Shown: in pieces, positions 1 to 64,000 of the stretch
Layout: every line of letters begins with the position of its first letter
How positions within the stretch are numbered: position 1 is the stretch's first letter
From: Planctomycetota bacterium
Lineage (GTDB): Bacteria; Planctomycetota; MHYJ01; JACQXL01
Direction: 5' to 3'
NCBI GenBank assembly: GCA_016235865.1
Contig: JACRIK010000021.1
Location: 1 to 64,000 of the forward strand
DNA: 64,000 nt
Notes under the pieces: model-generated
What the model saw: only the letters and a program-made list of their open reading frames with translations
Told to the model about the DNA's origin: nothing
Database searches by the model: none
Made by a program: the position numbers and the translations under genes

Positions 1-2403
1 AAACGCGATGCAGAAGGGATTCATAGTATAGAAAGAGTTGCCAAGGATAATGCTGGTAATGAATCCGACAAGAAAACAGTTAAGATTAAGATTGATTTAA
101 CATCTCCTAAAATCAGCGATAATGCCAGCGGCTGGTATGCCGCTGGGCCCATAAATCTGGTATTTACTGCCAAAGACGGGGGAAGCCCGCCTTCCGGTTT
201 TGCCAATGGTTCTGATACAATGATAGTTGATACTATTAATATCCCAGACCCGGGTTTCGGAGAGGTGTCATTTAATGAATATACAAGGGGACCTGTCAAC
301 GATTTAGCCGGTAACGCCAGCAATCAAAAGACAGCCCAGGTTGGAATTGACCGGGCTCCGCCTATCGTATCATACCCCATAGTAAATGGTTCTGCGGTCA
401 TAACCATAACCGTCATACAGAAAATACCAGATGGCATATCCAAAAGCGACCCTGAAATCCAGAAGTGGTTAAACGGTTTCGGTGCCTCTGATGTTGGTGT
501 CGGTTTGGTTGCCGGGCAACCTCCGCCTACAAATAATGCGCCATCTGTATTCCAGGTGGGAACTACCGTGGTGATTTTTACGGCTAAAGATAGAGTAGGC
601 AATTCATCAGAGCCATTAAACGGCTGGGTTGTGGTAGAACCGGTGAGGGTTAATCTAACTTTAGGGAATGAGAAAGATGAAGAAGACCCCGGCGCCTACA
701 TCGGAGTGAATAACGACGATGATAATGAAAATGATACGGCTGATAAAGATGAAAAAACAAGACCGCTTTTTGATAATACAGGCAAGCTGGTTAATGATGA
801 CGATTTAAGCCGGTTAGGCATGTATATAAGTTACTGGAATGAAATAAAGGAGGGTAATCTTATCCTAAAAGCACAGGGTAGTGAACGTATAAAAATCTGG
901 TCGGTTGATAAGGTTGGTAAAGATGAAAAATGGACGCAGATAATAGGCGCAGGAAGCGCCGCACAAAAAGAATGGACGCCCGGACAGGAGTTACCCAAAG
1001 AATTATGGATAGAAGGTTATAAGGGGAGCGATTTTGAGAGAGATGTAACATTGGAATTATGGTATGATGCGGTTACAAACGATAATGTGACATTAACAGT
1101 GTGCGAAATTATTGTTCATCCGGTTGAAAACGATTTTACCGCTGGTAAGGAAGGTCGGATACTGATTTCTGCTAAACAAGACAAAAAATATCATACAGCA
1201 ATTAAGTCTACCAAAGATAATAAAGTGGCGCAAAGAACAGATGGCCAAGTTACTATTACTGCCCATATTCTTCCGAACAACTTAAAAGATAGAATCATAT
1301 ATTTTAGAGTGATTGACCCAGACCCGGATGATAAATCGCAGTATGAAAAAGACGATAAAGGTGGCGATAATGCGGATGTGACAAATAAAAAAGTCCGATT
1401 AAGCCAGAATCGCAACGAAGCAACGCTATGTAACATAAATAATAAGCAAGTACTTGCTGCCGAAACGACATTGTATATCACCAAGCAATGTTCCGGCGAC
1501 AATTATCGAATTGAGGCCAGTTTCACGGATAACTTCTCTCAGATAGCCGGAAAGTCAATGGTGTTCACTGCTTGGAAGAGGGTTTATTTGGAGTACGATA
1601 AGATGTATACTAAGGGTGCCACATTAACCCAACCTTTTAGTCCGGATGAAGATGAAGACGATGATAATATAAGTATTGACAATACAGATGATTTTTCAAT
1701 TGGTGATATGGTTATTCTGTTTGATACTTATGGGACATCGGTTCCACGGATTATTACCGACAAGAGTAGTTTTCTCATAACCGTTGCAGATTTGGACGAG
1801 AGTTTTAGTAAATATGGCGGCGTGAAACTTGCAAACGATAACACCACCTATGAAGTATATTTTGACTATCTTGAGCAGACATATGGCAGCAATACTGATG
1901 GCAGTGACGGCGGGACTTTTGTCGAATTCGTTCAGAGCTTTGACGGTAGTGGTAACATACCCAAATACACCGAATTTCCGCCAGGTAACGAGCGAGATAA
2001 TTTTTGCAGCCACTGGTTCAAAAATCAATTAGCGTTCTCAAATGTATTTCAAATAGTAGCCGCAAATAAACTTTACGTGCCGGGAACAATGGGTAGCACT
2101 GATGAAGACATTAATATTACCTGTATATATGTTGGTCGTTTTGACTATTTTCCTGAAGAGAAAAATAAGAAGGCGATTGCTGACACGGTGGTGCACGAAA
2201 TAGGACATCAGTTTGGGTTAAATCAGAAAATTATTAGTCATGTAGATGGTGGGGAGTGCCTTAATCATCAGGGTGATGACCAGTGCGTTATGACCGACTC
2301 AGACACCCTTGATGAAATAGCAGAGTTTGATTATAGCAATAAAAACAAAACTCCCGAAGATGATTGTATTTCATTTATCCGCGAAGCACCAGACTTACGA
2401 TAA
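1..2403 (+). CDS. Large exported protein with Ig-like repeats and C-terminal metzincin-type metallopeptidase (5' partial)
   Basis: The reading frame is open from base 1, so the gene begins upstream of the window; about 800 residues are visible. The first ~190 residues are Ser/Gly/Pro-rich beta-sandwich-like segments of the Ig/HYR kind (recurring 'TAKDRVGNSSEP'-type phrases). Acidic, Asp/Asn-rich spacers follow (near 230-250 and 550-560). At about residue 732 there is HEIGHQFGL, a zinc-protease HExxH with the Gly of the metzincin HExxHxxGxxH motif, and 'CVMT' follows as a candidate Met-turn. The residue where the third zinc ligand is expected is Asn-Gln rather than His, so the third ligand may be a later His (ISH or LNH). 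Likely secreted or surface exposed, but the signal peptide lies outside the window. Thirteen to twenty bases separate it from the next gene, so the two are probably co-transcribed. Substrate unknown. Confidence 0.75.
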   Translation, partial: KRDAEGIHSIERVAKDNAGNESDKKTVKIKIDLTSPKISDNASGWYAAGPINLVFTAKDGGSPPSGFANGSDTMIVDTINIPDPGFGEVSFNEYTRGPVNDLAGNASNQKTAQVGIDRAPPIVSYPIVNGSAVITITVIQKIPDGISKSDPEIQKWLNGFGASDVGVGLVAGQPPPTNNAPSVFQVGTTVVIFTAKDRVGNSSEPLNGWVVVEPVRVNLTLGNEKDEEDPGAYIGVNNDDDNENDTADKDEKTRPLFDNTGKLVNDDDLSRLGMYISYWNEIKEGNLILKAQGSERIKIWSVDKVGKDEKWTQIIGAGSAAQKEWTPGQELPKELWIEGYKGSDFERDVTLELWYDAVTNDNVTLTVCEIIVHPVENDFTAGKEGRILISAKQDKKYHTAIKSTKDNKVAQRTDGQVTITAHILPNNLKDRIIYFRVIDPDPDDKSQYEKDDKGGDNADVTNKKVRLSQNRNEATLCNINNKQVLAAETTLYITKQCSGDNYRIEASFTDNFSQIAGKSMVFTAWKRVYLEYDKMYTKGATLTQPFSPDEDEDDDNISIDNTDDFSIGDMVILFDTYGTSVPRIITDKSSFLITVADLDESFSKYGGVKLANDNTTYEVYFDYLEQTYGSNTDGSDGGTFVEFVQSFDGSGNIPKYTEFPPGNERDNFCSHWFKNQLAFSNVFQIVAANKLYVPGTMGSTDEDINITCIYVGRFDYFPEEKNKKAIADTVVHEIGHQFGLNQKIISHVDGGECLNHQGDDQCVMTDSDTLDEIAEFDYSNKNKTPEDDCISFIREAPDLR

Positions 2404-2422
2404 CTAAAAAAGGAGCATGATT

Positions 2423-3523
2423 ATGAATATAACTAACAAAAAGATGTTTAAATTAATTACTATATTTTTGTTTATGGGCATGTTATTTGCTGTGCCCATT
2501 AATATTAAAAGTCAGGAAACTCCAGAGAAAACGCTGGAAGAAAAGATAAAAGATAGGGTTTTATTGGAGGTGTCATCTGTCATCGGGCAGCCATCCTCAG
2601 TATTAGAATTCACCATTAGGAATAACAGCGATCAGGTAATCTGGGCGTATAATTTGAATGAAAATAGCAACTTTACCATTATGCGAAACACTCTGGATAA
2701 AATATTGCCAAGGATTGAAAATGTCAATTATGGAAGTCGGTATATGCGTAAAGACAATTGGAACAATAATTTGATGATAAAAGCATTTCAGGCAAAGTCC
2801 TGGCGATATAATATTGCAGATGGGCTTTGGTTTCGCTCGTCCGATAATCGGAATCCTTATCGGGAATTTTCGGAAGAGGCCGGTATTTATCAACTGTATT
2901 GGAGAGTAAGTGCATATGTTGTATATGAGAAACCGGAAGACAAGAAGACGCAAAGCAGTTTTGAAAGTATGGAATATTTAGCCGGACCGATTTTACTTCT
3001 AAAAGAGCAAGGGATGGAAGGAATAGATAAGGTGCCTCATTATGAAGAGGCAATAAATGAAAAAACAACGAATTATAAAAATGTACTTCAAAAAGATGAG
3101 GTTAGTAAATCAAGCTTATTAAAGATTGTTCATATAGCAAACCAGCCGGCTACTCTATTAGAGTTTACGTTGATGAACGATACTAAAAAAGATATTAAGA
3201 CGACTCAAATTCTTAGTAATTACAATAAAATTGTAATAGTTAAACCCAACGGTGATGAAACTGAATGTTTTACTTCAGTAAAAGAAAAGGATATTAAAAC
3301 CCTGACTATTAAGCCAACTGAAAAGCAATCCTGGCGGATTGACTTGTTGCAAGTCGGCAAGGATTATGGCGTATCCTTTGACGAGCCCGGCACATACAAG
3401 GTCTACTGGAAACTCATCAATGACAAAGGCGAGACCAAGGAAGAAATCAATTCCGAACCGGTCCTATTCCTGAAAGAGGCGGAAAAGAAACCAGAGGACA
3501 AGCAACCGCCCAGGGATAAATAG
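2423..3523 (+). CDS. Exported protein with two copies of a beta-sandwich-like domain
   Basis: The start is the second ATG of an ATG-ATT-ATG pair: AAGGAG at 2411-2415 is 7 nt from 2423 but only 1 nt from 2417. The N-terminus is a signal peptide (lysine-rich, hydrophobic stretch LITIFLFMGMLFAVPI). The mature part holds two related halves: 'IGQPSSVLEFTIRNNSD' near residue 55 and 'IANQPATLLEFTLMNDTK' near residue 240, each followed by a stretch ending in 'G-Y-vYWR/K'. This looks like a duplicated extracytoplasmic beta-domain of about 150 residues, as in BsuPI-type or CARDB-like modules, but the family is not recognised. It ends in a charged Lys/Pro tail. Its position directly after the metallopeptidase gene suggests a shared surface function or an inhibitor/partner role; that is inference. 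Confidence 0.7.
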   Translation: MNITNKKMFKLITIFLFMGMLFAVPINIKSQETPEKTLEEKIKDRVLLEVSSVIGQPSSVLEFTIRNNSDQVIWAYNLNENSNFTIMRNTLDKILPRIENVNYGSRYMRKDNWNNNLMIKAFQAKSWRYNIADGLWFRSSDNRNPYREFSEEAGIYQLYWRVSAYVVYEKPEDKKTQSSFESMEYLAGPILLLKEQGMEGIDKVPHYEEAINEKTTNYKNVLQKDEVSKSSLLKIVHIANQPATLLEFTLMNDTKKDIKTTQILSNYNKIVIVKPNGDETECFTSVKEKDIKTLTIKPTEKQSWRIDLLQVGKDYGVSFDEPGTYKVYWKLINDKGETKEEINSEPVLFLKEAEKKPEDKQPPRDK

Positions 3524-3555
3524 AGTTTAAAGGAATTTCGCCAGAGGTTATTTAT

Positions 3556-3942
3556 ATGTCTTATAAAGCATTCAAGGGTAAGTGGCAGGCGTTCGGAGAC
3601 AAGCCCATAATCAGCATCCTGTCCACCGGTCTGATTTGTTTTAATAAGGCTTGCTATGATACTTATGTTAAACCCACTAACTGCAAATATGTCAAACTCT
3701 ATTACGAGCCGGATATGAAGAAGGTGGCATTCGCATTCCGCAATGATAGGAAAGGCGAGTTTGTGCTCCCGGTCAATCTGACCAAGACCGGGCTTATTGC
3801 CGTGGTCAATGGCAAGACCTTCTTTAACCAGTTCGGAATCAAATACCCGGAGCAGAGCCGGTCATTCCCGGTCCATCAGACCAAGCCATCAAGCGGAATC
3901 AAAGGGATTGAGATTAAACTCACTGAATACGCTACTGCGTAA
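3556..3942 (+). CDS. Hypothetical protein, 128 aa
   Basis: A short soluble protein with no signal peptide or membrane segment. It alternates beta-strand-like phrases ('VKLYYEPDMKKVAFAFR', 'GEFVLPVNL') and holds no catalytic motif that I recognise. ATG at 3556; a weak purine-rich tract (AAAGGAA, 3529-3535) is rather far upstream, so the start is uncertain. It lies 32 bp after the exported protein and is followed by a GC-rich hairpin, so it may be the last gene of that operon. Confidence 0.5.
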   Translation: MSYKAFKGKWQAFGDKPIISILSTGLICFNKACYDTYVKPTNCKYVKLYYEPDMKKVAFAFRNDRKGEFVLPVNLTKTGLIAVVNGKTFFNQFGIKYPEQSRSFPVHQTKPSSGIKGIEIKLTEYATA

Positions 3943-3951
3943 CCGCGCGGC

Positions 3952-3971
3952 TCCCCGAACGTTTTCGGGGA
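3952..3971. terminator. GC-rich hairpin after the 128-aa gene
   Basis: Perfect 8-bp stem TCCCCGAA / TTCGGGGA around a CGTT loop, 10 bp after the stop codon. There is no clear T-run, so this may be a processing or REP-type hairpin rather than an intrinsic terminator. Confidence 0.45.
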
Positions 3972-4001
3972 ACGCAAGCGAATATTTCCCGGCCGGTTCT
4001 T

Positions 4002-4031
4002 AACCGCAGATTATACAGATAAACACAGATT
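4002..4031. repeat. CACAGATT-type dispersed repeat, copy 1
   Basis: AACCGCAGATT...CAGATAAACACAGATT closely resembles, in reverse complement, the inverted repeat at 63926-63986. Short dispersed repeat, non-coding. Confidence 0.5.
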
Positions 4032-4059
4032 ATTGGTTCAATTCAACATTTTCTTTTTG

Positions 4060-4432
4060 GGGTATGAGGTTCCTGCCAGGGGAGTATGCCTGGCCAACCA
4101 AGGTAGTATGCCTGGCCCGACAAAGTAGTATGGGTAGCGCCACAAGGTAGTATGCTTGGCTTTACAGGGTAGTATGGGTAACCGCATAAGGTAGTATGGG
4201 TAACATTGCATGGTAGTATGCCTAACCCCACAAGGTAGTATGGGTAACATTGCAGGGTAGTATGGATAACCCCACAAGGTAGTATGAGTAGCCTTGCAGG
4301 ATAGTATGGATAACCCCACAAGGTAGTATGCATAGCCTTCAAGGGTAGTATGCATGGCCTTACAGGGGGGTATGCATAACCTCAAAGGGTAGTATGCATA
4401 CTCTTACAGGGGGGTATGGGTAATGGTAAGGG
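4060..4432. repeat. 22-bp tandem repeat array 1 (about 16 units)
   Basis: Degenerate direct repeats with a 22-bp period; typical unit GGTAGTATGGGTAACCCCAC plus AA. The GGTAGTATG core is conserved and the second half of the unit varies. The array fills most of the 548-bp gap 3943-4490 and ends in a G-rich tract that includes GGGTGGGGTCA. The minus strand is stop-poor here, which yields spurious reading frames. Three other arrays in the window have the same period. Confidence 0.9.
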
Positions 4433-4490
4433 GGGAGGGTGGGGTCACTCCTGTTTACTACAACGGTTTAATTTATAAGGAGATATAAAA

Positions 4491-5354
4491 ATGGGGCTTA
4501 TAGAATTCAAAACCAGGCTGTTGGCGCCGTATTTTACCGAAATCCCTCCTGAAATTAGGGATAAATGGGTAAACGGGGCCAAAAAAGCGGTTTCCAAGAC
4601 CTATAAAGGGCTAAAGAAGGCGGTCAAAACCCAAAAGGATTTTAAGGAAAAGATTGGCGACCCGACTATGAACACCATTGCCTCTTTTATCAACCCGGAA
4701 TGGACTTCAAAACACGGCCTGACCTACAAGGACATAATGAATAAGACGAATGATAGTTTGGCCGGGGCCGGGAAACGTTATTTCAAGTCGCGCCAGACGC
4801 TTTATGAAAGCGGTAAATACGAAGAAAAACTGGAATACGGGCAAAGAGAATATGCCAGAAAATGGTGCAAATACCTCGGCCCGCTCAAGGGCTATAAAGC
4901 CGGTAATATTTTGGGGTTGTCAACTATGGCGATAATGGCGTTGACAGGCGGCAGTAAGTTGGTTGATTATCTAAGGGCTCGAAACGTTCCTCTTGAAGGT
5001 GAACCCATGGTCATCACCACCCTAGAGAAGCTTAACAAGTTCAGGCGCAGATTAGACAGCCGGATTGTTCACTGGGGCAGTGAGATAATCACCCAGGACT
5101 ATAAGGAAGATGTCATTATGAGGGCTAATGAGGAGATAAATCAATTGGTCAACGAATATCGCCGTCCTGAGATTGCGCCATTTAGTCCGGCTGGCGATTC
5201 GTTCCGAAATAATCGGAACACCGCAGTGACCGCGATAGCGAACTCCGTTGCGACTTCACATATAGATTTTACAGTCATTTCAACGCCCGACTCAACCAAG
5301 CCCAACGGCATACGCAAATCATTGGCCTTGGATATCCAGGTGGCGGGTGGTTAG
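4491..5354 (+). CDS. Hypothetical protein, 287 aa
   Basis: ATG at 4491 with a strong AAGGAG 9-10 nt upstream. The N-terminal half is rich in Lys/Tyr/Glu and predicted helical ('KKAVSKTYKGLKKAVKTQK'). A weakly hydrophobic segment (AGNILGLSTMAIMALTGG, about residues 138-155) might contact membrane. The C-terminus is Ser/Thr-rich. No known domain recognised. It stands between array 1 and the promoter of the ribosomal operon and is probably a separate transcription unit. Confidence 0.55.
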   Translation: MGLIEFKTRLLAPYFTEIPPEIRDKWVNGAKKAVSKTYKGLKKAVKTQKDFKEKIGDPTMNTIASFINPEWTSKHGLTYKDIMNKTNDSLAGAGKRYFKSRQTLYESGKYEEKLEYGQREYARKWCKYLGPLKGYKAGNILGLSTMAIMALTGGSKLVDYLRARNVPLEGEPMVITTLEKLNKFRRRLDSRIVHWGSEIITQDYKEDVIMRANEEINQLVNEYRRPEIAPFSPAGDSFRNNRNTAVTAIANSVATSHIDFTVISTPDSTKPNGIRKSLALDIQVAGG

Positions 5355-5401
5355 ATATGGGATGCGCGGCCAGAAAATAATATTATTTTACCCCCAAATA
5401 T

Positions 5402-5430
5402 TTGACTTTACAACTAAAATAGTTTATACA
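5402..5430 (+). promoter_or_regulatory. Sigma-70-type promoter for the rplF-led ribosomal operon
   Basis: TTGACT at 5402-5407, 17-nt spacer, TATACA at 5425-5430, 38 bp ahead of rplF. The spc-type operon therefore seems to have been split, with its rplF-onward part carrying its own promoter next to non-ribosomal genes. Confidence 0.65.
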
Positions 5431-5467
5431 AATTAGTTCGTGTATTTTTGTAGAAAGGTAATATACT

Positions 5468-6022
5468 ATGTCACGTTTAGGGAAGAAACCGGTACCGATT
5501 CCGGACGGGGTCAAGGTGTCCGTTAACGGCAATATTGTCAAGTCCGAAGGCCCCAAAGGTGTCTTGGAATATAAACTGCCGGGTAATGTCAAGGTAAAGG
5601 TTGACGAGGCCAAGAAATTACTGGCCGTGGAAACCACCTATGTGATACCTCAGGATAATATCAATCACGGCACTATCCGGAGCCATATAAATAATATGCT
5701 TATCGGCGTGCATCATGGCTACGAGGAGAAGATGGAAATTATCGGCACCGGCTACAAGGCGGTGATGGACGGCAAGAATCTGGCTATCAGCCTGGGATAT
5801 TCGCATCCGGTTAAGGTGGATGTTCCGGCCGGTATAGCCGTGACCATACCCAATCCCAACCTATTGGTAATCCAGGGCGTCAATAAACAGGTGGTCGGCG
5901 CCTTTGCCGCCAAAATCAAGGCCATCAAGCCCTCTGAGCCGTATAATCTCAAGGGCATTAAATATACGGATGAGGTAATTAAGCGAAAGACCGGCAAGAC
6001 CTTTGTATCGGGAACCGCATAG
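5468..6022 (+). CDS. rplF: 50S ribosomal protein L6
   Basis: Opens with MSRLGKKPVPIPDGVKV, the standard L6 start, and contains the two-fold repeated L6 fold; 'GVHHGYEEKMEIIGTGYKA' in the middle and 'EPYNLKGIKYTDE' near the end are family signatures. 184 residues, normal length. RBS GAAAGG precedes ATG 5468. L6 sits near the sarcin-ricin loop of 23S rRNA. It heads the operon rplF-rplR-rpsE-rplO-secY as in the usual spc operon; rpmD (L30) is absent between rpsE and rplO, a common loss. Confidence 0.97.
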   Translation: MSRLGKKPVPIPDGVKVSVNGNIVKSEGPKGVLEYKLPGNVKVKVDEAKKLLAVETTYVIPQDNINHGTIRSHINNMLIGVHHGYEEKMEIIGTGYKAVMDGKNLAISLGYSHPVKVDVPAGIAVTIPNPNLLVIQGVNKQVVGAFAAKIKAIKPSEPYNLKGIKYTDEVIKRKTGKTFVSGTA

Positions 6023-6037
6023 AGAGCAAAATAAATT

Positions 6038-6406
6038 ATGAATATTCAAGAACAGAAGTTAGCCAGGCGCCAGCGAAGGCATAAACACATAAGGAAAAAC
6101 GTAATCGGGACACCCGAACAGCCGCGTTTAAGCGTCTGCCGGAGTTTAAAGCATATCCGGGCCCAGATAATAGATGACCACAAGGGATTGACGGTCTGTG
6201 CGGTATCAACTCAGTCGCCGGATATAAAGAAGGTTATCAAAAGCGGCGGCAATATTGCCTCTGCCAAAGAAGTAGGTAAGAAATTGGCGGAACTGGCCCT
6301 GGGCAAGGGTATTAAAAAGGTGGTCTTTGACCGGGGATGTTTTCCGTATCACGGGCGTATCAAGGCCTTGGCTGAAGCCGCCAGAAAGACCGGATTGAAA
6401 TTCTAA
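6038..6406 (+). CDS. rplR: 50S ribosomal protein L18
   Basis: 122 residues; Lys/Arg-rich N-terminus then '[19 protein letters not shown]' and '[22 protein letters not shown]', the L18/5S rRNA-binding signature. It binds 5S rRNA in the central protuberance. Fifteen bases after rplF. Confidence 0.96.
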
Positions 6407-6416
6407 GTTAAAAGGA

Positions 6417-6476
6417 ATGGCGCCGATGGCGCCATCTAACTCGTTCTAACGCCCATATGGGCTGACTGCGAGTAAG
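6417..6476 (+). repeat. Compound TAAC/TAAG hairpin element ahead of rpsE
   Basis: First hairpin ATGGCGCC-GAT-GGCGCCAT, then CTAACTCG..., an inner palindrome GCCCATATGGGC, and closing CGAGTAAG directly before the rpsE RBS. One member of the recurrent element described in the findings. Confidence 0.7.
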
Positions 6477-6490
6477 AAAGGTAGCTTACA

Positions 6491-7027
6491 TTGGAAAATA
6501 CTAATAGACAACAAGGTGGTCCGGGGAAAGAGAAGCCGGAAGGCGGGATAGAAGAGATTGTCATCAAAATCAGGCGTGTTTCCAAGACAGTCAAGGGCGG
6601 CAAGCGATTTAGTTTTGCGGCCTTAGTGGCCGTAGGCGACCGGCACGGTAAGGTTGGTTTCGGCAAGGGTAATGCCAATGAAGTTCCCTTTGCCGTGGAG
6701 AAAGCCGTGAAAGACGCCAAGAAGAATCTGGTGCACGTGCCGATGAAGGATACCACGTTGCCGCACCGAATCTGGGGTAAATACGGGGCCACCGAAGTGA
6801 TTATCAGGCCGGCCTGCCGGGGTACCGGGATTATCGCCGGTTCGTCGGTCCGGGCCATCTTAGAGTTGGCCGGGGTTAAGGATATCCTGGCCAAGGTGAT
6901 GGGTAGCACCAATCCGACCAACGTCGTCAAAGCTACCGTCAATGCGCTTTTGTCGATTAGAACATACCAGGAAAGAAAATCATTATTAAGAACCGTCCAG
7001 CCCGGGCGGGAGCATAGTGAGAATTAA
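6491..7027 (+). CDS. rpsE: 30S ribosomal protein S5
   Basis: TTG start at 6491, with AAAGG about 7 nt upstream; no ATG lies near the expected N-terminus. The N-terminal S5 double-stranded-RNA-binding fold shows 'VVAVGDRHGKVGFGKGNA' (residues ~53-72), followed by the C-terminal domain 'RPACRGTGIIAGSSVRAILELAGVKD'. 178 residues. S5 contributes to accuracy at the decoding centre. A compound hairpin element separates it from rplR, so translation is probably not coupled to rplR. Confidence 0.95.
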   Translation: MENTNRQQGGPGKEKPEGGIEEIVIKIRRVSKTVKGGKRFSFAALVAVGDRHGKVGFGKGNANEVPFAVEKAVKDAKKNLVHVPMKDTTLPHRIWGKYGATEVIIRPACRGTGIIAGSSVRAILELAGVKDILAKVMGSTNPTNVVKATVNALLSIRTYQERKSLLRTVQPGREHSEN

Positions 7028-7030
7028 AAT

Positions 7031-7486
7031 ATGAATCTTACCCAATTAAGCAAAGCAGTCAGGAGATACCATAAAAAGGCCAAGAGGCGCGGATGCGGCG
7101 ACAGCTGTGGCCACGGCGGAACCTCATGCCGGGGCGGCAAGGGCCAGTCGGCCCGGAGCGGCTATAAGCGCAGAGGTTATTTTGAGGGTGGACAGATGAC
7201 CCTGGTCAGAAAGACGCCTAAAAGGGGATTCCATAATACCAGATTCCAGGAAACAGTTGCCATTATTAATCTCCGGGATTTGAACAGGTTTGAGCCGGAC
7301 GCGACGGTTAATCAGGCGGCACTGGTGGAAAAAGGAATACTGAAGGGCGCGTTTGATAAGATAAAGGTTTTGGCCAAAGGCGAATTGGAGAAACAAGGCC
7401 TGACTGTAGAAGTCCACTATTTCAGCGAATCCGCAAAAAAGAAGATAGAAGCAAAAGGCGGCAAAGTTATCACATGCAAAGAATAA
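7031..7486 (+). CDS. rplO: 50S ribosomal protein L15
   Basis: 151 residues. The glycine/arginine-rich N-terminal tail (GHGGTSCRGGKGQSARSG) and 'FEGGQMTLVRKTPKRGF' are L15 signatures. The N-terminal tail holds three Cys that are unusual for L15. The 3' end overlaps secY by 13 nt, implying translational coupling. Confidence 0.95.
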   Translation: MNLTQLSKAVRRYHKKAKRRGCGDSCGHGGTSCRGGKGQSARSGYKRRGYFEGGQMTLVRKTPKRGFHNTRFQETVAIINLRDLNRFEPDATVNQAALVEKGILKGAFDKIKVLAKGELEKQGLTVEVHYFSESAKKKIEAKGGKVITCKE

Positions 7487-8814
7487 AAGAAGTCATTACC
7501 AATATCTTCATGGTGCCGGAATTAAGGCGCCGGATTCTTTTTACCTTTGCGCTTTTGATTGTCTTCCGGCTGGGATACTTTATTACCATTCCGGGTATTG
7601 ATAAGGATGTTTTAGCCCAGTGGATGAAGCAGTTATCCCAGGACGCCGGGCGGCTTTACGGGTTTGTCAGCCTGTTTTCAGGCGGTTCGGTTTCACAGCT
7701 CTCTATCTTTTCGCTGGGTATAATGCCCTATATCACGGCTTCGATTATATTCTCGCTTCTGGTAAAGGTTATTCCGCAATTAGAGGCGCTCAGCAAGGAA
7801 GGGCCTTCCGGTTATCGCAAGATAAGCCAGTATACCCGGCTGGTTACCCTGCCGATTTGTATTTTTTGGGCATTCTGGACGGTTTTGTATCTGCAATCAT
7901 CCGGTGGGAATATCGGTGGTCAGGCGTTGGTGGCAAATCCTGGTTTCTGGTCATTCGGTCTGACCGCAATGCTTTCGCTGACGGCCGGCGCTTTATTCGT
8001 GATGTGGCTGGGCGAGCAGATTACGGAATTCGGAATCGGCAACGGAGCTTCCCTTATTATTATGACCGGTATTATTTCCCGTATGCCGGATGCAATCGGG
8101 AATATGGTTTATGATGTTTCGAATGGTCAAATCAGTGCGGATAAGCCCATTATGATTATCCTGATATACGTTGCGGTTATTGTGGCGGTGGTGTATATGA
8201 CCCAGGCGCAGCGCCGGATTCCGGTCCAGTATTCCAAGCATATCAGGGGCCGGCAGATGTTTGGCGGGCAGCGGCACTTTCTGCCCCTGCGCATAAACCA
8301 GGCCGGCGTGATGCCGGTTATCTTTGCCTCCACCCTGATGGCTTTCCCGGATATGATTGGCCGGGTATTCAAGTCTGATTTTCTGGTGCATGTATTCAGC
8401 CGGGGCGAGGCCGGATTTATCTATAGTTTGTTGTATGTCGGACTCATATTTTTCTTTACTTATTTCTGGACCGCGTTATATTTTAGACCGGTAGAGATGG
8501 CTGAAAACCTCAAGGAATGGGGCAGTTTTGTTCCGGGCATCAGGCCCGGTTATGACACGGCCATATATCTGGAACGGATAATGAACCGGATTGCCATCGT
8601 GGGCGCGACTTTCCTTGTGGTAATAGCTCTTTTGCCTAACATGGCTTCCTATGCCTTGGGTGTTGATAAATATTTAACCTCTTTCCTGGGCGGCACCGGC
8701 ATCCTGATTGTCGTGGGCGTGGGGCTGGATTTAATGCAGAAGATAGAGTCGCAATTGTTGGTCAGAGAGTACGACGGTTTCCTGAAAAAAGGCCGGATAA
8801 GGGGAAGGAGATAA
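7474..8814 (+). CDS. secY: Preprotein translocase subunit SecY
   Basis: 446 residues with about ten membrane segments; forms the protein-conducting channel of the inner membrane. Signatures seen: 'GIMPYITASIIFSLL' in TM2, 'GASLIIMTGIISRMP' after TM4/5, the cytosolic loop 'YSKHIRGRQMFGGQRHFLPLRINQAGVMPVIFAS' region, and the C-terminal 'VREYDGFLKKGRIRGRR'. ATG lies inside the end of rplO. Normal length. Confidence 0.97.
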   Translation: MQRIKEVITNIFMVPELRRRILFTFALLIVFRLGYFITIPGIDKDVLAQWMKQLSQDAGRLYGFVSLFSGGSVSQLSIFSLGIMPYITASIIFSLLVKVIPQLEALSKEGPSGYRKISQYTRLVTLPICIFWAFWTVLYLQSSGGNIGGQALVANPGFWSFGLTAMLSLTAGALFVMWLGEQITEFGIGNGASLIIMTGIISRMPDAIGNMVYDVSNGQISADKPIMIILIYVAVIVAVVYMTQAQRRIPVQYSKHIRGRQMFGGQRHFLPLRINQAGVMPVIFASTLMAFPDMIGRVFKSDFLVHVFSRGEAGFIYSLLYVGLIFFFTYFWTALYFRPVEMAENLKEWGSFVPGIRPGYDTAIYLERIMNRIAIVGATFLVVIALLPNMASYALGVDKYLTSFLGGTGILIVVGVGLDLMQKIESQLLVREYDGFLKKGRIRGRR

Positions 8815-8815
8815 A

Positions 8816-9463
8816 ATGATAATAGTTTTCTTAGGAGCCCCGGGTTCGGGTAAGGGAACCCAGGCGTCAGTGCTGGCCCAGCATCTTAAGATACCTTTTA
8901 TTTCCACCGGTGATATGCTCCGCAAGGAAGTGGGTAATTCATCCGTTCTCGGGCTTAAGGCCAAGTCATTTATGGACCAGGGCGGGTTAGTACCTGACAT
9001 TGACGTAATCAGCATGATAAAAGAGCGGGTGACCCAGAGGGATTGCGTAAACGGCTTCGTGCTGGATGGTTTTCCGCGCAACAGCGTCCAGGCCAAGGCG
9101 CTGGACCGGGCCATGATGGAAATCAACAAAGAAGTCAATAAGGTAGTTTATCTGGAAATCCCGCAGGATGTGGCGATAGACCGGATTTCCGGCCGGCGCG
9201 TCTGCAAGAAATGCAAGGCCAATTACCATATGAAATACTCGCCGCCCAGGACCGCAGATAAATGCGATTCCTGCAGCAGTGACTTATACCAGCGTGATGA
9301 TGACAAGCAGGAAACCGTGATAAAACGCTATCAGATTTATCTGGATCAGACCAAGGGATTGGTGGATTACTACCAGGACAGGTTGATAAGTATCAATGGC
9401 AATCTTCCGATAAATGCCATTGAACACAGTATCAGGGAAAAACTAAAAGTCCCTGTGGCTTAG
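8816..9463 (+). CDS. adk: Adenylate kinase (zinc-LID type)
   Basis: Catalyses ATP + AMP to 2 ADP. P-loop GAPGSGKGTQ at residues 7-16; AMP-binding 'FISTGDMLRKE' and 'GFVLDGFPRN'. The LID holds CKKC and CDSC, four cysteines that would bind zinc as in Gram-positive-type Adk. 215 residues. Starts 1 bp after secY, the usual secY-adk-map order. Confidence 0.97.
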   Translation: MIIVFLGAPGSGKGTQASVLAQHLKIPFISTGDMLRKEVGNSSVLGLKAKSFMDQGGLVPDIDVISMIKERVTQRDCVNGFVLDGFPRNSVQAKALDRAMMEINKEVNKVVYLEIPQDVAIDRISGRRVCKKCKANYHMKYSPPRTADKCDSCSSDLYQRDDDKQETVIKRYQIYLDQTKGLVDYYQDRLISINGNLPINAIEHSIREKLKVPVA

Positions 9464-10228
9464 ATGATAAAATGTAAATCGCCTCGCGAGATAGAGTTAA
9501 TCCGCCAGGCAGGTGCGATTGTCGCCGGCGCTCTTAATCTGGCCGCGGCACTCGCCAAACCGGGTATTACCACCAAATCGCTTGATGACGCGGTGGTTAA
9601 ATATATCCACGAAAAAGGAGGCAAGGCGGCTTTCAAAGGATACCGGGGTTATCCGGCTAATATCTGCGTCTCGGTCAACGAGGAGGTAGTGCACGGCATC
9701 CCGGATAAACGCATCCTTAAGGCGGGCGATATTGTCAGCGTTGATATCGGTGTCGGCTACCAGGGCTATTATGCCGATGCGGCGCTGACTGTACCGCTGG
9801 CCAAAATAAGCCCCGAGGCACAGCAACTGGTTGAGGTAACCAGGGAATCGCTGCGCCGGGCTATAAATAAAATAAGAGCGGGTATAAAATTATCGGAGAT
9901 ATCCGCGGCTATCCAGGGCTTTGTGGAGTCCAACGGTTTTTCGGTGGTGCGCGATTTGGTCGGGCACGGCATCGGTTCGGCGCTGCACGAAGACCCGCAG
10001 ATACCGAATTATGTGGATAAGACCGTCGCCAGGCTGGAAGATAATGTTATTCTTAAGGAAGGAATGGTGCTGGCAATAGAGCCGATGGTCAATCAGGGCA
10101 CTTATGAAGTGGAAACCCTGGCCAACGGCTGGACCGTCGTTACCAGAGACCGCAAGCTTTCGGCTCATTTTGAGCATACGATTCTGGTAAAAGAGGATAA
10201 AGGAGAGATTCTGACGTCTATAAATTAA
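9464..10228 (+). CDS. map: Methionine aminopeptidase, type I
   Basis: Removes the initiator Met from nascent proteins. Metal ligands are visible in order: '[19 protein letters not shown]' (two Asp), '[17 protein letters not shown]' (His), 'LAIEPMV' (Glu) and 'HFEHTILV' (final Glu). 254 residues. ATG immediately follows the adk stop. Confidence 0.96.
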
Positions 10229-10230
10229 GT

Positions 10231-10446
10231 ATGGCCAAAGAAGAAGCGATTAAAACGGAAGGGATAGTTTTAGAGGCGTTGCCCAATGCGATGTTCAAGG
10301 TGGAATTGAAGAACAAGCATATAATCCTGGCCCATGTGGCCGGGAAATTAAGGATGCATTTTATCAAGATTCTGGCCGGTGACAGGGTTCAGGTGGAAAT
10401 CTCCCCCTATGACCTGTCCAAAGGCCGGATTGTTTACAGAGGATAA
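10231..10446 (+). CDS. infA: Translation initiation factor IF-1
   Basis: 71 residues, single OB fold: '[16 protein letters not shown]', '[19 protein letters not shown]', '[13 protein letters not shown]'. Binds the 30S A site during initiation. Two bases after map. Confidence 0.96.
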
Positions 10447-10450
10447 TTTT

Positions 10451-10567
10451 ATGAAAGTTCGGCCATCGGTAAAACGGATTTGCGAGAATTGCCAGATAAT
10501 CAGGAGAAAAAGAGTCATCCGGGTTATTTGCTCTAACCCTCGGCATAAACAGAGACAGGGAAAATAG
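10451..10567 (+). CDS. rpmJ: 50S ribosomal protein L36
   Basis: 38 residues, [20 protein letters not shown]..., with the C-x2-C...C...H zinc-ribbon pattern (C11, C14, C27, H32) of the zinc-containing L36. Four bases after infA. Confidence 0.95.
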
Positions 10568-10573
10568 ACGTGT

Positions 10574-10637
10574 TCCGCCACCCGTGGCGTCGATAGTGCC
10601 ATCGGCGGAGCCTAATCCCGTTTCAGCGGGATAAGAA
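10574..10637 (+). repeat. Compound hairpin element ahead of rpsM
   Basis: TCCGCC/GGCGGA outer stem (10574-10579 / 10604-10609), then CCTA and ATCCCG-TTTCAG-CGGGAT followed by AAGAAAGG. Variant of the recurrent TAAC/TAAG element, placed 17 bp before the rpsM start. Confidence 0.65.
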
Positions 10638-10653
10638 AGGGAAAAACTAATTT

Positions 10654-11037
10654 ATGGCGCGTATTGCTGGAGTTGAATTGCCTCCGAATAAAAGAGTTGA
10701 AGTCGGGCTTTCCTATATTTATGGGATAGGAATGTCTAACACAAAAGAGATATTAAAAGAAACCGGTATTGACGGTAATATCAGGGTAAAAAACCTGACT
10801 GAGGACCAGATTAGCCGACTTAATGTAGCTATTGACAAGCGCTATACGGTTGAAGGCGCATTGAGGCGTCAGATTGCCCAGAATATCCAGCGGCTTAGAG
10901 ATATCGGTTCTTACCGGGGTATGCGCCACCGTAAAGGCCTGCCGGCCCGCGGACAGCGCACCCGTTCCAATGCCCGGACCCGCAAGGGACCGCGTAAGAC
11001 CGTAGCCGGCAAGAAGATGGCGCTGGAAAAGACATAA
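10654..11037 (+). CDS. rpsM: 30S ribosomal protein S13
   Basis: 127 residues; '[24 protein letters not shown]' N-terminus and '[27 protein letters not shown]' C-terminal tail. S13 sits at the head of the 30S subunit and contacts the P-site tRNA. Starts the rpsM-rpsK-rpsD-rpoA-rplQ part. Confidence 0.97.
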
Positions 11038-11066
11038 CCTGAACTTTAAGAGAAGGATTATAAAAT

Positions 11067-11531
11067 ATGGGAACACAGAAAGCCAAGGTAATGGAGGGCG
11101 GACCGGAAGACAAACAGAAACAGGGCAAACAGGAAAAGCAGGCGGCGCCTGCCCCAAAGCCCGCTAAAAAGAAAATCAAGCGGACCGTGCCCAAAGCCGT
11201 GGCGCATATAAAATCAACCTTTAATAATACGATTATCACCGTGACGGACGAGCAGGGCAATGTCCTGTGCACGGCTTCAGGCGGGACTATCGGATTTAAG
11301 GGCTCGCGCAAGAGCACGCCCTTTGCGGCCCAGAAAGCCGCGGCCAGCATGGTTGATAAGCTCCGCAGATACGGGGTCCGGGAGCTGGAAATCCGGGTTA
11401 AAGGCCCCGGTTCCGGCCGCGAATCCGCCGTTCGGGCGCTCCAGGCCGAAGGTTTGATTATTACTTCCATTGAAGATGTAACGCCGTTGCCGCATAATGG
11501 CTGCCGGCCTCGTAAGAAGAGAAGGGTATAA
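11067..11531 (+). CDS. rpsK: 30S ribosomal protein S11 with N-terminal extension
   Basis: The S11 core begins near residue 38 ('[17 protein letters not shown]') and shows '[14 protein letters not shown]' and the ending '[15 protein letters not shown]'. About 30 extra N-terminal residues, rich in Lys, Gln, Pro and Ala, precede it (total 154 versus about 128 usual). RBS AGAAGGA upstream of ATG 11067 supports this start, so the extension is probably real. Confidence 0.95.
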
Positions 11532-11554
11532 GTTAAGTAAGGAGTTAAAATTTA

Positions 11555-12187
11555 ATGGCAAAAATGACTGATGCAAAATGCAAGCTCTGCCGTCGGGAAA
11601 AGATAAAACTGTTCCTGAAAGGCAAGCGGTGCGAAACCGCCCGGTGCGCCGTGGAAAAACGGCCCCAACCGCCCGGACAGCACGGGACAAAAAGGAAACG
11701 CGGCCGCCTGACCGATTACGGCCTGCACCTCAGGGAAAAGCAGAAGATTAAACGGATGTATGGCGTCGGCGAACGGCAATTCAAAAGATACTTCCAAAAG
11801 GCCGTGGGCCAGCCCGGCAATACCGGGGAAAACCTCCTGGTCCTGCTGGAAACCCGGCTGGATAACGTGCTTTATAACGCCGGTTGGGCCACCTCGCGCA
11901 CCCAGGCCAGGCAGTTTATCTACCATGGGCATATTATGGTCAATAATAAAAAGGTGTCTATTCCTTCATTTAATGTGCATGCCGGCGACGTCATCGCGCC
12001 CCACAAACACGAGTTAAGCCAGAAACTGGTGGTCACATGGAAAGACATTGCCAAGAAGGAACAGATTCCCACCTGGCTCAAGCGCAAAGACGATATTAAG
12101 CACATAGAAATTATCCAGTTGCCTAAACGGGAGGATATTTCAGTCCCGGTTAACGAACAATTAATTGTAGAATTTGCTTCAAGATAA
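11555..12187 (+). CDS. rpsD: 30S ribosomal protein S4 (zinc-binding form)
   Basis: 210 residues. The N-terminus keeps CKLCRRE...CETARC, a C+ zinc site. The S4 RNA-binding domain 'LETRLDNVLYNAGWATSRTQARQFIYHGHIMVN' lies at about residues 95-130. Nucleates assembly of the 16S rRNA 5' domain. RBS AAGGAG. Twenty-three bases after rpsK. Confidence 0.96.
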   Translation: MAKMTDAKCKLCRREKIKLFLKGKRCETARCAVEKRPQPPGQHGTKRKRGRLTDYGLHLREKQKIKRMYGVGERQFKRYFQKAVGQPGNTGENLLVLLETRLDNVLYNAGWATSRTQARQFIYHGHIMVNNKKVSIPSFNVHAGDVIAPHKHELSQKLVVTWKDIAKKEQIPTWLKRKDDIKHIEIIQLPKREDISVPVNEQLIVEFASR

Positions 12188-12201
12188 TGAAATAAGGTAG
12201 T

Positions 12202-12278
12202 CCCCCTAAGGACATCGGGGGGTCTAACTCACTGTAACGCCCCCGTCCTGACGGACATGGCTCTAACAGTGAGTAAGA
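12202..12278 (+). repeat. Compound TAAC/TAAG hairpin element ahead of rpoA
   Basis: CCCCC/GGGGG hairpin, TCTA, then ACTCACTGT (12227-12235) pairing with ACAGTGAGT (12266-12274) around an inner GTCC-TGAC-GGAC, closing with AAGAGAGG, the RBS of rpoA. Confidence 0.75.
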
Positions 12279-12289
12279 GAGGTTTAGAT

Positions 12290-13309
12290 ATGAGAGTAAG
12301 ATGGCGAGAATTTGAAATGCCCGCGCGCGCAACCCTGGACGAGAAGACCCGCACGGCCACCTACGGCCAGTTTATCGTGGAGCCGTTTGAACACGGCTTT
12401 GCCCACACCATCGGAAACGGCCTGCGCCGGATACTCCTGAGTTCCATCGAAGGCGCGGCTCCGGTCTGCGTCAAGATTAAAGGTGTGGAACACGAGTTCT
12501 CCACCATGGACGGCGTCCGGGAGGATGTGGTGGAGATTATCCTGAACCTGAAGAAACTCGTGGTTCAGATGGATTCCAGCGAGCCTAAGAAATTATACCT
12601 GGAAGTGGACCGTCTGGGCGCGGTTACGGCCGCGGATTTCAAGCCCGACCCGACCATCCAGATTATTAACACCGATTTGCATATTGCCACCCTGGTCAAG
12701 GAGCGCGATTTTGTCCTGGAGTTGACGGTTAAAAGAGGCCGCGGCTATGTCACGGCTGAAGAGCACCTGACTTCCGACGAGGAGCACGAAATCGGGATGA
12801 TCATGATGGATTCGCTCTTCTCGCCGGTTACCCGGGTCAGTTATCAGGTAGAAAATACCCGGGTCGGCAAGCGCACCGACTACGAACGCCTGATTCTGGA
12901 TGTATTCACCAAAGGTTCCATCAGTCCGGAAATGGGGCTGGTTGAGGCGTCAAAGATATACCGCAAGCATCTTAATCCGTTTGTCCAATACCAGGATGTG
13001 GGCCGGGAGATGCAGGTGGATGACCGCAAGGAAAAGGAAACCATCAAGAAGGAAGAGTATGTGGCTAAGCTCCATCAGAAGCTGGCCCTGCCCATCGCAG
13101 AACTTGACCTGTCCACCCGGGCTTCTAGGTGCCTGGTTAAACTTAAGGTCCAGACCATTAAGGATATTGTTGCTTATAGCGAACTGGACCTGCTCAAGAC
13201 CCCGAATTTCGGCAAGACCTCGCTTAAAGAGGTCAAGAAGAAATTATCCGAGATGATGGGCCTGACCCTGGGCATGGACCTGACCGCAGTTACAGCAGAG
13301 AAAGAGTAA
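12290..13309 (+). CDS. rpoA: DNA-directed RNA polymerase subunit alpha
   Basis: 339 residues. N-terminal dimerisation domain: 'FEHGFAHTIGNGLRRILLSSIEGAAP' (residues ~31-56) and 'EFSTMDGVREDVVEIILNLK'. C-terminal domain with two helix-hairpin-helix motifs from about residue 265 ('LDLSTRASRCLVKLKVQTIKDI', 'LLKTPNFGKTSLKEVKKKL'). ATG 12290 is chosen over ATG 12257 because the latter is inside the hairpin element and GAGAGG lies 8 nt before 12290. Confidence 0.97.
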   Translation: MRVRWREFEMPARATLDEKTRTATYGQFIVEPFEHGFAHTIGNGLRRILLSSIEGAAPVCVKIKGVEHEFSTMDGVREDVVEIILNLKKLVVQMDSSEPKKLYLEVDRLGAVTAADFKPDPTIQIINTDLHIATLVKERDFVLELTVKRGRGYVTAEEHLTSDEEHEIGMIMMDSLFSPVTRVSYQVENTRVGKRTDYERLILDVFTKGSISPEMGLVEASKIYRKHLNPFVQYQDVGREMQVDDRKEKETIKKEEYVAKLHQKLALPIAELDLSTRASRCLVKLKVQTIKDIVAYSELDLLKTPNFGKTSLKEVKKKLSEMMGLTLGMDLTAVTAEKE

Positions 13310-13315
13310 ATATTT

Positions 13316-13849
13316 ATGAGACACGGCAAGAAATGGCGTAAATTAGGACGTAAGGATAGCCACTATAAACTGATGGGGCGCAACCTGATGGCCGCGCTCT
13401 TCGAATACGAACGGATTACCACCACCGAAGAAAAGGCCAAGGAATTCAGGCCCCAGGCCGAGAAACTCATTACCATGGCCAAAGACCCGTCGCTGCATCA
13501 CTACCGCATGTTGATTTCCCGGCTCCAGCACGAGACGGTGGTCAGCAAACTGGTCAAGGAAATAGCGCCTCGTTTCAAGGATAGGCCGGGCGGTTATACC
13601 CGCATCATTAAACTGGGCGGCTCGCGCCTGGAAAAGATGAAGCATCCCGGCCGCTTTGCAGCCACCCGGTTGGGCGACAACGCCAAACGGGTCATCTGGG
13701 AACTGGTGGTCAAGGCCGAACCGGCCAAGCCGGACAAGAAAAAGGGCGAAAAGGCAGAAAAACCAGCCAAAGCCGACAAGGCCGCAGCCAGTCCCGCTAA
13801 GAGGGAGAAAAAGCCCAAGGCTAAAAAGGTTGAAACAGCGGCTAAGTAA
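13316..13849 (+). CDS. rplQ: 50S ribosomal protein L17 with basic C-terminal tail
   Basis: L17 core 'MRHGKKWRKLGRKDSHYKLM' to 'RLGDNAKRVIWELVV' (about residues 1-137), followed by about 40 residues of Lys/Ala/Pro-rich low-complexity tail. 177 residues versus 120-130 usual. Such tails occur in several phyla. Last gene of the ribosomal block. Confidence 0.96.
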   Translation: MRHGKKWRKLGRKDSHYKLMGRNLMAALFEYERITTTEEKAKEFRPQAEKLITMAKDPSLHHYRMLISRLQHETVVSKLVKEIAPRFKDRPGGYTRIIKLGGSRLEKMKHPGRFAATRLGDNAKRVIWELVVKAEPAKPDKKKGEKAEKPAKADKAAASPAKREKKPKAKKVETAAK

Positions 13850-13854
13850 ACAAT

Positions 13855-13888
13855 AGCCCAGCCCATGAGTTATGGGCTGGGCTCTAAG
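13855..13888 (+). terminator. Strong hairpin between rplQ and the HIT gene
   Basis: Perfect 12-bp stem AGCCCAGCCCAT / ATGGGCTGGGCT with loop GAGTT, followed by CTAAG. It resembles the first hairpin of the recurrent element, whose 21828-21854 copy has nearly the same stem. It could attenuate readthrough from the ribosomal operon into the HIT gene. Confidence 0.6.
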
Positions 13889-13892
13889 CCCT

Positions 13893-14318
13893 ATGCTCCC
13901 AAACTCCGACTGCATCTTCTGCAAGATAGTTGACGGCAAAATCCCATCCACCAAACTCTTTGAGGACGATTCAGCCATTGCCATTCTGGATATCAATCCT
14001 ATTACCTTCGGCCATTCGCTCTATATCGCCAAAGAGCATTATGCCACATTGCTGGACGTGCCTGAAGGCAAGTTGCCGGGTATTATTAAGAATCTGCAAA
14101 AGGTGGTTTCCGCGTTGCTCAAAGCAACCGGATGCGAGGGTTTTAACATCATCCAGAATAACCAGCGTTGCGCCGGCCAGCTGGTTCCCCACCTGCATTT
14201 CCATCTTATCCCGCGCAGGCCCAACGACCCCATCCACTTCAACTGGCAGATTGGAACCTATCAGAATGAGGAATCGCAGAAACTGGCTGAGGAAATCAGG
14301 AAACAACTGGCAGAATAA
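13893..14318 (+). CDS. HIT-family nucleotide hydrolase
   Basis: 141 residues. 'SDCIFCKIVDGKIPSTKLFEDD' with two Cys of the zinc-containing HIT N-terminus, and the catalytic histidine triad 'QLVPHLHFHLIPR'. Expected activity is hydrolysis of nucleotide phosphoramidates or dinucleotides (Hint/Fhit type); substrate not predictable. ATG 13893 is preferred over 13872 because the latter sits in the hairpin stem. No clear RBS. Confidence 0.92.
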   Translation: MLPNSDCIFCKIVDGKIPSTKLFEDDSAIAILDINPITFGHSLYIAKEHYATLLDVPEGKLPGIIKNLQKVVSALLKATGCEGFNIIQNNQRCAGQLVPHLHFHLIPRRPNDPIHFNWQIGTYQNEESQKLAEEIRKQLAE

Positions 14319-14325
14319 TCAACAC

Positions 14326-16656
14326 TTATTTTTGCTCGATTCCCTGCAGTTTATCAGATGCCTGTTGGAATTTGGGGTCAAGCTCCAGCGCCTTTTTGTA
14401 ATCCGCCTTGGCTTTGTTTGTATTCCCTTTGCCTTCGTAGGAAATGCCGCGGTAGTAATAATAAAGCGGCTCGCCCGGGACGATTTTAATCGCCAGGGTA
14501 TAATCGATAATCGCCTTGTCGTGATTGCCCTTGGCCGCATAGGCCATTCCCCGGTAGTAATAGGAAAGGTGGTCTTCGGCGTTATTTTCCAGGGCCTTGG
14601 TCAGGTCGGCAATGGCTTTATCATACTCGCCCAGGGAATGATACGCCAGGCCACGATTGTAATAAGCAATTGCGTCGGCCTTGAATTCAAGAGAGGTGTT
14701 GTAATCCGCAATGGCTTTTTCGTAATCCTTTTTATAATAATAGGCCAAGCCGCGGTAATTGTAGGCTAAATAATTACTGGGGTCGTCGTCAATGAACCGG
14801 GTGTAATCCGCGATGGCATCGTCATATTTGGCGCTGGCCGCATAGGCCTGCCAGAGATACTGGTATGCCTTTAAATATTGGGGGTCCAGTTTCAGGGCGC
14901 TGTGGAAATCCTCAATGGCGCCGCTGTAGTCACCCTTGTTAAAATAGGACAGCCCACGGTTATAATACGCCTTTATTTCCTTGGGGTCAAGGTTGATAAC
15001 CTTGGAATAATTGGCAATCGCCCGGTCGTCGTCGTTGCGGCTGAAATAAATAATGCCGCAATTGAGATAGGCGCCGGTATAGCGCGGGTCAAGTTCTATG
15101 GTTTTATTGAATTCCTTTAATGCCTTGTCATAATCTTTTTGGTAGTAATAAATCAAGCCGCGGTTAAAGTAAGCCAGTTTGTCCCGCGGATTGAGTTCTA
15201 TGGATTTGTTATAATCAGCCAGCGCCTTGTCGTATTGGCCGTTATCATAATATGCGACTCCGCGGTCAAGATAGGCGTCGGCATATTCAGGGTTTAGTCC
15301 GATTGCCTTGTTGTAATAGGAAATGGCGTTGGCATAATCCGGAACCGCGCAATAGTCGGTGGCCAGGTTATAATAACCCACCGCGATTTTAGATTTCAGC
15401 GCCAAGGCCGCCATGTCATCAGGCGCCGGTCTGAGGATGTTATTGAGCGTCTTCCAGGCCTCATCCCATTTCTTCAGTTCTATAAACGACCGGGTGTTAT
15501 TCATCCACATATTATAGTTCTCATTGCTGATATTTTTATGGGATGCCGTATTGCCCCGGGGCGGCGCTGTCTTGGCCGTTCCTTCGGGTTGTTTAGCCGC
15601 CTTGAAAAAAGCTATGTAAACCAAAAGAATCAGGATAATCCCTCCGCCGGCCGCGCCGAAGTAAAGAGGCAGTCGGCTTTTCGGCTGGACCGGGTTCATG
15701 TTTCCCGCCGGCCTCATCGTAGCATCCATTGCCACAGAACGGCGGAAATCGCGGGCATGAATAACTGTTTGCCTGTGCCGGAAGGCGTCCAAATCCTCCA
15801 GTAACTCAGTCGGGCTGGCATACCGGCGGTCCGGGTCTTTCTGGATGCATTTCATAATGACGGCTTCCAGGTCGAGCGGGATATCGGGATTATATTGGCT
15901 CGGCGCAATCGCCGTGTCATAAATATGGTGGCGAATCATGCTTACAGCCGTCCCGGCCTCAAACGGAATACGGTCGGTCGCCATCTCGTACATGACAATG
16001 CCCAGCGAATAAATATCGGAGCGGATATCAACCGCCTTTCCCATACCTTGTTCGGGTGACAGGTATTTAGGGGTTCCGATTACCGCGCCGGCCATGGTTG
16101 CCTCGTGGTCGCCTTCCATAATCTTCGCTAATCCGAAATCCATTACCTTGATTCTCGACTCCATAAGATTGATGTCCAGTGTACTCATCTGTGAGACACC
16201 GGACCTCACGGATGAGGGCATGGCCACCATAATATTGGAGGGTTTGATATCGCGGTGGACAATCCGGGCCGGTGATTCCCAGGCCGTTTTCAATGCCTGG
16301 GCAACCGATTCCCCGACATAGCCGATTTCCTTATCGCTGAATTTATGTTTGGTCTCAATTATTTTACTCAAGGGCTGGCCCTGGACTAATTCCATGGCGA
16401 AATAATAGGAACTTTGGTATTCTCCGGCTGAATAAACCTGGATGATGTGTTCATCCACCATTTTAGCCAGGCATTCTGATTCACGCCTGAATCTTTTGAT
16501 AAAATCCTCGTCCTGGGTGAGTTCCGGTTTTAACAGCTTGATGGCGACCGGCCGGTTAAGGGATACCTGGCGTCCGATATAAACCTCGCCCCAGGAACCT
16601 TTCCCGATGAGTTTGGAACGGTCTAATTCAAATTCGCCTAACTTTTCAAGTGCCAT
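14326..16656 (-). CDS. Membrane Ser/Thr protein kinase with C-terminal TPR array
   Basis: A Hanks-type kinase: Gly-loop GKGSWGEV (residues 18-25), Lys40, HRDIKPSN (134-141), DFG (173-175), then 'GTPKYLSPEQ'. A single membrane segment follows (LPLYFGAAGGGIILILLVYIAFF, about residues 335-357), then about 11 tetratricopeptide repeats of the 'AYYNRGLAYYxKGDYDKAIADY' kind to the end. Kinase inside, TPRs outside or periplasmic, is the expected topology. ATG 16656 is chosen over an upstream TTG because homology begins at 'LGEFELDRSKLIGKG'; no strong RBS. This kinase-TM-TPR design is especially common in Planctomycetota and Acidobacteriota. Target unknown. Convergent with the HIT gene. Confidence 0.93.
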   Translation of the reverse strand: MALEKLGEFELDRSKLIGKGSWGEVYIGRQVSLNRPVAIKLLKPELTQDEDFIKRFRRESECLAKMVDEHIIQVYSAGEYQSSYYFAMELVQGQPLSKIIETKHKFSDKEIGYVGESVAQALKTAWESPARIVHRDIKPSNIMVAMPSSVRSGVSQMSTLDINLMESRIKVMDFGLAKIMEGDHEATMAGAVIGTPKYLSPEQGMGKAVDIRSDIYSLGIVMYEMATDRIPFEAGTAVSMIRHHIYDTAIAPSQYNPDIPLDLEAVIMKCIQKDPDRRYASPTELLEDLDAFRHRQTVIHARDFRRSVAMDATMRPAGNMNPVQPKSRLPLYFGAAGGGIILILLVYIAFFKAAKQPEGTAKTAPPRGNTASHKNISNENYNMWMNNTRSFIELKKWDEAWKTLNNILRPAPDDMAALALKSKIAVGYYNLATDYCAVPDYANAISYYNKAIGLNPEYADAYLDRGVAYYDNGQYDKALADYNKSIELNPRDKLAYFNRGLIYYYQKDYDKALKEFNKTIELDPRYTGAYLNCGIIYFSRNDDDRAIANYSKVINLDPKEIKAYYNRGLSYFNKGDYSGAIEDFHSALKLDPQYLKAYQYLWQAYAASAKYDDAIADYTRFIDDDPSNYLAYNYRGLAYYYKKDYEKAIADYNTSLEFKADAIAYYNRGLAYHSLGEYDKAIADLTKALENNAEDHLSYYYRGMAYAAKGNHDKAIIDYTLAIKIVPGEPLYYYYRGISYEGKGNTNKAKADYKKALELDPKFQQASDKLQGIEQK

Positions 16657-16749
16657 AAATAGTATTGATATAATAACGGGTGGCAATTGTCAATTATTAG
16701 GAAAGTTATGGCTGAATAGTAAATCCGCAATGACTTTTAGTAAATTATT

Positions 16750-16813
16750 AACAACGGGATTTAGCGGATTAAACAGATTTTACCTTCCGCTAAATCCGTT
16801 TAATCCTGTTGTT
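16750..16813. repeat. Inverted repeat of GGATTTAGCGGATTAAAC type
   Basis: AACAACGGGATT at 16750-16761 pairs with AATCCTGTTGTT at 16802-16813 with one mismatch, flanking further copies of GGATTTAGC/GGATTAAAC. Lies between the divergent kinase and lysS starts and overlaps the putative lysS promoter. Confidence 0.6.
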
Positions 16814-16839
16814 GTTTTTCTTGCATTTTATAGTATGAT
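16812..16839 (+). promoter_or_regulatory. Possible sigma-70 promoter for lysS
   Basis: TTGTTT (16812-16817), 16-nt spacer, TATGAT (16834-16839), 20 bp before lysS. The -35 is formed by the right arm of the inverted repeat. Weak. Confidence 0.35.
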
Positions 16840-16858
16840 TGTGTAATGAAGTAAAACT

Positions 16859-18421
16859 ATGAACAAAGAATCAGAGATTCGCTTAGAGAAACTGGCCAAA
16901 CTAAAGGCGCTGGGGATAAATCCCTTTGCCTATGAGTTCCGGGGCGCCACAGCGGTTAAGGCCATCACCGATAATTTCCAGGAAACCACGCCTGCCCAGC
17001 AGGGTGCTCCTGCAGGGCCGCCACAGGTTACCACCGCGGCCGGGCGGATACTCTCCATCCGGTCGCACGGCAAGGCCGCCTTTATGGACCTGCGCGACAA
17101 GACCGGCAAGGTCCAGATTTATATCAAGAAAGATAAAATCAGCCAGCGCGATTACCAGATATACGAATTGCTCGATATCGGCGACATCATCGGCGTCAAA
17201 GGCCAGCTCTTCAAGACCCGGACCGGCGAGGTGACCATCATGGCCGAGACCCTGACCTTCCTGACCAAGGCGCTATTGCCCCTGCCGGAAAAGTGGCACG
17301 GACTGCAGGACGTCAATCTCCGCTACCGCCAGCGCTATGTGGATATGATTGCCGCGCCAGAGGTCCAGCAGACCTTTATGACGCGCAGCGCCATCATCAA
17401 GGCCATCCGCGCCTATATGGACGCCCAGGGCTTTATGGAGGTGGAGACCCCGATGATGCATCCGATTCCGGGCGGCGCCGCGGCCCGGCCCTTCATCACC
17501 CATCACAATACCCTGGATATGGATTTGTATCTCAGGATTGCCCCGGAATTGTATCTCAAACGGCTCCTGGTCGGCGGATTGGAACGGGTCTATGAAATCA
17601 ACCGCAACTTCCGCAACGAAGGTATGTCGGTCAAACATAACCCCGAATTCACTATGATGGAGGCATACCAGGCATACGGTGATTACAACGACATGATGGA
17701 CCTGACTGAGGGCGTGATTGTCCATGCGGCCCGAAATGTTTATGACTCATTGCGTCATTCCTGCGAAAGCAGGAATCCAGACCACTCATCGGAACTGGAT
17801 TCCCGTTTGCACGGGAATGACAATCAGGGTCTAAAGATACAATACGACAATCAGGAGATAGATTTGACTCCGCCTTGGAAACGGGCGCCGTATATGGAAC
17901 TCTTCAAACAGTATTGCGGGGTGGATTGGCACGACCAGCCCGCGGTCATAGCCAAGGCCAAGGCGCTGAATATTCCCCTAATTGACCAATTACCCAATAA
18001 CCCAATTCCCCGTTCTTTTGAACACATTGCCGGGGACCTGTTCGAGAAATTAGTCGAACCCAACCTGACCGGGCCAATCTTCATCACCGACTATCCGCTG
18101 GCCATCTGCCCGCTGACCAAGGCCAAGAGAGATAACCCAGAGTTAGCGGAAAGATTTGAACTATTTATCAGCAAGATGGAACTGGCCAACGCCTTCAGCG
18201 AACTCAATAACCCGCTGGACCAGAAGGAGCGGTTTGAATGCCAGCTCAAGAACAAGGCCGAGGGCATGGTCTCTATTGACGAGGACTATGTCAATGCCCT
18301 GATGCACGGAATGCCGCCGGCCGGTGGCTTGGGCATCGGCATCGACCGGCTGATAATGCTCCTGACCAACAGCCCGTCCATCCGGGATGTCATTCTCTTC
18401 CCGACACTCAGGAATACGTAG
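16859..18421 (+). CDS. lysS: Lysyl-tRNA synthetase, class II, with in-frame palindromic insertion
   Basis: 520 residues. Anticodon-binding OB fold at about 60-150 ('GRILSIRSHGKAAFMDLRD'), then the class II core: motif 1 near 'MDAQGFMEVETPMMHPIPGG', motif 2 'RVYEINRNFRNEGMSVKHNPEF', motif 3 'GLGIGIDRLIMLLT'. Residues ~298-321, between the conserved 'YNDMMDLTEGVIVHAARNVY' helix and 'IQYDNQEIDLTPPWKRA', are extra and are encoded by a dispersed palindromic repeat (17754-17821) that also occurs between genes. The frame is kept, so the protein should be functional. Confidence 0.96.
   Translation: MNKESEIRLEKLAKLKALGINPFAYEFRGATAVKAITDNFQETTPAQQGAPAGPPQVTTAAGRILSIRSHGKAAFMDLRDKTGKVQIYIKKDKISQRDYQIYELLDIGDIIGVKGQLFKTRTGEVTIMAETLTFLTKALLPLPEKWHGLQDVNLRYRQRYVDMIAAPEVQQTFMTRSAIIKAIRAYMDAQGFMEVETPMMHPIPGGAAARPFITHHNTLDMDLYLRIAPELYLKRLLVGGLERVYEINRNFRNEGMSVKHNPEFTMMEAYQAYGDYNDMMDLTEGVIVHAARNVYDSLRHSCESRNPDHSSELDSRLHGNDNQGLKIQYDNQEIDLTPPWKRAPYMELFKQYCGVDWHDQPAVIAKAKALNIPLIDQLPNNPIPRSFEHIAGDLFEKLVEPNLTGPIFITDYPLAICPLTKAKRDNPELAERFELFISKMELANAFSELNNPLDQKERFECQLKNKAEGMVSIDEDYVNALMHGMPPAGGLGIGIDRLIMLLTNSPSIRDVILFPTLRNT
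17754..17821. repeat. GTCATTCC..GGAATGAC palindromic repeat inside lysS
   Basis: GTCATTCCTGCGAAAGCAGG ... ending CGGGAATGAC. Same family as 31640-31725, 44386-44455 and 48484-48547, which are intergenic. Here it is translated. Confidence 0.85.
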
Positions 18422-18462
18422 AAGAGAATCTGCGTCCCATTAGTCCTTTCAGCGTCCCGCAT

Positions 18463-18523
18463 CTCTTAGAGTCAGTTTGAGTGAAACGAATTACTGACTC
18501 TTAGACCCCGCAGAATTGCGGGG
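18463..18523 (-). terminator. Hairpin pair between convergent lysS and the pentadecapeptide gene
   Basis: AGAGTCAGT (18468-18476) pairs with ACTGACTCT (18493-18501); CCCCGC (18506-18511) with GCGGGG (18518-18523). On the minus strand it reads as the compound element: GC hairpin, TCTAAG, stem, TAAGAGA. No gene start follows on that strand, so it may act as a bidirectional terminator. Confidence 0.6.
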
Positions 18524-18530
18524 CCGCCGC

Positions 18531-19400
18531 TCAAATAAACCATCCTAAAACCGCCAACTGCAATGTGGTAATGTCGGCGGCGATATAATAATCCACCAGC
18601 CGGTCGGAATCAATGGCCAGGATATCCGTTTTATCCATCGGAACGCCGGCCAGTACCGGCGAGCAATTAATAGTATTGGTCAGATTCACCCCGTCCCGGC
18701 GCAATACGAAGAACGATGGACCGACCGGCGATATGGCCACGATACCGAGATGGACCGCCCGGGCGCCGGCCGGCACGATGCCCGACAAATCAAGGCCGTC
18801 CACCTGCCAGGCGCCTGATATTGGAAAACCGGCTAACAGGAAATCGTATGTGGTGACCAACCTCGGAACGTATATCCCGGCCGCCGTTGGCGTAAACGAC
18901 AATTTGGCCGGCGTCACCGCGCCATTCAGGATTTTATCCGTGGTTACGGCGTTGTTCTGTATCTCCGATGAGCCGACCGCATTGGCCGCAATCTTTGATG
19001 CAGTCACGGCATTAGTCCCAATCTTAGAATTGGTTACCGCGCCATCCGCAATCTTAATGGATGTCACTGCTCCGCTGGGCAACTTATCTGATGTAACCTG
19101 CCCGTTGGCAATCTTCTGGGCAATCACGGCGTTATCCGCAATCTTGGGAGTCGTAACCGAATTATCAGCCAGCGGAACGACCGAGACATCCGGGCCTAAT
19201 TTGGCCTGGGTCACGGCCCCGTCCGCAATATCCTCGGTCTGGACCTGTCCGGCTCCGATATCGGCCCCGGTTATGGTCTCGTCCTTAATCTTGGCGGATG
19301 TGACGGCGTTATCCGCAATCTTTTCCTCGGTCACTGCGCCTTCAACGATGATAGGCGTGGTAACCTGTCCATCAATAAAATAGTTTCTTCTGTATGCCAT
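18531..19400 (-). CDS. Protein with pentadecapeptide 'D-x-A-V-T-x-x-K-I' repeats
   Basis: 289 residues. Residues ~10-165 consist of about ten 15-16-residue repeats such as 'ADNAVTSAKIKDETITGADI' and 'ADGAVTNSKIGTNAVTASKI'. Such repeats form trimeric beta-helical fibres in phage tail-fibre and bacterial surface proteins. The C-terminal ~100 residues ('PRLVTTYDFLLAGFPISGAWQVDGLDLSG...') look like a globular head. No signal peptide. Possibly a surface or phage-derived fibre. Intergenic 19401-19552 holds a repeat (19418-19485). Confidence 0.7.
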   Translation of the reverse strand: MAYRRNYFIDGQVTTPIIVEGAVTEEKIADNAVTSAKIKDETITGADIGAGQVQTEDIADGAVTQAKLGPDVSVVPLADNSVTTPKIADNAVIAQKIANGQVTSDKLPSGAVTSIKIADGAVTNSKIGTNAVTASKIAANAVGSSEIQNNAVTTDKILNGAVTPAKLSFTPTAAGIYVPRLVTTYDFLLAGFPISGAWQVDGLDLSGIVPAGARAVHLGIVAISPVGPSFFVLRRDGVNLTNTINCSPVLAGVPMDKTDILAIDSDRLVDYYIAADITTLQLAVLGWFI

Positions 19401-19417
19401 AAAACACTTAATCCTTT

Positions 19418-19485
19418 AGATTGCTTCGCTATCGCTCGCAATGACAGTCATTGCGAGGAGTCCCAGCGGGACGACGAAGCAATCT
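19418..19485. repeat. AGATTGCTTCGC..GCGAAGCAATCT palindromic repeat
   Basis: AGATTGCTTCGCTATCGCTC ... GACGAAGCAATCT with central TGACAGTCATTGCGAGG. One arm of the same family is translated in the protease gene at 20852-20879. Confidence 0.75.
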
Positions 19486-19552
19486 CGTTCAAGTTATCAT
19501 AACGCGTGGTCGGGGGACGCTGCAGCATCCCCACTCACGCTTTGCTGGCGCA

Positions 19553-20359
19553 CTAAACCAGCACTATCCGTGCATGGAGTTTGATTTCCGGGTCGGAATA
19601 CTCATACTCCAGGAGCGAATCGGTTGCTCCGCCACCCACTACGAACGGCTTCACCGGTGCGACCGTGGTATCCCTGAAGGAATTAGCCATGTCAACCAGC
19701 CGGGTGTTCTGCGCCGTGACTTCGCCTGCATCCATATCCGCCTTGAGGATATACATCCCCGCAGATACCAGCAGGTTGGTTATCGCAGCACGGAACTGTT
19801 TCCTCAGCCCCGGCTTGGTGAAATCGTAAGGACCTCCGCCGCCAACATTCTCCACGTGGTCTGTGAACTTATTGGCCTTGGGGTCGCCGGTCATCCAGTA
19901 ACCTATCTGAGGCACCACCATACCACGCACCTTATCGCCGGTAAACCGTAACGAGCCATCGCTGACCGCAATCGCCCATCTGTCCTTGGCGTTAGTTACC
20001 TGGTCCTTGAAGAACTTGCCGAATACGCCGTCCACCGTGGCAAAAGCACGTCCGTACTTCTCCACAAATTTAGCGTATGACTCGGCCAACTTCTTATAGT
20101 GGAACCTGATGACATTTGCCCCGCTCTTGCCTGCATCAGACACGAATGCCGGGTCAATCATCTTCCTCCACTTCTGATTAGATACCTCAGCCAGTATGGA
20201 CTGGAACCTACCCTCATCGGATAGGACTTCCAGCATCCGGTCATGCATGCGCTCGGTGTTGTTGAGCATTCCCTCAACCCACCGGTCAGGCATATCGCCC
20301 GCTGGTCCCAAACTAACCGGGATGGTTATTAACACATCCAATTTAATTTCGTTTGGCAT
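19553..20359 (-). CDS. Hypothetical protein, 268 aa
   Basis: ATG 20359 is supported by AAGGGGG 8 nt upstream; an in-frame GTG nine bases earlier lies within that RBS. Predicted mixed alpha/beta; Trp/Lys-rich ('NQKWRKMIDPAFVSD', 'NVIRFHYKKLAESYAKFVEKYG'). No signal peptide, membrane span or catalytic motif recognised. It sits between the pentadecapeptide gene and the protease gene, all on the minus strand, so they may form one functional cassette. Confidence 0.6.
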   Translation of the reverse strand: MPNEIKLDVLITIPVSLGPAGDMPDRWVEGMLNNTERMHDRMLEVLSDEGRFQSILAEVSNQKWRKMIDPAFVSDAGKSGANVIRFHYKKLAESYAKFVEKYGRAFATVDGVFGKFFKDQVTNAKDRWAIAVSDGSLRFTGDKVRGMVVPQIGYWMTGDPKANKFTDHVENVGGGGPYDFTKPGLRKQFRAAITNLLVSAGMYILKADMDAGEVTAQNTRLVDMANSFRDTTVAPVKPFVVGGGATDSLLEYEYSDPEIKLHARIVLV

Positions 20360-20379
20360 TGTAATCACCCCCTTATGTT

Positions 20380-20452
20380 GCCTGTTACTGGCTGTTAGCC
20401 CGTCCGGGCGTTATCAGCCAGTTATCCCGATGAGCGTTAGCGACATCGGGAC
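20380..20452 (-). repeat. Compound TAAC/TAAG hairpin element ahead of the 268-aa gene
   Basis: On the minus strand: CCCGAT...ATCGGG hairpin (20426-20431/20445-20450), ATAACTGGCTG, inner GCCCGGACGGGC, TAACAGCCAGTAAC, then the AAGGGGG RBS. Confidence 0.75.
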
Positions 20453-20503
20453 AAAGTTACGATTGGTCATTCCACTGCGCGCTTAGCGGAATTACCGAGT
20501 TGA

Positions 20504-21259
20504 TTATTCGTGTTTATCTGCTTGCACTGAGCGAAGCGAATGTGTGTCCAAGAATTGATAGATTTGATTGATAGGAACTATACCGGCCATGGTAGTAACG
20601 AGTTGTCCTTGATATGTCTTAACCCATACTGCTATTCCGATTACTTCATAGGTTCGGGCATCGTAAACCGGGCCGCCTGAATTACCCGGTAATATTGGGC
20701 TTGACACTTCCCAGGAATCAGTATTGACAGCGGATATAATCCCCTGTGATGGCCGAGGTTTAAGCCCCAGAGAGCACCCCACGGTGTAAATCGGGGTGAA
20801 GAGGTAGGCAATGTAACTCTCCGGGGCAAGGCGTGCGGAATATACAACAATGTCATTGCGAGCGTCAGCGAAGCAATCTCTATTAATTCGTAATAACGCT
20901 AAATCATTATCAGTGTCAGTTATAACTACCGTTGCTGTGATATTAGTGAAATCATACAGTTCTACATCAACGACACTCTGGTCTTCTACCACATGCGCCG
21001 CCGTTAAGATATAGGTTTGGGTATGACTAATGACTACGCCAGACCCGGTCGAGAACCCGGCTGTTATTCTTACGGTCGGGTAGAGCATCTTCTCATATTC
21101 CTCTTGATATGGATTTCTTGGCTCTTTACTCGGCGCCTTGACTATTACTATCTCTTTTGCGTCCTGCGTTATGCGTTGGGCATCCTGAGTTAAGACCCAA
21201 GACACAAGACCCACGACGCACAGCGCACACCCCAAAACTAATCCTAATATCCTTTTCAT
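20504..21259 (-). CDS. Trypsin-like serine protease (S1 family)
   Basis: 251 residues. N-terminal membrane anchor or signal (ILGLVLGCALCVVGLVSWVL). Catalytic triad visible: His in 'TAAHVV', Asp in 'TDNDLALL', Ser in 'PGNSGGPV'. It lacks PDZ domains, unlike DegP/HtrA. Residues ~127-136 (CFADARND) are encoded by a dispersed repeat arm (20852-20879), and the last residues around 'DTHSLRSVQA' by another repeat shared with mraZ. Probably periplasmic or surface protease. Confidence 0.85.
   Translation of the reverse strand: MKRILGLVLGCALCVVGLVSWVLTQDAQRITQDAKEIVIVKAPSKEPRNPYQEEYEKMLYPTVRITAGFSTGSGVVISHTQTYILTAAHVVEDQSVVDVELYDFTNITATVVITDTDNDLALLRINRDCFADARNDIVVYSARLAPESYIAYLFTPIYTVGCSLGLKPRPSQGIISAVNTDSWEVSSPILPGNSGGPVYDARTYEVIGIAVWVKTYQGQLVTTMAGIVPINQIYQFLDTHSLRSVQADKHE
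20852..20879. repeat. GTCATTGCGAG..AGCAATCT repeat arm inside the protease gene
   Basis: Matches the arms of the intergenic repeat at 19418-19485 (GTCATTGCGAG and GAAGCAATCT). Here it is in frame between the catalytic Asp and the following beta-strand. Confidence 0.7.
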
Positions 21260-21292
21260 ATTATCCCCCTAATCTCCCAATTACCTAATTTC

Positions 21293-21580
21293 CTAACCTA
21301 CCTCGCCTCTCATCCGTGCATCCCAGTAATCCTCCATCTCCCGGCGGAATGACGGAGACCAAACATCCGGGTTAAACCCGGCCTGTTCGCCTTCCCGGCG
21401 CTCGGACCAACCCAGGAGCCGTTCCGCGCCCATCCGGGCCGCCGGCAGGTTTGACGGCTTACGCCTGGGAAAATGCTCCGCATAATGGCTCCGGCAATAG
21501 CCCATCAGCCGGGCTGCCAGCGCCGTCAGGCTCTTGCCCCCGGCCACCTGGCTCTTACATTTATATTCCTTGCACCTCAT
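21293..21580 (-). CDS. Hypothetical protein, 95 aa, cysteine-containing N-terminus
   Basis: ATG 21580 chosen because GAGGAG lies 8 nt upstream; ATG 21586 would be too close. MRCKEYKC...YCRSHY suggests a small Cys/His metal site (C3, C8, C28, H31 or so). The rest is Arg/Glu/Trp-rich. No family recognised. Confidence 0.5.
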   Translation of the reverse strand: MRCKEYKCKSQVAGGKSLTALAARLMGYCRSHYAEHFPRRKPSNLPAARMGAERLLGWSERREGEQAGFNPDVWSPSFRREMEDYWDARMRGEVG

Positions 21581-21591
21581 AATCATGTCTC

Positions 21592-21655
21592 CTCTTAGGG
21601 ACTGTTAGCGACCAAGGAGCGTTACAGTCCCTTAGACCCCCGCTTACAGCGAGGG
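21592..21655 (-). repeat. Compound TAAC/TAAG hairpin element ahead of the 95-aa gene
   Basis: Minus strand: CCCTCGCT-GTA-AGCGGGGG, TCTAAGGGACTGT, TAACGCTCCTTGGTCGC, TAACAGTCCCT, AAGAGGAG (RBS). The 9-bp stem AGGGACTGT/ACAGTCCCT is perfect. Confidence 0.78.
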
Positions 21656-21771
21656 CTTCTTAGTCATTCGCTCTTCACACTCTTCTCTCTTCCCTCCATA
21701 AGGTTAATACGCAAAGTGCCCGAATGTTACAGTGGAAAATGAGATTTCTGAGCAGATTCTTACAACTCCTC

Positions 21772-21799
21772 TTGACAAAAAGGGTTATAATGCTATAAT
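21772..21799 (+). promoter_or_regulatory. Consensus sigma-70 promoter for the sigma-factor operon
   Basis: TTGACA at 21772-21777, 16-nt spacer, TATAAT at 21794-21799: both hexamers perfect. The transcript would begin near 21806 and include a long structured leader to 21964. Confidence 0.8.
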
Positions 21800-21817
21800 T
21801 TTAGCATAAAATATAGG

Positions 21818-21890
21818 CCCGATGTTCACCCAGCCCATAATCTATGGGCTGGGTTCATCGGGATAACTCGCCCGTACGGGCGAGTAAGAA
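21818..21890 (+). repeat. Compound hairpin element in the sigma-factor leader
   Basis: CCCGAT (21818-21823)/ATCGGG (21857-21862) enclose ACCCAGCCCAT/ATGGGCTGGGT; ATAACTCGCCCGT/ACGGGCGAGTAAG follows (21866-21885), then AAGATACCGATATG, which would start an 11-codon leader peptide (MPDDRAPLEAA, 21900-21935). Confidence 0.75.
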
Positions 21891-21915
21891 GATACCGATA
21901 TGCCTGATGACCGCG

Positions 21916-21997
21916 CCCCGTTAGAGGCGGCCTGACTTGATAGATTAAGACAGTTTAAAACCTATGACAAACTCCAATGATAACGCCTCTAACGGGG
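21916..21997. repeat. CCCCGTTAGA inverted repeat spanning the sigma-factor start
   Basis: CCCCGTTAGAGGC (21916-21928) and GCCTCTAACGGGG (21985-21997) form a perfect 13-bp inverted repeat enclosing the start codon at 21964. The same CCCCGTTAGA termini occur at 34483-34612. Confidence 0.7.
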
Positions 21998-22656
21998 TAA
22001 AAACCGACGAATCCCTGGCCATGGCCTACCAGAACGGCGATAACTCAGCGGTAGCCATCCTTATCCACCGGTATGAAAAGCCGCTCTGGAGATTCGCCTT
22101 AAGGTCCAGCCAATATAAGGACCGGCAGTTCATTGATGACATTCTCCAGGTTGTCTTCATACTCATCTTCAAATTGCTGAAAGACCGCCGGTTCAGGCCG
22201 GAATATGACGGCTCATTCAGAACCTGGGCATTTAATATCTGTAAAAAGATAACGCTCCACGAGAACCAGAGCCGGAAACATCTGGAAAAACCGATTAGCG
22301 CCCAGTATCAGGACGAAATCTCCGCGGACATCACGGCCCGCCGGTTTGCCGACTCGCTGGACACCCTGCGCGCCGAGCGGAGGATGGAGAAACTCAAGGC
22401 CGCGCTGGACCGGCTCAAGCCCGAAGAGCGCAAACTCATTGACCTGCGTAACCAGGAGCCGCCGGTCCCGTTTGACAAAATTAAGGATATGCCGGAGTTT
22501 CCGGGAAGTAATGCTGGACAACTCCGGACTGAACATTGTAGGTTATTGGACAGATTAAGGGAGTATATAGAAGGGATGACGATTCAGATTGTGCATCCCG
22601 GAACAGAGAGACCTGAAAGGACAGAGTGTCTTTTAGGTAATCTGAGCGGCGCGTAA
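21964..22656 (+). CDS. ECF-like sigma-70 family RNA polymerase sigma factor
   Basis: 230 residues. Region 2: 'ESLAMAYQNGDNSAVAILIHRYEKPLWRFALR' and 'IDDILQVVFILIFKLLKDRRFRPEYDGSFRTWAFNICKKI' (residues ~18-100). Region 4-like: 'AALDRLKPEERKLIDLR' (~140-160), but the HTH part ('FDKIKDMPEFPGSNAGQLRTEHCRLLDRLREYI') diverges from the canonical pattern. Start codon lies inside an inverted repeat that could hide the RBS; RBS is weak. Followed by a putative zinc-finger anti-sigma gene, the classic ECF pairing. Confidence 0.8.
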   Translation: MTNSNDNASNGVKTDESLAMAYQNGDNSAVAILIHRYEKPLWRFALRSSQYKDRQFIDDILQVVFILIFKLLKDRRFRPEYDGSFRTWAFNICKKITLHENQSRKHLEKPISAQYQDEISADITARRFADSLDTLRAERRMEKLKAALDRLKPEERKLIDLRNQEPPVPFDKIKDMPEFPGSNAGQLRTEHCRLLDRLREYIEGMTIQIVHPGTERPERTECLLGNLSGA

Positions 22657-22665
22657 TAAGCCGAC

Positions 22666-22734
22666 CCCGACAAATACTGTCGGGATAAGAACCAGTAAAG
22701 GGCATCCCTTCGGGATTTCTAACTGGTTCTAAGA
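22666..22734 (+). repeat. Compound TAAG/CTAAC hairpin element ahead of the zinc-finger gene
   Basis: CCCGACA/TGTCGGG hairpin, ATAAG, 9-bp stem AGAACCAGT (22688-22696)/ACTGGTTCT (22722-22730), inner ATCCC-TTC-GGGAT, then AAGAGGAG RBS. Confidence 0.78.
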
Positions 22735-22745
22735 GGAGTATTTAT

Positions 22746-23240
22746 ATGGCAAACGAAAAGACCGGGCAGAAACTGAATCCAGAATGCAAGGACTATCGGC
22801 TGGACATCGTTGACCTGGCCACCGGCGAAAACGCCTCGTTAGACCCGGCCCGGGTCAAAAAGGTCCTCAAGCACCTGGCCGGATGCTCCGCCTGCCGCGA
22901 GGCATTCCTGGGCTACGAGGAAATCTACGCCGCGGCCGCGACCGAGAAACACACCAAGACGCCTGAATTCCGCCAGAAGATGGACGACCTGATTAGCCGC
23001 ATCAAGAGCGGCGATGATGCGAGCAAGCCCAAATCCGAGACCGTCAGCCGGATTATCCGCGATGCGGATACGGTCTATCAAATCCTGGAAAAGGACGGGA
23101 CCCAGGTCATCCTGCCTGATTTAGCCAGCAGGTCCAAACTGCCGGCGGACAAATTCCATCAGGCCCTGGGTTACCTGGTCTGTATGGAGCGCATCAACCT
23201 CAACGACCACGGGACAAATACCTTTGTGGAGATGAGGTAA
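22746..23240 (+). CDS. Putative zinc-finger anti-sigma factor with winged-helix-like C-terminus
   Basis: 164 residues. 'HLAGCSACRE' at residues ~38-48 is the H-x3-C-x2-C core of the ZAS/zf-HC2 fold; an upstream 'NPECKDY' supplies another Cys. The C-terminal half ('IIRDADTVYQILEKDGTQVILPDLASRSKLPADKFHQALGYLV...') resembles a small winged helix. No transmembrane segment, so it would be a cytosolic anti-sigma or co-regulator. RBS AGAGGAG. Gene order sigma then ZAS supports the role. Confidence 0.68.
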   Translation: MANEKTGQKLNPECKDYRLDIVDLATGENASLDPARVKKVLKHLAGCSACREAFLGYEEIYAAAATEKHTKTPEFRQKMDDLISRIKSGDDASKPKSETVSRIIRDADTVYQILEKDGTQVILPDLASRSKLPADKFHQALGYLVCMERINLNDHGTNTFVEMR

Positions 23241-23288
23241 GTGAAAACCCTGTATTTTCAATAAATGAAAATACATTTCACTTTTTAC

Positions 23289-23316
23289 TTGACAAATACG
23301 ATATAATGTATATATT
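23289..23316 (+). promoter_or_regulatory. Sigma-70-type promoter of the NYN/HEPN island
   Basis: TTGACA (23289-23294), 16-nt spacer, TATATT (23311-23316). The leader then contains CCAG-TAGG-CTGG and the large hairpin at 23362-23395. Confidence 0.65.
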
Positions 23317-23361
23317 TACATTAGAAATAATTAAATCCGAACGCCAGTAGGCTGGCAAAAC

Positions 23362-23395
23362 GGGCTCTTTATCCCTTAACTGGGGTAAAGAGCCC
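23362..23395 (+). promoter_or_regulatory. Leader hairpin ahead of the NYN gene
   Basis: 10-bp stem GGGCTCTTTA / TAAAGAGCCC with inner CCC/GGG, 23 nt before ATG 23419. It lies between promoter and RBS and could act as an attenuator or stability element. Confidence 0.55.
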
Positions 23396-23418
23396 AATCC
23401 ATTTATAGGGAGGTTTAT

Positions 23419-24075
23419 ATGAAAAAGGTAGCGATTCTGATTGACGGCGGGTTTCTATCCAAAATATTTCATGTTAAAACCAAGAAAAATATCACAGCAG
23501 ATGATGTTATAAAGATAGCAAATAAATCACTATCAATGTTTTGCTTATCAAGCCCCGCTATTGGTCAAATTGATAGAGATGAAGCAGAACTATTCAGGAT
23601 TTACTATTACGACGCCCCTCCTTTCGGGTATAAACTGATTAACCCGATAAATAGCCATGAGAACGATTATTCTAAAAACCCATTATTTACGGCGATAAGC
23701 AATTTCCAGAGAACATTGGCTGAAAAGGATTTCGTTGCCTTAAGATTAGGCAAGCTATCCTGTCATGACTGGAAACTCTCTAAGGGTGCTATTGATAAGA
23801 TTAAAGCCGGAAAGCAATTAACCGCATTTGACATTGTCCCTGATTTCAAGCAGAAAGCCGTGGATATGAGAGTCGGCCTTGATATTGCCTGGCTTGCCAC
23901 AAGAAACATTGTAGATACGGTTATTCTGATTGCCGCTGATAACGACTTTATACCGGCGATGAAGTTCGCCAGGAAAGAAGGCATCCACGTTGCCATAGCA
24001 AAGATTGAACAATTAAATAGCGAGATGCGCCAGCACTCGGACCGGGTAATTGAGGTTGATATAAGCCAACCATAA
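23419..24075 (+). CDS. NYN-domain (LabA/PIN-like) putative ribonuclease
   Basis: 218 residues. NYN acidic motifs in order: 'AILIDGGFL' (residue ~9 Asp), 'KAVDMRVGLDIAWLA' (Asp pair, ~150-157), 'LIAADNDFIPAM' (~170-180). These are the metal-binding residues of the PIN/FLAP-like NYN fold, which cleaves RNA. RBS GGGAGG. First gene of an AT-richer island; the following gene encodes a HEPN domain, another RNase fold. Confidence 0.85.
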   Translation: MKKVAILIDGGFLSKIFHVKTKKNITADDVIKIANKSLSMFCLSSPAIGQIDRDEAELFRIYYYDAPPFGYKLINPINSHENDYSKNPLFTAISNFQRTLAEKDFVALRLGKLSCHDWKLSKGAIDKIKAGKQLTAFDIVPDFKQKAVDMRVGLDIAWLATRNIVDTVILIAADNDFIPAMKFARKEGIHVAIAKIEQLNSEMRQHSDRVIEVDISQP

Positions 24076-24137
24076 ATATCGCCTGACCGAGGCCGAACGC
24101 AAGAGCTTCCAGCAGGAAAGCAAGAGGGTGTAGTGAA

Positions 24138-24935
24138 ATGGATATAGATATTACACAATCATTAAAGGATACCGAAAATTCTCTTCGTGATTTTATCGCG
24201 CTTATGCTGCAACAAAAACTCGGAGAGAGTTGGGTTGAGAAATGCGGCGTTACGCCGGAACGAATAACAAAATGGAACGAGAAGAAATCTATAGAAGAAA
24301 AGCGCCAGAAAACGGGAACTGTTGAAGAACGGCTTATTTATTATGCTGATTTCTACGACTTGAAAACTATCCTTGAAAAGAATTGGGCTGATGTCTTCGC
24401 CCAAGTATTTAGTGAATGGAAAACAATGAAAGTGTGGCTTGAGGAATTAGAAAAGTTGCGCGACCCTGATGCACATAGAAGAGAATTGCTACCACATCAA
24501 AAACACTTGGCAATGGGAATAGCAGGAGAAATCAGGAGTCTTTTAATCCGTTATCGAAGCAAAAATGAAACAGGCGAGGACTATTTCCCGAGAATTGAAA
24601 GTGTAAGAGATAGTATTGGTAATATATGGGCTCCCAAAGAATATCCCGATACTATCTGTTTTACGAAAACAATATTAAGACCCAATGATATAATCGATTT
24701 CATAGTTACGGCTTCCGATCCAAAAGGAGAGGCGTTAAAATATGGCATAAGTACTGACACGAGCAAGTCGCTTACATGGCAAAAAGAAAATACTTTTTCA
24801 ATCAAGATATTAAAGGAAGACATTAGGCATAGTTTTCACATAACTTTGTTTATATGTAGTTGCCGCGATTACCATGCCCAGGGAAAGTGGGATGATTTTG
24901 TTCATTTTGTATATCAAATCCTACCTAATAAATAA
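24138..24935 (+). CDS. Swt1-type HEPN domain protein, putative ribonuclease
   Basis: 265 residues. The N-terminus ('NSLRDFIALMLQQKLGESWVEKCGV') matches the Swt1-HEPN style, and 'LRDPDAHR' near residue 113 is the R-x4-H catalytic motif of HEPN RNases. The C-terminal ~80 residues ('DFIVTASDPKGEALKYGISTD...FHITLFICS') look like a beta-sandwich sensor or Ig-like domain. HEPN proteins act in abortive infection and toxin systems. Gap of 62 bp from the NYN gene; probably co-transcribed. Confidence 0.72.
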   Translation: MDIDITQSLKDTENSLRDFIALMLQQKLGESWVEKCGVTPERITKWNEKKSIEEKRQKTGTVEERLIYYADFYDLKTILEKNWADVFAQVFSEWKTMKVWLEELEKLRDPDAHRRELLPHQKHLAMGIAGEIRSLLIRYRSKNETGEDYFPRIESVRDSIGNIWAPKEYPDTICFTKTILRPNDIIDFIVTASDPKGEALKYGISTDTSKSLTWQKENTFSIKILKEDIRHSFHITLFICSCRDYHAQGKWDDFVHFVYQILPNK

Positions 24936-24941
24936 GACCGA

Positions 24942-25015
24942 AAGGAGAATGTTTAGTTGGTATGAATTTAGGCTAACAGGGCATGCAGTTCAAGGTTCAA
25001 TTCCTTGGGCGGGAT
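24942..25015 (+). other. Degenerate tRNA-like sequence
   Basis: A perfect T-arm CAAGG-TTCAATT-CCTTG (24991-25007) lies 36 nt after a D-loop-like AGTTGGTA (24955-24962), the canonical spacing. The acceptor 3' strand GGCGGGA has no complementary 5' strand and the anticodon stem does not pair. Most likely a decayed tRNA or integration-site remnant. Confidence 0.35.
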
Positions 25016-25110
25016 TAGATGCAGGCCACTTCTTAGTAACCGTATTTCTGGTGTGGTTCGCTAATTTTAATTTGTTAGTTAATTTTAGTTTAATAAAGGA
25101 GGTGGTGACT

Positions 25111-25179
25111 ATGAAGATAAAGCTAGCATTGAATTTTAACGTTTGCGCTAATCTTGCGATGGTTTCCCTGCTTGCCTAA
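25111..25179 (+). CDS. Possible 22-residue leader peptide
   Basis: ATG 25111 has the strongest RBS in the island (AAAGGAGGT at 25095-25103, 7 nt spacing) and encodes MKIKLALNFNVCANLAMVSL plus LA. It ends 26 bp before the PD-(D/E)XK gene. Could be a leader peptide, small membrane peptide or toxin; coding status unproven. Confidence 0.4.
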   Translation: MKIKLALNFNVCANLAMVSLLA

Positions 25180-25205
25180 ATTCATATAAAATAAAGATTA
25201 AATCC

Positions 25206-26060
25206 ATGAATAAAACTAAATACCCAAAGGGGTCTATTAATAAGAAAGATATCTTAGATGCAATCGACAAATCAGGATATTTAATGGAGCAAAGAGTTGC
25301 CAAAAAATTGGACGATATGGGATGGAGAATTTCCCAGAGTTTTAAGTTTGAAGACCAGGACACGAAAGAATCAAGGGAGATTGATATACTTGCGCACCAT
25401 AGGTTGGAAAGCGAAGAAATCGATAATTTAATTACTACCCTTGACGTTATTATAGAGTGTAAAGGATATAATTCCCCTCTGATTGTTTTCCCTCGGCAAT
25501 CAACAATCCCTATTACGCCGAGTTGTCATCTTGTTTTTTCTGGAAGCCTTGACCAATTTTTCCAGAACAAACCGCCACTACCCATTAGTAATTGGTTTTA
25601 TGAAATTAAGCCAGTTTTCCTGCCATATCTTTCGCATAATATAAAAATAGGATATCAAGCATGCACTATTAAAGAATCCAAACAAAATAGCGATAGTAAA
25701 TTTCATGCTGACAATTCTGACTTCTATGATGCCATCGAACCATTAATAAAAACGCTGCATTTTATGAGAATGCAAGAGATTCATGTTAGGCCACCCTACG
25801 TAACGCTTAGACATCTTGTATTAATATGGCGTAAAGAACTTTACTTATATAACTATGAAAAGAAAGATATTGAACCAATTGACAGCATTCCTTTTTATTA
25901 TTCCAATTTATCTGAAAAAGTGAAAGGTGATTTTTTTATAGATATTATACGCGAGGATAAATTAGAATCACCGCTTAATAATATAAAAAATAATGTCTTC
26001 CCACTTTTCCTGGAATGCATAGAAGATTTTCTATCTAAACATTTGAATAAACCAATATGA
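25206..26060 (+). CDS. PD-(D/E)XK nuclease-like protein
   Basis: 284 residues. Glu28 in 'YLMEQRVAKKL', Asp60 in 'REIDILAHH', and Glu84-x-Lys86 in 'LDVIIECKGY' fit the restriction-endonuclease core (E...D...ExK), as in Mrr/RecB-like proteins. The remaining ~190 residues are unassigned. The stop overlaps the next start (ATGA), so the two products are probably made in fixed ratio and may form a complex. Low-GC codon use relative to flanking genes suggests horizontal acquisition. Confidence 0.68.
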   Translation: MNKTKYPKGSINKKDILDAIDKSGYLMEQRVAKKLDDMGWRISQSFKFEDQDTKESREIDILAHHRLESEEIDNLITTLDVIIECKGYNSPLIVFPRQSTIPITPSCHLVFSGSLDQFFQNKPPLPISNWFYEIKPVFLPYLSHNIKIGYQACTIKESKQNSDSKFHADNSDFYDAIEPLIKTLHFMRMQEIHVRPPYVTLRHLVLIWRKELYLYNYEKKDIEPIDSIPFYYSNLSEKVKGDFFIDIIREDKLESPLNNIKNNVFPLFLECIEDFLSKHLNKPI

Positions 26061-27565
26061 CCACCTTAAAAGACGTTTTACAGCACTTAATGCCTTGTTA
26101 CAAGAGCATAGATATTGGAACACTGGCAATTAATGATGGGGATAATAATTTTATCAACATTGCTACCAAGATAACTTTCTCGATGAACGGGTCTATAGTA
26201 GATAAAACACCAAGCCAAAAAGAACATGGAGCGTTCAGGTTAATCAAATGCCAACTGCCTATTGGAGAATATCAGCGTATTAAGACAGAACTTGCTACTA
26301 AGGGAAAGCTAATGATTTGTAGCACGGAGGTTGATTTCTTATGGAATTTGGATATTGAAAACAGTCCTAATGATAGCTTTCACACATCCATTGGTTATGG
26401 TTCTATTTGGCCTGTTTTCATGAGTCATCCTAACACGTATATAGGAAGACCGGATAATCCCCGAATATCAGACCCAATAAGAAACATCTTTGCAACACTT
26501 GATATAAACCAAGAATACAAGAAAGTGCTACCTGATTTTGGCTACGGATATATTAAACATCTAATCCAGAGTGAGCTAGAAATTAGATTTGAAGGGTCGC
26601 CTCAGATTGATATAGTTGTGCCTATTTATGCCAAGATAACTGATACGAAAATAACTCAGGAACGAAAACTTAATATTACTATTAATTATCATAAAGATGT
26701 TAGTCCGTTATTTCTCTTAGGATGGTATGCAAACGATACCCGCGGCATAAATTCTGGTAATTTAAGTGAAAAAATCGACAAATCAGAATCCGAAAAACTT
26801 ATTTTAGAAAAGACCATAACCAAAACAATTTCGTCTGAAGACCAAAAAGAACGCAATTTGTACTTGGAGTTAAGGTATGCTGAATTTACGAATCCTATTT
26901 ATGAAGAATATCATTCGGTACAGGAACTGCTGTTAGCGAGTAAGGTTTATCCTTCACCTCTATATACCGCGCTTTCTTTATTTATGCCTGATGATGAGCT
27001 TTTAAAAGTTATAGAAAAGCCAGAGGCGTCAAAATTATATAAGGACAACGGTAAGAAAAAGGAATTTGAACGGTGGGGAGCATCTGACGTATTTGAGGAG
27101 AGCGTTTGTAAATTGTTAAATGCCGGGGGAATGTCGACAATATGGTTGAATAAATATGAGTATTTTATAGAAAAGAACCGCGAAGGGCAACCATTAGGCT
27201 CTGTAGATTTATTATCCTATGATGCCAAAAACAGGATACTTTGTGTTATAAGTTGTAAACTGGCTACACCAGAAAAAAACTACATAGATAAAATCGATGA
27301 GGCTTCTCAACTAATAAAGGCACGCATAGATAATGAAATATGTGATGTAAGACCTATTCTTGTAGTTAACAAAAAGCCGGTTGAAGCTGAGGCTGTAGCA
27401 GAAAAAGCTGACGTCATAGTTGTTAATTCAGATGGCTTAAAAGAACTATTCAAGTTAGTTAAAACAAGACAAATTACTGTAAAGGATTTTATTAAGGAAG
27501 AGAGTTCTGCTCTAAAAGCATCAAGACAGCTTAGTCGGTCATGGAAATATCATGAGTTAAAATAG
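26057..27565 (+). CDS. Large protein with C-terminal PD-(D/E)XK-like domain
   Basis: 502 residues. The first ~320 residues are unassigned, mixed alpha/beta. From ~residue 340: 'ASDVFEESVCKLLNAGG', 'GSVDLLSYD', 'ILCVISCKLATP', an E...D...x-x-K pattern in which Ser replaces the usual Glu/Asp of the (D/E)xK motif. Such variants may still bind metal or may be structural. ATGA overlap with the upstream nuclease-like gene. No transmembrane segment. Candidate defence partner; function not assigned. Confidence 0.62.
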   Translation: MTTLKDVLQHLMPCYKSIDIGTLAINDGDNNFINIATKITFSMNGSIVDKTPSQKEHGAFRLIKCQLPIGEYQRIKTELATKGKLMICSTEVDFLWNLDIENSPNDSFHTSIGYGSIWPVFMSHPNTYIGRPDNPRISDPIRNIFATLDINQEYKKVLPDFGYGYIKHLIQSELEIRFEGSPQIDIVVPIYAKITDTKITQERKLNITINYHKDVSPLFLLGWYANDTRGINSGNLSEKIDKSESEKLILEKTITKTISSEDQKERNLYLELRYAEFTNPIYEEYHSVQELLLASKVYPSPLYTALSLFMPDDELLKVIEKPEASKLYKDNGKKKEFERWGASDVFEESVCKLLNAGGMSTIWLNKYEYFIEKNREGQPLGSVDLLSYDAKNRILCVISCKLATPEKNYIDKIDEASQLIKARIDNEICDVRPILVVNKKPVEAEAVAEKADVIVVNSDGLKELFKLVKTRQITVKDFIKEESSALKASRQLSRSWKYHELK

Positions 27566-27698
27566 CATTAAAACGATCCATTTCAGACCCAAAAACCCCC
27601 ATTTTCGGCTATTTCCGTGGTCCTCCCTGACGGGACTTCCGTCTAAAAATCACGTTATTGTAGGGCGCAACCCCTTACAAATCAATCCCTTACGCAGG

Positions 27699-28162
27699 CA
27701 GGGGGGTGTAGCCCCCCCTGGGGTAAGATGACCCCCACCCCGGGTGTAGATGACCCCCACCCAGGGTGAAGATGACCTATACCCAGGGTGAAGATGACCC
27801 CCACCCGGCGTGAAGATGACCCATACCCGGCGTGAAGATGACCCCCACCCAGGGTGAAGATGACCCATACCCAGGGTGAAGATGACCCCCACCCAGGGTG
27901 AAGACGACCCATACCCAGGATGTAGATGACCCATACCCAGGATGAAGATGACCTATACCCAGGGTGAAGATGACCCCCATCCAGGGTGAAGATGACCCCC
28001 ATCCAGGGTGAAGATGACCCCCACCCAGGGTGAAGATGACCCATACCCAGGGTGAAGATGACCCATACCCAGGGGTAAGATGACCCCCATCCAGGGTGAA
28101 GATGACCCATACCCAGAGTGAAGATGACCCATACTCAGGGTGAAGATGACCTACCCCCCGGC
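27699..28162. repeat. 22-bp tandem repeat array 2 (about 20 units)
   Basis: Unit GGTGAAGATGACCCATACCC plus AG, with CCCCCACC and CCCATACC variants. It fills the 659-bp gap between two convergent genes (27565 and murE). Its left end (27699-27740), containing the palindrome GGGGGGTGTAGCCCCCC, is a perfect reverse complement of the right end of array 3. No stop codons appear on the minus strand in any frame, giving false ORFs. Confidence 0.95.
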
Positions 28163-28224
28163 GAAAAAGATTACCCCTTAACCGGTCTAAAGAATAGGGG
28201 AGGGGTGTTGAAAAAATGCTGGGG

Positions 28225-29814
28225 TTATTGGAGCAGTTGCTTCACTACCTCCCGGTCGTCAAAAGGTTTGACCGTATCTCTAAAAATCTGATAGGTTTCG
28301 TGGCCCTTGCCGGCTATCAGAACCAAGTCACCCTGGCGCGCCAGAGATAGCGCTTTTTTGATGGCTTCATACCGGTCCGGTTCTACATAATAGCCCCTCA
28401 CCCGTTCCTTTCCCCTCACCCCAACCCTCTCCCCAGAGGGGAGAGGGAAGGGTGAGGGGGGAGAGGATAGGTGAGGGGAGCGGATGCCTTTCCTGATGTC
28501 CTTGATTATCTTCAGCGGGTCTTCGGAACGCGGATTGTCAGAGGTGATGACAAACAGGTCCGAGAGTTTGCTGACGACCTTACCCATCAGAGGCCGCTTG
28601 CCTCTGTCCCGGTCTCCGCCGCAGCCAAAGACCGTGATGATTCTGCCCTTGACCAGCGGTTTTAACGAGCCCAGGACGTTCTTGAGCGCATCCTCGGTAT
28701 GCCCGAAATCCACCATCACGGTGAATCCGGCATTATTCGGGATGGTCTCCAGTCGGCCCCGCATCATTCTGAATTGTTCCACGCCTTCCCTGATGGTATC
28801 CACCGGCACACCCAGGGACACGGCCGTGGCCGCGGCGGCCAGGATGTTATAGACATTGTGCCGGCCGATGAGCGGGCTCTGAACGGTCGTCTCGCCTATC
28901 GGGGTTTTGAGCAGGATGGTATTGCCATAGAGCGAGGAGGAGAGGATTTGGGCCTGGATTAGAATCCCACGGAATCTGGGGACACAATTCTTATATTGTG
29001 TCCCCAGATTACCGCAGTGATACCACACTACCTGGGCCGGGGTTATTTTAGCATAGTATTTGCTGACCGGGTCATCGGCATTGAGTATAGCAATGCTTTC
29101 GGCTGACAGGTTCTTAAACAGTATTGCCTTGGCCTGCTTGTATTGATTTGGGGTTTTATGGAAATCCAGATGGTCACGGGTTAGGTTGGTGAAGATAGCC
29201 CGATGGAAGTCAATGCCCAGCACCCGTTTCTGGACCAGCGAGTGCGATGAGACCTCCATCACTGAATATTTAGTTCCGTCCTTTAACATCTGGGCGAAAT
29301 AGTTCTGCAGGTCGTAGGACTGGGGCGTGGTTACCGGGGCCGGGATATGCCGCTCACCGATGAGGTATTCAATCGTGCCGATTAAGCCCGCCCCCACACC
29401 AAAATCTTTGGTGTGGGGGTGAATCTTGTCTAATATGCTCTTTATCAAATATGCCGTGGTGGTCTTGCCGTTGGTGCCGGTGATGCCGATGACCTTTAGT
29501 TTCCGGGATGGATAATGGAAGAAGTGATTACTGGCCAGGGCCAGTGCCGCGCGCGGGTCAGATACCCGGATATAGGGCACCATGGTAAAGAGATTGAGTT
29601 TCTGGTTGGAGATGACGGCCACGGCCCCGCGCTGGAGCGCCTCGGGGATAAAATACGCGCCATCGGTCTTGGCGCCCGGAATAGCCACGAACAGGTCGCC
29701 CGGCTTGACCTGTTTGCTGTTGTAGCTGACGCCCGTGATGTCCAGGTTCCGGAAATTGTATAGCTTGGTCCCTTTGAGCCCAAGCAGGATAGGTTTTAAT
29801 TCAGAGAGTTCCAT
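28225..29814 (-). CDS. murE: UDP-MurNAc-L-Ala-D-Glu--2,6-diaminopimelate ligase
   Basis: 529 residues. ATP P-loop GITGTNGKTTTAYL (~residue 112), 'TNLTRDHLDFH' and the meso-DAP specificity motif 'SDNPRSEDP' near residue 418. It adds meso-diaminopimelate to the peptidoglycan precursor in the cytoplasm. Residues ~449-476 (Pro/Ser-rich, 'SPPSPFPLPSGERVGVRGKE') are extra and are encoded by a palindromic dispersed repeat (28412-28460) between the 'IIKDIRKGI' and 'YYVEPDRYEAI' segments. Last gene of the dcw operon. Confidence 0.96.
   Translation of the reverse strand: MELSELKPILLGLKGTKLYNFRNLDITGVSYNSKQVKPGDLFVAIPGAKTDGAYFIPEALQRGAVAVISNQKLNLFTMVPYIRVSDPRAALALASNHFFHYPSRKLKVIGITGTNGKTTTAYLIKSILDKIHPHTKDFGVGAGLIGTIEYLIGERHIPAPVTTPQSYDLQNYFAQMLKDGTKYSVMEVSSHSLVQKRVLGIDFHRAIFTNLTRDHLDFHKTPNQYKQAKAILFKNLSAESIAILNADDPVSKYYAKITPAQVVWYHCGNLGTQYKNCVPRFRGILIQAQILSSSLYGNTILLKTPIGETTVQSPLIGRHNVYNILAAAATAVSLGVPVDTIREGVEQFRMMRGRLETIPNNAGFTVMVDFGHTEDALKNVLGSLKPLVKGRIITVFGCGGDRDRGKRPLMGKVVSKLSDLFVITSDNPRSEDPLKIIKDIRKGIRSPHLSSPPSPFPLPSGERVGVRGKERVRGYYVEPDRYEAIKKALSLARQGDLVLIAGKGHETYQIFRDTVKPFDDREVVKQLLQ
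28412..28460. repeat. CCCTCACC..GGTGAGGG palindrome inside murE
   Basis: CCCCTCACCCCAACCCTCTC, a short loop, then GAGAGGGAAGGGTGAGGGG. The same family is translated within mnmE at 62778-62815. Confidence 0.8.
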
Positions 29815-29886
29815 AATAAGCTTAGAGCATAGGGCTTAGAGCTTAGATATTTCTTCTATGCTATACGCTCCTTGCTCTATGCTTGG

Positions 29887-31590
29887 TTACCTGGTGTTCG
29901 CTACTCTTGTAGGAGTTTTCAGGTATTTCAGGGTTTCATCTATAATCACGCCGGCGGTCGGCGCGGCCACCGTGCTGGCATAATACTGGCCCTTGGGCTC
30001 GTCCACCAAAACCAGAACCGCTATGTCAGGGTGTTCTACCGGAGCGAAGGCCACGAATAAACTCCGGTATTTCTGGGTGGAGTATCTGCCGTTAGCGTCT
30101 AATTTGCGGGCGGTGCCGGTCTTGCCGGCTACCGCGTATGTCTTCAGGTTAGCCGCGGTACCGGTGCCGCTCAGGACTACGCCCCTTAATATCGTGGATA
30201 CCTGCTTGCTTAATTCCGGCGAGATTATCTGATTGGTTAGTGGCTGAATCTCATTCTTATAGACGGTTTTGTTGTCGCGGTCTATGACCTCCTTGAGTAG
30301 TTTGGGCTGGACCAGATAGCCGTTGTTGGCAAATGCCGAATAGGCCCGGATTAACTGGAACGAATTAACGCTGACCTCATAGCCCATAGCCACCGAGCCG
30401 GTGGTGTAATTGCTCCATTTGTTCAGGGAGGTGATTAAGCCCGGATGCTCGCCCGGGATGTCCAGCCCGCTTCTGGTGCCGGCGAATCCGAAGCGTTTTA
30501 TCATCCCGTAGAGCGACTCCTTGGGGGTCTGGGAGCCGATTTTGGTCATACCCACGTTGCTGGATTGCATCACCACCTCAGGCAGGGTCAGCCAGCCGTA
30601 GGGTTTGTGGTCGGTAATCGTCCGCTTGCCCATCTTGTATTTGCCGTTCTCGCAGAAGAATTTGTCTTTGGTGGTGCAGACGCCCCGTTCCAGCGCGGCC
30701 GCAATCACGAATGGTTTGAAGGTCGAGCCGGGCTCGTAGGCGTCGGTGAAGATATTGCAGTGCCGGACCTTTTCAGAATATTTCTGGTATTCGGCCGGGT
30801 CAAAGGCCGGGAGTTGGGCCAGGGCCAGAATCTCGCCGGTGGCCGGATTCATGACCAGCGCCTCGGCCCGGTTGGGCTGGTATTTCTTGCAGAGCTCGCG
30901 CAGGTTCTTTTCCGCGATGTGCTGGATATTTATGTCAATGGTCAGATAGACGTTCTGGCCGGGCTGGGCCGGTTTTTTAGGCAGGTCGGAGACGAACAGG
31001 CGCCGGCGGCCGTCCCGGTTCAGGAATTCATAACCGGCTTCGCCTTTGAGATAATTATCCGCATAGAGTTCCATCCCGTCCAATGCCTGAGAATCCATGC
31101 CCCGGTAACCGATGAGATGGCAGGCCAGCGTGCCTTCGGGATAGAATCGTTTATATTCCTTTTTGGTGCCGATGCCTTTGATGTTGAGAGCGATAACCTT
31201 TTTAGAGGTTTCGTCGTCTATCTTGCGTTTGACCCAGAGAAAGAGTTTGTCGTCCGCCACGGCCTTGGAGATTTTGGCGGCCAGTTCTGCCGGCTTTAGG
31301 CCCAGGAGCGAGGCGAGTTGCTTGATTTCGGTGGGGTGGTTGTCCAGGTCTTTGGGCACCAGATAGACCGAGTCCACCAGCCGGGACAGGGCCAGGATTT
31401 TTCCGTTCCGGTCCAGAATCATCCCGTTTTCCGGTGTCGTGTCCACCTTGAGATATGCCTGGGATACCTGGATGGCCCGGTATTTGCTGTGCTGGTAAAT
31501 CTGGATATAGCCCAGCCGGATAGCCAGGACGGCAAAGACGACAGCCAGGCCGGCGAAGAAGATATTGGCGCGTTTGAGATGAGGCAACAT
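29887..31590 (-). CDS. ftsI: Peptidoglycan D,D-transpeptidase FtsI (PBP2/PBP3 class B)
   Basis: 567 residues. One N-terminal membrane anchor (FFAGLAVVFAVLAIRLGYIQI), dimerisation domain, then transpeptidase motifs SxxK in 'PGSTFKPF', SxN in 'MQSSNVGMTK', and KTG in 'VAGKTGTARK'. Cross-links septal peptidoglycan. Usual position between ftsL and murE. Ends without a PASTA domain. Confidence 0.95.
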   Translation of the reverse strand: MLPHLKRANIFFAGLAVVFAVLAIRLGYIQIYQHSKYRAIQVSQAYLKVDTTPENGMILDRNGKILALSRLVDSVYLVPKDLDNHPTEIKQLASLLGLKPAELAAKISKAVADDKLFLWVKRKIDDETSKKVIALNIKGIGTKKEYKRFYPEGTLACHLIGYRGMDSQALDGMELYADNYLKGEAGYEFLNRDGRRRLFVSDLPKKPAQPGQNVYLTIDINIQHIAEKNLRELCKKYQPNRAEALVMNPATGEILALAQLPAFDPAEYQKYSEKVRHCNIFTDAYEPGSTFKPFVIAAALERGVCTTKDKFFCENGKYKMGKRTITDHKPYGWLTLPEVVMQSSNVGMTKIGSQTPKESLYGMIKRFGFAGTRSGLDIPGEHPGLITSLNKWSNYTTGSVAMGYEVSVNSFQLIRAYSAFANNGYLVQPKLLKEVIDRDNKTVYKNEIQPLTNQIISPELSKQVSTILRGVVLSGTGTAANLKTYAVAGKTGTARKLDANGRYSTQKYRSLFVAFAPVEHPDIAVLVLVDEPKGQYYASTVAAPTAGVIIDETLKYLKTPTRVANTR

Positions 31591-31639
31591 AATTAAGTAA
31601 GTACACAGTATAGGATTTAGTGAAACACCCTACATAATT

Positions 31640-31725
31640 GTCATTCCCGTCCCGCTAAGGCGGGATGAACTCCGGCGGCGATTCCTGCTGGAGTTTATCC
31701 CTGCGAAAGCAGGGGCAGGAATGAC
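31640..31725. repeat. GTCATTCCC..GGAATGAC repeat between ftsI and ftsL
   Basis: Starts GTCATTCCCG and ends CAGGAATGAC, with inner complementary arms. Compact intergenic copy of the family translated in lysS. Confidence 0.75.
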
Positions 31726-31738
31726 ATAACGGCGTTCC

Positions 31739-32038
31739 TTAGCGTGGCTTCAAAGCTACGCCGTGCCCGTTTTGGTTATTTATCTGATTTTGATTCAATA
31801 AGTCAGGGGAAACCATTTTGGTTTTAGACGGTGCCTCTGATGCCAGAAGTTGTTGGGGTGATTTGATGGAGGTCAATTTGAGGGTCAGGGCTTTCTGCTC
31901 ACTGATGGCCGCCTCCTTAGCCTTGGTCGTGGCTGAGATATGGTAGCCGTAACGGATGGTCTGAATCTGCTGCCAGGCTGTGATGAGGCCCAGGAAGGTA
32001 ATAAGCCCGATGATAATAAATAATCTGTTTATATGCAT
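31739..32038 (-). CDS. ftsL: Probable cell division protein FtsL
   Basis: 99 residues: short cytosolic N-terminus, one membrane segment (LFIIIGLITFLGLITAW), then a helical, Lys/Gln/Ser-rich periplasmic part. Assignment rests on size, topology and position between rsmH and ftsI; FtsL sequences are poorly conserved. The C-terminal ~35 residues are Asn/Gln-rich and may be disordered. Confidence 0.75.
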   Translation of the reverse strand: MHINRLFIIIGLITFLGLITAWQQIQTIRYGYHISATTKAKEAAISEQKALTLKLTSIKSPQQLLASEAPSKTKMVSPDLLNQNQINNQNGHGVALKPR

Positions 32039-32180
32039 AGTAGAACCTTTCTTTTGCCACTAAGACACCAAGACACGAAGAATAATGTCACCCTGAACTT
32101 GATTCGGGGTCTATAGAGATGCTGAAACGAGTTCAGCATGACATCTTGTATTCCTTTGCGCCTTAGTGTCTTTGTGGCGA

Positions 32181-33062
32181 TTATTTCTTAACCGCCACCC
32201 TAAATTTAGCGCTTCGGGAGCGCGGGTTTTCTTTAGCCTCTTCGGAGGTGGGGATAATTGGTTTCTTGGTAACTATCTCCAGCACCTCTTGTTTCTTATA
32301 TTCCCTGAAAGAGTTCTTGACCAGCCGGTCTTCCAGCGAGTGGAACGAGATTATTCCGACCCGGCCGCCCGGCTTGAGCCATTGGGGGAATCCGGCTAAG
32401 AACCTTTCCAGATTGTCCAGTTCCTTGTTCACCTCTATCCTGAGCGCCTGAAAGACCCGGGTGGCCGGATGGATTCGTTGCCAGCCCGAGGGCGCGGCCT
32501 TTTTTATTATCTCCACCAGCTGTCCGGTGGTGGTTATCTGCTCCTTGGCCCTGTATCTTACGATTCTCTGGGCAATCCGCTTGGCAAACCGTTCCTCGCC
32601 GTAGGACCTGAATATCCTGATGAGTTCATCTTCAGGGTAGTCATTGACTACGGTTGAGGCGCTAAATGGATTATCCGGAGACATCCGCATATCAAGCGGG
32701 GCATCTGTCATAAAACTAAAGCCCCGGGCCGGCGTATCCAGTTGATATGAGGAAATCCCCAGGTCGAGCAGGATAACGTCTACGCCTTTTAATCCCAATT
32801 TCCCGATAATATCGCCGATATTAGCAAAGTTGTCACAGAACAGGTCCAGCGAGCCGATGTGCTCACCGGTCAGTAATCTCTTTTGCGCCATGGCCAGGGA
32901 CTGGCAGTCCAGGTCAATGCCGATTAATCTGCCGCGCGGGAGAATCCTGGCCAGGAATAACTCCGAATGGCCCCCTAATCCGATGGTGCCATCAATGACT
33001 ATCTCGCCGGGTTTGGGCGCAAGATACTGAACGACCTCCTTGAGTAAAACTGGTTGATGCAC
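32181..33062 (-). CDS. rsmH: 16S rRNA (cytosine(1402)-N4)-methyltransferase
   Basis: 293 residues. 'MHQPVLLKEVVQYLAPKPGE' N-terminus, SAM-binding 'DGTIGLGGHSELFL', 'DVILLDLGISSYQLD', 'RGFSFMTDAPLDMRM', and the C-terminal 'SFHSLEDRLVKN'. Methylates C1402 in the 16S P site. Second conserved gene of the dcw cluster. Confidence 0.96.
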   Translation of the reverse strand: MHQPVLLKEVVQYLAPKPGEIVIDGTIGLGGHSELFLARILPRGRLIGIDLDCQSLAMAQKRLLTGEHIGSLDLFCDNFANIGDIIGKLGLKGVDVILLDLGISSYQLDTPARGFSFMTDAPLDMRMSPDNPFSASTVVNDYPEDELIRIFRSYGEERFAKRIAQRIVRYRAKEQITTTGQLVEIIKKAAPSGWQRIHPATRVFQALRIEVNKELDNLERFLAGFPQWLKPGGRVGIISFHSLEDRLVKNSFREYKKQEVLEIVTKKPIIPTSEEAKENPRSRSAKFRVAVKK

Positions 33063-33068
33063 GGTTAT

Positions 33069-33335
33069 TTAAAATAGGGCAGCGGCCCGGGCCAGGAGCG
33101 GATACTGCTTCTTGACTTTTTCATGCTGCAGCATCCGGACCAGGGCATAGATGTCTTCGCTCAGGTCAATCTCTTTCATCTCCGGATGGGCGGCGTGCAG
33201 TTTTTCCAGTTGATTGAACATAGTATAAATATCGTTTTCTATCTCTCTGACGCGCGATTCAACCACGGCTACAGGCATGTCTTTGAATTCGTCGAGGAAT
33301 TTCTGGACCCGGTCAAATGATTTACCGTTATCCAT
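33069..33335 (-). CDS. Small helical protein, dcw-inserted paralogue A
   Basis: 88 residues; 'SFDRVQKFLDEFKDM...LEKLHAAHPEMKEIDLSEDIYALV'. It is clearly related to the next 62-residue protein (same 'DRVxxFLD..DM', 'LEKLxxxxPxxKxxDLSxxI' spacing), so the two arose by tandem duplication. Predicted helical hairpin. RBS AAGGAG. Six bases before rsmH. Unknown function; not part of known dcw clusters. Confidence 0.68.
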   Translation of the reverse strand: MDNGKSFDRVQKFLDEFKDMPVAVVESRVREIENDIYTMFNQLEKLHAAHPEMKEIDLSEDIYALVRMLQHEKVKKQYPLLARAAALF

Positions 33336-33353
33336 AGGCGGGCTCCTTTCTAA

Positions 33354-33542
33354 TTAAAGTAACAAGCGGATGTGGTCGCTCAGGTCCACATCCTTTAGTT
33401 TCGGGAATTTTGAGCGCAGGCGCTCTAATTTATCAACCAGCAGAGTGACATCTGCTTTTATTCCCTGGGGCGGGGTGATGGTCATGTCCTGGTTGGTGTC
33501 CAGAAATGCTTTAACCCGGTCGTAAGCTTCGACGTTATTCAT
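33354..33542 (-). CDS. Small helical protein, dcw-inserted paralogue B
   Basis: 62 residues; 'AYDRVKAFLDTNQDM...LERLRSKFPKLKDVDLSDHIRLLL', paralogue of the downstream 88-residue protein. Lies between mraZ and it on the same strand, so it is transcribed with the division genes. Function unknown. Confidence 0.65.
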   Translation of the reverse strand: MNNVEAYDRVKAFLDTNQDMTITPPQGIKADVTLLVDKLERLRSKFPKLKDVDLSDHIRLLL

Positions 33543-33565
33543 ATTTGGCTCTCTCTACGTGTTTA

Positions 33566-34057
33566 TTACGGTTTATAAATATATTTTTCCAATTGGGGGA
33601 TTTGGTTGTTAAGCCAGGGGGAAACCGTGTTCCATTTGGCCAGGTCCCAGATTTCTATATGGTCGCCGCCGCCGATAATCATGATGTCCCGTTTCAGCTC
33701 AGCCGCGCTAATCAGGCGGGTGGGCACCAGGATGCGCCATTGCGGGTCAACCTTACATAACTCCGTGTCCGAGGTAACCTTGCGCAGGTACCAGGCGGCT
33801 TCCTGGCTTTTCTTGGCATTTTCCTTGAGCCATTCAAAGTGTTTTTCCCAGACCTCAGGCGGATAGATTTCCAGGAATTGGGAAACCATGTTCTGATATT
33901 CCACCTTTTTCAGGGTGGCAAAGAGGTGGTAATCTTCTGATGCGGGCTTGTCAGATTCGCTTCGCTCACTGTAAACTGATAACGAGAGGCGGAACTTGGC
34001 CGGAATCACCAGCCGCTTCTTGTTATCCAGTGTATAATTAAATTGGCCAACGAACAT
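33566..34057 (-). CDS. mraZ: Transcriptional regulator MraZ
   Basis: 163 residues. 'MFVGQFNYTLDNKKRLVIPAKFR' and, in the second half, 'DTELCKVDPQWRILVPTRLI' are the two AbrB-like DXXXR/ swapped-hairpin modules of MraZ. Represses the dcw operon in studied bacteria. Residues ~28-35 (SVYSERSE) come from a dispersed repeat shared with the protease gene. No clean array of TGGG boxes is visible upstream. Confidence 0.9.
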   Translation of the reverse strand: MFVGQFNYTLDNKKRLVIPAKFRLSLSVYSERSESDKPASEDYHLFATLKKVEYQNMVSQFLEIYPPEVWEKHFEWLKENAKKSQEAAWYLRKVTSDTELCKVDPQWRILVPTRLISAAELKRDIMIIGGGDHIEIWDLAKWNTVSPWLNNQIPQLEKYIYKP

Positions 34058-34109
34058 ATGACTACTATCCCCAATAGCCCTCTCTCGCTGGGTCCTAAGT
34101 TAGGCATAA

Positions 34110-34140
34110 CCCATATGGGATGCTCTCCCACTTTATGGGA
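34110..34140 (-). promoter_or_regulatory. Leader hairpins of the dcw operon
   Basis: CCCATATGGG (34110-34119) and TCCCA-CTTTA-TGGGA (34126-34140), between the promoter and mraZ. The TGGGA/TGGGT words could be MraZ contacts, but their spacing is not the usual one. Confidence 0.4.
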
Positions 34141-34152
34141 TTATGTCCTACC

Positions 34153-34180
34153 TTATTACACTATATTATCGGACTGTCAA
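34153..34180 (-). promoter_or_regulatory. Sigma-70 promoter of the dcw operon
   Basis: On the minus strand TTGACA (34180-34175), 16-nt spacer, TAATAA (34158-34153), about 96 bp before mraZ. Confidence 0.6.
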
Positions 34181-34482
34181 GAAATAATCTTTATTTATTA
34201 ATATTTATTATATTTTATCATAGTTTAGGGCTTGGGATGACTATACATTTCTTAGGTCTTTGTATATCAGGAAGCACAATATATGGTATGTGCTGAGCCT
34301 GGGCCGGAATAGGGCTGAGGGGAAAATAATATAAATATAAAAATTATTTTGAGATAGGTGATAAATCGCAATATTATGCCGGAATGGGATTTTATGCCAC
34401 CTTAAGATTTAGAGATGACAAATATCTTTTTGCCGGTAATATCGTGATCTCTATGCGTATAGATTATAGATGTGATTACTTG

Positions 34483-34612
34483 ACCCCGTTAGAAGTACTT
34501 GTTTTAGTTATACGGGTAAAACTCGTGGCCATATTTTTTGCCTTAAGAGAGATGTTGTTTTAAGAAGACGGTGACCCGGAAATCATTTGGGGTCACCTAC
34601 TTCTAACGGGGT
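34483..34612. mobile_element. MITE-like element with 15-bp terminal inverted repeats
   Basis: ACCCCGTTAGAAGTA (34483-34497) and TACTTCTAACGGGGT (34598-34612) are perfect inverted repeats around 100 bp of non-coding DNA that holds a further GGTGACC/GGTCACC pair. Too short for a transposase. The rest of the gap 34200-34480 is AT-rich and I see no gene in it. Confidence 0.6.
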
Positions 34613-34639
34613 TGATAAATACTTACGATACAGTATGAA
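34612..34639 (+). promoter_or_regulatory. Sigma-70-type promoter of sensor triad 1
   Basis: TTGATA (34612-34617), 16-nt spacer, TATGAA (34634-34639), 21 bp before the PhnD-like gene. The first T of the -35 is the last base of the MITE-like element. Confidence 0.45.
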
Positions 34640-34659
34640 ATAATTTTGAGGAATAATGC

Positions 34660-35589
34660 ATGCTTAATAGATTCATAATAATTATTGCCATTTTATTTAT
34701 TATCCTGACTGGAATAATTATTTACACGGTTTATTACCCGCCGGCCGGGGCGCAAAAGGTTGATTTGGGCAAGACCGTGCCTCTGGAACATCATAAAGAC
34801 ACACCTTCGGATTCCTTGAGGGTGGCTATCGGCGGGATTGTTTCACCCAGGGAGACCGCGGTTTATTACAACGACCTGCTGGCTTGTATCTCCGAGAAGA
34901 TAGACAAGCCGATTGTTATTGTCCAGCGAAGCAGTTATGTGGAGATTAACGACCTCTTGAAGAACGGGCAGGTTGATTGCGCCTTTGTTTGCAGCGGGCC
35001 GTATGTGGCGGCCCACGACGAATTCGGCGCGGAACTTTTGGTTGTTCCTGTAGTCAATGGAACGACCTTTTATTGTTCCTATATCATCGTGCATAAAGAC
35101 AGTCCGTTTCAAAGCATTAATGACCTGAGGGGTAAGAATTTTGCCATCAGCCAGGTGCTTTCTTCCACCGGACGGATTTATCCTGCTTACCTGGTTACCC
35201 GGAGGGATTCCACGATTGATGTTTTCTTTTCCAAGACCACCACCATACCCGGGCATGACAATATCATAAAGGCCGTGGCCGAGAAATGGATAGATGGCGG
35301 CGCGGTAAACAGCTTCGTCTGGGACTATATGGCGGAGACCCAGCCGAAATATACATCACAGACCAGGATTATCCACAAATCGCCACAGTGGGGCAACCCG
35401 CCTTTTATCGTCCGGAAAGACCTGGACGTAGGGTTGAAGAAGAAGTTGCAGGAAGTTCTTCTGAATATGCATACCCATCCTTCCGGCGGTAGTATTCTTA
35501 AAGAGAAACTTTTGATTGATAAATTCGTTGAAGGTGATGATAAGTGGTACAATCCTATCCGTGATATGCTAAAAGGGCATGCTAAATGA
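34660..35589 (+). CDS. PhnD-like periplasmic oxyanion-sensing protein (AioX-like), module 1
   Basis: 309 residues. N-terminal membrane anchor (FIIIIAILFIILTGIIIYTVY), then a PhnD/PF12974-type binding domain: 'DSLRVAIGGIVSPRETAVYYNDLL', 'VDCAFVCSGPYVA', 'YIIVHKDSPFQSINDLRGKNFA'. PhnD-like proteins bind phosph(on)ate, phosphite or As(III); AioX binds arsenite through a Cys. The Cys of 'CSG-Y' is shared with the module-2 paralogue. Its stop overlaps the kinase start (ATGA), so it probably feeds that sensor kinase rather than a transporter; no ABC genes are near. Confidence 0.82.
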   Translation: MLNRFIIIIAILFIILTGIIIYTVYYPPAGAQKVDLGKTVPLEHHKDTPSDSLRVAIGGIVSPRETAVYYNDLLACISEKIDKPIVIVQRSSYVEINDLLKNGQVDCAFVCSGPYVAAHDEFGAELLVVPVVNGTTFYCSYIIVHKDSPFQSINDLRGKNFAISQVLSSTGRIYPAYLVTRRDSTIDVFFSKTTTIPGHDNIIKAVAEKWIDGGAVNSFVWDYMAETQPKYTSQTRIIHKSPQWGNPPFIVRKDLDVGLKKKLQEVLLNMHTHPSGGSILKEKLLIDKFVEGDDKWYNPIRDMLKGHAK

Positions 35590-37001
35590 ACAAGAATAGT
35601 TTACAAGCCAAATTTATATTTAGTGTTGCCTTTTTGATTATCCTGTTAGGACTGGCGGTATTGCTTGTGATTACCGTAATTTACCGGCAGGAACTTTCTG
35701 CGGAATTGCGGCATAAGGGATTTTCCACGGGACGGCTTCTGTCGCTGAACCTGATTGACCCGATTATGACCAATAATATCGTTAATCTGCACCAGATTAT
35801 CCAGGATGTGAAAGAGGCGGACAAGGATGTGGCCTATATTTTTGTGGTTAATCCCGGCGGTAGCGAAGTCCTGGCGCATACCTTTGACAAGGGATTCCCG
35901 ATGGACTTATTGAAATCCGGTTTTCTTACGCCCCAGCAGGACTCGAGCATAAAAATACTTGATACTAAGGAAGGTGTTATTCACGATATTGCCACGCCGA
36001 TTTTAGGCGGAACAATCGGAACAGTTCATATCGGCGTTTCCGAGTCGTCAATCAGGTCCGTTCTTAACAAGAGCACTCTGACCCTGTCTCTTATCACATT
36101 GGGTGTTCTTTCACTTGGCTTGTTTGTTTTCTATTTCCTGGTAAATCAGGCCGTCAGGCCGATTAGAGAAATGACCAGCGCCGCCAAAGCCATCGGCGAG
36201 GGCGACCTGACGGTTAAGGTTGAAGTTACCACCAGTGATGAAATCGGCATACTCGCCGAGACATTAAACCAGATGAGCGATAAGTTATTCCAGGCATACG
36301 AAGACCTGAAATCCGCCAAGACGCAATTAGACCGGGCCAACCGCCTGGCTTCGTTGGGGCAGTTTACGGCCGGTATCGCCCACGAGGTTAATAACCCTCT
36401 GGGCGGGATGCTTTTAACGGCCCGTCAGTTATTACGGGACCCGGCATTAAATAGCGCGGAGCGGGAACAATTAGAAATCATCCTGCGCGGGCTGATGAGG
36501 GTGGAATCCATTGTTAAGCAGTTGCTGACTATCTCGGACCATAGACCTTTTGCGCCGGTACCGGCGTCTTTGTCTGAACTTATACGGGAATCTCTTTTGT
36601 TATTCCAGCACCGGTTGGATGAACAATCCATAAAAGTTAATAATGAGTTAGCCGGCAGGGATGAAGAGATTATGGCTGAGCCGGTACAGCTTCAGCAGGT
36701 ATTTACTAATGTGATTAAAAACGCCATTGATGCCATGCCCTATGGCGGTAAACTCACCATTGGTTCCATCACGGATAATAAGAGCATCCATATTCGGATA
36801 CACGATACCGGTAAAGGAATGGACGAGAGGACAATGCATCATATTTTTGAGCCGTTCTTTACCACCAAAGAAGCGGGTAAAGGACAGGGGTTGGGATTAT
36901 CTGTCAGTTACAGTATTATCCAGCGTCATAAAGGTGATATTAAGATTACCAGCTGTCCCAATGAAGGGACTGCGGTAACAATTATTTTGCCAAACGCATA
37001 A
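35586..37001 (+). CDS. HAMP-domain sensor histidine kinase, module 1
   Basis: 471 residues. Two membrane segments (IFSVAFLIILLGLAVLLVITVIY; ~160-180) flank a periplasmic sensor region; HAMP ('QAVRPIREMTSAAKAIGEGDLTV'); H-box 'TAGIAHEVNNPLGGM' (phospho-His ~250); HATPase boxes 'VIKNAIDAMP', 'DTGKGMDE', 'GKGQGLGLSVS'. NtrB-class organisation. Overlaps the upstream PhnD-like gene by 4 bp and precedes its NtrC-type regulator by 3 bp. Confidence 0.93.
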   Translation: MNKNSLQAKFIFSVAFLIILLGLAVLLVITVIYRQELSAELRHKGFSTGRLLSLNLIDPIMTNNIVNLHQIIQDVKEADKDVAYIFVVNPGGSEVLAHTFDKGFPMDLLKSGFLTPQQDSSIKILDTKEGVIHDIATPILGGTIGTVHIGVSESSIRSVLNKSTLTLSLITLGVLSLGLFVFYFLVNQAVRPIREMTSAAKAIGEGDLTVKVEVTTSDEIGILAETLNQMSDKLFQAYEDLKSAKTQLDRANRLASLGQFTAGIAHEVNNPLGGMLLTARQLLRDPALNSAEREQLEIILRGLMRVESIVKQLLTISDHRPFAPVPASLSELIRESLLLFQHRLDEQSIKVNNELAGRDEEIMAEPVQLQQVFTNVIKNAIDAMPYGGKLTIGSITDNKSIHIRIHDTGKGMDERTMHHIFEPFFTTKEAGKGQGLGLSVSYSIIQRHKGDIKITSCPNEGTAVTIILPNA

Positions 37002-37004
37002 ATT

Positions 37005-38354
37005 ATGAACAAGAGAGTAATACTTATCGCCGAAGATGACGAAATAATGCGTTCGGCGCTGACCAATGCCTTGTCCCGGGAGGGGTACGAGGTAAGAACC
37101 GCCATTGACGGTTCAGAGGCCTGGGAGCAATACCATACCAACGACATTGACCTGGTTTTAGCCGACATCAAAATGCCCAAGATGGACGGGATTGAATTGC
37201 TTAAGGAAATAAAGAAAACCAGCTATGAAACCATCGTGATACTTATGACCGCGCACGGCACGATTCCTGACGCGGTAGAGGCCATAAAATTAGGCGCCTA
37301 CGATTATATCACCAAGCCGTTCCTGATTGAGGAGCTTTTGATGATAATCCAGCGCGCTTTTGAATTGTACCTGCTTACTGATAAGACAAGTGAGGTGGAT
37401 AAATTTCATAATATCGTCGGCCGGAATAAGGAAATGCAGAAAGTTTACCAGCTCATAGAAACCATTGCCCCGGGCGATAGCTCGGTGGTAATTTACGGTG
37501 AAACCGGCTCAGGTAAAGAGCTGATTGCCGAAGCCATCCATTATATGAGCAAGCGAAAGGACAAGCCGTTCATCAAAATCAGTTGCGGCGGTTTTCCTGA
37601 AACGCTCCTGGAAAGCGAACTCTTCGGGCACGAGAAGGGGGCCTTTACCGGCGCGTCAGAGCGCAAGACCGGGCGCTTTGAACTGGCCAAGGACGGTACT
37701 TTACTGCTGGATGATATTGATGATTTGTCTTTGTCTGCCCAGGTAAAACTGCTTCGTTTTATGCAGGAAAAGAAATTTGAACGGGTCGGCGGTATTGAAA
37801 CCATTGAGATGGATGTCCGCATTGTTGCCGCAAGTAAAAAGGACTTGAGGCAGGAGGTTACTAAAGGAAGATTCCGGGAGGATTTATTCTATCGCCTGAA
37901 CGTAATTCCTATTTTTCTGCCGCCATTGCGGGAGAGAAGAGATGATATTCCTCTTTTAGCCAGGCATTTTCTTGGTCATTATTCAGAAACGCTCAATAAG
38001 AAGGTGGAAAGATTTTCTTCCCAGGCGCTTAATGCTTTGTTTGAATATGATTGGTCCGGTAATGTCAGGGAATTAGAAAATATTGTAGAACGGGCCGTGG
38101 CGCTCTGCAAAGGTTCGGAAATCACTCCGGAAGAGGTATTGCCTTCTCTTGGTTCCCGGAGGTCTTTACGGTCAGGGAAAATCATTATTAGCGCTGACTT
38201 AAAACCAGCCGGTGATGTGGTTAAGGAAACGGAAAAACAACACATCAAGAAAATCCTCAAGGAAACCGGCGGACAGAAGATAAAGGCGGCCGAGATTTTG
38301 GGCATCAGCCGTAAAACACTCTGGGAGAAAATCAGGGAATATAAGATAAAGTAA
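37005..38354 (+). CDS. NtrC-family sigma-54-dependent response regulator, module 1
   Basis: 449 residues. Receiver domain with 'AEDDE' and phospho-acceptor Asp in 'LVLADIKMPKMDG'; AAA+ domain with Walker A 'GETGSGKE', the sigma-54 contact loop 'GAFTGA', and 'GTLLLDDIDDL'; C-terminal Fis-type HTH 'KAAEILGISRKTLWEKIREY'. It should activate the sigma-54 promoter 650 bp downstream (38999). Confidence 0.95.
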   Translation: MNKRVILIAEDDEIMRSALTNALSREGYEVRTAIDGSEAWEQYHTNDIDLVLADIKMPKMDGIELLKEIKKTSYETIVILMTAHGTIPDAVEAIKLGAYDYITKPFLIEELLMIIQRAFELYLLTDKTSEVDKFHNIVGRNKEMQKVYQLIETIAPGDSSVVIYGETGSGKELIAEAIHYMSKRKDKPFIKISCGGFPETLLESELFGHEKGAFTGASERKTGRFELAKDGTLLLDDIDDLSLSAQVKLLRFMQEKKFERVGGIETIEMDVRIVAASKKDLRQEVTKGRFREDLFYRLNVIPIFLPPLRERRDDIPLLARHFLGHYSETLNKKVERFSSQALNALFEYDWSGNVRELENIVERAVALCKGSEITPEEVLPSLGSRRSLRSGKIIISADLKPAGDVVKETEKQHIKKILKETGGQKIKAAEILGISRKTLWEKIREYKIK

Positions 38355-38384
38355 AGTCCTGTTATTGGTCCAAATTAAATCCAG

Positions 38385-38695
38385 CGAAATATAGGGGGAC
38401 TACACCTATCCCCCACCCCCACTACACCTCTCCCCCCTACCCCCTACCTCCCCCTCCCCATGTGTGGATATACCTCTGGTATCGGTATAAATATCCCCTC
38501 ATATTCTGTAAATATAACCCCGGCATAGGGTTAATATGTCTCTGGCGGCGTTATATCAACCCGCCCATACCATGTTGATAACCCTCTCGCATCGTGCAGA
38601 TATGCCTCTGGCGCTGCTATAAACACCCTCTGGCAATCGGTTGATATGCCTGATGGTGCCTTATAAACACCTTCTCACGGTGGGTTGATATGTCT
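38385..38695. repeat. 22-bp-period degenerate array 4
   Basis: Begins with a C-rich tract holding GGGGGACTACACC (cf. GGGGGGCTACACC in array 3), then alternating 22-mers such as GATATGCCTCTGGCGCTGCT+AT and AAACACCCTCTGGCAATCGG+TT. More degenerate than arrays 1-3 and effectively a 44-bp dimer. It lies between regulator 1 and its sigma-54 promoter. Confidence 0.75.
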
Positions 38696-38787
38696 CTCAT
38701 ACCTGTCCCGGCCTGCCCGATGTCCACGATGAAAGACCTCTATGAACATAATAGTAACATACTATTGTTAGAACCCTTACCAAACAG

Positions 38788-38880
38788 ATGTTACATTATC
38801 GTAACATTTATATCTTATCTGCTTGATATTAAATGCGTTATAATAATTTACTGCAGTCAAATGTTACTATTTCGTAACAT
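38788..38880 (+). promoter_or_regulatory. Two identical ATGTTAC-N6-GTAACAT operators
   Basis: Sites at 38788-38807 and 38861-38880, both perfect 7-bp inverted repeats with N6. Centres are 73 bp apart, about seven helical turns. They lie 120-210 bp upstream of the sigma-54 promoter, where NtrC-type upstream activator sites are normally found. A related TAACA-N6-TGTTA is at 38755-38770. Confidence 0.75.
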
Positions 38881-38964
38881 CTACCCGGTTAATCTGTCTA
38901 TTCTACCTTACGGTCTCTTATATTTTTGTTGTTTCCAACCTATTATACGCCATAGTGATATAAT

Positions 38965-39014
38965 TCACTGTGACATTTTCCACTGTTTTCAGGCAATCTG
39001 GCATACCATTTGCA
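38965..39014 (+). promoter_or_regulatory. Sigma-54 promoter of module 1 with TCACTGTGA box
   Basis: TGGCAT-N5-TTGC: GG at 39000-39001 and GC at 39012-39013, the exact -24/-12 spacing. TCACTGTGA at 38965-38973 lies 35 nt upstream. Predicted start near 39025, leaving a 142-nt leader containing TCACAGTGA (39124-39132). Confidence 0.8.
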
Positions 39015-39166
39015 TATAAGTGTAGTAGAGGGTGTCAAAAAGTTACTCTGATTTAGGAAGGAGGAAACGAAATAGGTTAATAGGATGAGGGGATTTATTT
39101 TTTGGGCGTTTTAGCGCATTATTTCACAGTGAATAATTAAACAAGAACAAGAAAGGAAAAACAGGT

Positions 39167-39706
39167 ATGTTCGAGAATCTGAAATTGAGCGCTCTGCCGG
39201 TGCGGATCAAAGTAATGATTACTGGCTTCCTATTGGTCATGGCCTTGGGTTATCTGATGTGTGTGGTAAATGTTTATCTGGTAACCAACTTTTCCATTAA
39301 TGGGGTAATTGAACATTATCGGGGAACTCAGATTGCCGAAAGCACTCCTTCAACTGGCGGGCAGCCCGCGGCTCCAGCCGTGGAGTCAGAGATTCAATAT
39401 CCCAAACTGCCGGTGGAAATGGTCCGGGTTTCCCACATCCATCTGATGACCTATGATATGATTTTATTGTTCGTCTGCCTGATATTCCTGCTGAGCGATT
39501 TCCCGGTCTGGCTGAAAACGGCCCTGACCACTCCGCCCTGGCTGCTGATTCCGCTGGACTTGGGATGCGGCTGGCTGGTCTGGAAGGTCTGGACGCCGGC
39601 GGCCTACGGCCATATAATCTTCGGGGCGTTGCTGGCCGTGTGCTTCTTCGGCGCAATCGGGTTTTCATTGATGGATATGTGGCTGAAGAAAACATCAAAT
39701 AAATAA
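39167..39706 (+). CDS. Four-helix membrane protein, first gene of module 1
   Basis: 179 residues with about four membrane segments (residues ~15-38, ~95-115, ~120-135, ~148-168). 'RVSHIHLMTYDM' supplies two His at the start of TM2 and 'AAYGHIIFGA' a third at TM4, which could bind haem or quinone, but no CxxCH is present. Periplasmic loop Pro/Ala-rich. Placed under the sigma-54 promoter and before the porin and flavoprotein; possibly the membrane entry point for electrons. Family not recognised. Confidence 0.65.
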   Translation: MFENLKLSALPVRIKVMITGFLLVMALGYLMCVVNVYLVTNFSINGVIEHYRGTQIAESTPSTGGQPAAPAVESEIQYPKLPVEMVRVSHIHLMTYDMILLFVCLIFLLSDFPVWLKTALTTPPWLLIPLDLGCGWLVWKVWTPAAYGHIIFGALLAVCFFGAIGFSLMDMWLKKTSNK

Positions 39707-39728
39707 TAAGGACGCTATGAAATTGGTG

Positions 39729-39858
39729 GCCCCGAAAGCATTCGGGACCATCTAACTCGCTGTAACGACCAGAGGTCTAACAGCGATAACCCCGATGTCG
39801 CTACGCTCATCGGGATAAGAGGCTGTAACACTCCTTTGTCGCTAACAGCCTCTAAGAA
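39729..39858 (+). repeat. Tandem compound TAAC/TAAG hairpin elements ahead of porin 1
   Basis: Copy 1: CCCGAA/TTCGGG, TCTA, ACTCGCTGT ... ACAGCGATAAC (39755-39786), with inner GACC-AGA-GGTC. Copy 2: CCCGAT/ATCGGG, ATAAG, AGAGGCTGT/ACAGCCTCT (39818-39853), AAGAAAGAGAGG. The only double copy in the window. The 318-bp gap 39707-40024 holds these and the hairpins described next. Confidence 0.8.
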
Positions 39859-39897
39859 AGAGAGGTGTCCGGTTGTCGTTATGGGGTCTCGGCCCAT

Positions 39898-40012
39898 GAC
39901 GCAGGAGGATATTGGGAATGGAGGAGCAAGGGGACGCTACCTTCTTCCTGGCACGAGGCGCCAGGTTTCTGTTTCTTCTGGAAACAGGAATGTCCTACAG
40001 TTTCAATAAGGA
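39898..40012 (+). promoter_or_regulatory. Structured 5' leader of porin 1
   Basis: GGAC (39932-39935) and GTCC (39991-39994) enclose CCTGGC-ACGAG-GC-GCCAGG-like and CTGTTTC-TTCTG-GAAACAG hairpins; RBS AAGGAGG follows. The hairpin with a CACGAGGCG loop recurs in the leader of porin 2 with compensating stem changes (CCTGTC..GACAGG). Confidence 0.5.
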
Positions 40013-40024
40013 GGGAATTAGAAC

Positions 40025-41197
40025 ATGGTAAAAAAAGGATTGTTTATCTTGGTGGGGCTGATGCTGATTATCGGCTCAAGCGTGACCGCTGAGGACAAAA
40101 AGCCGACCAAAGAAGGCACAAATATGGCATTTGAACTCAATTTGCGTATCCGCAACAATGTGGATGAGGATGTTGTTTCTGACCAGGGATTTCAAATATA
40201 TGAAATGGAATTGTTTCTTGATTCTACGGTCAATGATAATGCCTCGGTATTTGTAGAGTATCCACTTGCCCACAAAAACGCTCTTAACCTGGGCAATGCT
40301 TGGTTGGACCTGCATAAAGCCGGCGAATTAGCCGCAACAGAACAGACCGGATTAATGATAGGCAACTTTGCGCCGCTGGTTGGTTATCTCAACTATGACG
40401 ATAACCAGAGTTGGGCTTATGGCGGACGGACGACCACCAACACTACCCTTATGAGAGGACAATCTATTGATAGCCAGAAAGTGAGAGACAGACAATTGGG
40501 CGTTGCCGGCGGGTACAAAATTAATGATAGTTTCTTTGCCCAGGTTCATCTCTTTGACGGCAGCGGTCCGATTGAAAAAGCCGGCGGTGCGGATAACGAC
40601 AAAAAGGTTGATGCCGCCACGAGAGTCCAGTACACCATGCCTAATAATTTAGGTAAGGTCGGCGTAGGATATTGGGTTTCACCGGGTACCGATGGGGCGA
40701 CAGCCAACACTGCGGGCACCCAATTTGGTGGCGCTGGAGCAAAACACCCGCGTACTATAGAACGTACTGTGGTTTACTTTAAGTATCCTAATGTTAACCA
40801 GGCAACGCTTCCTGATTTCTCTTTAGGCGGTAAACCTTTTATGGTCTATGGAGAATATATGCAGGGGACAGCCAAGGCCGAAAAACGTGCCGGTGTTCCG
40901 GCCAGTTTACAGGTGGACACCGATTTTACCAGTTACTATCTGGAAGGCAATTTCCGGCTCCCGCTTTTTATGGAAAACAATAAAGTAGTCGGGGTATTAC
41001 GTTATGACTATTGGGACCCTGACAAGGATAAGAGTTCAAACACCTTACAGGCAGTTACGCCATCTGTGAAATGGGAATTCCAAAACAATATGTATCTAAC
41101 AGTTGGATGGGAATGGTACTTTAGCAATGGGACCAAGGCTGTGGTTCCAGAGAGAGATAACGACCGTCTCGCTGTTGAATTGGCAGTATGGTTCTAA
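40025..41197 (+). CDS. Outer-membrane porin-like beta-barrel, module 1
   Basis: 390 residues. Signal peptide (LFILVGLMLIIGSSVTA-ED), then alternating amphipathic strands rich in Tyr/Trp/Gly, and a terminal strand 'LAVELAVWF' ending in Phe, the BAM-recognised C-terminus. Likely a passive or anion-selective pore supplying the periplasmic redox proteins of the module. RBS AAGGAGG. A hairpin follows at 41214-41244. Confidence 0.82.
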   Translation: MVKKGLFILVGLMLIIGSSVTAEDKKPTKEGTNMAFELNLRIRNNVDEDVVSDQGFQIYEMELFLDSTVNDNASVFVEYPLAHKNALNLGNAWLDLHKAGELAATEQTGLMIGNFAPLVGYLNYDDNQSWAYGGRTTTNTTLMRGQSIDSQKVRDRQLGVAGGYKINDSFFAQVHLFDGSGPIEKAGGADNDKKVDAATRVQYTMPNNLGKVGVGYWVSPGTDGATANTAGTQFGGAGAKHPRTIERTVVYFKYPNVNQATLPDFSLGGKPFMVYGEYMQGTAKAEKRAGVPASLQVDTDFTSYYLEGNFRLPLFMENNKVVGVLRYDYWDPDKDKSSNTLQAVTPSVKWEFQNNMYLTVGWEWYFSNGTKAVVPERDNDRLAVELAVWF

Positions 41198-41213
41198 AAA
41201 CCAGATAAATAGC

Positions 41214-41244
41214 GCAGGTGGCGGTGACAAATACCGCCACCTGC
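41214..41244 (+). terminator. Hairpin after porin 1
   Basis: Perfect 12-bp stem GCAGGTGGCGGT / ACCGCCACCTGC, loop GACAAAT, followed by TTCTAT. Probably attenuates transcription into the flavoprotein gene. Confidence 0.6.
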
Positions 41245-41290
41245 TTCTATGTTAACCCGATATGTATATTAGTGTAAAAGGAGACAAGTT

Positions 41291-42400
41291 ATGTTTGATA
41301 AAAAAGGATATTTTATCCTGACGATGGCGGTGCCGGCCCTGGTGGCCACGACCGCCGATAGGGCGTTTGCCGAAACTTTCCTGACCCATGAGCAGGCGCT
41401 TGAGTTCGCGTTCGGTAAGGAAGCCAAGAGCGAGACAGAGGTTAAGTCGCTTACCCCGGAGCAGAAAACCGAGTTCCAGAAGAAACTGGGTTTCCCTTTT
41501 GACCCCAATAAAACAGATTTCACATTCTATAAGGGTTTGGTTAATGGCGAGGTCGTGATGTATGCGTATATTGACGTGGTGCCGGGCAAGTGGGGCCCGA
41601 TTACCTATGTTATTGTCATTACGCCCGAAGGCAAGGTCAGGGATATGTCCGTCACCGAACTGATGGAAAGACGCGGCCGGCCCGTCAAGGAACGGCGATT
41701 CCTGGACCAGTTCATCGGTAAAACCACCGAATCAAACATGGTTCTAAATAAGGATATTAAGCAGGTAGCCGGCGCGACAATTTCGTCAACCGGGATGAAC
41801 AACGGCGTGCGAAAAGTCCTGGCGTTATTCAAACATTTCTATCCGCCGGCTGAGGTAATCAACAAGACCGATGAGGTGCTCAAGAATGTATTTCCCAAGG
41901 AAGCCAAAGTAAAATCAGAGGCAGTGACTATTCAGGAAAAGGATATGGAGGGCCTAAAGAAACAATATGGCGCCGCCGTCCAATTCCTGCCGGCTGAGAA
42001 ACTGGTTGTCTATGTCGATGAAAAGGAGCCAACACCGTCCGTCTCCGCGTTAACCTATTCTGTAAAGGGGAAGAATAACAGCACGGTGAATTATCTGGTG
42101 GGATTATCACCGGATGAGAAGATAAATCAATGCTATATCCTTTCGTTGACCGACCCGAAGGATAATCCGGTGGCAGACAAGGCATTTCTGGAGCAGTTTA
42201 ACGGCAAAGGGCTGGAGGAACTTTTACAGTTGAACCTGGAAAAGGATATCAAGAATGCCGAAGCGCTGTCAAATGTATCCCAGAACTTTGTGCAGGGACT
42301 CAGGAAGTCGTTGATATTTGTCAAGACGCTGAAAAACAACGGGAAACAGCAGGGTGCTTCTGACCCTGCAGCGCCGGCGGATAAATCAGCCAGTAAATAG
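41291..42400 (+). CDS. Exported FMN-binding flavoprotein
   Basis: 369 residues. Signal peptide ending ADRAFA-ET. First FMN_bind domain (~60-185) with 'VAGATISSTGMNNG', the motif whose Thr/Ser receives FMN covalently from ApbE (compare NqrC/RnfG 'SGAT'). A second, similar domain (~215-355, 'GLSPDEKINQCYILSLTDPKDNP...FLEQFNGKG') ends in 'NAEALSNVSQNFVQGLRK', without the GAT motif, so it probably carries no flavin. An extracytoplasmic electron carrier. The next gene is apbE. Confidence 0.88.
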   Translation: MFDKKGYFILTMAVPALVATTADRAFAETFLTHEQALEFAFGKEAKSETEVKSLTPEQKTEFQKKLGFPFDPNKTDFTFYKGLVNGEVVMYAYIDVVPGKWGPITYVIVITPEGKVRDMSVTELMERRGRPVKERRFLDQFIGKTTESNMVLNKDIKQVAGATISSTGMNNGVRKVLALFKHFYPPAEVINKTDEVLKNVFPKEAKVKSEAVTIQEKDMEGLKKQYGAAVQFLPAEKLVVYVDEKEPTPSVSALTYSVKGKNNSTVNYLVGLSPDEKINQCYILSLTDPKDNPVADKAFLEQFNGKGLEELLQLNLEKDIKNAEALSNVSQNFVQGLRKSLIFVKTLKNNGKQQGASDPAAPADKSASK

Positions 42401-42410
42401 GATATTGAAT

Positions 42411-43469
42411 ATGCTTGCAGTGGATAAAAAACCGGTTCAGGGGCAATCCATGCCTTGTTTCAGGCAGGTGCGTTTTCTGATGAACACCTTTGTCAAGGTG
42501 GTTATCTATGAGGATGACTCTGCCAAGGCAGAGCGGGCGATGAATTACGCCTTTGACGAGATGAAAAGGCTGGAGGCAATGATGAGCCGGTTTCAGCCGG
42601 ATAGTCAAGTCTTCTTGATTAATCAATCCGCCGGACAAGCCGAATCTGTCCGGGTTAGTCCTGAGGTTATGTCTGTTTTGGAGGAATCAATCAGGATTAG
42701 CCGGCTGACACAGGGGGCGTTTGACATAACCATTGCCCCCTTAATGAACCTTTGGAGTTCGGTAAGCGCATTGGGGCGATTCCCGATCGGGGCCGAATTA
42801 AATGATGTCCTGCCGCTGGTCAATTATCAGGCGATAAAGATTGATCGGATTGATCAAACCGTCCGGCTGCCTGATAAGGGAATAGCTATTGACCTGGGCG
42901 GGATTGGCAAGGGCTACGCGATTGACCGCGTGATTTTCATCCTGAAATCAGCGGGTATCAAAGACGCCTTGATTGATGTCGGGGGAAATATCTGTGTGAT
43001 GGGCGATGCCCCGTCAGAAAAAGGATGGAGTATCGGTATTCAGCATCCACTTAATGAAACACAAGTCGTGGCCGCCATAAACCTGGGAAACGAGGCCATG
43101 GCTACCTCAGGCGGTTATGAAAGGTTTTTTACGGTTAATAACCGTAAATTGTGCCACATTATCAATCCATCTGATGGCAACCCGGTCCATAATAATGTCT
43201 TAAGCGTAAGTATTATTTCCGGGTCGGCTATATTAGGTGACGCCCTTTCCACTGCGGTTTTTGTTCTCGGTGTTGAAAAAGGCATTGCATTGATGGACAA
43301 GTTCAAAGATGTCGAGGTTGTTATTATCCATCGCACCCAGCCCTTGCGTGCAAGGGCTGGTCAGCCCCTGCTCGCAGGGGCTGGACACGGTCAGTCCAGG
43401 GAAGATTCTTCTGTGTTTCAGGCGGTTTGTTCCGAAGGCCTTAAAGGCAGAATAAACTTTAGGGTTTAA
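42411..43469 (+). CDS. apbE: FAD:protein FMN transferase ApbE
   Basis: 352 residues. 'MNTFVKVVIY', 'AMMSRFQPDSQVFLINQSAGQ', 'GAFDITIAPLMNLW', 'IDLGGIGKGYAIDRV', 'DALIDVGGNICVMG' and 'CHIINPSDGNPV' are ApbE signatures, including the Mg/FAD-binding Asp/Thr region. It attaches FMN to the preceding flavoprotein. ATG 42411 preferred over 42354, which would overlap the flavoprotein gene by 47 bp. No signal or lipobox. Near the C-terminus, residues ~309-325 are encoded by two adjacent palindromes (43337-43383) and look inserted. Confidence 0.93.
   Translation: MLAVDKKPVQGQSMPCFRQVRFLMNTFVKVVIYEDDSAKAERAMNYAFDEMKRLEAMMSRFQPDSQVFLINQSAGQAESVRVSPEVMSVLEESIRISRLTQGAFDITIAPLMNLWSSVSALGRFPIGAELNDVLPLVNYQAIKIDRIDQTVRLPDKGIAIDLGGIGKGYAIDRVIFILKSAGIKDALIDVGGNICVMGDAPSEKGWSIGIQHPLNETQVVAAINLGNEAMATSGGYERFFTVNNRKLCHIINPSDGNPVHNNVLSVSIISGSAILGDALSTAVFVLGVEKGIALMDKFKDVEVVIIHRTQPLRARAGQPLLAGAGHGQSREDSSVFQAVCSEGLKGRINFRV
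43337..43383. repeat. Double palindrome inside apbE
   Basis: CCAGCCCTTG-CGTG-CAAGGGCTGG followed at once by CAGCCCCTG-CTCG-CAGGGGCTG. Both perfect; in frame near the C-terminus. Confidence 0.8.
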
Positions 43470-43489
43470 TAATACCAGGAGGTGAGGAG

Positions 43490-44155
43490 ATGATTTGCAT
43501 AATCAGAATTCAGGCACAGGAAAAACCGGAACTGCTCTGGAACGATGTCTTATCCAAAAAGGATAAGTTGCAGGAGGTTCTCAACGGCAAGGGGAAAATA
43601 CTCTACCTTTCCAAGCGTCGTAACTATAACGAGGTGAGTTTGTTTGTCCATGTGGCCGATGCGAATATACTTGGATGTTTTATAGCCAATCACCTGGCGA
43701 AACTTGAGGGCGTGACCGGCATCTGGCTGATTAATATGCTTAAGCCCGTGTTTCATCCGTTGCCCAATGATGCGGGAAAGATGAAACGTTATACGGTGAC
43801 GATAAAAGCATACTCGCCGAAACTGGGTGAAATCTACAGCGCGCTGGCTAATCTGGCGCCCTCGGATGATGTTTCTGTCGGTTATCTGGCTTATACCTGC
43901 CACCTTTTTGGTGACTGCATCCAGATTTCCCTGCAGGCGCCGGACAGCGTTAGGATACAGAAATGTATCGACGAAGTTATTAGCAAGATACCCGGCGTTT
44001 TGCGCACCACGCTTTGCGAGATAGAAAGAACCCATCCATTTGTTGCTTACGAGGAGTGGCAGAAATATATTTCCAGGAATGCGGTGCTGGTGGATTGGGA
44101 TGACCGGCATATGGTGGCTCAGTTTTCTACTTATGGAAAGCAGGATTATAAATAA
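43490..44155 (+). CDS. Duplicated RAM/Lrp-ligand-like domain protein, module 1
   Basis: 221 residues, about 80% alike to the module-2 protein at 56512. Two ferredoxin-like halves: 'MICIIRIQAQEKPELLW...HLAKLEGVTGIWLINMLKPVFH' and 'KRYTVTIKAYSPKLGEIYSALANL...IPGVLRTTLCEIERTHP'. The spacing resembles Lrp/AsnC RAM domains or the NapD chaperone fold, without a DNA-binding domain. RBS AGGAGGTGAGG. Ends each module, so perhaps a maturation or ligand-sensing accessory; function not established. Confidence 0.62.
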   Translation: MICIIRIQAQEKPELLWNDVLSKKDKLQEVLNGKGKILYLSKRRNYNEVSLFVHVADANILGCFIANHLAKLEGVTGIWLINMLKPVFHPLPNDAGKMKRYTVTIKAYSPKLGEIYSALANLAPSDDVSVGYLAYTCHLFGDCIQISLQAPDSVRIQKCIDEVISKIPGVLRTTLCEIERTHPFVAYEEWQKYISRNAVLVDWDDRHMVAQFSTYGKQDYK

Positions 44156-44161
44156 GATGAA

Positions 44162-44279
44162 GAATTCTGTTGATACCGAGAGTTGAAGACAGGATTTATT
44201 CATTATTGGTCCCGAAATCATTCGGGACCATACCGCCTCGACCCCGCCCCGGTATTTTATCGGGGCGGGGCTCTCTTTT
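44162..44279 (+). terminator. Module-end terminator element, copy 1
   Basis: GAATTCTGTTGATACCGAGA and the following GTTGAAGACAGGATTT, then GGTCCCGA/TCGGGACC hairpin, CGCCTCG, and the terminator CCCCGCCCCG (44242-44251)/CGGGGCGGGG (44261-44270) with CTCTCTTTT. The 5' 36 bases match the copy at 58536 almost exactly while the hairpin sequences differ. Confidence 0.8.
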
Positions 44280-44385
44280 GTCCTATCAAACCGTTATTGT
44301 CACCACCGGTTTTCTTGTAATCGTATTATTTTTCTTGACCAGGTCGGCAATTAAGATAATTTATAACTCAAGTTACGTACTCCCC

Positions 44386-44455
44386 GTCATTCCGTGCTTG
44401 ACACGGAATCCAGACCGCTTTGGAATTACTGGATTCCCGCCTTCGCGGGAATGAC
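44386..44455. repeat. GTCATTCC..GGAATGAC repeat between modules
   Basis: GTCATTCCGTGCTTGACACG ... CGCGGGAATGAC, intergenic copy of the family translated in lysS. It and the terminator element fill most of the 355-bp gap 44156-44510. Confidence 0.8.
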
Positions 44456-44493
44456 ATAAAGGAGGGCTTGTTAGTAATTGCGTAACTCGTATC

Positions 44494-44499
44494 TATAAT
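44494..44499 (+). promoter_or_regulatory. Possible -10 box of sensor triad 2
   Basis: TATAAT 12 bp before ATG 44511, with a poor -35 (TTAGTA, 17-nt spacing). If used, the transcript is nearly leaderless. Confidence 0.3.
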
Positions 44500-44510
44500 G
44501 TAACAAACTT

Positions 44511-45419
44511 ATGTTAAGATATTGCCTGATACTATTCCCATTCTTTTTTCTATTAGGCGTTTTTGGTTGTGGTGAGTCAGAGCCGCCGATAGAGGTATCT
44601 ATGGCGCAGCGCAATGGGGTTGCCGGAGTCAAACAATTACCAGCCAACGGGTATATCCGGCTGGCCATTACCGGCGTTATCTCGCCTGATAAGACATTTA
44701 AGTACTACGAGGAGTTCATTGATTATTTTTCCAAGCAAATAAATCATCCGGTTCGGTTAGTCCAGCGCGAGAATTACCGTGAGATAAATGACCTGATGAA
44801 ATTAGGCAAGGTTGACATTGCCTTTGTGTGCTCCGGCGCTTATGTGGATGCGGAATCCGGAGGCGGGATGGAGCTTCTGGTTGCGCCTGAGGTGATGGGT
44901 AAGACGGTTTATTATTCTTATATTATTGTGTCGGCTTCTGCGGATGCTCAAGGCATTAAGGAACTAAAAGGGAAATCATTTGCCTTTACAGACCCGCTTT
45001 CCAATTCCGGATATTTAAGCCCTTCTTATATCCTGAAGACCCAATTAGGCGCGACCCCTGAAACATTCTTTAAAGAGATTAAGTTTACCTATAGTCACGA
45101 CATATCAATTAAAGCGGTTGCCCAGGGAAAGATCTATGGTGCGGCTGTGGATAGTTTGGTTTACGAGTATTTTAAGAGAACGGAACCGGAGCTTATTGCT
45201 AAAACAAGGGTTATTCACATTTCGCCGCCCTATGGAATCCCGCCGGTGGTGGTTTATCCCGGATTGCAACCGGAACTGAAAAAGAAGATGCAGGAAATAT
45301 TTCTTAATATGTATCGGGATATTAGCGGTAAATTAATTCTTGATAAATTGATGATAGATAAATTCGTCATAGTTGACAATAGTTTATACGAGTCCGTCCG
45401 CCAGATGGGAAAACATTAG
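44511..45419 (+). CDS. PhnD-like oxyanion-sensing lipoprotein (AioX-like), module 2
   Basis: 302 residues. Lipoprotein signal (ILFPFFFLLGVFGC, Cys at ~20) then the same binding fold as the module-1 protein: 'YIRLAITGVISPDKTFKYYEEFI', 'VDIAFVCSGAYVD', 'YSYIIVSASADAQGIKELKGKSFA', and a shared ending 'ILDKLMIDKFV'. The first copy is anchored by a membrane helix, this one by lipid. Two bases separate it from the sensor kinase gene. Confidence 0.83.
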   Translation: MLRYCLILFPFFFLLGVFGCGESEPPIEVSMAQRNGVAGVKQLPANGYIRLAITGVISPDKTFKYYEEFIDYFSKQINHPVRLVQRENYREINDLMKLGKVDIAFVCSGAYVDAESGGGMELLVAPEVMGKTVYYSYIIVSASADAQGIKELKGKSFAFTDPLSNSGYLSPSYILKTQLGATPETFFKEIKFTYSHDISIKAVAQGKIYGAAVDSLVYEYFKRTEPELIAKTRVIHISPPYGIPPVVVYPGLQPELKKKMQEIFLNMYRDISGKLILDKLMIDKFVIVDNSLYESVRQMGKH

Positions 45420-45420
45420 A

Positions 45421-46854
45421 ATGAGATTGTTTGGTAGTTTAAGAAGCAAGATAATCGGCTCTTTTATTGCCTTGACGTTACTTTTGGGAATGGTTACCAT
45501 CTGGCTGGTTTATAGCCAGGTTAATGGGAATTCCAAAGATGCTTTAATCAGAAAAGGCAGAGGGATTACTCAGGCAATGGTTGAATCGTCAAGGCATCTG
45601 ATTCTTACGGATAATACCTTCCGCCTACAAGAACTTGTTGACACCCTTAAATTATCGGACAACGAAATTAATTATATTTACATAACAGACCGTTATTCTA
45701 TGCCGATAGTTCATACCTTTAAGCAGAATATTCCTGATGATTTACTTAAATTGTCCGTTTCTTATAACAGTTCCCAATTTAAGTATTTTTATCTTAAGGC
45801 AGACAATGATTTTATCCACCATATCATAATGCCGATTGATGACGGCAAGGTCGGGTTTATTTCCCTGGGTTTGAGTGATTCGCATCGCCGGCAGCGAATC
45901 GGGATTATCCTGAGTAATATAATTGTTGTGGCATTGTTCTGTCTAATAGTGGGCGTCATAGGAGCATATATTCTTTCCAGTATTATTACCAGGTCGCTTG
46001 GTAAACTTACCAGGGCGGTAAGCAAGGTTGGCCAGGGTGATTTTAATGTAAAGGTTGATATCCCGTCCGGACACGATGAGATTAGCGAATTGGCCAGGAC
46101 ATTTAATAAAATGTCTGAAGACCTTAAGCAGTATGTCAATCGGCTGAACGATTCGGAAAATAATCTCAAGCGCGCCCAGCAAATGGCTGTGGTCGGACAG
46201 ATGTGCGCCGGGCTGGCGCACGAGATTAACAATCCATTGGACGGCATCCAACGGAGCGTTGAGGTCATTCGTAAGACTCCGGGTGATAATAAAACAAATG
46301 AGACGCTTTTTGTCCTAATCAGCGATGGGTTAAAGAGGATTGAAAATACCATCCGTCAGTTATTGGCGTATGCCAGATATCAGCCGAATTTTGGACCGGT
46401 GGATATTAATAGCATTATCCAAGACGTGTTCAGGTTAATGGAGCCGCGGATTAAAGAAAATGAAATAGAAGTTGTAATGCAACCGGATAAGGCGCTTCCG
46501 TTGTTATCGGCAGACCGGAATGGGATGTTCCAGGTAATCTCTAATTTACTCTCAAATGCGCTTGATATTCTTCCGAAAAAAGGTAAAATAATCATTCGGA
46601 CGTCCTGGCGGCCGGCTGATAATATCGCGGAAGTATCTTTTGAGGATAATGGTCCGGGGATTACCGAAGGAATTAAGAAACGGATCTTTGAACCGTTTTT
46701 TACTACCAAGGAAATGGGTAAGGGAACGGGACTGGGATTGTTTATCAGCAAGAGTATTATTGAACAGCATCAGGGTTCTATCCGGGTGGAATCGGCAGTT
46801 GGTAAAGGGTCTTGTTTTATAATAGAACTGCCGCTTAAAGGACATCGGAACTAA
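45421..46854 (+). CDS. HAMP-domain sensor histidine kinase, module 2
   Basis: 477 residues. Membrane segments at ~10-30 and ~165-190 ('IIVVALFCLIVGVIGAYILSSII'), HAMP 'LGKLTRAVSKVGQGDFNVKVDI', H-box 'CAGLAHEINNPLDGI', HATPase 'LLSNALDILP', 'DNGPGITEG', 'GKGTGLGLFIS'. ATG 45421 taken because the earlier ATG overlaps the upstream gene by 47 bp and adds non-homologous residues. Confidence 0.92.
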   Translation: MRLFGSLRSKIIGSFIALTLLLGMVTIWLVYSQVNGNSKDALIRKGRGITQAMVESSRHLILTDNTFRLQELVDTLKLSDNEINYIYITDRYSMPIVHTFKQNIPDDLLKLSVSYNSSQFKYFYLKADNDFIHHIIMPIDDGKVGFISLGLSDSHRRQRIGIILSNIIVVALFCLIVGVIGAYILSSIITRSLGKLTRAVSKVGQGDFNVKVDIPSGHDEISELARTFNKMSEDLKQYVNRLNDSENNLKRAQQMAVVGQMCAGLAHEINNPLDGIQRSVEVIRKTPGDNKTNETLFVLISDGLKRIENTIRQLLAYARYQPNFGPVDINSIIQDVFRLMEPRIKENEIEVVMQPDKALPLLSADRNGMFQVISNLLSNALDILPKKGKIIIRTSWRPADNIAEVSFEDNGPGITEGIKKRIFEPFFTTKEMGKGTGLGLFISKSIIEQHQGSIRVESAVGKGSCFIIELPLKGHRN

Positions 46855-46855
46855 T

Positions 46856-48241
46856 ATGAAAAAACATATATTGGTCATAGACGATGAAGAGATAGAGCGG
46901 ATTTCCATTCAGGCGCAACTTACCTCGGAGGGTTACCGGGTTACTACCTGCCCTGAGGTAATCTGCGCTTTGAAGGAACTGGGAAAAGACCCGGATGGAT
47001 ACGATATCATCCTCTGCGACATCAGAATGCCCGGTCTGGACGGCTATGCCTTTTTGGAACAGATTAAGGCGAAATTCCCCGCGCTGACTGTGATAATGAT
47101 GACCGCTTACGGGACGATTGAGGGGGCGGTCAAGTCAATGCGCCACGGCGCCTATGACTATATTACCAAGCCATTCACGATTGACGAACTGTCCATAAAA
47201 CTGGAACATGCCCTGGAATACCGCAATAAGGTCCAGGAAAATATTATGCTTAAAGAAGCGCTGAAGGGCAAGCACCAATTTTCCAATCTGGTCGGGAAGA
47301 GCAAGGCAATGCAGGGGATATTTGATAAGATTCAGGTGGTGGCTCCGACTAATACTACAATCCTGCTTCAGGGCGAAACCGGCTCTGGTAAAGAAGTGAT
47401 TGCCTCGGCGATTCACTACAATAGCCCGCGAAAGGATAAACCGTTAATCAAGGTGAGTTGCGCCATGCTTAGTAAAGAGGTGCTGGAAAGCGAATTGTTC
47501 GGTCACGAGGCCGGCTCATTTACCGGCGCCATCAAGATGAAAAAGGGCCGGTTTGAATTGGCCAATACCGGCACGCTTTTCCTGGACGAGGTTGATGATA
47601 TTCCCTACGAGCTTCAGGTCAAACTTCTTCGGGTGATTGAGCAGAAGGCGTTTGAGCGGGTGGGCGGCGAGACGGCTATCCAGTCAGACGTCCGCCTTAT
47701 TGCCGCCTCAAAATATCCACTTCAGGAACTGGTCAAACAGGGTAAGTTCCGGGACGACCTCTATTACCGCCTGGCCGTGGTTACCGTTAATATCCCGCCT
47801 TTAAGGGAAAGAAAAGAGGATATTCCGCTTCTGGTGAACTACTTCGTCAATAAATATCGCAACGAGATTAGACAGGAAACAAGAGATAATACAAGCGATA
47901 TGCAGATTCCGGATGAGGTGTTAAGATATCTAATGGATTACGACTGGCCCGGCAATATCCGGGAATTAGAAAATGTAATTAAACACATCCTGACGGTAAA
48001 TAAGACCGGACAACTCAAAGTCGGCGACCTGCCGGAATCGGTGGTTATCCCGCGGCTCCTTGACCTGAAATCCCAGGGGACGGTAAAACTCTCTTCTGTA
48101 GTGGGCAAGGTAGAACGCGAAGTGATAGAATGGGCGCTCCAGAAGGCCGGGGGCAACCAGACCAAGGCCGCCGAGATATTGGGCATACCCAGAACGACCC
48201 TAAGAGAAAAGATGGCCAGCATTATTCATAAACATTTATAA
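46856..48241 (+). CDS. NtrC-family sigma-54-dependent response regulator, module 2
   Basis: 461 residues. Receiver 'VIDDEE' and 'IILCDIRMPGLDG'; AAA+ Walker A 'GETGSGKE'; the sigma-54 contact loop reads GSFTGA instead of GAFTGA; C-terminal Fis HTH 'TKAAEILGIPRTTLREKM'. Expected to act on the sigma-54 promoter at 49169. A strong terminator-like hairpin follows. Confidence 0.94.
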   Translation: MKKHILVIDDEEIERISIQAQLTSEGYRVTTCPEVICALKELGKDPDGYDIILCDIRMPGLDGYAFLEQIKAKFPALTVIMMTAYGTIEGAVKSMRHGAYDYITKPFTIDELSIKLEHALEYRNKVQENIMLKEALKGKHQFSNLVGKSKAMQGIFDKIQVVAPTNTTILLQGETGSGKEVIASAIHYNSPRKDKPLIKVSCAMLSKEVLESELFGHEAGSFTGAIKMKKGRFELANTGTLFLDEVDDIPYELQVKLLRVIEQKAFERVGGETAIQSDVRLIAASKYPLQELVKQGKFRDDLYYRLAVVTVNIPPLRERKEDIPLLVNYFVNKYRNEIRQETRDNTSDMQIPDEVLRYLMDYDWPGNIRELENVIKHILTVNKTGQLKVGDLPESVVIPRLLDLKSQGTVKLSSVVGKVEREVIEWALQKAGGNQTKAAEILGIPRTTLREKMASIIHKHL

Positions 48242-48287
48242 GATTTCGTCTGAGACCGTCTGAGGATTGTTATATCATAAGGGCAAT

Positions 48288-48338
48288 CCAGCACATAACC
48301 TCTACTTTGGGCTACCCAAGTTGAAGGTTATGTGCTGG
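48288..48338 (+). terminator. Terminator-like hairpin after regulator 2
   Basis: Perfect 14-bp stem CCAGCACATAACCT / AGGTTATGTGCTGG, with an inner TTGGG-CT-ACCCAA, then GGCTACTTTAA. Forty-seven bases after the stop codon. Confidence 0.65.
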
Positions 48339-48483
48339 GCTACTTTAATGGTATAGGCCTGAACATCTAAAACACTTTAGCATCATTTTGACCATTGTAT
48401 GAATCTGTGATGGAACGGCTCAAGCCGGATTAGTCATAGTTATAGTGGTTATTATTGAAAATCTAACATGGTATTCACCCAAT

Positions 48484-48547
48484 GTCATTCCCGCGAAAGC
48501 GGGAATCCAGATAAAAAGGACTGGATACCTGCTTCCGCAGGTATGAC
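48484..48547. repeat. GTCATTCCC..GTATGAC repeat upstream of array 3
   Basis: GTCATTCCCGCGAAAGCGGG ... GCTTCCGCAGGTATGAC. Typical copy of the palindromic family, intergenic. Confidence 0.85.
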
Positions 48548-48594
48548 AGGTAATGACAACTTTTGACTAATAACCACTATATATATAAAGGGGG

Positions 48595-48918
48595 TGGCAT
48601 CATCTTCACACTTGATATGGGTCATCTTCACGCTTGATATGGGTCGTCTTCACGCTTGATATGGGTCATCTTCACACTTGATATGGGTCGTCTTCACGCT
48701 TGATATGGGTCGTCTTCACACTTGATATGGGTCATCTTCACGCTTGATATGGGTCATCTTCACACTTGATATGGGTCGTCTTCACGCTTGATATGGGTCA
48801 TCTTCACACTTGATATGGGTCATCTTCACACTTGATATGGGTCATCTTCACGCTTGGTATGGGTCATCTTCACACTGGGTGGGGGTCATCTTACCCCAGG
48901 GGGGGCTACACCCCCCTG
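48595..48918. repeat. 22-bp tandem repeat array 3 (about 14 units)
   Basis: Unit GGGTCATCTTCACGCTTGAT plus AT; the core TGGGTCATCTTCAC is the reverse complement of array 2's core. Units alternate CGC/CAC and CAT/CGT. Its right end (48877-48918) is identical in reverse complement to the left end of array 2. Located between regulator 2 and its sigma-54 promoter, as array 4 is for regulator 1. Confidence 0.95.
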
Positions 48919-49012
48919 ACCAATGTCATAACCTGCACCTTTTGCAACATTTTGCCACTCCTGGACCTGACCCACCAAGTAGCCCTATTATTAGTAAAAT
49001 AACAGACCAAAA

Positions 49013-49039
49013 TCCGTCATATACACACAAACTGACGGA
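49013..49039 (+). promoter_or_regulatory. TCCGTCA-N13-TGACGGA inverted repeat, candidate activator site
   Basis: Perfect 7-bp arms, about 145 bp upstream of the sigma-54 promoter of module 2, the usual place for an NtrC-type enhancer. Differs from the module-1 operator. Confidence 0.55.
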
Positions 49040-49135
49040 ATAAGGTCATAGAATAGTCATAATTAAGGAATATAATCACTATTATTAGTAATTTTTATCA
49101 CTTTCTACCCATTATATTACAATAAGTTACGGCAA

Positions 49136-49184
49136 TCACTGTGAAATTTTTAGTTTATTAGGCATATCTGGCACGATATTTGCA
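49136..49184 (+). promoter_or_regulatory. Sigma-54 promoter of module 2 with TCACTGTGA box
   Basis: TGGCACG-N4-TTGCA: GG at 49170-49171, GC at 49182-49183. TCACTGTGA at 49136-49144 is 34-35 nt upstream, followed by AATTTT as in module 1. Predicted start near 49195, only two bases before the rex ATG. Confidence 0.85.
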
Positions 49185-49196
49185 TATACATAGAAC

Positions 49197-49886
49197 ATGA
49201 TAGAGAAAGTATTAAACCCGCAGAAGAAGGTTCCGAGCCCTACAATATCCCGCCTGTTTACCTATTATCGGGCATTGTTAGAATCTCGTGAGACCGCCTA
49301 TATCTCTTCTGAAGAATTAGCCAAACTCACGGGTTGTATGGCGGCGCAGATTAGAAAAGACCTGACCTATTTCGGGGAATTCGGAACGCCGGGCAAGGGT
49401 TATAAAGTAGAGGAATTAAGCCAGCGTCTCAGGAGTATTTTAGGGATTGACCATGATTGGGAGGTGGTATTAATCGGGGTTGGGAATGTGGGTCGGGCGC
49501 TGCTTTCTTATCAGGGACTAAAGAGCCAGGGCTTTAAGGTTACCCAGTTATTTGACAATGACTCTAAGAAGATAGGCATGTCCTGTGCTGGATTGAGGAT
49601 AAAAGATATTGCAAGCATAAAAGAGGAACTCCGGAATAATCAGGTCAAAATGGCGATTATTACGGTTCCGGCTAATTTAGCCCAGGAGGTGGCTGACCTT
49701 ATCGTGGAGGCGGGCATCAAGGCCATACTGAATTTTGCACCGACCAGGATATCAGCGCCGGCAGATGTCAACATATTGAATATTGATATTACCAACGAAT
49801 TAACCAGATTGTCTTATTATCTGACGCAATCGGCCCTGTTCGGGGTGAGTAGGCTATCCCAGCAACCGACAAATGAGATAGGGTAA
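49197..49886 (+). CDS. rex: Redox-sensing transcriptional repressor Rex
   Basis: 229 residues. N-terminal winged helix ('PSPTISRLFTYYRALLES...AQIRKDLTYFGEFGTPGKGY'), Rossmann domain with 'IGVGNVGRALLSY' NAD(H)-binding loop and acidic 'FDND', and a C-terminal helix for domain swapping. It releases DNA when NADH is high. An in-frame TAG lies just upstream, so ATG 49197 is the only plausible start; it is without an RBS and almost coincides with the predicted sigma-54 start site. Confidence 0.95.
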   Translation: MIEKVLNPQKKVPSPTISRLFTYYRALLESRETAYISSEELAKLTGCMAAQIRKDLTYFGEFGTPGKGYKVEELSQRLRSILGIDHDWEVVLIGVGNVGRALLSYQGLKSQGFKVTQLFDNDSKKIGMSCAGLRIKDIASIKEELRNNQVKMAIITVPANLAQEVADLIVEAGIKAILNFAPTRISAPADVNILNIDITNELTRLSYYLTQSALFGVSRLSQQPTNEIG

Positions 49887-49913
49887 TTTTTTTATATAGA
49901 TTGGTAACTGTAT

Positions 49914-49922
49914 TCACAGTGA
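49914..49922 (+). promoter_or_regulatory. TCACAGTGA box between rex and the molybdoenzyme operon
   Basis: Same 9-mer (opposite strand form) as at 38965, 39124 and 49136; 41 nt before the iron-sulfur subunit start. Candidate operator for Rex or the local regulator. Confidence 0.5.
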
Positions 49923-49962
49923 TAATAATGACAGATACTAACATTAAAAAAGGAGTAATGGT

Positions 49963-50775
49963 ATGGAAAAAGTGAAAAACAGTGAGGTAACCCGTCGCGG
50001 TTTTTTGCAGACCGCTCTGGTTACCGCGGGAACTGTGGCAGCGACGACTGCCTTAGGGAAAAATCTGATGGGGGCGCAAGAAACCAAGCCGAATAAGATT
50101 CGGCGCTGGGCAATGGTCATTGACCTGCGCAGATGTGTCGGCTGCGAGGCCTGCACCGTTGCCTGCAAGGTGGAGAATAACATCCCGATAGACCATTCCA
50201 AAACAGCGGGTCGTAAGATTATGTGGCAGGAGGTCTTGACCACCGAGGGCGGTAAATATCCGCACCCCAACCGCAAGTTCGTCCCCCGGCCCTGTATGCA
50301 TTGCGAAAACCCTTCCTGCGTCAAGGTCTGCCCGGTCGGCGCCACCTATCAGGACAAGGAAAGGGGATTGGTCCTCCAGCGGTATGAACGGTGCATCGGA
50401 TGCCGTTATTGCGCTACGGCCTGTCCCTACGGCGTGCGTTATTTCAACTGGTCCAAACCTGAATCGCCGATCTACCAGGCGGATGCAAAGAACCCGAATG
50501 TGGAGACCCGTTATAAGGGGATTATGGAAAAGTGTACTTACTGCGTGCACCGGATAAAAGAAGCCGAAGACCGTGCGCAACGCGAGGGACGCGATATCCG
50601 CGATGGCGAGGTTCAGCCGGCCTGCGTGCTTACCTGTGCCGGACGGGCCCGGTTCTTTGGCGACCTCAATGACCCGAACAGCCAGGTTTCTCAACTGGCC
50701 CGGAGCGGCCGGGAATTTCATCTCCTGGAACATCTCGGTAATGAACCAAAAACCACTTATTTAAAGGAGGCATAA
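49963..50775 (+). CDS. Tat-exported four-[4Fe-4S] electron-transfer subunit (CISM B subunit)
   Basis: 270 residues. Twin-arginine signal 'TRRGFLQTALVTAG'. Ferredoxin motifs: 'CVGCEACTVAC', 'PCMHCENPSCVKVCP', 'CIGCRYCATACPYG', 'CTYC...C...C', giving four cubane clusters as in PsrB/TtrB/ArrB/DmsB. Transfers electrons between the NrfD membrane subunit and the molybdenum subunit. First structural gene after rex. RBS AAGGAG. Confidence 0.93.
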   Translation: MEKVKNSEVTRRGFLQTALVTAGTVAATTALGKNLMGAQETKPNKIRRWAMVIDLRRCVGCEACTVACKVENNIPIDHSKTAGRKIMWQEVLTTEGGKYPHPNRKFVPRPCMHCENPSCVKVCPVGATYQDKERGLVLQRYERCIGCRYCATACPYGVRYFNWSKPESPIYQADAKNPNVETRYKGIMEKCTYCVHRIKEAEDRAQREGRDIRDGEVQPACVLTCAGRARFFGDLNDPNSQVSQLARSGREFHLLEHLGNEPKTTYLKEA

Positions 50776-50779
50776 CATT

Positions 50780-51958
50780 ATGGAAAATGTAAAAGTAAAA
50801 CCGCATCCCCTGTTTTATCCGGTAATAATCGGCGCATTGGGTCTGATGGCCGCCGCTGTCTATGCCTGGATTACCCAGATTACCGATGGTCTGGGCGTAA
50901 CCGGGATGAGCCGGCCGATTACCTGGGGTATCTACATTATCAATTTTGTATTCTTCATCGGCGTGAGCGCCGGCGGCATTGCCGTGGCCGCGCTGGCTAA
51001 CTTAGGCGGGATTGCCCGGTATAAATCCATCAGCCGTATCAGCGAGGTGGTGGCTATTATCAGTTTAGTCCTGGCCCTGACGGCTATTTTCCTAGACCTG
51101 GGCCGGCCTGAACGATTTTACAACCTGATTCTATATGCCCAGTTTTTCTCGCCGCTAACCTGGGATATGGTGATTATTAATATCTACTTCGTCCTGTGCG
51201 CCGGATTGCTCTACGCCAGTCTTAAGGGTAATGACAAAATGGTAAAGACCCTATCCTGGATTTCACTGCCGGTCTTTGTTATGGTTCATTCCGTAACGGC
51301 CTGGATATTCGGTTTGGTCAAAGGCCAGCCCGGCTGGCACAGTGCGATACTGGCGCCGCTGTTTATTGTTTCAGCGCTGGCTTCCGGATTGGGAATGGTT
51401 ATTCTGGCCTTGTTATTCACCAAAAAGGTCTGGCGTACGCCGTTGCACCATATTGAGGACGATGTTACGCTCGGTTTAGGCCGTTATTTCAAAATACTCC
51501 TGCCCGTGCTTTTCTATTTCTTGTTCTCGGAATTCATTACGATTGCCTATGCCAATGTGCCGGAACATAACCGGATTTTGTCGGAATTATTCACCGGTAA
51601 TTTCGCTTATATTTTCTGGTTTGATATGGTTCTGGGCATCGTTGTACCGTTTATATTGATTATGTCGCCGCTGGGCAACACGTATTCCGGGGTGGCGGTT
51701 ACGGCCGTTTTAACCACGTTAGGCGTGCTGGCTGAACGGACCAATATTATTCTGCCGACATTCTATCACCACGATCTGATTAGCACGCCAGCGGTTTATA
51801 CTCCGACCTGGGTGGAATGGGTGCTGATGCTTGGTTTATGGTCCGGCGGTTTACTGCTTTACTCAATTGCCCTAAGATTTATACCGGCCCATAAACCTGC
51901 GCCGGTTATTCCTGCATCCTATCAGCGCAGGGAGGTTTTAGAGGGAACCAGGATTTAA
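50780..51958 (+). CDS. NrfD/PsrC-family membrane quinol-oxidising subunit
   Basis: 392 residues with about nine to ten membrane helices; 'GVSAGGIAVAALANLGG', 'LDLGRPERFYNLILYAQFFSPLTWDM' and 'HSVTAWIFGLVKGQPGWHSAILAP' are NrfD-family features. Exchanges electrons with menaquinol. Four bases after the B subunit. Confidence 0.92.
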   Translation: MENVKVKPHPLFYPVIIGALGLMAAAVYAWITQITDGLGVTGMSRPITWGIYIINFVFFIGVSAGGIAVAALANLGGIARYKSISRISEVVAIISLVLALTAIFLDLGRPERFYNLILYAQFFSPLTWDMVIINIYFVLCAGLLYASLKGNDKMVKTLSWISLPVFVMVHSVTAWIFGLVKGQPGWHSAILAPLFIVSALASGLGMVILALLFTKKVWRTPLHHIEDDVTLGLGRYFKILLPVLFYFLFSEFITIAYANVPEHNRILSELFTGNFAYIFWFDMVLGIVVPFILIMSPLGNTYSGVAVTAVLTTLGVLAERTNIILPTFYHHDLISTPAVYTPTWVEWVLMLGLWSGGLLLYSIALRFIPAHKPAPVIPASYQRREVLEGTRI

Positions 51959-51986
51959 TTAACCTAAAATAAAGGAGACGCGCGAT

Positions 51987-54479
51987 ATGACAAACCTAAC
52001 CAGAAGACAACTTTTAACAGGCAGTGCGCTAGCCGGCGGGGCGGCGCTTTTAACGCCCACCCTGCGCTCGCTGGCCCAAACTCCAGCGGCGCCGAATACA
52101 CATACAGCAGGCGAATGGATTCCCTCCTGCTGTAATATGTGCGGTGGACAGTGCGGGATTATGGTTCATGTGGTTAATGGTAAGGCCGTAAAGATAGAGC
52201 CAAATCCCTATGCACCCAATAATTTCTCCAATAACTCAGATGACTGGTTTGCCAATCATCAGAAGGAAGGCAGCCAGATTTGTCCTAAGGGCAATGCCGG
52301 TCTGATGACGCTCTACGACCCGGACCGGGTGCAGAAACCATTACGGCGGACTAATCCCAATAAGGGTATCGGCGTGGACCCGGGCTGGAAGGAGATTTCC
52401 TGGGATGAGGCATTTGGTGAGATAACCGCCCGGCTTAAGAAACTCCAGGACGCCAATGAGACCCATAAACTTATTTGGTTCAGCGAAGACCATTCATTTA
52501 CCCATATTCAAGGAGATTTTTGCAAATTATACGGGACGCCAAATTATTCCAATCATTCTAATTTATGTGATACTGCAAGAAAATCTAATTTCAAGGTAAT
52601 GCTGGGTGATGAACGGCCGTTGTGTGATTTTGCCAACACCAAATATATCCTCTTCTTCGGTTGGAATCCGACCTCGGCCTTAAAGTGGGTTCATCTGGGA
52701 CGGGTAATTCCGCGTGCCATAGAGAGGGGCGCTAAATTGGTCGTGGTTGACCCCTATCACAGCAAAACAGCCACCAAAGGTGAGTGGATTCCCATCAGGC
52801 CGGGAACAGACGGCGCGCTTGCTTTAGCAATGGCGCAGGTGATTATTAGCGAAAATCTCCACGATAAGCCGTTTATTGATGAATGGACAGTCGGATTTGA
52901 TAAATATGCCGAGTATGTCAAGGACAAGACACCGGAATGGGCGGAAAAGATTACCACCGTGCCGGCCGAGACCATTAGAAGATTAGCCAAAGAGTTAGCC
53001 ACCACCAAACCGGCCATTGTTGATGTCTGGTCCGGACCGGGACAGCATTCTAACCAGTTTGGCGGCGGCTGGGCTATCGGACTTTTGGCCGCTTTAATCG
53101 GCCAGATTGATAAACCAGGCACTTTAATTAATCCCGTTAAAAAAGGTAATAAACATCAGGAGGTTACTGCGACCGATACGGCTGCCGCGGCCAACAAACA
53201 ACCCCGTCTGGATGGCGGCAAGGACAAATACCCGTTCTTCCACGGCTCAGGGGTCTATACTGAATATATCAACCGTCTTTTAGATGGTAAAGGGCCATAT
53301 CAGCCCAAGGTTGGAATGGTTATCTTCCAGAATATGGCAATGTCCATACCGGGCACCAACAATGTAGTAGAGGCATTAAAGAAGTTGGAATTCCTGGTGG
53401 TGGTGGATATCTTCAAGAGTGAAACGGCCGAACTGGCTGATATCCTTATCCCAGGGGCGCTTTATTTGGAACGTTATGACTTGAATACCCAGTGGGTTAC
53501 CTGGCCTGTGCTGGGTTTGCGTCAGCCGGTGGTAAAACCCATCTTTGGTCAGCCAACCGAATATGAATTTATAACAGAACTCGGCCGGCGGCTCAATCTG
53601 ACCGAAAAAGACGGCAAGGAATTCTTCTGGCTTGGTCATGTTTCCGGGCAACGGATTGAGGATAGAACCAAATGGTATGAGGAATTTCTGTCTAAGGAAT
53701 TAATAACCGGCGAGCCCAAAATGAGTTTAGAAGACCTGAAGAAACTGCCTGGCGCGGTCTGGGTCAGTTCAAAAGGCACCGCTTATAATAAGTTCAAGGC
53801 AACCATCCCCGAGGATAAAATGAAAGATACTATCGTAGAAAACGGGATTATTTATTCTACCAAAGAAGGAAAGAAAGACAAACAGGTAGGGTTTATGAAA
53901 ACTAGTGCTGCGCCAGCGCCGGCACCAGCCGCAGGAGAAACACCAACGCCAGCACCGGTAGGGACGCCGACCGTTGGCTTTATGACACCATCCGGCAAGA
54001 TTCAATTTGCCGATGAGGGGCTGGCTAAGAAAAAGGATGCCAATGGCAAGCCATTAGCCGTAATTCCGGAATATACTCCGCGCGATTGGCAGCCTGATGC
54101 TCAATACCCGTTGTATCTGATTAACTGGAAGGAGGCCAGCCATACCCATAGCCGGACGCAAAACAATCAATACCTGGTGGAACTACAAGGCGAAAATCCC
54201 TTAATGATTAATGTGGATACTGCCACAAAGTATGGGCTAAAAAGTGACGACATAGTTTTGGTGGAGTCGCCGTACGGTAAGGTTCAGGCAAAGGTAAAAC
54301 TTACTGCCGGTATCCATCCTGAAGTGGTTGGACTGCAACACGGGTTCGGCCACTGGGCTTTAGGTAAAACAGCCAAAGGGCGCGGTTTCAGTGATGGCGT
54401 TTTACGGCCAACCAAGAGTTGCCCGATTTCCGGCCAGGCGCTCCATAAGGAATGTTGTGTCAAAATCTATAAGGCATAG
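51987..54479 (+). CDS. Tat-exported molybdopterin oxidoreductase catalytic subunit (PsrA/TtrA/ArrA-like)
   Basis: 830 residues. Tat signal 'LTRRQLLTGSALAGG'; [4Fe-4S] site 'CCNMCGGQCGIMVHV...ICPKGNAG'; Mo-ligand region 'NYSNHSNLCDTARKS' with a Cys, as in PsrA/PhsA/ArrA/TtrA; C-terminal MPT-binding domain ('MINVDTATKYGLKSDDIVLVESPYGK', 'GFGHWALGKTAKGRGFSDG'). A Pro/Ala linker ('SAAPAPAPAAGETPTPAPV', ~640-660) interrupts the domain before 'GFMTPSGKIQF'. The B-C-A gene order matches ttrBCA and srdBCA. Substrate cannot be read off: polysulfide, thiosulfate, tetrathionate, arsenate or selenate. Confidence 0.92.
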   Translation: MTNLTRRQLLTGSALAGGAALLTPTLRSLAQTPAAPNTHTAGEWIPSCCNMCGGQCGIMVHVVNGKAVKIEPNPYAPNNFSNNSDDWFANHQKEGSQICPKGNAGLMTLYDPDRVQKPLRRTNPNKGIGVDPGWKEISWDEAFGEITARLKKLQDANETHKLIWFSEDHSFTHIQGDFCKLYGTPNYSNHSNLCDTARKSNFKVMLGDERPLCDFANTKYILFFGWNPTSALKWVHLGRVIPRAIERGAKLVVVDPYHSKTATKGEWIPIRPGTDGALALAMAQVIISENLHDKPFIDEWTVGFDKYAEYVKDKTPEWAEKITTVPAETIRRLAKELATTKPAIVDVWSGPGQHSNQFGGGWAIGLLAALIGQIDKPGTLINPVKKGNKHQEVTATDTAAAANKQPRLDGGKDKYPFFHGSGVYTEYINRLLDGKGPYQPKVGMVIFQNMAMSIPGTNNVVEALKKLEFLVVVDIFKSETAELADILIPGALYLERYDLNTQWVTWPVLGLRQPVVKPIFGQPTEYEFITELGRRLNLTEKDGKEFFWLGHVSGQRIEDRTKWYEEFLSKELITGEPKMSLEDLKKLPGAVWVSSKGTAYNKFKATIPEDKMKDTIVENGIIYSTKEGKKDKQVGFMKTSAAPAPAPAAGETPTPAPVGTPTVGFMTPSGKIQFADEGLAKKKDANGKPLAVIPEYTPRDWQPDAQYPLYLINWKEASHTHSRTQNNQYLVELQGENPLMINVDTATKYGLKSDDIVLVESPYGKVQAKVKLTAGIHPEVVGLQHGFGHWALGKTAKGRGFSDGVLRPTKSCPISGQALHKECCVKIYKA

Positions 54480-54488
54480 GGGTTAAAT

Positions 54489-55253
54489 ATGGAACAGGAA
54501 ATACTTAAGTCTATTGCTTTAGGAGTTAGTTTCTTTGTAGTGGCCGTTCTATATTCTTCGGTCGGGCACGGCGGGGCATCCGGCTATCTCCTGATTCTCT
54601 CGTTCCTGAGTTTCTCGCCTTTGCAGATGTCGTCCACGGCCCTTATCCTGAACCTGCTGGTGGCCGGGACAAGTTCCTATGTCTTTTGGAAAAACGGTTA
54701 CCTTTCTCTCAGGTTTACAGCGCCTTTTATTATTGCGTCCATACCGGCGGCCTTTCTGGGCGGAATGCTTAAGGTGCCTTCAGGGATTTATTCTCTAATG
54801 TTGGGAATAACCCTGTTGCTTGTTGCCTTGCGTCTGGTGTTTGAGATGCGCCTTCCCCAGGCAGTACACAGTGATAGGAATCCTAATCTCTTGATTATTG
54901 TGCCGGCTGGCATAATTATCGGCTTGTTTTCCGGCATCATTGGGATAGGAGGCGGAATTATCTTAAGTCCATTGATACTCCTGATGGGTTGGGCTGATAT
55001 CAAGCAGACGTCCGCCACTGCGGCTCTGTTTATTTTCGTTAACTCGCTGGCCGGCCTAGGCGCCCGTTTTATCCAAGCCGATACCCTGTATATGTTGCCT
55101 CAGGAACTGCTGCCTTATATTGCAGTGGCTTTTGTCGGCGGGTTAATCGGTTCGCATATGGGAGCAAACGTGTTTTCCACGGCCCGGCTTAAGTGGATAT
55201 TAGGCGCCGTATTGTTTGGCGCGTCAACAAAACTAATCGTAACCGCATTATAA
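54489..55253 (+). CDS. TauE/SafE-family (TSUP) membrane transporter
   Basis: 254 residues, about eight helices; repeated 'GHGGASGYL' and 'IGIGGGIILSPLILLMGW' are the TSUP hallmarks. This family exports sulfite or organosulfur anions, which would fit a reductase that releases a sulfur oxyanion. Nine bases after the molybdoenzyme gene. Confidence 0.88.
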   Translation: MEQEILKSIALGVSFFVVAVLYSSVGHGGASGYLLILSFLSFSPLQMSSTALILNLLVAGTSSYVFWKNGYLSLRFTAPFIIASIPAAFLGGMLKVPSGIYSLMLGITLLLVALRLVFEMRLPQAVHSDRNPNLLIIVPAGIIIGLFSGIIGIGGGIILSPLILLMGWADIKQTSATAALFIFVNSLAGLGARFIQADTLYMLPQELLPYIAVAFVGGLIGSHMGANVFSTARLKWILGAVLFGASTKLIVTAL

Positions 55254-55284
55254 AAAAAACATCCTATAAGGAGTCAAGACAAAT

Positions 55285-55342
55285 CCCGCCATTCGGCGGG
55301 ATAACTCGCTGTAACGACCAGAGGTCTAACAGCGAGTAAGGA
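55285..55342 (+). repeat. Compound TAAC/TAAG hairpin element ahead of tatA
   Basis: Type example: CCCGCC-ATTC-GGCGGG, ATA, ACTCGCTGT (55304-55312), inner GACC-AGA-GGTC, ACAGCGAGT (55329-55337), AAGGAG. The core is identical to copy 1 at 39751-39785. Confidence 0.85.
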
Positions 55343-55350
55343 GATGCAGT

Positions 55351-55524
55351 ATGTTTGGACTTGGTATGCCGGAACTTATCGTAATCGCGATTATTCTGAT
55401 TCTGCTTTTCGGGGCAAATAAAATACCGGCCATTGCCCGGGGACTTGGTTCATCGGTCAATGAATTCAAGAAAGGCCTGAAAGATTCGGGAGAGAATAAT
55501 GACACAAAACGTTCTGATAGATAA
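55351..55524 (+). CDS. tatA: Twin-arginine translocase subunit TatA
   Basis: 57 residues: MFGLGMPELIVIAIILILLF, one membrane helix, then 'GANKIPAIARGLGSSVNEFKKGLKD', the amphipathic helix of TatA/E including the FG/GP-like start and 'ARGLG'. Provides Tat export for the two Tat-signalled subunits upstream. Its 3' end overlaps moaA by 26 bp. RBS AAGGAG from the hairpin element. Confidence 0.93.
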   Translation: MFGLGMPELIVIAIILILLFGANKIPAIARGLGSSVNEFKKGLKDSGENNDTKRSDR

Positions 55525-56509
55525 TTACGGGCGGCGGATTAATTATCTGAGAATATCTGTCACCGACCGGTGTAATTTCCGATGCCGGTATTGCCGGCCC
55601 GCGGAGCCACATCCCGCCTTGCGGGACGCTTATGGCGGGGCAGAAGATGTTTCTCTCCTGCGGCAGGATGAACTCCTGTCTTATGAGGAAATAATGCAGG
55701 TGGTCAGGGCCGCCATTAAGTTAGGCGTAACTAAATTCAGAATCACCGGCGGAGAACCTCTGACCAGGCCGGGAATTATCGGATTTTTGCAAACTATGGC
55801 CGGAACACCCGGCGTTGAATGGCTGTCATTGACCACCAATGGGTTCTTTGTAAAACAGTATGCTCATCAATTGGGAAAAATCGGTTTGAACGGTATCAAC
55901 ATCAGTGTTAATTCCTTAAAAGATGATACCTTCAGCCGGCTGACCGGTGTGGCTGGGTTAGGCCGGGTATGGGAGGGGATTGAGGCATTATTGCAATCAG
56001 GCCAGGAGAATATCAAGCTAAATACCGTGTTGATGCGCGGATTTAATGATGATGAAGCACTGGATTTTGCCTGCCTGACAATTAACCGGCCGATTGTCAT
56101 CCGATTCATTGAATATATGCCCTGTGGTAATTGGCAGGGAAGTGGTTTTGACCAGACTATTCCGGCGGAGGACCTGATTGACCGTATCAGCGCTATTGGC
56201 AGGTTAATACCGGTTAACAAACAGATGGGCAATGGCCCGGCTCGGTATTATCAATTGCTCGGTGCCAGAGGGTTGATCGGTTTTATCACGCCGGTTAGCC
56301 AGCCGTTCTGTGAGCGGTGTAATCGGCTGCGGCTCACCGCAGACGGGCATCTTAAACCATGCTTGCTCTCGACGGAAAGTGTTGACCTTAAGCCGGTTCT
56401 TAGGCACGGTGAGGGAAATCTTAATGAGGCCTTTTCTGAAGCAACATCATTTAAGCCCCGGGTTCATCAGGAAGAACAATTAAACGTGATGTCAAGGATA
56501 GGAGGTTGA
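55499..56509 (+). CDS. moaA: GTP 3',8-cyclase MoaA
   Basis: 336 residues. Radical-SAM CxxxCxxC in 'CNFRCRYCRP', GGEP in 'ITGGEPLTRPG', C-terminal cluster 'CERCNRLRLTADGHLKPC' and the conserved C-terminal Gly-Gly. First step of molybdenum cofactor synthesis, placed in the operon of a molybdoenzyme. After 'CRYCRPAEP' residues ~38-47 (HPALRDAYGG) appear inserted and are encoded by a palindrome CCCGCC...GGCGGG (55613-55639). Confidence 0.95.
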   Translation: MTQNVLIDNYGRRINYLRISVTDRCNFRCRYCRPAEPHPALRDAYGGAEDVSLLRQDELLSYEEIMQVVRAAIKLGVTKFRITGGEPLTRPGIIGFLQTMAGTPGVEWLSLTTNGFFVKQYAHQLGKIGLNGINISVNSLKDDTFSRLTGVAGLGRVWEGIEALLQSGQENIKLNTVLMRGFNDDEALDFACLTINRPIVIRFIEYMPCGNWQGSGFDQTIPAEDLIDRISAIGRLIPVNKQMGNGPARYYQLLGARGLIGFITPVSQPFCERCNRLRLTADGHLKPCLLSTESVDLKPVLRHGEGNLNEAFSEATSFKPRVHQEEQLNVMSRIGG

Positions 56510-56511
56510 TT

Positions 56512-57156
56512 GTGATAGTAATTATCAGAATTCAGGCCCAGGAAAAACCGGAATTGCTCTGGAATGATATTTTAGCCAATAAGGATAGATTGCAGAATGT
56601 TCTCAATGGCAAAGGAAGGATACTGTATCTTTCCAAACGCCGTAACTACCGCGAGGTTAGTTTATTTGTCCACGTGGCCGACACCAATATCCTGGGTGAT
56701 TTTATTGCCGGGCATCTGGCTAAACTTGAGGGGGTGACAGGTATCTGGTTGATTAATATGCTCAAACCCGTATTTCACCCTCTGCCGAAAGGCGTTGAGC
56801 AGATGAAACGTTATACGGTAACGATAAAGGCGTTTTCGCCGAAGTTAAGTGAAATTTACGGCGTGCTGGTCAATCTGCCGCCTGCGGATAATGTCTCCCT
56901 CGGCTATTTGGCTTATACCTGCCACCTTTTTGGCGACTGCATCCAGATTTCTCTGCAGGCGCCTGATGACACCGGGATGCAGAAATATGTGGATGAGGTC
57001 GTCGGCAAGATACCCGGAGTTTTGCGCACCACGCTTTGCGAGATAGAAAGAACCCATCCGTTTGTTTCTTACGAGGAATGGCAGAAATATATTTCCAAAA
57101 ATTCAGTGCTGGTAGACTGGGATGAGCAGCATATGGTCGCCCAGTTCCAGAATTAG
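56512..57156 (+). CDS. Duplicated RAM/Lrp-ligand-like domain protein, module 2
   Basis: 214 residues; GTG start at 56512 chosen because it gives MIVIIRIQAQ, matching MICIIRIQAQ of the module-1 protein; RBS AGGAGG. Two ferredoxin-like halves as in the paralogue. It directly follows moaA, making a NapD-like chaperone or cofactor-related role conceivable, but no proof. No DNA-binding domain. Confidence 0.62.
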   Translation: MIVIIRIQAQEKPELLWNDILANKDRLQNVLNGKGRILYLSKRRNYREVSLFVHVADTNILGDFIAGHLAKLEGVTGIWLINMLKPVFHPLPKGVEQMKRYTVTIKAFSPKLSEIYGVLVNLPPADNVSLGYLAYTCHLFGDCIQISLQAPDDTGMQKYVDEVVGKIPGVLRTTLCEIERTHPFVSYEEWQKYISKNSVLVDWDEQHMVAQFQN

Positions 57157-57162
57157 GAGTCA

Positions 57163-57395
57163 TTCGGATTAAATACTCCCTTTCTCATCGGGAAGGAGGT
57201 GATGAATCGGGTATAGGGGCTCGGCTTATACTCAGAGAAAGGGTAAGTATCCAGGGTATAACAGGACAAATCCCCCCTGTCACGAGGCGACAGGGATGAC
57301 GTCGGTCTCTTAAGCATGAACCCGGCGGGTTTACTGAGACATAGTGATTGGCGGCATTAATCCTGATTAAAATTATTTGATTTAAGGAGATTTGT
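57163..57395 (+). promoter_or_regulatory. Structured 5' leader of porin 2
   Basis: CTTTCTC/GAGAAAG enclosing GTATA...TATAC; CCCTGTC-ACGAG-GCGACAGGG; GTCTC/GAGAC enclosing AACCC-GGC-GGGTT; RBS AAGGAG. No match to a riboswitch class that I can name. The CACGAGGCG loop recurs in porin 1's leader. Confidence 0.45.
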
Positions 57396-57398
57396 TTA

Positions 57399-58517
57399 AT
57401 GAGAACATTGTTATGCGTGATTGCGGCGGTTGCCTTTTTAGGGCTGCCGGTATTAGCCGAAGATGTTAAGGTGGATTTTAAAGGCAGCCGTATGGCCGCC
57501 GGCTATATGGATACCGGAGCACAGGGTGATAAAACCCCGGGGACTTTCGTCGTTCCGGATGCCAAGGTCCGGCTTAATGGCACATTTGATGAAAACACTT
57601 CTGCCGTGCTGAGATTAAGTTTTAGCAATGCCGCAGCCGGTAACGCCGACTATGCCTACGTGAAACTGACCAATGTTATTAAGAGATTGGCCAATAGCGA
57701 TACGGTTAACCCGGACATCTATGTCGGTCGGATAAAGATTAACTTCGGAGAAGAGACCTTCACCGACAACCCAGTGGAAGGCGTCTTGATCCAGAATTCA
57801 CGGGGAGTCGTCAATGGTTATGACAGCGGCGTTGAATTCAGGCAGAAGGCACTCCCAATCGAACTGCCGGTAACCCTGGGTTATTCGCTTTCAATTCTGA
57901 ACGGTGGCGACGTTGCGGCAACATCAGGCTTTACTGATGACAACAACTCCAAGGCATACGCCCTAAAGGTAATGGCGCAGATGAAGAGCATGCCAATGTA
58001 TTTCTCGCTGTCCCAGTATGATTCGGGCACGCTCCCGAGCGGCAGCACCTCGGCGCTAATGGGCCGCACTGATGCGACCGGGCCGTGGTATCTCAAGGGC
58101 TACGAACTCAATGTCCGTTATGACATGCTGGAAGGCGACCAGAAGTTTGACCCGGCAAAGGCGCCGTTGTTCAGCGATGCTAAGGCTGTTTTCCGTCTGG
58201 CTTATGGTTCGGCTACTGACGGGGACACGACGGTTGCCGCCCGGACTACTATCGGCCATGTAATGCTGGATGGCATCTTCAATGCTGATAAGAAGTGGTA
58301 TGTCGCGTTCCGTTATAGTTATGATGATGTGGCTACTGAAACATCAGCAGATGTAGACGCCGGCAAAACCACCCGGATGTCAATCGGCGGTGGCCATCGG
58401 CTTTCGGACAATGCGATTCTGAAGTTGGATTATACAACGAATACCGAAGCTGACAACGCAACCAATCCGAAGGTTGACAATGATTCAGTCAGCTTACTAA
58501 TGACCGTAAAGTGGTAA
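57399..58517 (+). CDS. Outer-membrane porin-like beta-barrel, module 2
   Basis: 372 residues. Signal peptide (LLCVIAAVAFLGLPVLA-ED), alternating strands, Asn/Asp-rich loops. It ends '...SVSLLMTVKW', a strand with aromatic terminal residue, typical of barrels. Weakly similar in style to porin 1 but not a close paralogue. Likely the outer-membrane route for the oxyanion substrate. Confidence 0.8.
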   Translation: MRTLLCVIAAVAFLGLPVLAEDVKVDFKGSRMAAGYMDTGAQGDKTPGTFVVPDAKVRLNGTFDENTSAVLRLSFSNAAAGNADYAYVKLTNVIKRLANSDTVNPDIYVGRIKINFGEETFTDNPVEGVLIQNSRGVVNGYDSGVEFRQKALPIELPVTLGYSLSILNGGDVAATSGFTDDNNSKAYALKVMAQMKSMPMYFSLSQYDSGTLPSGSTSALMGRTDATGPWYLKGYELNVRYDMLEGDQKFDPAKAPLFSDAKAVFRLAYGSATDGDTTVAARTTIGHVMLDGIFNADKKWYVAFRYSYDDVATETSADVDAGKTTRMSIGGGHRLSDNAILKLDYTTNTEADNATNPKVDNDSVSLLMTVKW

Positions 58518-58535
58518 TTTGATTGTTATAAACGA

Positions 58536-58650
58536 GGAATTCTGTTGATACCGAGAGTTGAAGGCAGGATTTCTTTATTAAATGGTGGCGTCAAAGACGC
58601 CAAACGCCTCGGCCCCGCACCTATCACAATGATGGGTGCGGGGCTCTTTT
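58536..58650 (+). terminator. Module-end terminator element, copy 2
   Basis: GAATTCTGTTGATACCGAGA, then GTTGAAGGCAGGATTT, TGGCGTC/GACGCCA hairpin, CGCCTCGG, and CCCCGCACC (58613-58621)/GGTGCGGGG (58635-58643) with CTCTTTT. Same plan as 44162-44279. It ends 5 bp before the convergent menA stop. Confidence 0.8.
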
Positions 58651-58654
58651 ATCC

Positions 58655-59581
58655 CTAAAATAGCAGACCGTCTATTACATAGGCAATTATCAGGCCGGCC
58701 CCGAAGGTAAGATGCACCATAATCGTCGAGGCATTGGCCGGGATGAGCTCGTATGCCTTATCCTTATGCGCCATGGTTATCCGGATAATCTTTACTGCCA
58801 GCGGAAATGTCAAAATGGTAATCAGTCCGAAGACCGGTAATAGCCCTAAAATCACCAGTATAACCGTATAAAGATAAGTGCTCAAAAGCAATCCGTAAAA
58901 CAGGTAGGCGGCTCGCTCTTTACCCAAAATCACCGGAAGCGTTTTCTTGTTGACCGATTTGTCCGCCTCGTAGTCCGGGAACTCGTTGATATACAGCACC
59001 AGGGCAATCAGCAGCGCCACCGGCACTGATGCCAGAAACGGAATTGGCGTCAGATGCTGGGTCTGGACATAGTAACTGCCCACCACCATCAGCGGTCCGA
59101 AACCCAGGCCGGTAGCTAATTCACCCAGCCCCAGCCCTCTGTAACCAATCTGTATTGGTCGTCCTGTATAGAAGAATCCCAGGAATACGCCGGCAATCCC
59201 GATATACAGAATTACATTACCGGGCAGGATATAGTTGAGATATAAGCCAATTAGCGAGCCGAGCGCAAAACTGGTCAGCGCTGCCAGTAATATCTGATAC
59301 GGTTTGACGGCTCTATCTTGAATCACCCGGCTGCCGCCGGAAAACGGCGTGGGGGTCTGGTTATTCCAGTCATTGCCTGAAAGGTGGTCGAAATAGTCAT
59401 TGGCCAGGTTCACGCCGATATGGATAAAAATCCCGCCCACCAGGGTCAGCGCAAAATAGCCCCAGTAAAAGGTATTTATCTCGGTCCAGCCGATGACTGC
59501 GCCTAAGATAATCGGGATAATGGTGGCCGTCAGGAACGGTGCCCGGATGGCCTTGAGCCAGATTTTTGCCTTATTGTTCAT
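58655..59581 (-). CDS. menA: 1,4-dihydroxy-2-naphthoate polyprenyltransferase
   Basis: 308 residues, UbiA superfamily with about eight to nine helices; first Asp-rich motif 'NLANDYFDHLSGND', second 'YEADKSVNKKT'. Attaches the prenyl chain in menaquinone synthesis, giving the quinone pool that the NrfD subunit would use. ATG 59581 has AAGGAG 6 nt upstream. Last gene of a minus-strand run. Confidence 0.9.
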   Translation of the reverse strand: MNNKAKIWLKAIRAPFLTATIIPIILGAVIGWTEINTFYWGYFALTLVGGIFIHIGVNLANDYFDHLSGNDWNNQTPTPFSGGSRVIQDRAVKPYQILLAALTSFALGSLIGLYLNYILPGNVILYIGIAGVFLGFFYTGRPIQIGYRGLGLGELATGLGFGPLMVVGSYYVQTQHLTPIPFLASVPVALLIALVLYINEFPDYEADKSVNKKTLPVILGKERAAYLFYGLLLSTYLYTVILVILGLLPVFGLITILTFPLAVKIIRITMAHKDKAYELIPANASTIMVHLTFGAGLIIAYVIDGLLF

Positions 59582-59590
59582 AAACAACTC

Positions 59591-59654
59591 CTTTTCTGAC
59601 TGGCTGTTAGACCTTTAGTCGTTACAGCCAGTTAGACCCCGCCGTATGGCGGGG
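59591..59654 (-). repeat. Compound TAAC/TAAG hairpin element ahead of menA
   Basis: Minus strand: CCCCGCC-ATAC-GGCGGGG, TCTA, ACTGGCTGT, TAACGACTAAAGGTCTA, ACAGCCAGT, CAGAAAAGGAG. 9-bp stem perfect (59599-59607/59624-59632). Confidence 0.82.
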
Positions 59655-59663
59655 CATTCATTA

Positions 59664-60719
59664 TTATTTCTTACTTGGCGTTTCCTTAAATTCAAACGAT
59701 ATCGTTCTGATGGTTACTTTTTCCGTAGGTTTTGATGGTGGGTCTTTCGGCATGTTCGGATTAGCCACGGTTCGGACATTGCCGATTGATTCAAGCACGT
59801 CCAGGCCTGATACCAGTTCTCCGAAGGCGGTAAACTTATTGTCCAGGATTGTTTGCGGCCCCAGGCAGATGAAAAACTGGCTCCCGGCGCTGTCATTGGG
59901 GTCGCCGTGCGCCATGGATAACGTGCCTTTGAGGTGCTTGTTCTTGTTGAATTCCGCCTTTATGGAGTAGCCCGGCCAGCCCAGCCCGTCGCCTTTGGGG
60001 CATCCGCTCTGAACCATAAAGTCCTTGATAATCCGGTGGAAGATATTCTTGTTATAATAACCCTCTTTGGCCAGGCGGACGAAATTTATCGTTGTATTGG
60101 GTGCCTCGCTGAAGAAAAATCGGCACTTCATCGTGCCTCGTGAGGTGTCTATCTTGGCAATCAGTTCTCCGTCGGTTGGTTTTTCCGGCTTGTTTGATTT
60201 AGGCGGGATGACGTTAATCTTCAGCATGTCAGAAGAAATCTGGTTTTGGGCGCCCTTATAATATGCCTTGATTTCCCATGTGCCCATGACCACAGCCGGA
60301 ATATTGAAAACTGTTTTGGACTCGGCGCCGGCGGCCAGTGAAATCCTAGCCATCTTGGCTTTGTTATGGTCATAAACCGAAGGCGTAATCACCGAATAAG
60401 TAAAATTCTTGTCCGACGGATAAATGGTCTTTATCCGGAACGAGACCGAATCAAAATCAAGCATGGGTTTGATAATATCCATATTGTCGTGAGTCATATT
60501 GGTCAGGGTGAGCGTAATCACAATCCAGTCCCCGATAGTTACCTCGGTCTGGGCCGGCGTGGCAATCATTTTTAACGACGGCGGCGCGGCCTGACTCTCG
60601 TTGCTGGTAAATACGCCTGTGATGATAATGGCCAGGCCGGTTACAATCGCGGCCGTAAAAAGCGGGGCCCGGACGGCTTTAAGCCGGATTTTTAACTTAG
60701 CGGGAATAGACGGTTTCAT
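59664..60719 (-). CDS. Exported cyclophilin-type peptidyl-prolyl isomerase, copy A
   Basis: 351 residues. N-terminal membrane/signal segment (FTAAIVTGLAIIITGVF), a ~140-residue beta domain ('TEVTIGDWIVITLTLTNMTHDNMDII...GTWEIKAYYKG'), then a cyclophilin domain from ~195: 'FHRIIKDFMVQSGCPKGDG' holds the catalytic Arg/Phe/Gln, followed by 'AGSQFFICLG'. Periplasmic folding factor. Tandem paralogue of the upstream gene; ATGA overlap. Confidence 0.9.
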   Translation of the reverse strand: MKPSIPAKLKIRLKAVRAPLFTAAIVTGLAIIITGVFTSNESQAAPPSLKMIATPAQTEVTIGDWIVITLTLTNMTHDNMDIIKPMLDFDSVSFRIKTIYPSDKNFTYSVITPSVYDHNKAKMARISLAAGAESKTVFNIPAVVMGTWEIKAYYKGAQNQISSDMLKINVIPPKSNKPEKPTDGELIAKIDTSRGTMKCRFFFSEAPNTTINFVRLAKEGYYNKNIFHRIIKDFMVQSGCPKGDGLGWPGYSIKAEFNKNKHLKGTLSMAHGDPNDSAGSQFFICLGPQTILDNKFTAFGELVSGLDVLESIGNVRTVANPNMPKDPPSKPTEKVTIRTISFEFKETPSKK

Positions 60720-61780
60720 TTATTGCTCGGCATTTCTCGAAATTCCAGAGAAATTGATTTTATAAACACATTCTCCATCGGTTTGGACATCTCTTTTGGG
60801 TTGCCGGGATTGGGCCCGGTTTGGATGTTGGCTATGGTATCCAAAACATCCGTGCCCTCGACCAGTTCGCCAAAGGCGGTATATTGGTTGTCCAATTTCG
60901 GAGCCGCGTCGTGGCAGATAAAAAACTGGCATCCGGCGCTGTCGTTATCCAAAGGTATCGGCGGATTCTGCGAGCTCCGGGCCATAGACAGGGTGCCTCT
61001 AAGATGCCTGTGGGCGTTGAATTCTCCTTTGATGCAATAACCCGGGCCGCCGCTGCCGTTGCCGTTCGGGTCTCCGCCCTGGATCATAAAACCCTTCATA
61101 ATCCGGTGGAAGGTCAGGTTGTCATAAAACCCTTTTTTGGACTGGCGGAGAAAACTCAGCACCGTATTAGGCGCATCGTTGAAAAAGAACCGGCACTTCA
61201 TCGTGCCCTTTGAGGTTTCTATTTTGGCAATCAGTTCGCCGTCGGTTGGTTTTTCCGGTTTATCAGACTTGGGCGGAACGATAGTAATCTTAAGCGGTTC
61301 GGCGGAAAACAGTTTATTGGACCCCTGATAATAGGCCGTGATTTCCCACAGGCCCAGGGTTGCGGCCGGCAGCTTAAAGGCTTCCTGGACTTGAGCCCCG
61401 GCAGCTAGTGAAATCCTGTCCAGCTGGCCAGGATTATGTTCATAAGCCGAGGGTGTAATCGCCGAATGGACAAATTTCTTGATCCCGGCTGGTTTTATCA
61501 AAAACGAGACCGAATCAATATCCAGCATCGGCTTGATGATATCCATCTTGTCAGCGGTGGTATTGGTGAAGGTCAGGGTAATCACAATCCATTCTCCGAT
61601 AGTTACCTCGTTTTGTTCTACTGTAGCGGCCAGTTTTAACGGCTGAGCCGGCGGAGCGACAGCGGAGTCCCGCTCCAAGCGGGGCGGCGCGGCCTGGTTC
61701 TCGCTGCCGGAGAATCCGGCTACGCTTAATAATGCGCAGACAATAATCGCGCCGATAAGAATAGAGTTATTAAATGCCAT
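60716..61780 (-). CDS. Exported cyclophilin-type peptidyl-prolyl isomerase, copy B
   Basis: 354 residues. Signal 'ILIGAIIVCALLSVAGFSG', same beta domain and cyclophilin ('FHRIMKGFMIQGGDPNGNG', 'GCQFFICHD') as copy A. Compared with A it has about a dozen extra residues after 'NQAAPP' (RLERDSAVAPPAQP), encoded by the palindrome CCCGCT-CCA-AGCGGG (61669-61683). ATG 61780 supported by AAAGGA. Confidence 0.9.
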   Translation of the reverse strand: MAFNNSILIGAIIVCALLSVAGFSGSENQAAPPRLERDSAVAPPAQPLKLAATVEQNEVTIGEWIVITLTFTNTTADKMDIIKPMLDIDSVSFLIKPAGIKKFVHSAITPSAYEHNPGQLDRISLAAGAQVQEAFKLPAATLGLWEITAYYQGSNKLFSAEPLKITIVPPKSDKPEKPTDGELIAKIETSKGTMKCRFFFNDAPNTVLSFLRQSKKGFYDNLTFHRIMKGFMIQGGDPNGNGSGGPGYCIKGEFNAHRHLRGTLSMARSSQNPPIPLDNDSAGCQFFICHDAAPKLDNQYTAFGELVEGTDVLDTIANIQTGPNPGNPKEMSKPMENVFIKSISLEFREMPSNK

Positions 61781-61832
61781 AGACAATCCTTTCTGTTAAG
61801 CGTTTTATTTATATCAAAAAGCCATGATGGGG

Positions 61833-62984
61833 TCAATGAATTAACGCCACCTGTCTTTTGGTAAAAACCATTGGTTGCCCCGGTTTATGCCTGAATCCAT
61901 CTAATCCTAACGCCCTGATAATCTCTTTTCTTAATTGGTCTATGCCGGTTCGCTTCAGAGCTGAAATATTTACATTTGGGATTTTAGATGTTAGATTTTT
62001 GATTTTAGGGTGCAAATCGATTTTATTTATTGCCACTATAATTGGCGCTCGGATTGTGTTTGGTAATTTAAAGATATTAAGAAACCATGGTTTTTTCTTC
62101 TTGGTGTCTTGGTGTCTTGGTGGCGGAATAATCTCATCCTTTTCCACCACCAGCACAATCACATCTGCCTTGGGGATTTCTGCCCGGGCATAGGCTATAC
62201 CGATTTTTTCTATAGCGTCTCTGGTGGACTTGCGCAGTCCGGCCGTATCCACCAGCACAAACGGGAATCCGTCGATGGCAAAGACATCCTCTATAGTGTC
62301 CCGGGTCGTGCCGGGCAGATGGTGCGTAATGGCCCGGTCCTGTCCGAGCAGGGCATTGAATAGGGTGGACTTACCGACATTAGGCCGGCCCAGGATGAGA
62401 ATTCGCCTGGACTGGGTCAGGGCCAGTCCGAATCCGGCTGATTCCCGCAGTTCCTTATGATTCTTGGCTGATTTTATCGCCTTTGATAAAGCGCCGTTGT
62501 ATTGGTCTAACAGCACGGCCGCGGCCAAGGGCGTTTGGGCCTGCAGCAGGTATTCCAGCGCCTCGGCCTGGATTTTATCCAGCCGGCCTTGTTTATGGGC
62601 CAGGTTTATTAACTTTGGCCGGGACAGTTCCTTGGCGCCGAATCGCTTGAGCAGATAGCCGATTAAGCGGCAGGGCATTATCCCGCCGTGCGCGTTGATT
62701 TCCACGGTGTCTAACTTGGTCAAGCTATTCTTGGCCGGCGTAAAATGGATGATGACCTCGTCTATTATTTCGCCTTTAACCCTCTCCCCTTGTGGGAGAG
62801 GGGAGGGTGAGGGGGTGGAATAAATGTTCCCCAGATAAATCCGGTTCGGTTTAATCCGTCCTTTATGTTTAGCCGGCCTGAATATCTTTCCGGTTATCTC
62901 CAACGCATCCCGGCCGAATAACTCGATTATCCCGATGCCGCCTGTGCCCTGGGGCGTGGTGATGGAGAAATAATTGATATTCAT
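61833..62984 (-). CDS. mnmE: MnmE-like tRNA-modification GTPase, short form
   Basis: 383 residues from ATG 62984. Folate-binding-like N-terminal domain, then Era-like G domain: 'GRPNVGKSTLFNALLGQDRAI', 'GTTRDTIED', 'DTAGLRKST', 'NKID'. The protein stops after '...FTKRQVALIH', lacking the C-terminal helical part and the FCIGK catalytic Cys of normal ~450-residue MnmE. Two repeat-derived inserts: residues ~56-69 (62778-62815) and 'PPRHQDTKKK'. Either truncated or a lineage form with a different role. Confidence 0.85.
   Translation of the reverse strand: MNINYFSITTPQGTGGIGIIELFGRDALEITGKIFRPAKHKGRIKPNRIYLGNIYSTPSPSPLPQGERVKGEIIDEVIIHFTPAKNSLTKLDTVEINAHGGIMPCRLIGYLLKRFGAKELSRPKLINLAHKQGRLDKIQAEALEYLLQAQTPLAAAVLLDQYNGALSKAIKSAKNHKELRESAGFGLALTQSRRILILGRPNVGKSTLFNALLGQDRAITHHLPGTTRDTIEDVFAIDGFPFVLVDTAGLRKSTRDAIEKIGIAYARAEIPKADVIVLVVEKDEIIPPPRHQDTKKKKPWFLNIFKLPNTIRAPIIVAINKIDLHPKIKNLTSKIPNVNISALKRTGIDQLRKEIIRALGLDGFRHKPGQPMVFTKRQVALIH
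62778..62815. repeat. CCCTCTCCCC..GGGGAGGGTGAGGG palindrome inside mnmE
   Basis: Same family as 28412-28460 in murE; translated here as a Pro/Ser-rich segment (PSPSPLPQGERVKGE) between two conserved strands of the N-terminal domain. Confidence 0.8.
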
Positions 62985-62994
62985 AAATAACGGC

Positions 62995-63849
62995 TTATCT
63001 GCCTTTTGTGGACAAATACGCATGAACCAATCCCCTCAGTGTCAGATATGGCACCAGATTGGTTTTAAATGGTATGGCTGATTTGACTATCTCGGCATCG
63101 CCGCCGGTCAGCACGATTTTCAGTCCGGAAGGTTTTACCTTAATGGTCTTGACCAGTTCTTGGACGATATTCTTTACCAGTCCCGCACCACCGTGATAGA
63201 CACCTGAGATAATTGCATCCTGGGTATTCTTGCCCAGAGCCACGGGCCTTTTAGACGGTAACTTTACCCAGGGCAGTTGGGCGCAGTTCTGGTAGAGCGA
63301 TTTTGCCATCATACTGATGCCCGGCGCAATCACCCCGCCTAAGAATTCACCACGGCTATTGACTATGTCAAAGGTGATGGCTGTGCCGCAACTGATGACC
63401 AGAATCGGATGCTTTCCTTTAACCAGTTGCCTTGCCGCTAATGCATTGAGCAGCCGGTCCTTGCCCACCTTGGTCGGGGCATCGGTCCGGTTGATTATCG
63501 GGATATCAAAGTCGCCGCTGGACCGGGCCGTGTCGATTATCCGTGACGGTTTCTGAGCGCCATAAGGGCGCCATGGCGCTTCGGCGCCACCCGCCTTTAA
63601 CGGTTTAATTTTGAATATCTTTCCCGCCCACTCAATGATAATCGGCTCGACCTCGGGATTGGTCGAGGCCACCAGGATGGTCTTGACCTTTGAGATAATC
63701 TTATTGCCGCCGTTGATGTCCAGGACCTTGCTTAAGAATGACTTATTAAGCGAGGTGTTGGGAATGCTCTCGGATGCAATAATCTTATTGGGATTAGCGA
63801 AGAAACCCAAATGGGTGTTGGTATTGCCGATGTCAATGGCTAAAATCAT
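62995..63849 (-). CDS. coaX: Type III pantothenate kinase
   Basis: 284 residues. 'MILAIDIGNTNTHLGFF' phosphate loop, 'VGKDRLLNALAA', 'LVISCGTAITFDIV' and 'GGVIAPGISMMAKSLYQ' are CoaX/BAF-family motifs. Phosphorylates pantothenate, the first step to CoA. Residues ~86-98 ('GGAEAPWRPYGAQ') look inserted and are encoded by GGCGCC-rich palindromes at 63555-63592. mnmE follows after 10 bp. Confidence 0.93.
   Translation of the reverse strand: MILAIDIGNTNTHLGFFANPNKIIASESIPNTSLNKSFLSKVLDINGGNKIISKVKTILVASTNPEVEPIIIEWAGKIFKIKPLKAGGAEAPWRPYGAQKPSRIIDTARSSGDFDIPIINRTDAPTKVGKDRLLNALAARQLVKGKHPILVISCGTAITFDIVNSRGEFLGGVIAPGISMMAKSLYQNCAQLPWVKLPSKRPVALGKNTQDAIISGVYHGGAGLVKNIVQELVKTIKVKPSGLKIVLTGGDAEIVKSAIPFKTNLVPYLTLRGLVHAYLSTKGR
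63555..63592. repeat. GGCGCC-rich palindrome inside coaX
   Basis: GCGCCATAAGGGCGCC and GGCGCTTCGGCGCC repeats encode the extra segment of CoaX. Confidence 0.65.
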
Positions 63850-63925
63850 GATGATATTATACTTGCATCAGGGATAAAAAGCAAGATAATTATAGACGGA
63901 ACGGTTGGATAAAAAGTATAAAAGA

Positions 63926-63986
63926 AACCACAGATTCCACTGATTATATCTTATGAAATCTGTGTTTATCTGTGCAATCTGTGGTT
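63926..63986. repeat. AACCACAGATT..AATCTGTGGTT inverted repeat
   Basis: Perfect 11-bp arms (63926-63936 / 63976-63986) upstream of coaX; reverse complement resembles 4002-4031. No gene in 63850-64000. Confidence 0.75.
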
Positions 63987-64000
63987 ACGACTCTTCGGTA

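Follow-up and report, generated by a model that had tools for sequence, protein, structure and literature searches.

In arsenite oxidisers, AioR recognises the consensus GTTN10AAC, with GTTCGGATTTCCGAAC as its DNase I footprint (PMC5335332). Two tandem palindromes 100-200 nt upstream, together with a -24/-12 promoter, accompany 12 of the 12 aioBA operons that have aioXSR and are absent from other aioBA operons (PMC3834237). Module 1 of the window, by which we mean the whole 64,000-nucleotide stretch of DNA analysed here, resembles these systems in several respects. Its sensor (PhnD-like), kinase and NtrC-type regulator stand in the order of AioXSR/ArxXSR, tandem palindromes of equal geometry precede a sigma-54 promoter, the regulator carries a helix of the SR[KT]TLWEK type, and the nearest solved structure to the sensor SBP1 is ArrX (E 2.5e-40), followed by AioX. 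It also departs from them: the regulator RR1 falls outside the AioR/ArxR clade, the target is a flavin-type operon and not an arsenite oxidase, the operators are spaced by 73 bp as against mostly 31-44 bp, and of the seven residues that form the AioX pocket in PMC5908839, SBP1 keeps five, with the changes S163T and D210N and with Cys106 retained. A literature search returned no paper linking AioX with planctomycetes and ApbE.

We propose, with a probability of about 0.72, that the operator pair acts as a tandem UAS of the module-1 sigma-54 promoter, driven by SBP1-HK1-RR1 with RR1 as the putative binder. That it is a tandem sigma-54 enhancer, whichever protein binds, is very probable.

The operator pair of module 1

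Module 1 runs from SBP1, HK1 and RR1 through the operators and the promoter to five genes at 39167-44155 (Table 1), among which a domain search found no molybdoenzyme. The last of these genes (221 aa) has a paralogue of 216 aa at 56506-57156, downstream of module 2, and a homologue closes the corresponding operon of G003. This genome is the only relative with the module-1 operon and shows no regulator of the RR1 kind in the 9.6 kb examined; because the operon sits close to the end of its contig and no regulator genes accompany it, it is unusable as a footprint.

As originally predicted, two identical 20-bp inverted repeats, both exact, precede the promoter with their centres 73 bp apart, which by arithmetic amounts to 6.95 turns at 10.5 bp. 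Exact copies of ATGTTAC-N6-GTAACAT occur only at these two positions in the 2.67-Mb host genome. The predicted distance of 120-210 bp to the sigma-54 promoter TGGCATACCATTTGCA is likewise borne out, the measured distance being 119-211 bp; counted from the first promoter base, the 16-bp operator cores, GTTACATTATCGTAAC and GTTACTATTTCGTAAC, begin at -209 and -136. The repeats thus stand in the range expected of a sigma-54 UAS, about 100-250 bp ahead of its -24/-12 promoter. When the 812-bp intergenic stretch was subjected to 5000 dinucleotide-preserving shuffles, at least two inverted repeats with 7-bp arms and an N6 gap appeared in 0.34% of them, and two repeats with identical arm and gap in none (0/5000). 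The operator pair is far above chance expectation.

The core GTTAC-N6-GTAAC conforms to the AioR consensus GTT-N10-AAC. The TyrR box is another NtrC-family enhancer with an N6 inverted repeat. A Desulfovibrio enhancer of the same family reads yGTCA-N6-TGACr (PMC4641369); module 1 shares with such enhancers the inverted repeat with a six-base spacer upstream of a sigma-54 promoter, and differs from them in its half-site, GTTAC.

The half-order variant TAACA-N6-TGTTA, which had been predicted 35 bp upstream, is indeed present at 38755-38770, at that distance from operator 1 centre to centre, but it has a second copy at 44501. It is better read, and more simply, as part of a decayed third site, because positions 38746-38760 match 38793-38807 in register (87% identity over 15 bases, 47 bp upstream). 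Degenerate short tandem repeats (e.g. cttgatatgggtcatcttcac) were seen by eye upstream of both promoters, at 38400-38700 and 48700-48880 of the window.

Table 1. Features of the two modules (window coordinates) and of related places in the host genome and its relatives (contig coordinates, C; locus numbers, L)
Feature	Position	Strand	Sequence or remark
SBP1, PhnD-like sensor (PF12974)	34660..35589	+	best PDB matches ArrX, then AioX
HK1, sensor histidine kinase	35586..37001	+	from domain search
RR1, NtrC-type response regulator	37005..38354	+	receiver, sigma-54 activation domain, Fis HTH; helix ISRKTLWEKIREYKI
Candidate decayed third site, or lone GTAACAT half-site in register	38741..38760	.	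weak evidence; overlaps TAACA-N6-TGTTA
Operator 1	38788..38807	.	ATGTTACATTATCGTAACAT; exact ATGTTAC-N6-GTAACAT
Operator 2	38861..38880	.	ATGTTACTATTTCGTAACAT; exact ATGTTAC-N6-GTAACAT
Sigma-54 -24/-12 promoter of module 1	38999..39014	+	TGGCATACCATTTGCA
179-aa protein, first gene of module 1	39167..39706	+	no Pfam hit; membrane protein by eye only; homologue in G003
390-aa protein	40025..41197	+	no Pfam hit; resembles a porin by eye only; G003 operon has a homologue
FMN-binding-domain protein	41291..42400	+	from domain search
ApbE-like flavin transferase	42354..43469	+	start codon uncertain
221-aa protein, last gene of module 1	43490..44155	+	paralogue at 56506-57156
RR2, NtrC-type response regulator of module 2	46856..48241	+	helix IPRTTLREKM
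Inverted repeat TCCGTCA-N13-TGACGGA	49013..49039	.	re-readable as GAC-N8-GTC at 49005-49018 and 49034-49047
Sigma-54 promoter of module 2	49169..49184	+	TGGCACGATATTTGCA
Host promoters with a GTTAC-type site	C2:34164, C12:44259, C18:127905, C19:84431, C19:93281, module 1, C37:9815
Host TPR-type genes upstream of a sigma-54 promoter that has GTTAC-type sites	C18:127619, C19:84708, C19:93457, C37:8820		three at exactly -142
TPR-type activator places	L238-L264; host C18:127619, C19:84708, C19:93457, C21:201886, C37:8820

Regulator tree and helix-to-operator pairing

Does the operator identify RR1 as an AioR orthologue? A tree of 59 regulators unites the seven AioR/ArxR-type proteins in a single clade (100/100). 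RR1 is placed elsewhere, in a group with weak support (89/90) that also contains RR2 with the regulator of locus L103, the XSR regulators of the phylum of G296 (G296 included), and a clade of 18 further regulators from the phylum of the host. GTTAC-type sites are, moreover, found at loci of non-XSR regulators: among the 18 loci of this last clade, mostly with SRK-type helices, five carry a site with at most one mismatch and three an exact one, the expected number of exact sites in the 18 being 0.007-0.034. One of them (L039) has a regulator, tandem GTTAC sites, a sigma-54 promoter and pilin-like genes in that order. The tree and these sites together reject the view that the operator proves orthology with AioR, and the sites imply that the operator tracks a class of helices that extends beyond the AioR family.

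A tblastn search with SBP1 in plasmids gave 254 records, from which 17 loci were analysed, 16 of them with a recognisable regulator. The helix RK[TSN]LWEKM occurs at five of the 16, and at every one of these (5/5) the target operon is preceded by a GTTAC-type site (at most one mismatch); the helix RTTLWEKM occurs at the other 11, each with a GTTCG-type site at the same threshold (11/11). No crossover between helix class and half-site type was found among the 16 loci. Paired sites start mostly 31-33, 43 or 44 bp apart, and some second sites have two mismatches. A sensor search in 195 genomes of G296's phylum found the sensor in 23, at 25 places, of which 20 were analysed; an RK-helix NtrC-type regulator is present at 7/20. 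In G296 itself (6.3 Mb, helix ISRKTLWEKL) the core occurs once, as does the reversed-pattern control; a near-consensus TGGCAC-N5-TTGAA follows the core at 142 bp, and a gene for a protein with a terminal CxxCH motif region at 199 bp.

In a rank test over all 1024 five-mers, which was not blind in that the stretches of L188, L193, L194 and the proteobacterial loci had been chosen after the sites were seen, GTTAC was the unique top five-mer at RK-helix loci (7/11 with at most one mismatch, 3/11 exact) and GTTCG at RTT-helix loci (11/11 and 8/11). The four RK-helix loci without a GTTAC site at this threshold are L189, L190, L191 and L192; L190 and L191 have GTTTC-type palindromes in its place. 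The test left out L130 and L132 (near-copies of L076), L121 (upstream DNA absent) and L129 (regulator not found), as well as L098, L102, L103, L104, L105, L108, L111, L185 and RR2, whose helices belong to neither class, are cut or are unread. These sequence comparisons offer a helix-to-operator rule that would pair the RK helix with GTTAC and the RTT helix with GTTCG, the helix classes following lineage, so that few independent events lie behind the pairing.

The operator core elsewhere in the genome and its possible binders

In the host genome GTTAC-N6-GTAAC has nine exact copies at five places, against none for the reversed-pattern control (2.67 Mb searched). Each of the five is followed, in the correct orientation, by a near-perfect sigma-54 promoter, so the core recurs at other sigma-54 promoters, as a UAS would. 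Exact TGGCAYN5TTGCW promoters number 23, with 14 on the forward and nine on the reverse strand (control pattern: 1 and 2). For seven of them a GTTAC-type site (at most one mismatch) lies no farther than 420 bp upstream. The genome search proposed with the original prediction therefore recovers the core, one mismatch allowed, at six sigma-54 promoters besides that of module 1, but the full, exact 20-bp site at module 1 only. Other host promoters have other palindromes, such as TGCACAAG-N2-CTTGTGCA at C19:26340 and C19:33605. Short intergenic arrays of an ~11-bp unit, TTGTAACNTC, were noted at C1:1692, C3:423816, C14:52673 and 70660, C18:98162 and C35:20125.

For 13 of the 17 HTH_8 genes, RR1 included, an exact sigma-54 promoter of the same orientation follows no more than about 1.1 kb downstream (manual count), a pattern that favours the assignment of RR1 to the module-1 promoter and of RR2 to that of module 2. 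Among the 16 of 17 host HTH_8 helices read (L148 left out), RKTLW is confined to RR1 and one other regulator, and the latter has no GTTAC site (at most one mismatch) in the 12 kb around it.

The operator core also stands beside genes for a second kind of activator. Four of the seven GTTAC-site promoters lie downstream of genes for TPR-type activators of 679-732 residues with an AAA+ sigma-54 domain and a Fis HTH; three of the four belong to exact-core places, and the fourth to a sixth place whose core has one mismatch. Of three host proteins compared with domain models, two gave weak TPR matches, while the third was truncated where its locus ends. A search for such activators in 59 genomes gave 27 places in four genomes, 16 of them in G005 and five in the host. 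Of the 26 genes analysed in the host and its relatives (L242, without an ORF, left out), 23 have a sigma-54 promoter within 900 bp downstream, and for 13 a GTTAC-type site (at most one mismatch) was found downstream, mostly at -140 to -158. For most of these genes the promoter lies 118-145 bp downstream. These activators resemble the module-1 system in operator core and in promoter distance, and differ from it in a TPR-like input domain, in having neither receiver nor kinase, and in their targets. Their helices, e.g. LTRAGLYRKM, are unlike that of RR1, and since the same core stands beside them, the operator alone cannot name RR1 as its binder.

Conceivably, both kinds of activator bind, so that the output of SBP1-HK1-RR1 and a cytoplasmic TPR signal are integrated through one operator. 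We regard this as a tentative addition, compatible with RR1 as binder: the same core stands at both promoter sets, but operator likeness does not show cross-binding in the cell, and spacer and outer bases differ somewhat. It is rather unlikely that TPR-type activators are the main binders, with module 1 in their regulon and RR1 acting elsewhere. Half of the analysed TPR-type genes have the site, and three of the four host genes that precede such promoters have it at -142, close to the -136 of module-1 operator 2; yet no TPR-type gene adjoins module 1, the RR1 gene lies directly upstream, and XSR loci of other phyla show the same operator beside an RK-helix regulator.

A CRP/FNR-type HcpR, a NikR-type regulator or a GntR/TetR repressor on the operators is very improbable. 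The motifs of HcpR2 (GTAAC-N4-GTTAC; PMC1274295) and NikR (GTGTTAC-N13/14-GTAACAC; PMC545781) do contain GTAAC and GTTAC half-sites, but we reject HcpR2 for the opposite half-site order and NikR for its spacer of 13 or 14 bases against six here, and all five exact-core places in the host precede sigma-54 promoters. Nothing observed pointed to a GntR/TetR repressor, which falls short of a genome-wide exclusion. Least probable of all, functionless chance palindromes or dispersed repeats, which the many genome matches with one or two mismatches in the TTGTAACNTC arrays might suggest, are rejected by the shuffle test and by the location of the exact core only upstream of sigma-54 promoters, the arrays being a different class.

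Module 2 and the proposed wiring of the two modules

Module 2 contains the same three regulator kinds as module 1, followed by the promoter at 49169 and by Rex, 4Fe-4S, NrfD-like and molybdopterin genes; its sensor SBP2 keeps 7/7 AioX pocket residues. The nearest match to its molybdoenzyme among those compared (55% identical) is in a Chloroflexi MAG (L115), where it likewise follows a sensor-kinase pair; identity to the arx-type enzymes compared is ~30%. No GTTAC or GTTCG site was found in module 2, even when two mismatches were allowed. The inverted repeat TCCGTCA-N13-TGACGGA, which the original prediction placed at 49013, does lie there, before TGGCACGATATTTGCA. Its half-site centres, however, are 20 bp apart as against 11 bp in module-1-type operators, a spacing that appears to suit this class of NtrC-type proteins poorly. 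Two tandem GAC-N8-GTC sites are alternative candidates for RR2, the one at 49034 sitting inside the sole TGAC-N8-GTCA of the window, and the 13-bp repeat CTATTATTAGTAA at 48985 and 49079 (94 bp apart) may be another. A near-palindrome, WTCACWGTGA, occurs twice per module, at 38964, 39123, 49135 and 49913 of the window: upstream of both sigma-54 promoters, before the first module-1 gene and between rex and the 4Fe-4S gene of module 2. It might, as a guess, be a shared operator, possibly of Rex.

How might the operator pair switch on module 1? We infer RR1 binding, looping and the signal itself in the following scenario. Ligand-bound periplasmic SBP1 would signal through HK1 to RR1, whose dimers would bind the two GTTAC-N6-GTAAC sites on one helix face, about seven turns apart. 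RR1 would then assemble into an AAA+ ring, loop the DNA and open the sigma-54 polymerase at 38999, thereby turning on the operon from the 179-aa and 390-aa proteins through the FMN-binding and ApbE-like proteins to the 221-aa protein; TPR-type activators might provide additional input through the shared operator code. The position and the tandem layout, as in aio operons, argue for this scenario, as do the half-site ranks, the host places of the exact core and the promoters that follow most HTH_8 genes. Against it stand the recurrence of the core beside TPR-type activators with other helices, the placement of RR1 outside the AioR/ArxR clade, the loss of two of the seven pocket residues in SBP1, the 4/11 RK-helix loci that have no site (at most one mismatch) and the lack of such a regulator in the stretch of G003 examined.

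The original prediction also held that the two paralogous regulators have distinct enhancer sites, so that the modules can be signalled separately. The first part agrees with the differing helices of RR1 and RR2 and with the absence of the motif from module 2, but the operator is not private to one regulator. Separate signalling is correspondingly supported between modules 1 and 2 and not in general, given that the core recurs at promoters of other activators. Module 1 may thus be insulated from module 2 yet open to TPR-type activators. Going further, and more speculatively, GTTAC-N6-GTAAC could be common to two activator families in this lineage, oxyanion-type response regulators and TPR-type one-component activators, with module 1 as a logic node wired to the TPR regulon while insulated from module 2. 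On the reading that we prefer, with RR1 as the putative binder, a flavin-type operon of a little-known lineage would be tied to an oxyanion-type sensor by a readable enhancer code. If that code is shared with TPR-type activators, module 1 would offer a clean case for how enhancer-binding proteins with the same operator avoid cross-talk or use it.
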